Assembly: GCA_016782785.1 (NCBI GenBank)
Contig: JADHXV010000003.1
Coordinates: 1-39,512 of the forward strand
Direction: 5' to 3'
Source of the DNA: Planctomycetota bacterium
GTDB lineage: Bacteria; Planctomycetota; Phycisphaerae; FEN-1346
DNA: 39,512 nucleotides
Part shown: positions 1-39,512 of the stretch, one piece after another
How positions within the stretch are numbered: position 1 is the first letter of the stretch
Layout of the letters: each line of letters starts with the position of its first letter
Made by a program: the position numbers and the translations under genes
Notes under the pieces: generated by a model
What the model was told of the DNA's origin: nothing
Databases searched by the model: none
The model's input: the letters and a program-made list of their open reading frames with translations, nothing else

Positions 1-46
1 GGAAATTTGCGGTCGTGTGGAACCGTGCCGCAATCGGCTTCTCGAG

Positions 47-66
47 CCCGCCGCGGGAGCGGCGGG
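47..66. repeat. Hairpin, 8-bp perfect stem CCCGCCGC / GCGGCGGG with GGGA loop
   Basis: Read directly: cccgccgc-ggga-gcggcggg. Confidence 0.8.
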
Positions 67-111
67 TCATGTTTGCTCGGCATGGCACGTGCCTGGCCGG
101 ATCGAGCGTGA

Positions 112-131
112 CCGGCGGCTTCCGCCGCCGG
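112..131. repeat. Hairpin, 8-bp perfect stem CCGGCGGC / GCCGCCGG with TTCC loop
   Basis: Read directly: ccggcggc-ttcc-gccgccgg. Confidence 0.8.
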
Positions 132-159
132 CTCGAACAGGTGCAGGTCGTGCCACCCG

Positions 160-181
160 GCGCGGCCCGTACGGGCCGCGC
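160..181. repeat. 22-bp perfect palindrome, GGCCCGTACGGGCC family (family A copy 1)
   Basis: gcgcggcccgtacgggccgcgc; same core recurs at 8346, 34364 and 39095, with a variant at 13000. Confidence 0.85.
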
Positions 182-260
182 GGAGTGCCTCGTGGTGCTC
201 GGAACAACCCTGCCGCGCGGCGCGCGCGACTTGCCGCTGGCCGCGGCGGGCCCCTGCCGA

Positions 261-281
261 TATAATGCCCACACAAGGAGG
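261..281 (+). promoter_or_regulatory. Putative -10 TATAAT and Shine-Dalgarno AAGGAGG upstream of the cyclophilin gene
   Basis: TATAAT at 261-266, aaggagg at 275-281, ATG at 288; the -35 is weak. Confidence 0.5.
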
Positions 282-287
282 AACAGA

Positions 288-983
288 ATGACCCAGAAGA
301 CGACCGTGATTCTGGTCGGCGTCCTGCTTCCGCTCGTTGCGCTGGCGGCGCTCGCCGGCTGCTTCGAAACCGAACCGAGTTCCGATTCCGCCCAGGAAGG
401 CGCCGCCGCGCGCGGAGGCGCCGCGAAGGCCCCCGACGCTTCGGAGCCTGCGGACGTGCCCGCTTCCCCTGAACTCGCCAAGGAGAAAGAGGCCGCCATG
501 CCCGAACCGCTGCCCCAGGTCACCCTCCATACCAACAAGGGCGCCATCTGCCTGGAACTGGCCGAGGACGACGGCCCGAACACCGTGGCCAACTTCATCC
601 ACCTGGCCGAGAAGGGGTACTACGACGGCCTGGCGTTCCACCGGGTCATCCCGGACTTCATGGTCCAGGGCGGGTGCCCGGAAGGCACCGGCCGCGGCGG
701 GCCCGGGTACGTCATCCGCGACGAGTTCAGCCCGAACCTGCGGCACACGCGCGGCGTCATCTCGATGGCCAACGCCGGTCCGAACACCGGCGGCAGCCAG
801 TTCTTCATTACCCACGTGCCGACCCCGTGGCTGGATGGCAAGCACGCGATCTTCGGCAAGGTGATCTCCGGCATGGAGGTGGTTGACGCCATCCAGGTGG
901 GCGACAAGATCACCCGCGTGACGGTGGACCGGAAGCGCGACCACGTCTACAAGGCGGAAACCCTGGGTTCGCGGGGGCGCTGA
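288..983 (+). CDS. Cyclophilin-type peptidyl-prolyl cis-trans isomerase, predicted lipoprotein
   Basis: Lipobox ALAGC; cyclophilin motifs [60 protein letters not shown]; start trimmed from ORF 15..983 to the ATG with SD. Confidence 0.95.
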
Positions 984-1137
984 ACCGGCCGCCCGGACTG
1001 AAGGTGTCGGTGGGCACGGGCGTCTCGTCAGGCAGGGTTGGCCGGAAGTTCCCGGTACGCCCGCGGCCCCGTCTTGTTAAAGGCCGAGAGGCGGCCGCCG
1101 GGGTCGCCGGACGGCCGACCCCCCCTGAGACCGCGAC

Positions 1138-1215
1138 ATGTTTATTTACCTCGGCAACGTGCTGCTGATTGCCGCAGCCTCGGCCGTGCTGATCCCCGCA
1201 CCCACAACGTACTAG
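1138..1215 (+). CDS. Possible 25-aa hydrophobic micro-ORF (MFIYLGNVLLIAAASAVLIPAPTTY)
   Basis: Short ATG..TAG frame ending 10 nt before the next gene; only a weak SD. Confidence 0.2.
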   Translation: MFIYLGNVLLIAAASAVLIPAPTTY

Positions 1216-1225
1216 GCAAAGGGCC

Positions 1226-2671
1226 ATGGGGCGAACCGGTCTCGTGCTTGCATCGGCCTGCCTGGCGTTTGCCGCTTCGGCGACGGCGCGGGCGGAGCGG
1301 CCCGACGCTGACCTCCTGCGCCAGACCGTCGCGCCCGCGGTCTGCACCGTGACGGTCGAGAACACCTGGGGCATGCCGGTCGCGATCGCGAACGGATTCC
1401 TGCTGGGTGACGGGCGGTTCGTTGTCTCGGACCTCGGCGCGGTGGCCCAGCCGGGCGTCGAGAGCGTGATCGTCCGGTTCGAGGACGGGCGGCCGTACCT
1501 GGCCCGGCAGTTCGGCCTGGCCGACGTCTCGCTCGGCCTGGTGGCGCTGGAGGTCCTGGCCGACCGGGGCGGCAAGAGCGGCCTGCCGCTGGCCGGCACG
1601 CTGCCCGACCTCGACGGCCTGACGGCGGTGGGGATGGTCGGCTGGGAGTACGCCAAGGACCTGGGCGTGGCGACGGGCCGGCTGTGGCAGGGGCCGTCGG
1701 CCGACGACGTGGCCAGCCGGGCCCGCATCCAGCCGCCCGCCGGCCTCGACGCCTTTTTGCGCATCGCGGGCGGCGACCTCCAGGCCGCCGGCGGCGCGCC
1801 CGTCGTCGACGCCAACGGCACCGTCCTGGCCGTCCACCTTCCCATCGCGGCCGCGGGCATCCAGGTGCCGCTGGCCGTGCCGGCGTACTCGCTTCGGCGG
1901 TCGCTCTTGTCGGCGGAGCCGAAACTCGCGATGCTGACGAAGTTGCCGAGGCCCGTCTGGCCGGTCGAGACGGTTCGCCTGGCGGGCGAACCGCCCAAGC
2001 CCGCCGGCTTCCAGGACGCCCGCCAACGCATCCGCGACGCCATGGTGTGCGGTCAGTGCCGCGGCCGAGGCAGGGTTCGTGCCGAGTTCGACGGCGGGGC
2101 GATTCGCACCTACGAAGAGAGCATCGAGTGCCCCCGCTGTCACGGCGAGGGCATCGCCCTGGAGAGCGGCGTGTACGAACTCCTGACCACCTGGGCCGAG
2201 GAGGGCACCCGGGCCGTCTGGGTTCCCGGGCCGGTTGGGGCCGTCCAGACGGCCGCCCGCGGCGCCGGACGCGATATGCTCCGCTACCTGGCGTCCCTCG
2301 ACCGGAACTTCCGGGCCGAGTTCGCCCAACGCGCCGGCCGCGACGTCAGCCAGTTGGGCACGCCGGCGCCGCGCGGCCTCATCGTCTACGCCGAGGTCCG
2401 CGAGACCATCGCCGGCCCGGACGGCGAGTATGTCATCCTGGACCCCGTCGATACGGACTGCGTGGTGGCGGTCCGGCTCCAGGACCTCATGGGTAAGGAC
2501 GGGCGGGGTCCCACCGGCCTGGGCCGGCGGCCGCCCGACCGGGCCTGGATCATCCTGGCGGGCACGGTTCTGTCGCGCCTTAAGGCGCCTGGCCACGTGG
2601 GCGTCTGCGTGCTTCCCTTCGAGTGGACCGGTTGCCCCACCCCCGGACCGGTGCCGCGTCCCAAGCGCTGA
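1226..2671 (+). CDS. Secreted protein: degenerate trypsin-like domain, DnaJ-type CxxCxGxG zinc-finger pair, C-terminal conserved domain (paralog 1)
   Basis: Signal peptide; GFLLGDGRFVVSDLGAV; CGQCRGRGRV and CPRCHGEGI; tandem paralog of the next gene. Confidence 0.75.
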   Translation: MGRTGLVLASACLAFAASATARAERPDADLLRQTVAPAVCTVTVENTWGMPVAIANGFLLGDGRFVVSDLGAVAQPGVESVIVRFEDGRPYLARQFGLADVSLGLVALEVLADRGGKSGLPLAGTLPDLDGLTAVGMVGWEYAKDLGVATGRLWQGPSADDVASRARIQPPAGLDAFLRIAGGDLQAAGGAPVVDANGTVLAVHLPIAAAGIQVPLAVPAYSLRRSLLSAEPKLAMLTKLPRPVWPVETVRLAGEPPKPAGFQDARQRIRDAMVCGQCRGRGRVRAEFDGGAIRTYEESIECPRCHGEGIALESGVYELLTTWAEEGTRAVWVPGPVGAVQTAARGAGRDMLRYLASLDRNFRAEFAQRAGRDVSQLGTPAPRGLIVYAEVRETIAGPDGEYVILDPVDTDCVVAVRLQDLMGKDGRGPTGLGRRPPDRAWIILAGTVLSRLKAPGHVGVCVLPFEWTGCPTPGPVPRPKR

Positions 2672-2782
2672 GGTTTCCTTGGGCGCCGCGCACCCGGTTC
2701 ATGTGAAACCGGGCGACTTGGCCGGCATTGATAAAGAGGGAAGGCGGCCGATGGCGCTGGGTGGTATGGCGGCGGGTGGCAT

Positions 2783-2806
2783 GGTCATCCCCCTCAGGGG
2801 GTGACC
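2783..2806. repeat. Intergenic hairpin GGTCA-t-CCCCC / GGGGG-TGACC
   Basis: ggtcatccccctcagggggtgacc; one bulged T; located between the tandem paralogs. Confidence 0.6.
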
Positions 2807-2899
2807 AGGTGCGCCCCGGCGCGGCATGGAGCATGCAATAAGCCGGCCCGCCGGCCGTTTAATCCAGTACACGGGTCCATCGCGACGGGGAGGCGATCC

Positions 2900-4441
2900 A
2901 TGCATAAACCAACGATGCTTGGCTTGGCGGTTGTGGGCGCGGTCTTGGCGTCCGGCAGTATGGCAGCCGAGAAGCCCGAGGTCGAGGCCCTTCAGACGTC
3001 CATCGGCCCGGCCGTCTGCACCGTGTCGGTTGAGAACGCCTGGAGCGTGTCTCAGGCCGTGGCCAGCGGCTGGCTGCTCGGCGACGGCAAGTTCGCCATC
3101 ACCGACCTGGGGGCCCTGAAGCATCGCGGGGCGGCCAAGGTGACGTTGCGGTTTGCCGACGGCACCTCGGCCACGGCCACGCAGTTCGGCATGGCCGACC
3201 CGTCGCTGGGGCTGGTGGCGCTTCGGCTCGAGGGGTCGGCCGGGACGCGCAAAGGCCTGGGCCTGGCGTCGGAGCCGCCGAACACGGCGTCGCCCCTCCT
3301 GGTGGCCACGACGGGCTTTGCGTGGGGCGACCAGTTGACCGTCAAGAACGGCCGGCTGATGCGCGGGCCGCGCATTGCGGATGTGGCAACCCGATCCGGC
3401 ACCCAGACGCCCGCGGGCGTCGATGCGTTTCTGAAGATCGAAGGCGACCGGCTGTCGGCCGCCAGCGGCGCCCCCGTGACCGACGCCGGTGGCACCGTGC
3501 TGGCGGTCCGCCTGGACGTGGCGGCCAAGGGGATGACGTCGGTGCTGGCGATGCCCGCCTCGACGCTGCGCGAAACGCTCCTGGCCTCCGGGGCGCAACT
3601 GAAACCCCTCACGGACCTGCCCGAGACGCTCTGGCCGGTCAAGATCCTCCGCCTGCCAGGCGAGCCCGTCACGCAGGAGGCGTTTCTGCGCGCCAGCCAG
3701 ACGTTGAACAAGGCCCTCGTCTGCGACCGTTGCCGCGGGGCCGGTGAGATCGACGGTGCATGGGCCTTCGGCCGAGACGTCACATGCCCGGCGTGCGCGG
3801 GCACCGGCGTCCACCTCGATACTGAGAATCTTGATATGCTCAAGGAATGGTCCCTGGAAGGGGCCCGCGTTGCGTGGGCGCCCGACGTCGACATCCGCAC
3901 GCGGTCGCAGGTCCGCAAGATCGGCGTTGAGGTTGTGGCCCACCTGGCGGTCGTCGGGCGGAGCATGCGGAACTCGTGGGGGCTGCTGGGGCTGCTGGCG
4001 CGACTGAACCAGGTCCGGGCCGAGCCCGGCAAGCCGCAGGGTATCATCCTGTACGCCCAGGTCAAGGAGCAGGTGGCCGGCCCCGACGGCGAGTACCTGC
4101 TTCTGGAGTCCTTCAACACGGGGACGACCGCCGCCGTCCGCGTCGAAGACCTGCTCGGTTGCGACGGCATGGGACCGCTGCCCGGTCGGCAAGTCCCCAA
4201 GAAGGACACTTGGTTCGCCCTGGCCGGCGCCGTCATCTCGCCCTTCAATTCGGGCAAGGCCAGCGGCGTCTACGTGCTTCCGTTCGAGTGGGCGCCGTAC
4301 GTCCCGTCGCTGGACCGGGGTGAGGGCGAGGGCGATCGCCGGCCCGAGTGGGACAGGGGCCGCTGGGGCGACCACGGGCCGGGCGACCGCGGCGGCGGGC
4401 CGGGCGGCCGCGGCGGCGGGCCGGGTGGCGGGGGCCGCTGA
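2900..4441 (+). CDS. Secreted protein: degenerate trypsin-like domain, DnaJ-type zinc finger, Gly/Arg-rich tail (paralog 2)
   Basis: MHKPTMLGLAVVGAVLASGSMAAEKP signal peptide; GWLLGDGKFAITDLGAL; CDRCRGAGEI and CPACAGTGV; start trimmed from ORF 2801..4441. Confidence 0.75.
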   Translation: MHKPTMLGLAVVGAVLASGSMAAEKPEVEALQTSIGPAVCTVSVENAWSVSQAVASGWLLGDGKFAITDLGALKHRGAAKVTLRFADGTSATATQFGMADPSLGLVALRLEGSAGTRKGLGLASEPPNTASPLLVATTGFAWGDQLTVKNGRLMRGPRIADVATRSGTQTPAGVDAFLKIEGDRLSAASGAPVTDAGGTVLAVRLDVAAKGMTSVLAMPASTLRETLLASGAQLKPLTDLPETLWPVKILRLPGEPVTQEAFLRASQTLNKALVCDRCRGAGEIDGAWAFGRDVTCPACAGTGVHLDTENLDMLKEWSLEGARVAWAPDVDIRTRSQVRKIGVEVVAHLAVVGRSMRNSWGLLGLLARLNQVRAEPGKPQGIILYAQVKEQVAGPDGEYLLLESFNTGTTAAVRVEDLLGCDGMGPLPGRQVPKKDTWFALAGAVISPFNSGKASGVYVLPFEWAPYVPSLDRGEGEGDRRPEWDRGRWGDHGPGDRGGGPGGRGGGPGGGGR

Positions 4442-4503
4442 GCCGGCGGGGTCTTGCCAATTCCATTGCAGCGCATCGGGCCCGGGCTAGGCCGGGCCGA
4501 CAG

Positions 4504-4531
4504 TTGTTCCCTCCCTCCGCTCTGCTATAAT
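4504..4531 (+). promoter_or_regulatory. Putative sigma70-type promoter TTGTTC-N16-TATAAT
   Basis: TTGTTC 4504-4509, TATAAT 4526-4531, upstream of the 4586 CDS. Confidence 0.5.
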
Positions 4532-4585
4532 AGCCCCGTATCATGATGGCCCGTTTTCATCGGCCCTGGGCGGGAGGGTATTATC

Positions 4586-5599
4586 ATGCTCGTGTTCATT
4601 GTGCGGCTGCTGTTCTTCCTGGCGATGGTGGCGGCGGGGTACGTGTTCGGCGACGCCGTCGGCGACGGGAAACAACTGACCTCGATGCTGGGGTTCGGCG
4701 TGGCCGCGGTGGTGGTTATCGTCGTGGACCTGGCGTTCCGCCGCAAGAACATCAGCGTGGTCTCGGCGGTGTTCTTCGGCCTGCTGGTGGGGTTGGTGGT
4801 GGCGATGCTGCTCGGCCCCGTGGTCGACATGTATCAATGGATCGACGTCGAGGTCCGCCAGGCCCTGAAGGTGGGGATCGCCGCCGTCACGTCGTACCTG
4901 GCAATCTCGATCATCCTTCAGACCAAGGACGATTTCCGTTTCATCATCCCGTACATCGAGTTCGCGAAGCAGCGAAAGGGCGGCCGGCCGCTGCTGCTCG
5001 ACACGAGCGTGATCATCGACGGCCGCATCGCCGATATCGCCGAGACCCGCTTCATCGATTCGCCGATCATCGTGCCGCGCTTCATCCTGCACGAACTCCA
5101 GAGCATCGCCGATTCGTCCGAGAAGATGCGGCGCGACCGAGGCCGGCGCGGGCTCGACATCCTTAACCGCCTCCAGACCACGCCCCACGTCGACATCCGC
5201 ATCCAGGACACCCGCCCCGAGGCCCCCGCCGGTGAAAGCCCCGACCAGAGTCTCGTGAACCTGGCGGCCCATTTGAACGGCCGCGTCGTCACCGTCGACT
5301 ACAATCTGAATAAGGTCGCCCAGTTGGCCCGCGTCGACGTGCTTAACGTCAACGACCTGGCGAACGCGCTGAAGTCCACCGTCATTCCCGGCGAGGAACT
5401 TGAAGTGACCGTTCTCAAGCCCGGTCAGGAGGAAGGCCAGGGCGTCGGGTACCTCGACGACGGGACGATGGTTGTGGTGGAGGACGGCCAGAAGCAGATC
5501 GGCCAGGTCGTCTCGATTAGCGTGACGAACGTGCTCCAGAAGAGCGCCGGCCGCATCATCTTCGGGCGCATCGGAGGCAGGCCGCGGCGGCGCTCGTGA
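4586..5599 (+). CDS. PIN/TRAM domain integral membrane protein, YacL family
   Basis: N-terminal TM segments, PIN core LLLDTSVIIDGRIADIAETRFIDSPIIVPRFILHELQSIADSS, C-terminal TRAM-like VGYLDDGTMVVVEDG. Confidence 0.9.
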   Translation: MLVFIVRLLFFLAMVAAGYVFGDAVGDGKQLTSMLGFGVAAVVVIVVDLAFRRKNISVVSAVFFGLLVGLVVAMLLGPVVDMYQWIDVEVRQALKVGIAAVTSYLAISIILQTKDDFRFIIPYIEFAKQRKGGRPLLLDTSVIIDGRIADIAETRFIDSPIIVPRFILHELQSIADSSEKMRRDRGRRGLDILNRLQTTPHVDIRIQDTRPEAPAGESPDQSLVNLAAHLNGRVVTVDYNLNKVAQLARVDVLNVNDLANALKSTVIPGEELEVTVLKPGQEEGQGVGYLDDGTMVVVEDGQKQIGQVVSISVTNVLQKSAGRIIFGRIGGRPRRRS

Positions 5600-5691
5600 C
5601 GCCTGGCCCGAAGCGGCGGGCGCCGCGCGGGGCGCGGGACGGCGCGGCGCAAGGGCTGCGCCGGCCGAGGGCCTGAAGGGCATTCATCTAC

Positions 5692-6420
5692 ATGCTTTTA
5701 CCACGAGCCAGCGCCATCATTGCCGCCGCGGGGTCCGGACGCCGGTTTGTCCATGCGAGCGGCGCCGGCGGCGGGCCGCCGAAGGTCTTGGCCGACCTGG
5801 CCGGCCGGCCCGTCCTGGCCCATGTGCTCGAGGCCTTCGCCAGGGTCGCTGCCGTGGCGGAGATCGTCGTGGCGGTGCCCGAGGGCCGTCTGGCGTGGGC
5901 ACATGAGGCGCTGGCCGGCCCCTGGCGCGACGGGTGCCGGCTGATGTTCGTCGCGGGCGGCACCGAGCGGACCGACAGCGTGGCCCGCGCGCTGGAGGCG
6001 ACCGACCGCAGCACGGAACTGGTGGCCATCCACGACGGGGCCCGGCCGCTCATCCGGCCGGCGGTCATCGAGGAAGCGCTGCGTACGGCCGTCGAATGCG
6101 GTGCCGCCGTGGTCGGCCGGCCGGTGGACCATACCGTCAAGGCGGTGGCCGAGGACGGTCGCGTCATCGAGACCGTGCCCCGCCGGGCGCTGTGGCTGGC
6201 CCAGACGCCGCAGGTCTTTCGCCGGGAGATCCTGTCGCAGGCGTACGCCCGGCGAAAGGACGTGGTGGGCCGGGTCACGGACGATTCGCAACTGGTCGAG
6301 GCCCTGGGGCAGACCGTCCGGATGGTCCGCGGCGACACGGCGAACCTCAAAATCACCACACCCGAGGACCTGCGGGCCTGCGAAGCGCTCCTGGCCGCCG
6401 GCTGGCCGTTTGAGCCGTAA
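5692..6420 (+). CDS. ispD: 2-C-methyl-D-erythritol 4-phosphate cytidylyltransferase
   Basis: AAAGSGRRF, HDGARPLI, GRPVDHTVK, WLAQTPQVFRREIL, VTDDSQLVE. Confidence 0.93.
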   Translation: MLLPRASAIIAAAGSGRRFVHASGAGGGPPKVLADLAGRPVLAHVLEAFARVAAVAEIVVAVPEGRLAWAHEALAGPWRDGCRLMFVAGGTERTDSVARALEATDRSTELVAIHDGARPLIRPAVIEEALRTAVECGAAVVGRPVDHTVKAVAEDGRVIETVPRRALWLAQTPQVFRREILSQAYARRKDVVGRVTDDSQLVEALGQTVRMVRGDTANLKITTPEDLRACEALLAAGWPFEP

Positions 6421-6499
6421 AGCGCCGCGCCGCCGCGCCACGCGCAGCACGAGGGGTCGAAAGACGAGCCTGCACGGGACGCCATCGTCGGAGGACGGA

Positions 6500-8338
6500 G
6501 TGGCCGACGGACCACAGAGGCTTGAGAAGCTCGACGGGGGCGCGCCTCCCCCGCCGCCGGAGCACCGTCCGACGGCCGCGACGGTGGTTTTCCTGGCGGT
6601 GGTGGCCTCGGTCCTGGCGCTATACGGGGCGTCGGACCGGCCGCTGTTCACGGCACACGAGGCGCGGGCGGCGCGGTGCGCCCGGCATATGCTCCGGCCG
6701 GACGAATGGCCGGGAGACAGGCCGAACCCCTGGCTGATTCCGCAGTTCTCGCCCGATGTCCCGCCGGGCCTGGCCTACCAGAAGCCGCCGCTGTACTACT
6801 GGGCGGTGGCGGCGGCGAGCCTGGTCGGCGGCGAGGTGACACCACTGACGGTCCGCCTGCCCAGCGCGGTCGGTTTTGTCCTGCTAGTCCTCGTCGTCTA
6901 CTTCCTCGGCCGCGACCTCGTGGGCCACCGGACGGGCCTTGTGGCGGCCCTTGTGCTGGCGAGCACGCCGAAGGTGCTCTGGTGGGGGAGGGCTGCCATC
7001 CTCGACCCGATGCTGGCGGTGTGCATCGCGGCCGCGCTGCTGTGCTTCGTGCGGGCCCACCTGGGCCGCGGCGGCGCCTGGCAGTATTGGCTCTTCTGGG
7101 CCTTGGCGGGGCTGGGCACGCTCGTCAAGGCGACCGCCCTCGTGGTGCCGCTGCTGACGGTCGGCCTGTACCTGCTCGTCCGGTGTCGGCAGGACGGGTT
7201 CTGGCGGTCGCTGGCGCGCCTGAAGCCGATCACGGGGCCGCTGGTGCTGCTGGCCGTGGCGGCGCCGTGGCACATGGCGGCCCACTGGGCGACAGGCGGC
7301 GCGTTCAGCCGCATCTACTGGGGCATGCATGTGTTCGGCCGGGCCACCGGGACCGGCGTCTTCGAGGCCAGGACGGCCCCGTGGTTTTACCTGCCGGCGA
7401 TGGCCCGCGACCTGTTTCCATGGGTCGTGTTCCTGCCGGGGGCGTTGGTCCAGGTCTGGCGGCGTCGCTCGCGACCCGAACGCCGGGCGATGCTGTTTCC
7501 GTTCGTGTGGTTCGTCGGCTCGCTGGCGTTCTTCTCGGCCGTATCGTTTAGAAAAGATGAGTACATGCTCGTGGCGTATGGCGCGGCGGCGCTGCTGGTC
7601 GGGTACTTGCTGGACTATTACGTCGAGGCGCAGAACGAGGATGCGGCCCTTCGCAAGTGGATCGTGGTGGCCTTTGTGGTCCTGGCTGCGGTTGCGGTCG
7701 TGATGGTGGCGGCGCTGTTGGCGCTGGGCCTGGCGCCGTGGGCCCGCCAGGGGCTGCTCGAGGCGCTCGACAATCGGACCGACCGGGCGGTCGTCTCGGC
7801 GGTCGGCAACCTGCTGGCCGGTCGGGTCTGGCTGGCGGTGGCGCTGGCCGCCCCGGTGGCGGTGGGGGCGGTGGCATCGCTCGTGTTGGTTCTGCGGCGT
7901 CGGGCGACGGGGGCGTTTGCGCTGACCGTCTGCACAACGATCTTGGCGTTTGCCCTCTTCGTCGAGATGGCGGTGCCGGCGCTCGGCCGGGTGCGGGGCC
8001 TGGTGGCGTTCGCCGACGCGGTCGAGGCCGAGGCCGTCCGCCGCGGCCCGTCCACGCGGGTGCTTCTGGCGATTGAGGAGTGCCACGAACTGGCCTTCCT
8101 TCTGGACGAGCGGGCCGACGAGTTGAAGGCCCTTGTGAAGCCGCAGGCCTTCCTCGGCCGCGAGACGGCCGAGGGCCGGTCCTGGCTGGTCGTGACGGAC
8201 CGAGACGCCTACGAATCGGGTGCCTGGGCCGACCTGGGCGCGTGGCAGGTGGTGGCGCAGACGCCCGAAGGCCATCGCCGGCCGATGATCTGCCTGGCCC
8301 CGCCAGCCGAGAAAAGCGAACCGACGGAGGAGCCATGA
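6500..8338 (+). CDS. GT39/ArnT-like membrane glycosyltransferase
   Basis: Multiple TM segments, RPLFTAHEARAARCARHML, YQKPPLYYWAVAAASLVGG, RLPSAVGFVLLVLVVYFLGR; GTG start at 6500 preceded by GGAGG. Confidence 0.85.
   Translation: MADGPQRLEKLDGGAPPPPPEHRPTAATVVFLAVVASVLALYGASDRPLFTAHEARAARCARHMLRPDEWPGDRPNPWLIPQFSPDVPPGLAYQKPPLYYWAVAAASLVGGEVTPLTVRLPSAVGFVLLVLVVYFLGRDLVGHRTGLVAALVLASTPKVLWWGRAAILDPMLAVCIAAALLCFVRAHLGRGGAWQYWLFWALAGLGTLVKATALVVPLLTVGLYLLVRCRQDGFWRSLARLKPITGPLVLLAVAAPWHMAAHWATGGAFSRIYWGMHVFGRATGTGVFEARTAPWFYLPAMARDLFPWVVFLPGALVQVWRRRSRPERRAMLFPFVWFVGSLAFFSAVSFRKDEYMLVAYGAAALLVGYLLDYYVEAQNEDAALRKWIVVAFVVLAAVAVVMVAALLALGLAPWARQGLLEALDNRTDRAVVSAVGNLLAGRVWLAVALAAPVAVGAVASLVLVLRRRATGAFALTVCTTILAFALFVEMAVPALGRVRGLVAFADAVEAEAVRRGPSTRVLLAIEECHELAFLLDERADELKALVKPQAFLGRETAEGRSWLVVTDRDAYESGAWADLGAWQVVAQTPEGHRRPMICLAPPAEKSEPTEEP
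8325..8338. repeat. Left 14-bp direct repeat CGGAGGAGCCATGA flanking a palindromic element
   Basis: Identical to 8379-8392; contains the GT39 stop and an ATGA overlap. Confidence 0.9.
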
Positions 8339-8345
8339 TGGGTTT

Positions 8346-8371
8346 CCGCGCGGCCCGTACGGGCCGCGCGG
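8346..8371. repeat. 26-bp perfect palindrome CCGCGCGGCCCGTACGGGCCGCGCGG (family A copy 2)
   Basis: Read directly. Confidence 0.9.
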
Positions 8372-8378
8372 CACGAAG

Positions 8379-8392
8379 CGGAGGAGCCATGA
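8379..8392. repeat. Right 14-bp direct repeat CGGAGGAGCCATGA
   Basis: Identical to 8325-8338; supplies the RBS and ATG of the GT2 gene. Confidence 0.9.
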
Positions 8393-9132
8393 GCGGCAAG
8401 TCGTCGAAAAAGGGCAGCGGCAAGACCTCGGGCCACGCCGTCAGCGCCGTCCTGCCCGCGTATAACGAGCAGGAGGTGCTTCGGCAGTCGACGGAAGAAC
8501 TGCACGCCGCCCTGGCGAAGGCGTGTGAACGCTTCGAGATCATTATCGTTGACGACGGCTCGACCGACGACACGCCGCGCGTCGCGGACGCGTTGGCCGA
8601 CGAGTACGACGAGGTCCGCGTCATCCACCACCGGCCGAACCAGGGGTACGGGGCGGCCCTTCGGAGCGGGTTCACGAGCGCCAAGATGCCGCTCGTCTTC
8701 TACACCGATGCGGATAGCCAGTTCGTGCCCGGCGAGATCGGCCTTCTGCTGGAGCGCATCGGCGAGGCCGACATCGTCACGGGCTACCGGGCCGACCGGC
8801 AGGACCCGTGGAACCGGAAGGTTTTCTCGTGGGGGTTCAAGAAGTTCATCGGCCTGGTGTTCGGCGTGCGGGTGCGCGACTGCGACTGCGCGTTCAAACT
8901 GTACCGGCGGAAGGTGTTCGACGAGATCACGATCGACTCCAATATGTTTTTCATCGACGCCGAGGTCCTGGCGAAGGCCAACGTCCTGGGGTACCGCATC
9001 GACGAGGTGCCCGTCACGCATCGGCCGCGGGCCGGGGGGCAGAGCACGGTGCGCCTCAGCCACATCCTCTCGACCCTGCGCGAGGCGTGGCACATGCTCG
9101 TCGCCCCGAACCTGCCGGTCCGGCAGCCGTAG
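8389..9132 (+). CDS. Family 2 glycosyltransferase (dolichyl-phosphate mannosyltransferase-like)
   Basis: VSAVLPAYNEQEVL, IIIVDDGSTDDTPRV, FYTDADSQFVPGEI, DCDCAFKLYRRKVF; alternative in-frame start at 8335. Confidence 0.92.
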   Translation: MSGKSSKKGSGKTSGHAVSAVLPAYNEQEVLRQSTEELHAALAKACERFEIIIVDDGSTDDTPRVADALADEYDEVRVIHHRPNQGYGAALRSGFTSAKMPLVFYTDADSQFVPGEIGLLLERIGEADIVTGYRADRQDPWNRKVFSWGFKKFIGLVFGVRVRDCDCAFKLYRRKVFDEITIDSNMFFIDAEVLAKANVLGYRIDEVPVTHRPRAGGQSTVRLSHILSTLREAWHMLVAPNLPVRQP

Positions 9133-9162
9133 CATGCGGCCGAGTAGGCCGGGCGCGGCGGG

Positions 9163-10410
9163 TCAGGGTTCCTCGGCGGGCGTCTCGGCGGGCGTGTCCG
9201 CGGACGGTTCGGCGGGCGGCTCTGCCTTGATTGGATGGATGTCGATTCCTGCAAGTCCAGGATACATCGTCCCGGCGATCGAGAGGCGGAGGCTCCGGAC
9301 CGGCACCACCAGGCCCAGGTCGACGATGACGACGCGGCCGGAGGTCATGCCGTCGATGCGGTGCGGTTTCGAGCCGTTGAGGGTAAGCGTGGCCTGGCCC
9401 CACGGGTCGGCGTCGGTCTCGCCGCTTCGGCCGAAGAGGAGGATGTACCGGCCGTGGGCGGGTGGGTCCCACGTGGCCTCGAACCAGCCGCGCGGGTTGT
9501 CCAGCGACCACGCCGTGTCGGTCCGGAGGCCCCCGAAGACGCGCTGCGGCAGTCGGTCGCCCCAGTGGCTGGAGGCCCGGGCGGTTCCGGTGCCGGCCAC
9601 GTTGGCGGTCGGGGGAAAGCCGGCGGCCCAGCGCTCGGCGAAAGTCTCATACGTCACGATGGTAATGGCGGGGAGGGCGACAACGGCGTCGGCCAGGACG
9701 TCGTTGACCTCGGCCAGGCCCTTCTCGACGTTGGCCCGGAGGTCGGGGTCGGGCTCGGCGGCCGCCAGATAGCGCTCGTAGTACGTGCGGGCGCGGAGCA
9801 TGGCGACGTACCGGCCGTGCGGGCTGGCCTCGCGGGCGAGGTCGCGGTACCAGTGGCCGAGCGCGGCGCACGCCCGGGCCGGCAGTTTCTCGATCGACAT
9901 GCCGGCCAGCAGGATGTACTTCTGGGCGGGGTCGTCCTTGGCCAGGTCGAGTTGGCGGGCGGCGGCCTGCGGGTTGTCAAACTCGACTATGTAGATACGC
10001 ATGAGACGCTCGCGCGACTCCTGGTCGTCCGGCTGTTCCTTCAGGTGTTCCTTGAGGCGCATGGCCTGACTCAGAAACCCCTGCCGGGTGGCGGCGTAGT
10101 CGAGTTTGGCCTTGATTTCGTCGTGGTTGACGCCTCGCAGGTTGACGGCCAGTGGCAGGGCCCGCTGGTACAGACGGGCCGCGTCGTCAAAGCGCTTGGC
10201 GGCGAGGTCTTCATCGGCGAACCGGACGAGGAGGGCGGCGAGTTCCTCGCCCGCCTGGATCTTGTCGGGGCCTCGCGCCTGTGCGTACCGGCTCTGGCAG
10301 ACGTCGAGGGCGGCCTGGCGGGCGGCATCGTCCTCGGCGGGCGCCGCGAGGGCCGCCGCGGCCAGGGCCAGGCCCAGAAGGAAGGCCGTCCAGGTGCCAC
10401 CGTTTGCCAT
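9163..10410 (-). CDS. Secreted protein of unknown function, helical/TPR-like N-terminal region and discoidin-like C-terminal region
   Basis: Signal peptide MANGGTWTAFLLGLALAAAALAAPAE; RFDDAARLYQRALPLAV; ASSHWGDRLPQRVFGGLRTDTAWSL. Confidence 0.6.
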   Translation of the reverse strand: MANGGTWTAFLLGLALAAAALAAPAEDDAARQAALDVCQSRYAQARGPDKIQAGEELAALLVRFADEDLAAKRFDDAARLYQRALPLAVNLRGVNHDEIKAKLDYAATRQGFLSQAMRLKEHLKEQPDDQESRERLMRIYIVEFDNPQAAARQLDLAKDDPAQKYILLAGMSIEKLPARACAALGHWYRDLAREASPHGRYVAMLRARTYYERYLAAAEPDPDLRANVEKGLAEVNDVLADAVVALPAITIVTYETFAERWAAGFPPTANVAGTGTARASSHWGDRLPQRVFGGLRTDTAWSLDNPRGWFEATWDPPAHGRYILLFGRSGETDADPWGQATLTLNGSKPHRIDGMTSGRVVIVDLGLVVPVRSLRLSIAGTMYPGLAGIDIHPIKAEPPAEPSADTPAETPAEEP

Positions 10411-10508
10411 GACGGGTCCTGCTTCTCGCATGAGTTTCCGTAGACTGTTACGCACGCGTGGCGGCGGGCGCACGAGAATCTGTGGCTGCGGCGCGGCGCT
10501 TGCCCTTT

Positions 10509-10536
10509 GCGCGGCAGGTCGGGAGACCCGCCGCGC
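10509..10536. repeat. Family B hairpin GCGCGGC-a-GGTC-GGGA-GACC-c-GCCGCGC
   Basis: Read directly; related elements at 12002, 28318, 28383. Confidence 0.85.
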
Positions 10537-10552
10537 GGGACTTGCTTCGTGA

Positions 10553-10570
10553 GCGGCCTGTCCAGGCCGC
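10553..10570. repeat. Hairpin GCGGCCTG-tc-CAGGCCGC followed by GCGGCAC
   Basis: Read directly, immediately after the family B element. Confidence 0.8.
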
Positions 10571-10588
10571 GCGGCACATCCTGCGCCG

Positions 10589-11977
10589 TCAGTCGGGCGG
10601 GCGCTCGGCCAGGCCGTACTGTTTGATCTTGCGGTACAGGGTCCGCTCGCCGATGCCGAGCATGTCGGCGGTCTTCTGTCGGTTGCCGTTCGTCTCGTCG
10701 AGCGTCCGCTGGATAAGGACGCGTTCGGCGTCCTGGAGGCTCATGCCGGGCGCCAGGCCGGCTGCGGCGGGGGCGCCGTCGCCGGGCCGGATCTCGGCCG
10801 GGATGTCTTCAACGCCGAGCGTCTCGCCTTGCGCCAGGACGATCATCGTCTCAAGCGTGTTGATAAGTTCGCGCACGTTGCCTGGCCAGTCGTAGGCAAC
10901 GAAAACGGTCTGGGCGTCGGGCGTGAGGCCCGTCACGTGCTTGCCGTGTTCGGCGGCCACGCGGCGGAGGTAGTGCTCGATGAGCAGCGGGATATCGTCG
11001 CGGCGGTCGCGGAGCGGCGGCAGGACGATGCGGACCACCTTCAGGCGGAAGTACAGGTCCTTGCGGAACGTCCCCTCCTTGACCAGGTCGTCCAGGTTGC
11101 GATTCGAAGCGCTGATGAGACGCACGTCGACCCGGCGCGGGTCGTTGGAGCCGACGCGGACGATCTCGCGGTTTTCGATGACCCGCAGGAGTTTGATCTG
11201 GATGGGCGTGGGCATGTCGCCCACCTCGTCGAGGAACAGCGTGCCGCCGTTGGCGTGCTCGAAGCGTCCCTTGCGGCTGCTGACGGCGCCGGTGAAAGAC
11301 CCCTTCTCGTGTCCAAAGAGTTCGCTCTCCAGGATGCCCTCGCTGAGGGCGGCGCAGTTGAGGGCCACGAAGTTGTTCTCTCGCCGGGGCGAGTTGTTGT
11401 GGATGGCCTTGGCGACGAGTTCCTTGCCGGTGCCGCTGTCGCCCTCGATGAGGACGGTGGCGTCGGTGGGGGCGATCTGCCGGCAGGTCTGGACGACCCG
11501 GCGGATGGACGCCGACGAGCCGATGATGCCCTCGAACCCGAACCGCTCGTCGAGTTGGGCCGAGAGTTGTTCGGTCCGGCGGACGAGTCGGCGGTGCTCC
11601 AGGGCCTTGGCCACGCGGTCGCGCAGTTCGGCCAGGTTCAGCGGCTTGGTGATGTAGTCGTGGGCGCCGTCGCGCATGGCCTGGACGGCCGTCTCGATGG
11701 ACCCGTGGCCGGTGATGACGATGACCTCGGTCGCCGGGTCCAGCCGCTTCGCCTCGCGCAGGATGTGCATGCCGTCCACCTCGTGCATCACCAGGTCGGT
11801 GATGACGAGGTCGAAGCCGTTGTCCTGGAGCAGGTCGAGGGCGCGCCGCGGCTCGGTGACGACGACGCAGTGGTGGCCGAGGCGGGCCAGCGCCTCATTG
11901 ACGGCGTCGGCCTGGGGCCGGTCGTCCTCGACGATGAGGACGCGGGCGGGCGTGTCGGGTTGGTTGCGATCAGCCAT
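10589..11977 (-). CDS. Sigma-54-dependent response regulator, NtrC family (receiver-AAA+-Fis HTH)
   Basis: VLIVEDDRPQADAV, DLVITDLVM, EGDSGTGKELVAKAIH, ELFGHEKGSFTGA, NRQKTADMLGIGERTLYRKIKQYGL. Confidence 0.96.
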   Translation of the reverse strand: MADRNQPDTPARVLIVEDDRPQADAVNEALARLGHHCVVVTEPRRALDLLQDNGFDLVITDLVMHEVDGMHILREAKRLDPATEVIVITGHGSIETAVQAMRDGAHDYITKPLNLAELRDRVAKALEHRRLVRRTEQLSAQLDERFGFEGIIGSSASIRRVVQTCRQIAPTDATVLIEGDSGTGKELVAKAIHNNSPRRENNFVALNCAALSEGILESELFGHEKGSFTGAVSSRKGRFEHANGGTLFLDEVGDMPTPIQIKLLRVIENREIVRVGSNDPRRVDVRLISASNRNLDDLVKEGTFRKDLYFRLKVVRIVLPPLRDRRDDIPLLIEHYLRRVAAEHGKHVTGLTPDAQTVFVAYDWPGNVRELINTLETMIVLAQGETLGVEDIPAEIRPGDGAPAAAGLAPGMSLQDAERVLIQRTLDETNGNRQKTADMLGIGERTLYRKIKQYGLAERPPD

Positions 11978-12001
11978 GATGAATCAGGTTCGTGGTGTTC
12001 G

Positions 12002-12029
12002 GCGCGGCGGGTGGGGACACCCACCGCGC
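12002..12029. repeat. Family B hairpin GCGCGGCGGGTG-GGGA-CACCCACCGCGC
   Basis: 12-bp stem with one mismatch, GGGA loop. Confidence 0.85.
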
Positions 12030-12132
12030 GGGAATGCGCGTGTTCCGCGCGGGAATCCGTGGAACGAACAACGAGATTCTTCGTCGCCCTGCGGGCTCCT
12101 CAGAATGACATCTGTCTTGCGATTCCCGCGTG

Positions 12133-12942
12133 TCACGCGCTGTCCTCGGCGGCCGGGAGGTGAATCGTGAAGCGTGTGCCCCGGCCGAGGTCGCTATGCA
12201 CCTCCAGCCGGCCCCGGTGTTCGGTGACGATGCGCCGGACGGTCGGCAGGCCCAGCCCGGTGCCGCCGGAACGTGTAGAGTAATACGGCTGGAAGATTTT
12301 GTCCAGATCCTCCGGGGCGATGCCGGCGCCGGTGTCGGTGACATGAAGGCGGATGTCGCGGCGGTCGCCCTCGGTGGCGATCATGAGTTCGCCGCCGTCG
12401 GGCATGGCGGCCTCGGCGTTCAGGATGAGGTTGGCGACGGCCTGCTTGAGGCGGTCGGCGTCGAGCTCGACGGGCGGCAGGCCCTCGGCCAGGCTGGTCC
12501 GGACCTGGATGCCCGCCCGCTGAAGCCGGTCGGCGTAGAACGCCACGATGTCCTCCACGACGGGGCTCAGCGGCCGGACCTTCAGGCGGACCTCGTGTTT
12601 GCCGGCCAGTTTCAGGAAATCGTCGAGAATCTGCTGGAGGCGAGCGGCCTCCTGTTCCAGGGTATCGAGTTTGCGGACGAGGCGTGCGTCGGCCTTGGCG
12701 CCGGGGCGGTCCAGGTCCTCGCGCAGCAGTTGCAGGTTCAGCGTGAGCGTGGACAGGGGATTGCGGATTTCGTGCGCGAGGCCCCCGGTCAGCGTGCCGA
12801 CGTAGGCCAGGTGTTCGGCGTCGCGGGCCCGGCGTTCGGCGTCCAGGGCCCGCTGCAAGGCCCGGCGCTGAAGGACGCGACCGGCGAGGGCGGAGACCGC
12901 GACCAGCGCCACGCCTGCCACAATCAGCACGAACGGGTACAC
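12133..12942 (-). CDS. Sensor histidine kinase (HisKA + HATPase_c)
   Basis: TGGLAHEIRNPLSTLTLNLQLL, AVANLILNAEAAMP, DTGAGIAPEDLDKIFQPYYSTRSGGTGLGLPTVRRIV. Confidence 0.95.
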   Translation of the reverse strand: MYPFVLIVAGVALVAVSALAGRVLQRRALQRALDAERRARDAEHLAYVGTLTGGLAHEIRNPLSTLTLNLQLLREDLDRPGAKADARLVRKLDTLEQEAARLQQILDDFLKLAGKHEVRLKVRPLSPVVEDIVAFYADRLQRAGIQVRTSLAEGLPPVELDADRLKQAVANLILNAEAAMPDGGELMIATEGDRRDIRLHVTDTGAGIAPEDLDKIFQPYYSTRSGGTGLGLPTVRRIVTEHRGRLEVHSDLGRGTRFTIHLPAAEDSA

Positions 12943-12973
12943 GGCGCGTCTCCAGACCGACCGCCGGCGTCCG

Positions 12974-12996
12974 GCGCCGGGGATAAACCCCGGCGC
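12974..12996. repeat. Hairpin GCGCCGGGG-ATAAA-CCCCGGCGC
   Basis: 9-bp perfect stem, 5-nt loop, between pnp and the histidine kinase gene. Confidence 0.85.
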
Positions 12997-12999
12997 TAC

Positions 13000-13019
13000 C
13001 GCGGCCCGTACCGGCCGCG
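13000..13019. repeat. Variant palindrome CGCGGCCCGTACCGGCCGCG (family A, one mismatched pair)
   Basis: Core GGCCCGTACCGGCC versus GGCCCGTACGGGCC. Confidence 0.75.
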
Positions 13020-13042
13020 CGGGGCCCGCGGTCAGACCCGCC

Positions 13043-15145
13043 TTACTCGGCCTTGGCCTCTTCGGCCAGGGCGGCCTTGCGCGACAGTTTGACGCGGCCC
13101 GTGTTGTCGACGTTGATGACCTTGACGCGGAGGATATCGCCCATCTTGACGACGTCGGTGACGTTCTTGACGTACTGGTCGGCCAGTTCGGAGATGTGGC
13201 ACATGCCGTCCTGGCCCGGGAGGATTTCGATGAAGGCGCCGAAGTCCTTGACCGAGACGACGGTGCCGGTGTAGATCCTTCCGACCTCGACCTCGGCGGT
13301 GATCATCTTGACGCGCTCCAGGGCCTCTTCGGCCTTGCTGGCGTCGACGTGGGCGATGGTGACCGTGCCGTCGTCCTCGATCTCGACGGTGGCGCCGGTG
13401 TCGGCCTCGATACTGCGGATGGTCTTGCCGCCTGGGCCGATGACCTTCCCGATCTTCTCCGGGTTGATTCGGATCTGGATGAGGCGCGGCGCGTGGCGGC
13501 TGATTTCGGGCCGCGGCGCCGGGATCGTTTCGAGCATGACCTTGAGAATCTGCATGCGTGCTTCGCGGCCGCAATCGAGGGCGCGGCGGCACACATCCAG
13601 GTCGATGCCCCGGATCTTGAGGTCCAACTGGATGCCAGTGACGCCCTTCTGCGTGCCGGCGACCTTGAAATCCATGTCGCCGATGTTGTCCTCCTCGCCC
13701 TGGATGTCCACGAGCAGGAGGTCCTTCTCGCCGTCGGAGATACGGCCGATGCTGACGCCTGCCACCGGGTCCTTGATGGGGACGCCGGCGTCCATGAGGC
13801 TGAGGGTGGCGCCGCAGACGGTGGCCATGCTGCTGGAGCCGTTCGACTCCATGATGTCCGAGACGATGCGGAGGGTGTAGGGGAACTCCTCGTCGCCGGG
13901 GACGACGCCCTCGAGGCTCTTTTCGGCCAGGGCGCCGTGGCCGATGTCGCGCCGCCGGGGACCGCGAATGAACCGCACCTCGCCCACGGAGAACGGCGGG
14001 AAGTTGTAGTGCAGCATGAAGTGCTTGCGGTATTCCTCGACCAGGCCGTCGATGATCTGCTGGTCATCCACGGTGCCGAGCGTTGTGACGACCAGGGCCT
14101 GCGTTTCGCCGCGAGTAAACAGGGCCGACCCGTGTGTGCGGGGCATGAGGCCGACCTCGCACGCGATGGGCCGGAGTTCGTCGGGCTTGCGGCCGTCGGT
14201 CCGGTCGCCGGCCAGGAGCATGCGTCGGATGAGGCGGTCCTCGACGTTCTGCCAGGCGGCGCGGAAGTCGGCGACGGCCTTCTTGTCGGCCTCGCCCTCG
14301 GGGCCGAGGATGGCCTCGCGGGCCTTGGCCTTGACCGCGTCGCAGGCGGTGCCGCGGTCGATCTTGCCGGGCACGTGCTTGGCCGCCTCGAGGTCGGCCA
14401 TGAACGTCCCCTCGATCTGCTTCTCCAGGGCCGAGACGTCTTTGGGCCCATCGAACGGCAGTTTCTGCACGTTCGCCTGGGCGATGAGTTCCTGCTGCAT
14501 CTCGATGGTGGCGGCGATGAATTCCTGGGCCATAACGAGGCCTTCCAGGACCTTCTCCTCGGGCACCTCGGCCGCGCCCACCTCGATCATGTTGATCGTG
14601 TTGCGGTGGCCGGCGGCGGCCAGGTCGAGCGGTGCGGTGTTGCGCTGGGTGTGTGTTGGCATGAGCACAAGTTCATCATTAATCAGGCCGATACGGACCG
14701 CCCCGATCGGGCCGTCCCACGGGATGCGCGAGAGGCTCAGCGCCGCGCTCGCGCCGATGATCGAGAGGATGTCCGGATCGTTCTCCTGGTCGGCCGACAG
14801 GACCAGCGCCACCACCTGGACCTCGTCGCGGTACCCCTCGGGGAAGAGCGGCCGGATGGGCCGGTCGACCATGCGGCAGGTGAGGGTTTCCTTGGTGGAC
14901 GGGCGTCCTTCGCGCTTGAAGAACCCGCCGGGAATCTTTCCGGCGGCGTAGGTCATCTCGCGGTATTCCACCGTCAGGGGGAAGAAGTCGATGCCTTCGC
15001 GCGGGTCGGCCCGCGTGGCGGTCACCAGGACCACCGTGTCGCCGTACTGCACCAGGGCGCTGCCGTGCGCCTGCTTGGCCATCTTGCCGGTTTCAATGCT
15101 GAGGGTCCGGCCGCCCAGTTCACGTTCGACTCTTAGAGTTGCCAT
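13043..15145 (-). CDS. pnp: Polyribonucleotide nucleotidyltransferase
   Basis: PNPase cores, IGPGGKTIRSIEADTGATVEIEDDGTV KH, VGRIYTGTVVSVKDFGAFIEILPGQDGMCHISELA S1; start reset to the ATG after GGAGAAG. Confidence 0.97.
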   Translation of the reverse strand: MATLRVERELGGRTLSIETGKMAKQAHGSALVQYGDTVVLVTATRADPREGIDFFPLTVEYREMTYAAGKIPGGFFKREGRPSTKETLTCRMVDRPIRPLFPEGYRDEVQVVALVLSADQENDPDILSIIGASAALSLSRIPWDGPIGAVRIGLINDELVLMPTHTQRNTAPLDLAAAGHRNTINMIEVGAAEVPEEKVLEGLVMAQEFIAATIEMQQELIAQANVQKLPFDGPKDVSALEKQIEGTFMADLEAAKHVPGKIDRGTACDAVKAKAREAILGPEGEADKKAVADFRAAWQNVEDRLIRRMLLAGDRTDGRKPDELRPIACEVGLMPRTHGSALFTRGETQALVVTTLGTVDDQQIIDGLVEEYRKHFMLHYNFPPFSVGEVRFIRGPRRRDIGHGALAEKSLEGVVPGDEEFPYTLRIVSDIMESNGSSSMATVCGATLSLMDAGVPIKDPVAGVSIGRISDGEKDLLLVDIQGEEDNIGDMDFKVAGTQKGVTGIQLDLKIRGIDLDVCRRALDCGREARMQILKVMLETIPAPRPEISRHAPRLIQIRINPEKIGKVIGPGGKTIRSIEADTGATVEIEDDGTVTIAHVDASKAEEALERVKMITAEVEVGRIYTGTVVSVKDFGAFIEILPGQDGMCHISELADQYVKNVTDVVKMGDILRVKVINVDNTGRVKLSRKAALAEEAKAE

Positions 15146-15258
15146 AGTCTTCTCCAACCATCCTTTCGATTGCCGACACAGTTCGTTCGCTCACGCCCCT
15201 TGCCGTCCGACACTCCGGGTGCCCCGTCACGGTCTGGGGAATCCGCGCCGCCGGTGGG

Positions 15259-15274
15259 CGAGCCCCGTGGCTCG
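15259..15274 (-). promoter_or_regulatory. Stem-loop CGAGCC-acgg-GGCTCG in the rpsO-pnp intergenic region
   Basis: 6-bp stem read on the minus strand; possible processing site by analogy with the E. coli rpsO-pnp operon. Confidence 0.35.
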
Positions 15275-15293
15275 TGGTCCGCCAGCGCGGGAG

Positions 15294-15551
15294 TTACTTA
15301 CGGATGCCCAATCGCTCGATAATGGCCTGGTAACGCTGCCGGTCCTGGCGGGCCAGGTACTTCAGAAGGCTGGCGCGCCGGCCGACCATCTTCAAGAGCC
15401 CTCGCCGGGAGGAGTGGTCCTTGCGGTGGGTCCGAAGGTGTCCCGTCAGGTGGTTGATCCGCTCGGTCAACAGCGCAATCTGGACTTCCGGCGAGCCCGT
15501 ATCGTTCTCGTGCACCCGGTACGTCTGGATGAGTTCCTGCTTCTGCGGCAT
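15294..15551 (-). CDS. rpsO: 30S ribosomal protein S15
   Basis: [49 protein letters not shown]. Confidence 0.98.
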
Positions 15552-15662
15552 GCTCGTCTCCTTGCGACACGTGGGCGGCGGGAGGCGGCCTCTCCCGCGC
15601 CTGAGGCGCCACGTCGTGCGGCGCCACGCCTCGTTCCCATCAACGGCCGCTTCGAGCCTGGT

Positions 15663-15691
15663 ACTTTACCCGACTTGCCGGCGCAAAACAA
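15663..15691 (-). promoter_or_regulatory. Putative promoter TTGTTT-N17-TAAAGT for rpsO
   Basis: Minus strand ttgttttgcgccggcaagtcgggtaaagt. Confidence 0.4.
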
Positions 15692-15796
15692 CCCTTTTAT
15701 CCCTCGCCTGCGGTTATGGGTGTGCCACGTTTTTCTGGGCGGCGGCCTGATGCGCCGGGTGGCATGGCCACTCGTCTTTGTAGCGTTGCAGTAGTA

Positions 15797-15926
15797 GGCT
15801 CTGTCTGAAAACGCCGCTCTGCCCGTATCGGGGTGCCACCGATTGCTCGCAATCGATGCCGCTTGGGGGCGCACGGGTTGACAAGCAACCCGTGGCACCC
15901 GGCGTTTCGCGTTTTCAGACAGAGCT
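15797..15926. mobile_element. MITE-like non-autonomous element, ~130 bp, 17-bp terminal inverted repeats, apparent TA target duplication, nested hairpins
   Basis: gctctgtctgaaaacgc (15798-15814) inverted at gcgttttcagacagagc (15909-15925); TA at 15795-15796 and 15927-15928; internal GGGTGCCAC/GTGGCACCC and two hairpins; no internal CDS. Confidence 0.75.
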
Positions 15927-17746
15927 TAGCGCGGGCCGCCGTGGCCTGTTCTGCCGCGTTGGCGCTGCTGGCCGCCGACGTCGGTCACACGGACCTCACG
16001 CGTCTGGAGCCGTTCGACCCGCACGCCGCTCGGCCCGTCCAGCGGGCACACGTTCTCGCATGTGCCGCAGCCGATGCACCGGTCGCGGAGGACGTACGGC
16101 CGGGCCAGCAGGCGCGACTTGGGCGGCATGGCCTCCAGTTCGGCCCGCTCGGTGTCCGACAGCGTGCCGGCGGCGAGACGGGCCTCCAGGTCCTCGTACC
16201 GGTGCCGCTTCGATTGCGGCAAGGCGAGCCAGTCGAGGTTGGCCACCTCTTCGGTCCGGTGGGAGATGGCCTTGTCGGGCAGGGGGCACTGTTCCTCGCA
16301 CGTCAGGCACTCTTCGCCGCGGGCCCACGGCAGGCACCGCGTGGGGTCGAAGACGGCCGTGCCGATCTTGTGCGCGATCTTCTCGGCGTGCGCGAGCGCC
16401 TGGATGGCGCCGGTCGGGCACACCTTGCCGCACAGGTTGGCCGTGCCGTCCAGGCGGCCGGCCTGCACGTCGTCGGCCGGGACGCCGCAGTAATATTCAC
16501 AATAGCCGATATTGAAGACGAACGTGGGCGTCCAGAGGCCCGCCAGGCCGTTCTCGATGCCCGACGGATGGAGCGCGTTCGTGGGGCAGACGCGCATGCA
16601 GGCGCCGCAGCGGACGCACGCGGCCAGGAACTCGGTGTCGGGCCGAAGGGCCCCCGGCGGCCGGACCTTCGGGTTCGTCTCGTTCTTCTCGCGGGTCCGC
16701 TGGTCCAGCAGCATCGCCGGCGCGACGACCGCCGCCGCCGCGGCCGAGCCCAGAAACGCCCGCCGCCCCGGCACCACCCGCGGCTCCGGACGCACCGGTC
16801 CCGGCCGGCCAGCCCCGATGTGGATGGCGTCGACCGGGCAGAACTCACGCTCGCATGAATAACAGAAGATGCATTCCTGGACGAGGCCCCGGTATCGCTC
16901 GCCGTCGGCCGTCGGCTCCAGCGCGCCCACCTTGCAGCGGTCGCGGCACGCGCCGCACGCAATGCAGGCGTCGCTGACCCGCGGCCGAAACGGGCTGACC
17001 GACCCCGCCAGGCCCAGCATCGCGCCCAGCGGGCACAGGTTCCGGCACCAGAACCGTTTCTGATACGCCTGCGCGAGCCAGATGCCGAGCAGCACGGCGG
17101 CAAACACGGCCAGCCACAGGTACCCGATGCCCGCGGTGCCTTCCTTGAAATTGGCGTCGCGGATGAACAGGCCCGCGCCCGACGCCCAGTCGTACACGCC
17201 GGCCGCCGCGTCGATGCCGGCCTCCTCGGCGGCCACGAGGCCGGTCTTGGCGGCCCAGTCGGCAATCGGGTAGACCGCCACCGCGAACGAGCGGGTGGCG
17301 ATGCAGACGGGGTCGAACCAGCCGAACACGCCCAGGCCGAACAGGGCGGTCACCAGGAGCGCCGCCAGCAGGCCGTACTTCATCTGCCGAAGCGCCGGGG
17401 CGGCCTCGCGCGTCCGCTTGCGCCTGCGGAAAAGGACCTTGTCGATGATGTCCATCGATGTGCCGAGCGGGCAGATCCATCCGCAGTACGCCCGCGGGAA
17501 GAGGAGCGAAAGGGCCAGCACCGCCAGGGCCGCCAGCAGGGCCGCCGAAAACGCCCCCGCCAGCGTCATGCCCACCAGGATGAGCGGGTCCGTGATGAGG
17601 AACAATCGCGCCAGCCACGGGTGGTCCGTGACCGTGGTGCCGAGCGCCGTGGCGACGACCAGCCCGACAAAGAGGCCGAGGAAGACGAGTTGCGACACGA
17701 TCCGCAGGACGTGCAGCAGGTGGCGTGGCTTCTTACGCTTGGCCAT
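15926..17746 (-). CDS. NapH/NosR-like membrane 4Fe-4S protein fused to a NapG-like polyferredoxin
   Basis: TM segments plus many Cx2Cx2Cx3CP motifs (CIACGACRDRCKVGAL, CIFCYSCEREFCPVDAI, CVRCGACMRVCPTNAL, CIGCGTCENVCPL); start set to MAKRKKPRHLLH; ATGA overlap with the DUF362 gene. Confidence 0.85.
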   Translation of the reverse strand: MAKRKKPRHLLHVLRIVSQLVFLGLFVGLVVATALGTTVTDHPWLARLFLITDPLILVGMTLAGAFSAALLAALAVLALSLLFPRAYCGWICPLGTSMDIIDKVLFRRRKRTREAAPALRQMKYGLLAALLVTALFGLGVFGWFDPVCIATRSFAVAVYPIADWAAKTGLVAAEEAGIDAAAGVYDWASGAGLFIRDANFKEGTAGIGYLWLAVFAAVLLGIWLAQAYQKRFWCRNLCPLGAMLGLAGSVSPFRPRVSDACIACGACRDRCKVGALEPTADGERYRGLVQECIFCYSCEREFCPVDAIHIGAGRPGPVRPEPRVVPGRRAFLGSAAAAAVVAPAMLLDQRTREKNETNPKVRPPGALRPDTEFLAACVRCGACMRVCPTNALHPSGIENGLAGLWTPTFVFNIGYCEYYCGVPADDVQAGRLDGTANLCGKVCPTGAIQALAHAEKIAHKIGTAVFDPTRCLPWARGEECLTCEEQCPLPDKAISHRTEEVANLDWLALPQSKRHRYEDLEARLAAGTLSDTERAELEAMPPKSRLLARPYVLRDRCIGCGTCENVCPLDGPSGVRVERLQTREVRVTDVGGQQRQRGRTGHGGPR

Positions 17747-18732
17747 CAGGCAGCCACCTCGATCTTCGCCGGGTCGGCGGTGCCCAGGCCGGCCTCGGCG
17801 CCGCGGGCGACCATCTCGACGGCCTTCAGGTCGTGGTGCCCCTTGGGCCAGGGCAGGTGGGCCGGGTCGGCCGCCCAGCAGTCGATCGTTGTCGAGGAGG
17901 TGCCGCAGACGATCGTGTCGGCCCGGACGACTTGGTCTTTCCGGCCGCCGCCGGGTCCGCCGTCGATCATCACGCGCGTGGCGTCCAGGATGTTGAACGT
18001 GGGCGTGATAGTCACGTTCAGGTCGGCCAGGTTCTGATGAATCTCCTGGTGCATCTTGCCTCGGTCGCCGCCCTGCGTGCCCATCAGGTTCTTCATGCAC
18101 AGCGTCACGTAGCAGAGGTTATGCGTCTTGGCGACGGCCACGTTGACGAGGACGTCGCACGTCAGCACGTCGTCGTAGATGGGCCACTCCTTCAGCCGCT
18201 TGCACCGCGGGTCGGCGAACGTCACCGTGCGGAACCGGTGGCGCTGGCACAGGAAGACGTCGGCCCCGGCCTCGCGGGCGGCCTCTTCGATGCCGCTGAA
18301 CTGGTAGCACTTGGCGTCGGTGCCGACCGAGTTGTCGAAGACCTTGACGGTGGCCGCGCCGGCCTCCCGGCACAGGCGGACCACCGTGGCGACGACGGTG
18401 GGGTCGACGGTGGCGCCCATCTCGGGCACCTGGGCCCATCCGATGTTCGGCTTGACGACGACGATGTCGCCCTGGCGGACGAACGTGCGGACGCCGTCTT
18501 TGCCGCACAGGTTCTCGATGGCCGTCTGGACGTTGCGGGCCGGGTCGTCACCGCCCTGGGCGAGGCCGATGCGGTTCTTCCATGCCTCGGCCTGGGGATG
18601 GGCGCGGGCGCGGTAGGTGGCGTCGGCGTTTCCGCCTCCGCCGCAGCCGGGCAGGGCGGCCATGCCGGCTGCACCGAGCGCGGCCGCGCCGGCAGTCGTC
18701 AGAAAGGTCCGTCGCGGCAGGCGGTGGGCCAT
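17746..18732 (-). CDS. DUF362 domain protein with Tat signal
   Basis: MAHRLPRRTFLTTAGAAALGAAGMAALPGCGG; VVKPNIGWAQVPEMGATVDPTVVATVVRLCREAGA; KTHNLCYVTLCMKNLMG. Confidence 0.85.
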   Translation of the reverse strand: MAHRLPRRTFLTTAGAAALGAAGMAALPGCGGGGNADATYRARAHPQAEAWKNRIGLAQGGDDPARNVQTAIENLCGKDGVRTFVRQGDIVVVKPNIGWAQVPEMGATVDPTVVATVVRLCREAGAATVKVFDNSVGTDAKCYQFSGIEEAAREAGADVFLCQRHRFRTVTFADPRCKRLKEWPIYDDVLTCDVLVNVAVAKTHNLCYVTLCMKNLMGTQGGDRGKMHQEIHQNLADLNVTITPTFNILDATRVMIDGGPGGGRKDQVVRADTIVCGTSSTTIDCWAADPAHLPWPKGHHDLKAVEMVARGAEAGLGTADPAKIEVAA

Positions 18733-18790
18733 GGGTCGGCCTCCCGAAATGGCCATGCGGCGCCGCCCGGATGGGGAGGGGCGGGCAGCG

Positions 18791-19210
18791 CTACTTCGCG
18801 TTCTCGATGCCCTTGTCGAGTTGCTTAATGAACCCCTGGACGATCTCGACGAGGTTGGGGATGGCGAACGGTTTGCGCAAATACTCGTCCACGCCGTTCT
18901 GCTCGGCGAATTCCTGGTGCCGCATCCCCTCGTTGCCGGTGACCATGCAGATGAGCGGCCGCTTGCCCTTCATCGAGGCCTTGCCCTTGAGCCGCTGGAG
19001 CACCTGGAACCCGCCGCGCCGCGGCAGCATGAGGTCCAGGACCAGGATGTCGGGGTCCTGTTGTTCGGCAACATCGAGGGCCTGGAGGCCGTCGCGGGCG
19101 GTCAGGACCTGCTGGTTCAGGTTCTGGAGGCCGACCAGGATGGTGGCCACGATGTCCGGGTCGTCATCGACCACCATGATCTTGTACTTTCCGTTCGTCT
19201 GCTCGGTCAT
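18791..19210 (-). CDS. Single-domain response regulator receiver (CheY-like)
   Basis: KIMVVDDDPDIVATILVGL, DILVLDLMLPRRGG, YLRKPFAIPNLVEIV. Confidence 0.93.
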   Translation of the reverse strand: MTEQTNGKYKIMVVDDDPDIVATILVGLQNLNQQVLTARDGLQALDVAEQQDPDILVLDLMLPRRGGFQVLQRLKGKASMKGKRPLICMVTGNEGMRHQEFAEQNGVDEYLRKPFAIPNLVEIVQGFIKQLDKGIENAK

Positions 19211-19245
19211 AGGGCGGCTCTCCTGCATGGACGCAAGACCCTCCC

Positions 19246-19275
19246 ATTATACGAGAAAGCGGGGCGACGCGTCAA
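19246..19275 (-). promoter_or_regulatory. Strong sigma70-type promoter TTGACG-N18-TATAAT for the CheY-like gene
   Basis: Minus strand ttgacgcgtcgccccgctttctcgtataat. Confidence 0.75.
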
Positions 19276-19419
19276 CGAAACCCGGCGGGCCGCGGCCGAA
19301 AGGGAATAGAAAATCTCATAAGCGCGATGCAACGGCATCAGGCTGTTTCTGAAGGGGGGCATACCTGAAACACCGGCGGGTCGACGGGCAGCCGCCACGG
19401 CTGCCGGGACACCTCAGCC

Positions 19420-19509
19420 TCACCCCGGTCTGCAGCCGCAGGCCAACAGCGCGAGGGCCAGCAGCGCGATGCCGGCAACCATCAGGATTAAGCGGCGAAT
19501 GTGTCGCAC
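19420..19509 (-). CDS. Small lipoprotein, 29 aa: MRHIRRLILMVAGIALLALALLACGCRPG (GTG start)
   Basis: Basic N-terminus, hydrophobic core, lipobox LLAC; GGAG 7 nt upstream of GTG; promoter-like TTGCTC-N17-TAGAAT upstream. Confidence 0.6.
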   Translation of the reverse strand: MRHIRRLILMVAGIALLALALLACGCRPG

Positions 19510-19593
19510 GAGCCGTCTCCGGGTCACAGTACCGCTGTATTCTAGGCGCAGCCGTTCCTAAGAGCAAGCCGCTTCGGCGGGCGACACGTTCCG

Positions 19594-20619
19594 TCACCCC
19601 GCCGGCAGGAACCCAAGTCGCCACGCCGCCGCACCCACCGCCACGCCGCTCAGGCAGACGGCGTGCGTGAGGATGAACGTGGCGTTGGCCAGGTCCTTGT
19701 TCAGATGGAACAGGTTGGCTATCAGCACCGAGTACAGGGCCGACGGCATGACGGCCAGCAGCAGGCAGACCTCCAGCGGCATGCCCGTCAGGCCCATCGC
19801 GAGGGCCAGCACCAGTGTCAGGGCGGGGCTGACGAGGAACTTCAGCGCCGCCGTCCCCATCGCCTTCTTCCAGAAGACGGGCAGCCGGCGGGCGACCACC
19901 GTCATCCCTACGCCGCCGAACTGCGCGACGATGCCGATGACCATCAACGCGTCGAGCACGTGCCATCGCTGGATGGCCGCAGGCGGCGCCACCGCCCGCA
20001 GGTTCAGCGTCAGGCCCAGGGCTGCCGTGTACAGTGGCAGGCTCCGGAGGTCCGTCAGACTTCGCAGCAGAATCCGCCCGGCATAGTGGAGGCCGGATTC
20101 GCCCGCCGCCTCGCCCGCCGCACGTTGGCCGTAGTGGCGGGCCAGGGGGAAGCAGAACAGGAACGCGAAGAACGGCCACATGAGGCAGTACATCTGCTCG
20201 ACGGCCAAGCCCTGGACGCCCCAGAGGGCGAACGCCAAGCTCCCGCCCAGCGTGTACCCGACGTTCCCCATGCCGCTCTGGAGGCCGAAGACGGCGGCGT
20301 CGCCCGGTGGCATCCGCCGCGCGCGGGCCACCGCCAGGCCGACCAGGCACGTGGCCACCGCCACCATCCCGCCCAGGACGGGCACCTTCCAGATGCCCTC
20401 GCGAATCGTCAGGTGCCAGACGGCCAGGCCGGCGATGGGGGCGTCGCAGCCGATGATGGCGGCACTCATCACCGGCCGGGCCCAGCCCGGCTTCGCCAGG
20501 CCGGTCCGCCGGGCCACGTACCCGCCGGCCATCGCCGCCACGATGCACCCCATGTACGCGATGAACCGGATCTGGTCGGGCCCGACCTCGGTCACCTGGT
20601 TCGCCAGGAGGATGGGCAC
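19594..20619 (-). CDS. AEC-family (auxin efflux carrier-like) permease
   Basis: About 10 predicted TM segments; SAAIIGCDAPIAGLAVWHLTIREG; 12 bp from the pgi stop. Confidence 0.6.
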   Translation of the reverse strand: MPILLANQVTEVGPDQIRFIAYMGCIVAAMAGGYVARRTGLAKPGWARPVMSAAIIGCDAPIAGLAVWHLTIREGIWKVPVLGGMVAVATCLVGLAVARARRMPPGDAAVFGLQSGMGNVGYTLGGSLAFALWGVQGLAVEQMYCLMWPFFAFLFCFPLARHYGQRAAGEAAGESGLHYAGRILLRSLTDLRSLPLYTAALGLTLNLRAVAPPAAIQRWHVLDALMVIGIVAQFGGVGMTVVARRLPVFWKKAMGTAALKFLVSPALTLVLALAMGLTGMPLEVCLLLAVMPSALYSVLIANLFHLNKDLANATFILTHAVCLSGVAVGAAAWRLGFLPAG

Positions 20620-20631
20620 GCGGCGGCCTCG

Positions 20632-22062
20632 CTACACGTCGGCGTCGTCGATCAGCCGCCGGAGCCCCTCGTACGAGGCGGCTTCGGCCGGCAGGCCCTT
20701 CGCGGTGGGCGAGGAGATGTCGCCGTGGACGCCCATCAGCGCCCGCGCGGCCTCTTTGCCGGCCTCGACGCCCGGCTGGTCGTACGTGTTGATGCCGAGC
20801 ATCGCCCCGGCGATGGACGTCTCAACCATCAGCATATAGAGAAGGCCACCAACGTTCCACGCGTCGGCGCGGGGCAGGACGATCTGCGTCGTCGGACGCT
20901 TCGACACCGCCGCCAGCGCCCAGATGGTCGCCCGTTCCTCGGCCTTCAGCAGGTCCTTCATCGTGCGGCCCTCGAGGTAATCGGCGCCCCCCAGGCCGGC
21001 CGGGGCCTGGGGCAGCGGCAGGGTGCAGCCGAACCGGTCCACCGAGAGGATGGTGAAGACCTTGTCGTTGGGGCCGTCGCGGTACAGTTGGACCTGGCTG
21101 TGCTGGTCGGTGACGCCCAGGGCCTTGATCGGCGTCGGGCCGACCTGTTCGCCGCCGGCCGTGGTCTTGCCGAGGCTCTCGGCCCACAGTTGCCGGTACC
21201 AGTCGGCCACGTCGCGCAGCGCCGCCGCGTAGGGCATCATGACGCTCATCGTCTTGCCCTTGCGGTAGAGGCCGATCTGGACGGCCGCGCCGGCGGCCGC
21301 GGGGTTATCGTCGAGCCGGCCGGCAGTGCACCGCTTGTCCATGGCGCGGGTGCCGGCGAGCAGCGCCCGGACGTCGATGCCGATCATCGCCGCCGGAAAC
21401 GTGCCCACCGGCGTCATCACGCTGAACCGCCCGCCGACGCCGTCCGGCACGACGAAACTCTCCAGGCCCATCTCGTTGACCAGCGGCCGCAGCAGGCCGG
21501 CCCGCGCGTCGGTCGTCACGACCACGTGCCTCCGCAAGTTCCTCTTGCCCACGCACGATTCCAGCAGTTCCATCACCAGGAGGAACTGCGACACCGTCTC
21601 GGCCGTGCTGCCGCTCTTCGAGATCACATTGACAAGTGTCCGCTTCGGGTCGATGAGGTCCAGCATCGTGGCGAACTCGTCCGGGTCCACGTTGTCCATG
21701 ACCCACACGCGCGGCAAGCCCTGGCGTTTCTCGCGCGGCAGGCTGTTCCAGTACGGTGTTCGGAGGGCCGTCTTCAGGGCCGTCAGGCCCAGCGCGCTGC
21801 CGCCGATGCCCAGGATGACCACGTCGTCGAACAGGCCGGCCTTCGCGCGGGCGCTCGCGAGGACGGCCCCGAGTTGCGAGAGACCCTGCCGATGCGGCAC
21901 GTCGCGGTAAGGCGTCCGGTCGCGCTCGCGGTTCAGGCGCCCGACGATGCCCGCGATCTCCCGACTCAGGGCGGACCACTCCTTAGGCGTCAGGCCGTGC
22001 GTCTTGCCGACCACGTCCGCCGTGGCGCCGTGGATCTTGAACTGGATCGATTTTCTGGCCAT
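20632..22062 (-). CDS. pgi: Glucose-6-phosphate isomerase
   Basis: VVILGIGGSALGLTALKTAL, NVISKSGSTAETVSQFLLV, SVMMPYAAALRDVADWYRQLWAESLGK; AAGGAG before the ATG. Confidence 0.9.
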   Translation of the reverse strand: MARKSIQFKIHGATADVVGKTHGLTPKEWSALSREIAGIVGRLNRERDRTPYRDVPHRQGLSQLGAVLASARAKAGLFDDVVILGIGGSALGLTALKTALRTPYWNSLPREKRQGLPRVWVMDNVDPDEFATMLDLIDPKRTLVNVISKSGSTAETVSQFLLVMELLESCVGKRNLRRHVVVTTDARAGLLRPLVNEMGLESFVVPDGVGGRFSVMTPVGTFPAAMIGIDVRALLAGTRAMDKRCTAGRLDDNPAAAGAAVQIGLYRKGKTMSVMMPYAAALRDVADWYRQLWAESLGKTTAGGEQVGPTPIKALGVTDQHSQVQLYRDGPNDKVFTILSVDRFGCTLPLPQAPAGLGGADYLEGRTMKDLLKAEERATIWALAAVSKRPTTQIVLPRADAWNVGGLLYMLMVETSIAGAMLGINTYDQPGVEAGKEAARALMGVHGDISSPTAKGLPAEAASYEGLRRLIDDADV

Positions 22063-22120
22063 CGTTGGCTCCTTGCTGTCGGGTGCCACCGGCGGCTTGC
22101 CCGCCGCCACGCGCCGCTCC

Positions 22121-24322
<2,202 letters not shown>

Positions 24323-24490
24323 CGTTCGCCGTCTCGCTGAGAGTTCATCGGAAGGCCCCACTATAGCAGGCCGTTCGACGGGTGTCCAGTTGCCGGGGAG
24401 CGTGAGGGTTTCCGCGTTGCTGTTCTGCGTCATTCTGTGGTACACTGATACGATTGCAGGTGTGCTGGCCGCTCCCGGGAGGAGGCAGTC

Positions 24491-25495
24491 GTGCTGCCAA
24501 TGCGGATGCAGCCGATTTACAAGGAACGCGTGTGGGGCGGGCATCGCCTGGCCGACCTGCTCGGCAAAGATGTGCCGGCCGACCGGCCCATCGGCGAGTC
24601 GTGGGAACTGGCTGACCATCCGAAGGGCCGGAGCCTGATTGCCGACGGGCCGTTCGCGGGCAAGACCCTCCGCTGGCTCCTCGATCGCCACGCCGACGCG
24701 GTCGTCGGCCGCAATGAGAGGGCTCGCGGGGCCGCCGCGCGGTTTCCGCTGCTCGTCAAGTTTATTGATGCCGCGGACCGGCTCAGCGTCCAGGTCCATC
24801 CGGACGACGCCGCCGCGGCCGTGCGGCACGGCGGCGAGAGCGGTAAGGCCGAGTGCTGGGTCGTCCTGGCCGCCGAGCCCGACGCCTGGGTCGTCGACGG
24901 CCTCGCGCCGGCCGTCACGCGCAAGGCGCTCGGAGAGGCCATCCGCGCGGGTAACGTGCAGGACCTCCTGATCTTCCGGAAAGTGGCTCCGGGAGACGTG
25001 ATTTGGATTCCGGTCGGGCACGTGCACGCTGCCGGGCCCGGCGTCCTGCTGGCCGAAATCCAGCAGAACTCGGACCTGACGTACCGCCTGTACGACTGGG
25101 ACCGCGCGGGCCTGGACGGCAAACCGCGCGACCTGCACGTCGAGGCCGCGCTCGAGACCATCGTGTTCGACGGCGAGCCGACCCCGTCGGGCGGGCGAGG
25201 GCGGACCATCAGCGAGACCGGCCTGGAGATCGAGCACCTCGTCGACTGCCACGCCTTCAGCCTGAGCCGCGTGCGGCTCGACCGCCGGCCGTGGGCGGCC
25301 GGGACCGGCGGGACGTACGCCGCGGTGATCGTCCTGGAGGGCAGGGCGACGCTGGCCGCCGACGACGGGCAAGCGGCGCTCGAACCCGGCGCGACGCTGC
25401 TCGTGCCCGCCGACGCCGGCGAATACGCCTTCACGGACGCGGATAACCTGGTGTGCCTGGTAGCGGCCCCGCCCGGCAAGGCCCCCACTCGGTAA
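24491..25495 (+). CDS. manA: Type I mannose-6-phosphate isomerase
   Basis: MQPIYKERVWGGHRLADLLG, GESWELADHP, LVKFIDAADRLSVQVHPDD, IPVGHVHAAGPGVLLAEIQQNSDLTYRLYDW. Confidence 0.9.
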   Translation: MLPMRMQPIYKERVWGGHRLADLLGKDVPADRPIGESWELADHPKGRSLIADGPFAGKTLRWLLDRHADAVVGRNERARGAAARFPLLVKFIDAADRLSVQVHPDDAAAAVRHGGESGKAECWVVLAAEPDAWVVDGLAPAVTRKALGEAIRAGNVQDLLIFRKVAPGDVIWIPVGHVHAAGPGVLLAEIQQNSDLTYRLYDWDRAGLDGKPRDLHVEAALETIVFDGEPTPSGGRGRTISETGLEIEHLVDCHAFSLSRVRLDRRPWAAGTGGTYAAVIVLEGRATLAADDGQAALEPGATLLVPADAGEYAFTDADNLVCLVAAPPGKAPTR

Positions 25496-25502
25496 GGTTG
25501 TC

Positions 25503-26522
25503 ATGGCGTTGGAACGGCTACAGAAGATCCTGGCGCGGGCCGGCATCGGCTCGCGGCGCGCCTGCGAAGACCTCGTCGCCGACGGTCGGGTGACCGTCGA
25601 TGGCCGCACCGTGACCGAGCTGGGCACGAAGGCCGACCCGGAGCGGCAGGATGTCCGTCTCGACGGCCGGCCGGTCCGCCCCGAACCGTTCGAATACTGG
25701 ATCCTCAATAAGCCCAAGGGCGTCGTCTGCACCAACGTCGACCCTGCCGGCCGCACCCGCCCCGTCGACCTGATCCCGGAAAGCGGCCGCCGGCTGTTCC
25801 CCGTGGGCCGGCTCGACGCCGACTCCAAGGGCCTCTTGCTGATGACGAACGACGGCGACCTGGCCAACCGTCTCATGCACCCTCGGTACGAGGTGCCGAA
25901 GACGTACCTGGCGCAGGTCTCCGGCCCGGTGACCCGCGAGGACGTACGGCGCCTGATTCAGGGCGTGTACCTGGCCGAGGGGAAGACGCAGAGGGCGAAG
26001 GTCGCCGTGCTGAAGCGGAGCCGTTCGCGGTCGACGCTCGAGATCACGATTCGCGAAGGGCGGAACCGGCAGATTCGCCGCATGCTCGCACGGCTCAGGC
26101 ACCCCGTGCGCGAAGTCGTGCGAACGCGCCTCGGCAGGATCAGCCTGCGCGGGCTCGGTCCCGGCAAGGCTCGACGCCTGACCGCGGACGAGATAGAATA
26201 CCTGAAAAGGCTTCCGGACGCGCCGCCGGCGGAAGAGGAACGCGCAGAGGCGGGGCCCGGCCGGGGCCGGGGTCCTCGCCGGACCGGGGCCGGACCTCCC
26301 GACGGCGGTCGGCCGCCGGGCCGGGCGCGGGGCCGGCCGCCGGCACGCAAGACCGGAAGCAAGCGACCAGGAAAAGGCGATCGCAAGCATGACTCAGTTG
26401 GAACGGGCAAGACAGGGGGAGATCACGGACGCGGTGCGGGCCGTGGCCGAGGCCGAGGGCCTCGACGCCGAGACGGTCCGCCGCCGCGTGGCCGAAGGCC
26501 GCGTCGCGATTCCCCTGAATAA
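25503..26522 (+). CDS. RsuA/RluB/RluE-family pseudouridine synthase with Arg/Gly-rich C-terminal tail
   Basis: S4 domain RLQKILARAGIGSRRACEDLVADGRVTVDG; VGRLDADSKGLLLMTNDGDLANRLMHPRYEVPKTYL; overlaps thiC by 134 nt. Confidence 0.92.
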   Translation: MALERLQKILARAGIGSRRACEDLVADGRVTVDGRTVTELGTKADPERQDVRLDGRPVRPEPFEYWILNKPKGVVCTNVDPAGRTRPVDLIPESGRRLFPVGRLDADSKGLLLMTNDGDLANRLMHPRYEVPKTYLAQVSGPVTREDVRRLIQGVYLAEGKTQRAKVAVLKRSRSRSTLEITIREGRNRQIRRMLARLRHPVREVVRTRLGRISLRGLGPGKARRLTADEIEYLKRLPDAPPAEEERAEAGPGRGRGPRRTGAGPPDGGRPPGRARGRPPARKTGSKRPGKGDRKHDSVGTGKTGGDHGRGAGRGRGRGPRRRDGPPPRGRRPRRDSPE

Positions 26523-27669
26523 GAACCGGGCCGCCTCCCGGGTGACGGGCATCGGCCTGGGCCTGCGCGTGAAGGTGAACGCGAACCTGGGCACGAGCCC
26601 GGACTATGCGGATATCCAGATGGAACTTGAGAAGGTCCGTGTCGCCCAGGAGGCCGGGGCCGATGCCGTCATGGACCTGTCGACGGGCGGCGACGTGCCG
26701 GCAATCCGCCGCCGCCTGATGGACGCGTGCGACGTAACTCTTGGCACGGTGCCTATTTACGAGGCAGCCGCCGCCGCGGCGCGGGCCCACGGTGACGTGG
26801 CCTCCATGACCGCCGACGACATGCTGGCGGCCGTTCGCCGGCACGCCGAGGACGGCGTGGACTTCGTGACGGTGCACTGCGGGGTGGCTCGACGGATCGC
26901 CGAGTCCGACGCGCTGGCGCGCCGCGTGTGCGGCATCGTGAGCCGCGGCGGCACGTTCCTGGCGCACTGGATGCGCCGGCACAAGCAGGAAAACCCGCTG
27001 CTGGAACGGTTTGACGAGGTCATCGACATCGCGCGGGAGTACGACGTCACGCTGAGCCTGGGCGACGGCCTGCGGCCGGGCGCGATTGCCGACTCGATGG
27101 ACACGCCGCAGGTGGAGGAGTTGACGCTCCTGGCGGAACTGGCGCGGCGGGCGGTGGCCGCGGGCGTCCAGGTCATGCTGGAGGGGCCCGGCCATGTGCC
27201 GCTCAACCAGGTCGAGGCGCAGGTGCGGCTCCAGAAAGAGGTGAGCGGCGGGTTGCCGTTCTATGTGCTCGGGCCGATCGTGACCGACGTGGCGCCCGGG
27301 TACGACCACATCACGGCGGCGATCGGCGGTGCGCTGGCGGCCATGGCGGGTGCGGACTTCCTGTGTTACGTGACGCCGACCGAGCACCTGGGCCTGCCGC
27401 GGCCGGAGGACGTGCGCGAGGGCGTGATCGCGGCCCGCATCGCCGCCCATGCGGGCGACGTGGCGCGCGGCCGGGCCGACGCCCTGGCGTGGGACCGCCG
27501 GATCAGCGAAGCCCGCGGCCGGCGCGACTGGGAATGTCAACTGGCCGAGGCGATTGACCCGGTCCGCGCGCGGCAACTGCGCGAGGCCCGGCGCCCCGAG
27601 CACGGCGACGTGTGCTCGATGTGCGGCGATTATTGCGTGTTCAAGGTTCGCAGTTCCGAGGACGCGTGA
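26389..27669 (+). CDS. thiC: Phosphomethylpyrimidine synthase
   Basis: VNANLGTSPDYADIQMELEKVRVAQEAGADAVMDLSTGGD, SLGDGLRPGAIADSMD, CSMCGDYCVFK radical SAM motif. Confidence 0.96.
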   Translation: MTQLERARQGEITDAVRAVAEAEGLDAETVRRRVAEGRVAIPLNKNRAASRVTGIGLGLRVKVNANLGTSPDYADIQMELEKVRVAQEAGADAVMDLSTGGDVPAIRRRLMDACDVTLGTVPIYEAAAAAARAHGDVASMTADDMLAAVRRHAEDGVDFVTVHCGVARRIAESDALARRVCGIVSRGGTFLAHWMRRHKQENPLLERFDEVIDIAREYDVTLSLGDGLRPGAIADSMDTPQVEELTLLAELARRAVAAGVQVMLEGPGHVPLNQVEAQVRLQKEVSGGLPFYVLGPIVTDVAPGYDHITAAIGGALAAMAGADFLCYVTPTEHLGLPRPEDVREGVIAARIAAHAGDVARGRADALAWDRRISEARGRRDWECQLAEAIDPVRARQLREARRPEHGDVCSMCGDYCVFKVRSSEDA

Positions 27670-27671
27670 CC

Positions 27672-28277
27672 GTGCGGAGAGGTGCACAACTCGGGCCGCT
27701 GGCCGCCGGCGTCCTGCTGGCGGCGCTGGTGGCCGGCTGCGACAGCGACGACCCCGTCCCGTACGTTCTGCCGGACGGGACCGATGTCGCGCGGTTCCGG
27801 TTCCTGGCGTTCAAGACGGCCGAGGAAGTGGAGGGCGGCGAGGTCGCGCTGGACTCGCTTCGCGGCAGCGTGGTGCTGCTGAACCTGGTCGGCACGTGGT
27901 CGGCTGACTGCCGCGACACCGCGCCCATCATGGTGAGCCTGTATCACCGTTACTATGGCGAGGATTTCGAAATCATCGGCCTGGCGTACGAGCAGACAGA
28001 CGACGCGGATCAGGCCCGCCAGGCCGTGAGCGTGTACCGGGAGGAGTTCAGTATCCCGTACCGTCTGGCCATCGGCCCGGAAGTCCTGTGGCAGGAACTG
28101 GAGCGTTACGCCAAGGTGTCGCGGCGCCTGCCGACGCTTGTGCTGGTAGACCGGCGGGGCGTGGCTCGGCACGTGTTCGAGGGGTTGGCGCCCGGAAGCG
28201 AGCAGACGCTGGCCGAGGAGATCGAAACGCTCTTGGAGGAACCTTACGCGCCGGACGGGTCCGGCGAGGCCGACTGA
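27672..28277 (+). CDS. TlpA/ResA-like thioredoxin-fold lipoprotein with SxxC active site
   Basis: Lipobox LVAGC; GSVVLLNLVGTWSADCRDTAPIMVSLYHRYYGEDFEIIGLAYE; GTG start. Confidence 0.8.
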   Translation: MRRGAQLGPLAAGVLLAALVAGCDSDDPVPYVLPDGTDVARFRFLAFKTAEEVEGGEVALDSLRGSVVLLNLVGTWSADCRDTAPIMVSLYHRYYGEDFEIIGLAYEQTDDADQARQAVSVYREEFSIPYRLAIGPEVLWQELERYAKVSRRLPTLVLVDRRGVARHVFEGLAPGSEQTLAEEIETLLEEPYAPDGSGEAD

Positions 28278-28317
28278 CGGTGGCCACAGCCGATGCGTCA
28301 CGTGTTGCGTCCTATCG

Positions 28318-28345
28318 CGCGGTGGGTCTCCGGACCCACCGCGCA
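28318..28345. repeat. Family B hairpin GCGCGGTGGGTC-TCCG-GACCCACCGCGC
   Basis: 12-bp perfect stem. Confidence 0.9.
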
Positions 28346-28382
28346 GTACCGGGAGCCCGGCGCGCGGGAAACGGGGGTTCAG

Positions 28383-28410
28383 CGCGGCAGGTCGGGAGAC
28401 GCGCCGCGCG
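28383..28410. repeat. Family B hairpin (degenerate inner stem) GCGCGGC-aggtcgggagacgc-GCCGCGC
   Basis: Very similar to 10509-10536. Confidence 0.75.
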
Positions 28411-28447
28411 GGAAATCGCGCGGGAAATTGGCAGACCCGGCTGCACG

Positions 28448-29014
28448 TCACTCCGCCGGCGCGAGCAGGAAGAGGAACTCGGCGTTGCCGCCGCCGCCAC
28501 GGATGGGGGACCGCGTCTCGGCCAGCAGGCGCAGGCCGGCTTCCTTGACGTCGATCCGGACCCTCGAGAGGACGGGGTCGAGGTTCGCTTCCGGCACGAC
28601 GCCGTCGGTGCGTTCGGTTTCGGCGGCTTCGTATTGCGGCTTGACGAGCGAGATGATGCGTCCGCCGGGCCGGAGGAGCGCGGCCGCCGCCGGCAGCACG
28701 TGACGCTGACGCGTCCAGCCCACGTCGATCGTGACCAGGTCCGCCGGTTCGGGCAGGGTGACGTGCATGGCGTTGGTGCGTTCCATGACGACGACGCGGG
28801 GGTCGTTTCGCAGTTTCCACGCCAGCGTGCCGTAGGACGTGTCCACCGCGTAGACCTTGGCGGCGCCGTGCGCGAGCAGGCAGTCGACGAAGCCGCCCTG
28901 GTGGCTGCCGAGGTCGGCGCAGACGGCCGATGCCGCGTCCACCTCGAACGTCCGCAGCGCGTGTTCGAGTTTCAGGCCCGACCGGGTAACGTACTTGGCC
29001 TCGTCGTCGGACAT
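28448..29014 (-). CDS. TlyA/FtsJ-like SAM-dependent methyltransferase lacking the S4 domain
   Basis: YVTRSGLKLEHALRTF, CADLGSHQGGFVDCLLAHGAAKVYAVDTSYGTLAWKLRNDPRVVVMERTNAM. Confidence 0.8.
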   Translation of the reverse strand: MSDDEAKYVTRSGLKLEHALRTFEVDAASAVCADLGSHQGGFVDCLLAHGAAKVYAVDTSYGTLAWKLRNDPRVVVMERTNAMHVTLPEPADLVTIDVGWTRQRHVLPAAAALLRPGGRIISLVKPQYEAAETERTDGVVPEANLDPVLSRVRIDVKEAGLRLLAETRSPIRGGGGNAEFLFLLAPAE

Positions 29015-29086
29015 AGTGCCCCTGTGCCTCGTTGGACCGGAGCATTATAGAGTTTCCGCGGCGGTTGTACAGGATGTGCCGTGCGC

Positions 29087-29115
29087 TTGTGTGCGGGGCC
29101 GGCGACCGCTACAAT
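29087..29115 (+). promoter_or_regulatory. Putative promoter TTGTGT-N17-TACAAT
   Basis: Upstream of the 29160 CDS. Confidence 0.5.
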
Positions 29116-29159
29116 GGCCTCGTCAGGACCATGCAAGGACCCGGACAAAGGAGAAACCA

Positions 29160-29720
29160 ATGAGACGAGCGGCTCTGGTGGGAGTGCTGGCACTCGTGGT
29201 TGGCACGGGCTGCATCGGCACGGCGGCCAAGCAGGCCGTGTACGGCGTAACGGGCGCCAGCGCCCGGTACTACGAGATCAAGAGCGCGGGCGGCGAGACG
29301 GCGCTGGATCGCTTCAACGCGGTCGGCGTGGCGGCGTTCGACCCGTCGCCGATGCAGGGGGCGGTGCCCGCCGCGATCCCCCAGAAAGTACAGGCCGCCG
29401 TCGTCAAGCACCTGACCGAGTCGAAGATGTTCCCGGCGGTGACGGCCGGCACGCCGCCCGCCGGCGGGCTGCTCGTCCGAGGGAAGTTCATGGATTTCGA
29501 CCCCGGCGGCTCGGCGCTCAGGGCCATGGGCTTCGGCGTCGACCCGTTTCTGACGGCCCAGATTGAACTCGTCGACGCGGGTTCGAACCAGGTCATCGGC
29601 ATGGCCATGGTCACCGGTACCGTCAAGAGCGCCGTGCGGACGGGCCTGGATGAACTGGCCGACGGCGTGGGCAAGGCCGTCAAGGGACTTGTCGAACGGC
29701 ATCACAGCAAGCACGATTGA
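29160..29720 (+). CDS. Putative lipoprotein of unknown function
   Basis: MRRAALVGVLALVVGTGCIG lipoprotein-type signal; AAGGAG-like SD. Confidence 0.75.
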   Translation: MRRAALVGVLALVVGTGCIGTAAKQAVYGVTGASARYYEIKSAGGETALDRFNAVGVAAFDPSPMQGAVPAAIPQKVQAAVVKHLTESKMFPAVTAGTPPAGGLLVRGKFMDFDPGGSALRAMGFGVDPFLTAQIELVDAGSNQVIGMAMVTGTVKSAVRTGLDELADGVGKAVKGLVERHHSKHD

Positions 29721-29726
29721 CGTGGC

Positions 29727-29742
29727 CGGCGGGGCCCCGCCG
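29727..29742. terminator. 16-bp perfect palindrome between convergent genes, possible bidirectional terminator
   Basis: cggcggggccccgccg; no T-tract. Confidence 0.4.
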
Positions 29743-29759
29743 CCGACGCCCCGAAGGCG

Positions 29760-31850
29760 CTAGCCTTGGTCCTCGGTCGACGGCGGGCGCGGCGGGAGGC
29801 CGGCCGTCTCGCGGGTTTCCCAGCAGTGCGGAGCCATGTAGCGATCCGCATATCTCCCGCGCTGGTGGATGTGCTGGATGCGGCCGCTCTCCTCGACCAG
29901 CCGGCAGCGTTTCTCCAGGTACTCGACCATGGCGGCCACGACCTCGGCGTGGCTCCAGGCCAGCGGTGAGACGCCGAGCGGTTCGCCGGTCTCGGGGTGA
30001 ATCTGCTCGGCCAGCACGCCGGAGGGCAGGGCCCACCGGGCCGCCCACTGCATCCACTTCAGCGTCGATTCGAGTTCCTCGGTGGTTCGCGCCCTCGCGA
30101 TTTCGCACCGCATCATCCACAGCGTCGTGATGAACCACGGGTTGCCCGGCACGCGCTCTCGGTCGTCGACGACGCGGTGCCAGGCGTCGCCCTCGTAGCG
30201 GGCGAGGCCGCCCACCTCGGTGTGGACCGTCAGGTGCTCGCGGACGGCCGCCAGCGTCGCCTCGACGCGCTCGTCGCACGGGTCGAGCACGTTAAAGAGC
30301 ACCAGGCCGCACAGGCTGGCGTCGACCGTGAGGTCCAGGTCGTAGCCGTCGCGCGACCGCGTGGCGGCGCGGGCGAAGCGCCCGGCGCGGTCGCTCCAGA
30401 GATGGCGGCCGAGTGCCTCGGCCATCCGCTCGGCCACCCGCTGGTACCGCCGGTGGAGGTCGAGTTCGCCGAAGGCCGCGGCGAAGCGGGCGGCGGCGTT
30501 CAGGCCGGCGATCACCGTCGCCACCGTCCACGTGTGCACGCCCCACCGCTCCTCCCACAGATCGTAAGACGGCAGCGGCAGGCCGGTGTCGGCGTCGACG
30601 TGCCTGGCCAGGAACTCGCCGGCCATCGTGATCATGGGGCGGTAGTGAGGCACGATGAACTCGATGTCGCGGAACTTCTGGAAGTGCCGCCACAGCGACC
30701 AGATGACCAGGGCCGTCTCGTCCTCCTGGATGGGCAGCTGCGGCGTGCCCTCCGTCTGCCACGGGTGCCACGACGACGCCAGCGACCCGTCCGGGTTGTA
30801 CTTGTGCAGGAAATAGCCGTCGCGGTGGATGACGTCGGCGCAGAACTCGAAGAACCGGCGGGCGACGCCGCTGTGGCCGGCCTTCAGCAGCGCGTAGGCC
30901 GCCAGCGCCCCGTCGCGCGGCCAGCAATACGAGTACGTGTCGCGGCTGAGGTGGATGATGTCGCTGTCGTTGGCGGCCAGGATGGCGCCGTCGTTGTCGA
31001 TCTGCGTCCGCAGGATCAACTGGCTCTGCTTGAACAGGCGGACGAGGTCCTCCGGCACGCCCTCGAAGTTGAACTCCTCCTTGTTGACCCACAGGCGCCA
31101 GTAGTTGCGCGTCCGTTCGATCAACGCATCGGGATCCATGTCCGTGACGGCGGCATTGAGGCGGCGGACCTCCTGGTACGCGCGGCCGGCGGCAATCCAG
31201 TAATGGACGATGGCGTGCCGTGAGGGGCCGAGGTCAAGCGGCACGGCCACGGTCGAATCCACCGTGCCCTGGGCGATGGTGTGGTGTTCCAGGCGGCCGT
31301 CCTCGGCGTCCCTCCACGTGCCCTCCAGGCCGTTCACCTCTTTCGTCCCGCAGGAGAACTCGCCCACGCCCGCCCCGTCCGGGCCCGAGCAGTTTACCAG
31401 CAGGTACCGGCGGGCCTTGTAATGGATGACGCTGCGGGTCTCCGGGTCGTAGAAGGCCGTGTCGCCCACCTTCGTGGCGTAGAGGTTGAAGTCGTGGCTG
31501 AAGAAGAGGCGTATCGGCCGTCGGCGGTCGGCCTGGTTGGTCACCCGGATGCGGCGCAGGTACACGTTCTCCGAGAAGTCCACGCAGTCGGCGCACTGGA
31601 GTTCAATGCCCAGGTCATGGTGGACGCAGACGACAAGCGTGACGAGCGTTTCGGGCTGATAGTCGAGGCGGATGTCCCACTCCTCGCCCATCCACGAAAA
31701 CCGGCCGTCGCACCATACGCCGAAGCGCGACAGGGTGCCCTGGTTGTGATTCTCCTGGCCGACGTGCGGAAAGTACAGGTCGCGAATCCGATAGGCGCGG
31801 TCGAAGGACACCAGCAGGCTGCCGTTGCCGACCGGCACGTCGCGGGGCAT
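29760..31850 (-). CDS. Glycoside hydrolase family 15 (glucoamylase/glucodextranase-like)
   Basis: LVSFDRAYRIRDLYFPHVGQENH, DTYSYCWPRDGALAAYALLKAG, GYFLHKYNPDGSLASSWHPW, EDETALVIWSLWRHF, NPWFITTLWM, SPLAWSHAEVVAAMVEYLE. Confidence 0.9.
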   Translation of the reverse strand: MPRDVPVGNGSLLVSFDRAYRIRDLYFPHVGQENHNQGTLSRFGVWCDGRFSWMGEEWDIRLDYQPETLVTLVVCVHHDLGIELQCADCVDFSENVYLRRIRVTNQADRRRPIRLFFSHDFNLYATKVGDTAFYDPETRSVIHYKARRYLLVNCSGPDGAGVGEFSCGTKEVNGLEGTWRDAEDGRLEHHTIAQGTVDSTVAVPLDLGPSRHAIVHYWIAAGRAYQEVRRLNAAVTDMDPDALIERTRNYWRLWVNKEEFNFEGVPEDLVRLFKQSQLILRTQIDNDGAILAANDSDIIHLSRDTYSYCWPRDGALAAYALLKAGHSGVARRFFEFCADVIHRDGYFLHKYNPDGSLASSWHPWQTEGTPQLPIQEDETALVIWSLWRHFQKFRDIEFIVPHYRPMITMAGEFLARHVDADTGLPLPSYDLWEERWGVHTWTVATVIAGLNAAARFAAAFGELDLHRRYQRVAERMAEALGRHLWSDRAGRFARAATRSRDGYDLDLTVDASLCGLVLFNVLDPCDERVEATLAAVREHLTVHTEVGGLARYEGDAWHRVVDDRERVPGNPWFITTLWMMRCEIARARTTEELESTLKWMQWAARWALPSGVLAEQIHPETGEPLGVSPLAWSHAEVVAAMVEYLEKRCRLVEESGRIQHIHQRGRYADRYMAPHCWETRETAGLPPRPPSTEDQG

Positions 31851-31883
31851 GAGTTCCGCCCTCCGATGGACGGCATGGCGGCG

Positions 31884-33230
31884 TCAGGTGGCCGGGTCAG
31901 GGGCCGGCCGGAGCCGTTGCTCGGCCGCCGCCACGAGCGCCTGGGCCGTCGGGCCGTCCTGGGGGAACCGGGCGATGGCCGTCCGCAGCCGCATCGTGGG
32001 CTCCGCCCGGGGTCCTGCCGCCGCCAGCCGGCGGGCGGCGGCCTCGGCGGTCTGCGCCGCCGCCGGCGAGCCCTCCGAGCCTTGCGGCGCGGTAATGGCA
32101 ACGGCGTATCGGCATGTGCTGAGACGCCCGCCCTCCCAGCCGCGCGCCAGCGCCTCCTTGACGGCCGCGCCGAGGCGGGCCGGGCCGTCGGCGGTGCGGG
32201 CCTGCGGGCCCGGCTCGGTCTCGACCAGCACCAGGGCGACGTCGGTCTGGCGATCGCGGGCGCACGCGATTTGGCTCTCCAGGTACGTCAGGAACGGGTC
32301 CGCCTGAAGCAGGCCGGTCTCGGTGTCGCGAAGGGCAAGCCGCGCGTACTCCTCGCGTCGGCGGGCCGCGGCCACCAGGTGGGCCAGGGCGTTCGCCAGG
32401 GCCTCGGCCGCCCGCTGATCCTCTGCCGACAAGGCCTGCCCCTTGCTCCGCGCAGGCAGGCACAGCACGCCGTGGATGGCCGACTCGTCGCGGACCGGCA
32501 CGCACACAAGGCCGTCGGGCGGCGCGCCGGCCGAACCGGGCGCCAGGAGCAGCGTCTCGCCCGTCCGGAGGCTCCGCGACGCCGCCGACCGGACCGTTTC
32601 GCGGTCGTCGGCCCTGAGCGACTCGGACCCGCCGACGATGACCGCCAGGTCGAGCCGGCCGGCTTGGGCCGACCACCAGAACGCGCAAGCCTCGGCTGCG
32701 CCGAGTGCCTGAAAGATGAGCCGGGCGCCGTCGTAGAACAGCGGCGTGGGTTGCGAGAGGGCGAGGCCGGCCAGCCGGCAGGCCGCGTCGAACCGGCGCG
32801 CCAGCCGCTCCGCATCGGGTCCGACGGCAGGCGAGGCGCCGGCCGTCGGATCGGCCCGGCCCGCCAGGACCTCCGGAAGCCGCCGCACGTCGTTCGGCAG
32901 GACGAAGTAGTCCGCCAGCCCTTCCGCGAGAAGGCGGGCGGCCAGCGGCTCGTTCTCAGGGGGCACCACGGCGTACACCGGGACCGCCGGCAGCGATCGC
33001 GCGAGCGCCGCAAGGACCTGTCGGGTCGAAGTGCCACCGTTCTCAATGCCGATGACCACAGCCCGCGGGGGAACCCGGGCGGCCTGAAGGAGCGCCTCGG
33101 CGGCCGAGGAGCACACCTGGCACCGATTCAGGTTCTGCTGGACCGCCGCGCGCGACGCCGGGTCGCGGCAGACACACAGGACCCGCCGGTCCGGTGGCGT
33201 GGGCGCGGGCCTGGTCGGGGGCGGGGTCAC
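31884..33230 (-). CDS. Degenerate receiver - GAF - degenerate GGDEF-like protein
   Basis: RVLCVCRDPASRAAVQQNL; GAF-like middle; LALRDTETGLLQADPFLTYLESQIACARDRQTDVALVLVE without a GGDEF motif; GTG start overlapping the upstream stop. Confidence 0.6.
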   Translation of the reverse strand: MTPPPTRPAPTPPDRRVLCVCRDPASRAAVQQNLNRCQVCSSAAEALLQAARVPPRAVVIGIENGGTSTRQVLAALARSLPAVPVYAVVPPENEPLAARLLAEGLADYFVLPNDVRRLPEVLAGRADPTAGASPAVGPDAERLARRFDAACRLAGLALSQPTPLFYDGARLIFQALGAAEACAFWWSAQAGRLDLAVIVGGSESLRADDRETVRSAASRSLRTGETLLLAPGSAGAPPDGLVCVPVRDESAIHGVLCLPARSKGQALSAEDQRAAEALANALAHLVAAARRREEYARLALRDTETGLLQADPFLTYLESQIACARDRQTDVALVLVETEPGPQARTADGPARLGAAVKEALARGWEGGRLSTCRYAVAITAPQGSEGSPAAAQTAEAAARRLAAAGPRAEPTMRLRTAIARFPQDGPTAQALVAAAEQRLRPAPDPAT

Positions 33231-34207
33231 TGGTCGTCGTCCTCGCCGAGAAGCAGGCGAAGTTCTTCCTCGGTCAACTCCACGGTTCCGAGGACCTGGC
33301 CGCGAGCCAGGTCTTCGTCGGCGTCAAGGTTCTCGATGGCGTCGCGCGGCGGCTGGGGCGGGGGCGCCGTCGCGGCGGCTCGCTCCGTGGCAGTCCGCTC
33401 CGGCGCGGGCGGGGCCGCAGCGGGGGCGGGCGCCTGTCGGGTGGCCTGCTCGAGCGGGGGCGGCACCGGGGCAGGGGTGCGTGGCGCCGGGGCGGTCCGC
33501 GCTCCGGCCACGCCGCCTGGTGCTACCGAGGCGGGTGCCTCGGACGGCACCGGGCCCTGGCGCAGGACCTCGGCGAATGCCGGGTGCACATCGGCCCTGG
33601 CGCCCGGTTCGGCGGACGCTGTCGAAGGCGCCGCCGGCGAGAGCGACGGGCGCCGCGATGCCGCGGAGCGTTCCGCCGGCCGGGCCAACGCGGCCTCGGC
33701 CTCCACGTGTTGCGGGCGGGCAGGGGTGGGCCCGGCCGGTCCGGCGGATGGGGCGGCGGGCGACGGCCGAGGCGGCGCAGCGGCCGCCCGCGCCGGCGTT
33801 CTGCTCGACACGACCATCCGAAGGAACCGCGACAGGTCCGCCGGCCCCGCGATGACCAGGTCGGCGCCGACCAGTTCGGCGATGCGGCCCTTGTGTTCGA
33901 ACCCAGGCGAATGGTACGCGACAATGTACGTGTCGGGCCACTCGCGGCGAAAGAGCGGGAGGATGCGGAACTCGTCGGGGCCCAGAAAATCCACGCCCAC
34001 GATCAGCCGGTCGACGGGCTCGGCCCGCCCCGCCGCCTCGGTCACGGCGTCGTAGGCGGTGGCGACGAGCGTGACGGGCACGCCCAGGGCCCGCAGGCTG
34101 CGCTCGAGCCCGTCGGCCACGGCCGATCCGCGCTGCTTGACCAGCAGCGACGTGGTGGCCCGGGCGGCGGCGGGACGGCGATCCTGGCTTGAGGGCAACG
34201 CGGCCAT
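33227..34207 (-). CDS. Receiver-like domain protein with long Pro/Ala-rich region
   Basis: SLLVKQRGSAVADGLERSLRALGVPVTLVATAYDAV, LIVGVDFLGPDEFRILPLFRREWPDTYIVAYHSPG; acidic C-terminus. Confidence 0.6.
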   Translation of the reverse strand: MAALPSSQDRRPAAARATTSLLVKQRGSAVADGLERSLRALGVPVTLVATAYDAVTEAAGRAEPVDRLIVGVDFLGPDEFRILPLFRREWPDTYIVAYHSPGFEHKGRIAELVGADLVIAGPADLSRFLRMVVSSRTPARAAAAPPRPSPAAPSAGPAGPTPARPQHVEAEAALARPAERSAASRRPSLSPAAPSTASAEPGARADVHPAFAEVLRQGPVPSEAPASVAPGGVAGARTAPAPRTPAPVPPPLEQATRQAPAPAAAPPAPERTATERAAATAPPPQPPRDAIENLDADEDLARGQVLGTVELTEEELRLLLGEDDDQ

Positions 34208-34326
34208 GCGTGTACTATGTCCTATTTCCGGCCCTTCGTCAAGTCAGGTTCGCGGGCGGCAGGGGCACGGCCGCCCGCCATCGAGGGTGGCACGGCAGCG
34301 GCGTGGCCGCGGCCGTGGGGGGCCGT

Positions 34327-34363
34327 TGCCACGGCTACGCTAACAAACAGCGTGGCCGTGCCA
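34327..34363. repeat. Imperfect 15-bp inverted repeat TGCCACGGCTACGCT / AGCGTGGCCGTGCCA
   Basis: Read directly; one mismatch and one G-T pair, 7-nt loop. Confidence 0.8.
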
Positions 34364-34383
34364 CCCGGCCCGTACGGGCCGGG
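34364..34383. repeat. 20-bp perfect palindrome CCCGGCCCGTACGGGCCGGG (family A)
   Basis: Read directly, abuts the preceding hairpin. Confidence 0.85.
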
Positions 34384-34451
34384 CCACACAACAGCCGGCC
34401 GGGCCACACGGCGAGGCGAAGTGGCTCCGGTAGGGCCGGGCGGAATGCGGG

Positions 34452-34480
34452 TTCAAATCCGCGGCCGGCGGGCGTATAAT
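34452..34480 (+). promoter_or_regulatory. Putative promoter TTCAAA-N17-TATAAT
   Basis: TTCAAA 34452-34457, TATAAT 34475-34480; upstream of the ABC operon. Confidence 0.6.
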
Positions 34481-34493
34481 CCTTCGGCATAGA

Positions 34494-34502
34494 GGGGGGG
34501 GG
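34494..34502 (+). repeat. Homopolymer of nine G
   Basis: gaggggggggg-tgtg across the line break at 34500/34501. Confidence 0.9.
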
Positions 34503-34532
34503 TGTGCAGGCTCGCTTGGAGATGATGACGCT

Positions 34533-35702
34533 ATGCGACGATATACGCGACTCGTTGCCCCACTTGTGGGGCTTCTCCTTATAGCCGCCGGCGCCGGCAC
34601 GGCCTGGGCGTGCATGGTCCCGGTGTTCCGGTACGCCCTGGAGCGCTGGCCGGCCGACCCGTACCTGGTGTACGTCTTCCAGCGGGGCGACCTGTCGGCC
34701 GAGGCCAACCAGGCGCTCGACCGGCTGAAAGACGCCTCGGTGGTGAAGCGTCCGGACGGCGTGGTCGACCTCTGGATTACGGACCTCGCGAAGGGCGAGC
34801 CGGAGGACTTGGCGGCCGACGTGTGGAAGAAGTACGGCGAGAAGGGCGACCCCCTGATCGTCGTGCAGTACCCGCGCATGATCGGGATGCCCGTCGAGGT
34901 GTTCTGGGGCCCGCTGACCGACGAAACGGTGACGCTGCTTCTGGACTCGCCGACCCGCCGGATGGTGGCGAAGCGGCTCCTGGAAGGCGACACGACCGTC
35001 TTCGTCATGGTCGACAGCGGCGACGCCGCAAAGGACGAGGCTGCCCAGAAACTCCTGGGGGAGGAACTCGCCCGCATGGAGAAGTTGATCGAGTTGCCGG
35101 AGGTCGAAGACGGCCAGTGGGACGACCCCGTGTACGACACCGAGGGCGCGCCGGTCCTGAAGGTCGCGTTCTCGGTGGTCCGCCTGTCGCGCAAGGACCC
35201 GGCGGAGCGGGCGTTCCTGGACATGCTGCTCGGCTGCGAGCCGGACCTGAAGGACGAGGCCGAGCCGGTCGTCTTCCCGATCTTCGGCCGCGGCCGGCTG
35301 CTGTGCGCCCTCGTGGGCGAAGGCATCGGCCGGGAGAACATCGAGGAAATCTGCGCGTTTCTCACGGCGCCGTGCTCGTGCCAGGTGAAGTACCAGAACC
35401 CGGGCGTGGACATGCTGATGGACGTGCACTGGGACGCGGCCCTGGCGGGCGAGCCGTCGGCCATTCCGGAGGTCGCGGTCCCGCCGCTGACGGGCCTGGC
35501 GAAGTTCGCCGAGGCGGCCGGCGAGAAGGTGCCGCCGGAGGCGGGCGCCGGCGAGGCCGACGCCGGGGCGCCGGCCGGCGTCTTGGCCGCCTTGGCCAGC
35601 CGGCCGGTCGTCATCGGTTCGGCCGCGGGTGTGGCGGGCTTGGCCATCGTGGCGCTGGTCTCCATGGTCATCTGGAAACGTGGCAAACGCGCAGAGGTGT
35701 AA
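34533..35702 (+). CDS. Exported, C-terminally TM-anchored protein of unknown function, ABC transporter operon
   Basis: Signal MRRYTRLVAPLVGLLLIAAGAGTAWAC; MVPVFRYALERWPADPYLVYVFQRG; C-terminal TM VVIGSAAGVAGLAIVALVSMVIWKRGKR. Confidence 0.7.
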   Translation: MRRYTRLVAPLVGLLLIAAGAGTAWACMVPVFRYALERWPADPYLVYVFQRGDLSAEANQALDRLKDASVVKRPDGVVDLWITDLAKGEPEDLAADVWKKYGEKGDPLIVVQYPRMIGMPVEVFWGPLTDETVTLLLDSPTRRMVAKRLLEGDTTVFVMVDSGDAAKDEAAQKLLGEELARMEKLIELPEVEDGQWDDPVYDTEGAPVLKVAFSVVRLSRKDPAERAFLDMLLGCEPDLKDEAEPVVFPIFGRGRLLCALVGEGIGRENIEEICAFLTAPCSCQVKYQNPGVDMLMDVHWDAALAGEPSAIPEVAVPPLTGLAKFAEAAGEKVPPEAGAGEADAGAPAGVLAALASRPVVIGSAAGVAGLAIVALVSMVIWKRGKRAEV

Positions 35703-35705
35703 CAC

Positions 35706-37004
35706 ATGAGCATCTGGCGACTGATTGCCAAAGAGATCCTGTATCGCCGGCTGAACTTCGCGCTGGCGGCCCTGGCGGTCCTTGTGGCTGTGGGGTCGCT
35801 GGTGGCGGTCCTGACGCTGCTGAAGGGCCACGACCTGCGGGCCGAGGGCATCGCCGAGGTCCAGTCCGAGCGGGCGGGCGAGATCGGTAATGGCCTCCAG
35901 GATGACGCGCGGCGCATCACGCTCGGCCTGGGGTACAACGTCCTCATCCTTCACGAGAACCAGGACCTGGGCGAATTCTACACCCGGGGGCAGGCGTCCC
36001 AGACGTTTCCGGAATCGTACGCCGACCGGCTGGCCCAGTCGAACATCATCCTGGTGCAGCATGTGCTGCCGAGCCTCCACAGGCGGATGGAGTGGCCCGA
36101 GAAGAAGAAGCAGATCATCCTGGTGGGGGCGCGCGGCGAGGTGCAGCGCGGCCACGTCAACCCGAAGAAGCCGCTGATTCAGCCGGTGCCGCCCGGCGAG
36201 ATGATCGTGGGCGACGTCCTGGCGGCCGAGGCCGGGCTTGAGGTCGGGCAGACCGTCTCGCTGCTCGGCCGCGAGTTCAAGGTCACCAAGATTCACGATC
36301 GCCGCGGCGACGAGGACGACTACACGGCCTGGATCAACCTGGCCGACGCCCAGGCGATGTTCAACCAGCCGGGCGAGATCGATACGATCCTGGCCCTCAG
36401 TTGTTTCTGCGCCGACGCCACCCTGGGCACGATGGACGAGCAGATTACCCGCCTGCTGCCCGACACGCGTGTCATCAGCCTGGAGCACGAGGCGGCGATC
36501 CGGCGGGCGACGCGGGCCTCCGCCGGCCAGCGGGCCGAGGAGTTCCTCGCCCTCGACGAGGCCGGCCGCGAAAGCCTCCGGGCCGAACGCGAGGCCCTGG
36601 CCACCTGGGTCATCCCCCTGGTGGTCATCGGGTGCATCGTCTGGGTCGGCCTGATGGCGCTGGGGAACGTGCGGGCCCGGCGGCCGGAGATCGGCATTCT
36701 GCGGGCCATGGGCGTCCGCGGCGGGCAGGTGGTCGCCATCTTTCTTGGGCGGGCCGTTATGGTCGGACTCATCGGGGCCGTGATCGGTTATGGACTCGGC
36801 TTCGCGGTGGCGGCCGTGTGGGACGCCCGCGAGGTCGGCGAAGGCGCCTTGGCCGGTGGCCCCGCCGGCACGGCGGCGCTCTTCGGCCCCGGACTTCTGG
36901 CGGCGGTCCTGGCGCTGGCGCCGGTGCTGTCGGCGGCGGCGAGTCTGGTTCCGGCGCTGCTGGCGGCGCAGGAAGACCCCGCCACAATCTTGCGTGAGGA
37001 GTAA
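35706..37004 (+). CDS. FtsX/MacB-like ABC transporter permease
   Basis: N-terminal TM, long extracytoplasmic domain, C-terminal FtsX-like TMs; NVRARRPEIGILRAMGVRGGQVVAIFLGRAVMVGLIGAVIGY. Confidence 0.88.
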   Translation: MSIWRLIAKEILYRRLNFALAALAVLVAVGSLVAVLTLLKGHDLRAEGIAEVQSERAGEIGNGLQDDARRITLGLGYNVLILHENQDLGEFYTRGQASQTFPESYADRLAQSNIILVQHVLPSLHRRMEWPEKKKQIILVGARGEVQRGHVNPKKPLIQPVPPGEMIVGDVLAAEAGLEVGQTVSLLGREFKVTKIHDRRGDEDDYTAWINLADAQAMFNQPGEIDTILALSCFCADATLGTMDEQITRLLPDTRVISLEHEAAIRRATRASAGQRAEEFLALDEAGRESLRAEREALATWVIPLVVIGCIVWVGLMALGNVRARRPEIGILRAMGVRGGQVVAIFLGRAVMVGLIGAVIGYGLGFAVAAVWDAREVGEGALAGGPAGTAALFGPGLLAAVLALAPVLSAAASLVPALLAAQEDPATILREE

Positions 37005-37012
37005 GCGTCACC

Positions 37013-37675
37013 GTGCTGAAACTTCAAGATGTCACGAAGATGTATCGTGGACGCGCCGGACGGGTCCAGGCCCTCGAGAACATCTCGCTGGCCGTCCAGC
37101 CGGGCGAGTTCGTCTCGGTCCAGGGACCGAGCGGCTGCGGCAAGACGACGCTCCTGCTGATCGCGGGCGGCCTGCTTCGGCCGGATGCCGGGCAGGTGGC
37201 CGTCGATGGCCGCCGTCCCTACGACCTGGCCCCGGAGGACCGGGCCCGCCTCCGGGCCGACCTCGTCGGCTTCGTCTTCCAGCAGTTCCACCTGATGCCG
37301 TACCTGACGGTCCTGGACAACGTGCTGGCGGCGTCGCTGGCCAAGCCGTCGGACGACGGCGTCCGCCAGCGGGCCGTGGACCTCATCGAGCACGTGGGCC
37401 TCGGGCCGCGGACCCATCACGTGCCGGGGGAACTGAGCACGGGCGAGCGGCAGCGGGTGGCCATCGCGCGGGCCCTGCTGAACCGGCCGAGACTCCTCCT
37501 GGCCGACGAGCCGACCGGCAACCTCGACCCGGCCTCCAGCGAGGTGGTGCTTCGGCATCTGGCCGACTTCGCCGACGCCGGCGGGGCGGTCCTCCTGGTG
37601 ACCCACGACGAACGGGCGGCCCAGTACCCCCACCGCGCGGTGCGGATGGTCGGCGGACGGATCAGCGAGGACTGA
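37013..37675 (+). CDS. ABC transporter ATP-binding protein (LolD/MacB type)
   Basis: Walker A GPSGCGKTTLLLIAGGLL, signature LSTGERQRVAIARALLNRP, Walker B LLLADEPTGNLD; GTG start. Confidence 0.95.
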   Translation: MLKLQDVTKMYRGRAGRVQALENISLAVQPGEFVSVQGPSGCGKTTLLLIAGGLLRPDAGQVAVDGRRPYDLAPEDRARLRADLVGFVFQQFHLMPYLTVLDNVLAASLAKPSDDGVRQRAVDLIEHVGLGPRTHHVPGELSTGERQRVAIARALLNRPRLLLADEPTGNLDPASSEVVLRHLADFADAGGAVLLVTHDERAAQYPHRAVRMVGGRISED

Positions 37676-37763
37676 GGCCGCCGCCCGCGGCGCGGGCGAT
37701 GAGCCGGCATCGGACCGGCGGAAAGGCCCGCACAAGCACGCGGGCCGTTTCTTCGGAGAAACC

Positions 37764-39059
37764 GTGAGCGACGTCGTCCGACCGTTTCACATCATGTGCA
37801 AGCCGGTGTGCGGGGTCTGCAACCTCGACTGCCGGTACTGCTACTACACCATGAAGCCGGGCGAACTGTACCCTGGCGTCACGCGGTTCCAGATGACCGA
37901 CGAGATTCTGCGGGAATATACGCGCCAATATCTGTCGGCGATGCCGGTCCGGTGCGAATTCGGCTGGCAGGGCGGCGAGCCGCTCCTGGCCGGCAAAGAC
38001 TTCTTCCGCCGCGCCGTCGCCTGTCAGCGCGAGTTCGGCCGGTCGGGGCAGGTCGTCTCGAACGGGCTCCAGACCAACGGCACGCTGCTCGACGACGAGT
38101 GGGCCGCGTTCTTGGCCGAGAGCAAGTTCCTGGTGGGCGTCAGCATCGACGGGCCGCCGCAGGTCCACGATGCGAACCGCGTGGACCACCAGGGCCGGCC
38201 CACCTGGCACCGGGCGTGGGCGGGCGTGGAACTCCTGCGCAAGCACGAGGTCGAGTTCAACATCCTCGTGACGCTCAACAGCACCAACGCGCCCCACGCG
38301 GGGAACATTTATCGCTATTTCGTCAACCGCGGCATCCGGTACCTCCAGTTCATCCCGATCCTGGAGCGGCGGTCGGGCGAGGACGAGGCTACCGGCTTCT
38401 CGTGCGCGGCCGACCAACTCGGCCGGTGGATGCTCGAGGTCTTCGAGCAATGGGCCGAGCGCGACGTCGGCCGCGTCTCGGTCCGCTTCATCGACGACAC
38501 CCTTCACGGCATCCTGTACGGGCGTTCTTCCACGTGCGTGCACAGCGAGCGGTGCGCCGCGGCGTACATCGTGGAGTGGAACGGCGACCTGTACGCGTGC
38601 GACCACTTCGTCTACAAGGAGTGGCTCATCGGCAACATCATGGCCACGCCGATGGTCGAGTTGCTGAAGAGCCCGAGGCTGGAGGAGTTCGCCGCCCTCA
38701 AGACCGACCTGCCCGCCGCCTGCCGCGACTGCGAGCACCTGCCGTTCTGCTGGGGCGGGTGCCCGAAGCATCATCGGCCCATGGGCCGCGACGCCGCCCG
38801 CGTCAACCACTTCTGCGAGGGGTACAAGATGTTCTTCTCGCGGGCGCTGCCGGAACTGCGGCGGATCGCGGAGTACATCCGCCGGGGCGAACTGCCGCCC
38901 ACCAGGGGCGACGCCGCCCAGCCGCCTCCTGCCCAGCTGCCGGCCGCCCGGGCGGGCCCGCACGCGGCGGGACTTGACCGCAAGGTCGGACGCAATGAGC
39001 CGTGCCCCTGCGGCTCGGGCAAGAAGTACAAGCACTGCTGCGGCCGGCAGGGCGGGTAG
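37764..39059 (+). CDS. Anaerobic sulfatase-maturase-like radical SAM/SPASM protein with C-terminal SEC-C motif
   Basis: CNLDCRYCYY, FGWQGGEPLLAG, SIDGPPQVHDANR, SPASM cysteines, CPCGSGKKYKHCCG. Confidence 0.92.
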   Translation: MSDVVRPFHIMCKPVCGVCNLDCRYCYYTMKPGELYPGVTRFQMTDEILREYTRQYLSAMPVRCEFGWQGGEPLLAGKDFFRRAVACQREFGRSGQVVSNGLQTNGTLLDDEWAAFLAESKFLVGVSIDGPPQVHDANRVDHQGRPTWHRAWAGVELLRKHEVEFNILVTLNSTNAPHAGNIYRYFVNRGIRYLQFIPILERRSGEDEATGFSCAADQLGRWMLEVFEQWAERDVGRVSVRFIDDTLHGILYGRSSTCVHSERCAAAYIVEWNGDLYACDHFVYKEWLIGNIMATPMVELLKSPRLEEFAALKTDLPAACRDCEHLPFCWGGCPKHHRPMGRDAARVNHFCEGYKMFFSRALPELRRIAEYIRRGELPPTRGDAAQPPPAQLPAARAGPHAAGLDRKVGRNEPCPCGSGKKYKHCCGRQGG

Positions 39060-39094
39060 GGTCACCCGCCAGTGGCACACGGCGCGCGTGTGGT

Positions 39095-39112
39095 CCGGCC
39101 CGTACGGGCCGG
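39095..39112. repeat. 18-bp perfect palindrome CCGGCCCGTACGGGCCGG (family A), followed by GTGGCACC
   Basis: Read directly. Confidence 0.85.
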
Positions 39113-39238
39113 GTGGCACCACCGTCCACATCCCTTGCAGCCGCGCAACCGGCCCTGAACTCCTGTTGCACGGCGCGGCTTCACGCGGTAAGGTCTCTGC
39201 AGAACGGGGCTTGCCGACCGAACAGGGAGCCAGGGATC

Positions 39239-39512
39239 ATGCAGCAGCCGGACCTGACGGACCGCGTGGCCGTGGTCACCGGGGCGGGGCGGGGCATCGG
39301 CCGGGCCGTGGCGCTGGCCCTGGGAAATGCGGGCGCCCGGGTGGTCGCCGCCGCCCGAACGCGGGCGGAGATCGAGGCGACGGCGAAGGCGGTGCGCGAC
39401 GCCGGCGGCCAGGCCCTGGCCCACCCCGTGGACCTCGCCGACGAGGCGTCCGTCCGGGCCCTGTTCGCGGCCGTGCGCGACCGATGGGCAAGGCTCGACG
39501 TCCTGGTCAACA
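39239..39512 (+). CDS. SDR-family oxidoreductase, truncated by the window end
   Basis: LTDRVAVVTGAGRGIGRAVALALGNAGARVVAAARTRAEIEAT; open frame to the window end. Confidence 0.85.
   Translation, partial: MQQPDLTDRVAVVTGAGRGIGRAVALALGNAGARVVAAARTRAEIEATAKAVRDAGGQALAHPVDLADEASVRALFAAVRDRWARLDVLVN

Follow-up and report, generated by a model that had tools for sequence, protein, structure and literature searches.

Rickettsia palindromic elements are palindromic inserts that lie in frame and are translated within proteins. REP sequences, with the related BIMEs and REPINs, occur together with RAYT transposases (PMC2817692, PMC3116915), and insertion by IS200/IS605 transposases has been described as free of larger target duplications (PMC2817692). 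Palindromic repeats tagged with GTAG or CGTC have been reported also from Planctomycetes, and REPs have been noted at the N-terminal ends of genes (PMC3733652). REP-like palindromes seldom leave a readable scar, so that their arrival at new sites is hard to study. Here, we describe one insertion that combines an empty orthologous site with a perfect flanking duplication, this readable scar being the unusual part. Very probably, a member of a REP-like family inserted recently into an ancestral, ATGA-overlapping junction between a GT39 and a GT2 glycosyltransferase gene, with a 14-bp duplication of CGGAGGAGCCATGA.

The junction is located in a window of 39,512 nucleotides (the whole stretch of DNA that was analyzed) from the metagenome-assembled genome of an uncultured planctomycete (2.68 Mb, 75% complete). 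The sequence-only reading had described two identical 14-bp repeats around 40 bp with a 26-bp palindrome, and its coordinates were confirmed exactly (Table 1). The repeats are 100% identical and spaced by 54 bp, and the arms of the palindrome (8346-8358 and 8359-8371) have 13 nt each with a gap of 0. That each repeat carries a Shine-Dalgarno sequence and an ATG, the left copy forming the ATGA overlap with GT39, was likewise seen in the open reading frames and their translation. The same translation bore out that the 54 bp keep the upstream ATG in frame with GT2 and would add 18 residues (17 from the alternative in-frame start at 8338). The GT39 gene, whose true start is probably well inside the longest ORF, matched PF13231 (E=5.6e-18) and PF02366 (E=5.3e-14).

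Table 1. Coordinates of the GT39-GT2 junction and of the palindrome copies in the window
Feature	Position	Strand	Remarks
GT39-type glycosyltransferase gene (PMT/PMT_2)	6101..8338	+	Longest ORF; TGA stop 8336-8338
Left direct repeat CGGAGGAGCCATGA	8325..8338	+	Shine-Dalgarno, ATG (8335), GT39 stop; GAGCCATGAGC as single copy in G005
Inserted 40-bp REP-like element (very probable insertion), TGGGTTTCCG-core-CGGCACGAAG	8339..8378	.	Missing at orthologous G005 junction; arms compared with oriented copies
26-bp perfect palindrome CCGCGCGGCCCGTACGGGCCGCGCGG	8346..8371	.	Predicted RNA hairpin, stem 11 bp, loop 4
Right direct repeat CGGAGGAGCCATGA	8379..8392	+	Shine-Dalgarno and putative ancestral GT2 start ATG (8389)
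GT2 (family 2) glycosyltransferase gene	8389..9132	+	Coordinates from putative ancestral start; PF00535 E=3.8e-32
Second palindrome copy in window	158..183	.	1 mismatch to 26-mer; upstream of cyclophilin domain
Third core copy in window	13000..13019	.	1 mismatch; between called genes

The combination of repeat and palindrome at this junction is not due to chance. With up to three mismatches allowed, the 26-bp palindrome occurred twice in the window and never in 100 shuffles. Re-pairing the left flank of one copy with the right flank of another gave an expectation of ca. 0.1 to 0.2% of copies with an exact 14-bp flanking repeat, part of these matches stemming from homologous composite repeats, and none was found among the same-locus shifted controls. 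Shine-Dalgarno-ATG motifs are short and G-rich, and two ordinary ribosome sites might for that reason look alike by coincidence. However, the identity extends over 14 bases, the CC spacer and the A that follows the ATG among them. Within the window, the 14-mer is confined to the two repeats, and the relative G005 has a single copy at its junction, differing at two bases. All this makes coincidence extremely improbable. The Rfam search of the window gave no match.

In G005 (contig JAUVZF010000053), a genome of the same family, the GT39 and GT2 genes are connected through a single ...CGGGCGAGCCATGAGC... and overlap in ATGA. This is the empty site with a single repeat copy in a close relative by which the sequence-only reading had proposed to check its scenario, an insertion with a 14-bp target duplication into a coupled GT39-GT2 junction; that site, together with the dispersed palindrome family described below, supports it. 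Removing 54 bp (8339-8392) from the window yields a colinear alignment with G005 across GAGCCATGAGC. The gene pair shares 71 to 80% nucleotide identity between window and G005; the GT39 protein has a 61% identical match there, and the GT2 orthologue is 76% identical and begins with MSKK. Synteny extends on both flanks (window 4573-9133 versus L076), and a misjoined or chimeric assembly is therefore unlikely.

The single copy in G005 differs from CGGAGGAGCCATGA at 2 of 14 bases while the two repeats of the window are identical, and on this evidence the duplication is most likely more recent than the split of the two lineages. The opposite polarity would have the 54 bp as ancestral and lost from G005 by slippage or recombination between the 14-bp repeats. 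Direct repeats favor precise deletion, which would also yield an empty site, and the palindrome is present in G005 at 68 other places. Against this, in a gene pair diverged to the extent given above, an ancestral pair of repeats should no longer match at 14 of 14 positions unless function holds both, and the other sites that we compared were all unshared too. We consider such a loss improbable. More distant GT2 homologues were rejected as polarity markers, as the GT39-GT2 pairing is absent in the deeper relatives examined. Since the pair is found in only one relative, the polarity rests on the identity of the two repeats.

The palindrome is best labeled as a new, lineage-specific, dispersed and high-copy REP-like family. 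A search for its 20-bp core CGCGGCCCGTACGGGCCGCG, with up to one mismatch tolerated, yielded 124 copies in the genome of origin, compared with 0 for the reversed pattern (188 versus 21 for the control with two mismatches allowed). At the same threshold there were 68 copies in G005, one in G002 and none in 58 other relatives; of the 298 genomes of the class, 2 contained the exact 22-mer. We studied 155 distinct copies as fetched stretches (116 from the genome of origin and 39 from G005), of which 147 (ca. 95%) fell outside called genes, even though a simple codon model, trained on the window, assigned ca. 82% of the sequence to coding regions. A second hairpin, GCGCGGYGGGT-N-ACCCRCCGCGC, lies within 120 bp of 32 of the 155 copies. 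About a dozen of these composites have one identical spacing, and a subset has a tail, GGGAAGTAGCGTTGTAGTA, on the side opposite the second hairpin. Most copies are single, as is the one at the junction. Parts of the 10-bp arms of its insert (CACGAAG, TTTCCG) recur next to other palindrome copies.

No shared copy was found at the orthologous gaps compared between the genome of origin and G005 (the hslV, murE-murF, yidD-rnpA and SMC-Lon junctions, L229, L231 and L235), indicating that insertion sites turn over fast. The first four gaps are too diverged in G005 for exact insertion boundaries. L195/L235, a candidate for a shared copy, was rejected, as the two copies flank a single orthologous block, one on each side. 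Other repeats were also observed. Variant palindromes with the same 16-bp center, CGGCCCGTACGGGCCG, and a different outer context (CCC...GGG and GTGGCAC-type flanks) are located at window positions 34364-34383 and 39096-39111 and probably represent a related repeat family. An inverted repeat of the form TGTCATTCTGAGG...CCTCAGAATGACA is dispersed as well and often adjoins the palindrome (L211:1040-1170, also L195, L189 and L213).

We searched for a transposase that could have moved the element. The genome of origin has nine Y1_Tnp matches (RAYT/IS200 type), including six RAYT-like Y1 genes at L217, L218, L219, L220, L221 and L223 (contigs C33, C45, C12, C132, C48 and C156, respectively). Each of the six is flanked on either side by matching hairpins of a type particular to that gene, resembling RAYT-REP units in this respect. 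The hairpin of L223, GCGCGGCGGGTCTCCGCACCCGCCGCGC, is the partner type in composites with the studied palindrome. No Y1 gene bounded by the studied palindrome was found at the nine loci of this 75%-complete genome or at the eight loci of G005; a RAYT may be missing from the former through its incompleteness. In one orthologous gap, the genome of origin has a RAYT gene with its hairpins (L219:510-1516) and G005 has the palindrome (L229:940-1172). Sulfatase-like genes beside two copies were considered as a linked mobility gene and rejected as ordinary paralogues.

If a RAYT (a Y1 transposase acting on single strands) had mobilized the element as a REP, with the 14-bp repeat as a side event of the movement, this would account for a high-copy intergenic palindrome that in some copies forms fixed-spacing pairs with a second hairpin, like REPINs and BIMEs, in a genome where one of the Y1_Tnp matches is flanked by the partner hairpin type. 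We nevertheless regard this as rather unlikely. The six Y1 genes are flanked by hairpins of other sequences, and the remaining loci lack the palindrome. A GTAG/CGTC tag abutting the stem was absent from the consensus of the oriented copies beside the core, GTAG being found only within the tail of a subset. Larger target duplications are also not what IS200/IS605 transposases are described to leave (PMC2817692). With no tag at the stem and no partner transposase found here, we do not file the element as a RAYT-REP.

The sequence-only reading had also expected flanking duplications at other copies, and this held for ca. 3 of the 136 others; most have none, and the lengths differ. Searching for repeats no farther than 16 bp from the core in either flank, we obtained a score of at least 10 in 4 of 137 copies, compared with 0.6 expected from re-paired flanks and 0.0 from shifted flanks of the same locus. 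These were the junction copy (14/14), L211 (16 bp with 1 mismatch, spanning the TAA stop of an SMC-like gene, for a duplication of 13 to 16 bp), L028 (19 bp with 3 mismatches) and L038 (10/10); L028 and L038 are weak matches that may be due to chance. In all four, the upstream gene ends 10 to 11 bp before the core, so that its stop codon lies within the left repeat or directly next to it, with insert lengths of ca. 29 to 42 bp, repeats of 10 to 19 bp, and insert ends that differ. Without a position limit, shared words were distributed nearly equally in true and re-paired flanks, except for a mild excess of the longest matches. L196 was rejected as a target duplication; at L196:865-1026 there is instead a tandem duplication of ca. 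71 bp with a palindrome variant and second hairpin (CGCGCCGGGCAAGCCCGGCGGC).

Thus, a target duplication of fixed length was not seen at most copies (4 of 137, with repeats of 10, 14, 16 and 19 bp), and the family as a whole is not characterized by a fixed 14-bp duplication. The clean duplication at the junction and that at L211 are what a MITE moved by a DDE transposase making a defined target duplication of ca. 14 bp would leave. However, no matching pair of terminal inverted repeats bounds the inserts (the ends at the junction, TGGG... and ...GAAG, do not pair), and the variation in ends and repeat lengths and the many copies with no duplication also argue against such an element, so that we find this origin very improbable. 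Duplication would accompany only some insertions, and landings on a stop codon appear to be seen only where the duplication preserved the stop.

We return to insertion with target duplication, the reading that we favor for the junction. Ancestrally, the stop codon of GT39 and the start codon of GT2 would have overlapped in ATGA. A 40-bp palindromic element would then have been inserted and its 14-bp target duplicated, and we infer that both changes came about in one event. A possible route is a staggered break that captured a repeat copy and was then filled in around it; alternatively, the polymerase could have switched template to another palindrome copy and back. The ends of the insert and the length of the repeat change from copy to copy, as would more readily be expected of break repair or templated insertion than of a transposon with fixed ends. 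The left repeat retains the stop of GT39 and the right one the ribosome-binding site and start of GT2, leaving both frames intact. With the signals of both genes kept by the duplicated 14-mer, the insertion was tolerated where a plain insertion would have damaged one gene, and the duplication thus explains the survival of both.

For the junction RNA, a strong hairpin of -39 kcal/mol is predicted, compared with -30.4 in shuffles (z = -2.9), and this stable predicted structure would now separate the ribosome site of the left repeat from that of the right one. As a further expected consequence, translation may begin at either ATG, so that a fraction of the GT2 molecules would carry the extra residues. 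A broader proposal, that the palindrome spread by a non-RAYT route duplicating 10 to 19 bp of target and that landings at gene ends survive through the restored stop (at GT39-GT2 also the start), is one that we put forward tentatively and hold to be doubtful. The junction provides a concrete target for population sequencing and an example of how dense operons can absorb repeat insertions.

Compared with known systems, the family is closest in appearance to the REPs, BIMEs and REPINs that accompany RAYTs (PMC2817692, PMC3116915), with a short GC-rich palindrome (here within 20 to 40 bp) in more than 100 copies, mostly extragenic, of which about a dozen share one spacing to a second hairpin while most are single. 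It differs in having neither the GTAG/CGTC stem tag nor a RAYT gene bounded by the palindrome, and in the 14-bp target duplication, which the related IS200/IS605 elements are described as not making (PMC2817692). The tagged repeats of the same phylum (PMC3733652) are palindromes of similar size, whereas the family studied here lacks their stem tag and, among the genomes searched, is restricted to two, with a single further copy in another. In contrast to bacterial MITEs, it has no terminal inverted repeats or fixed duplication length, and only a few copies have duplications; with them it shares, at the junction site, a short non-autonomous piece of DNA with a flanking target duplication. Unlike Rickettsia palindromic elements, its copies are nearly all intergenic and the insert measures only ca. 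40 bp, but like them, this insert has an open frame that could add residues to a protein.
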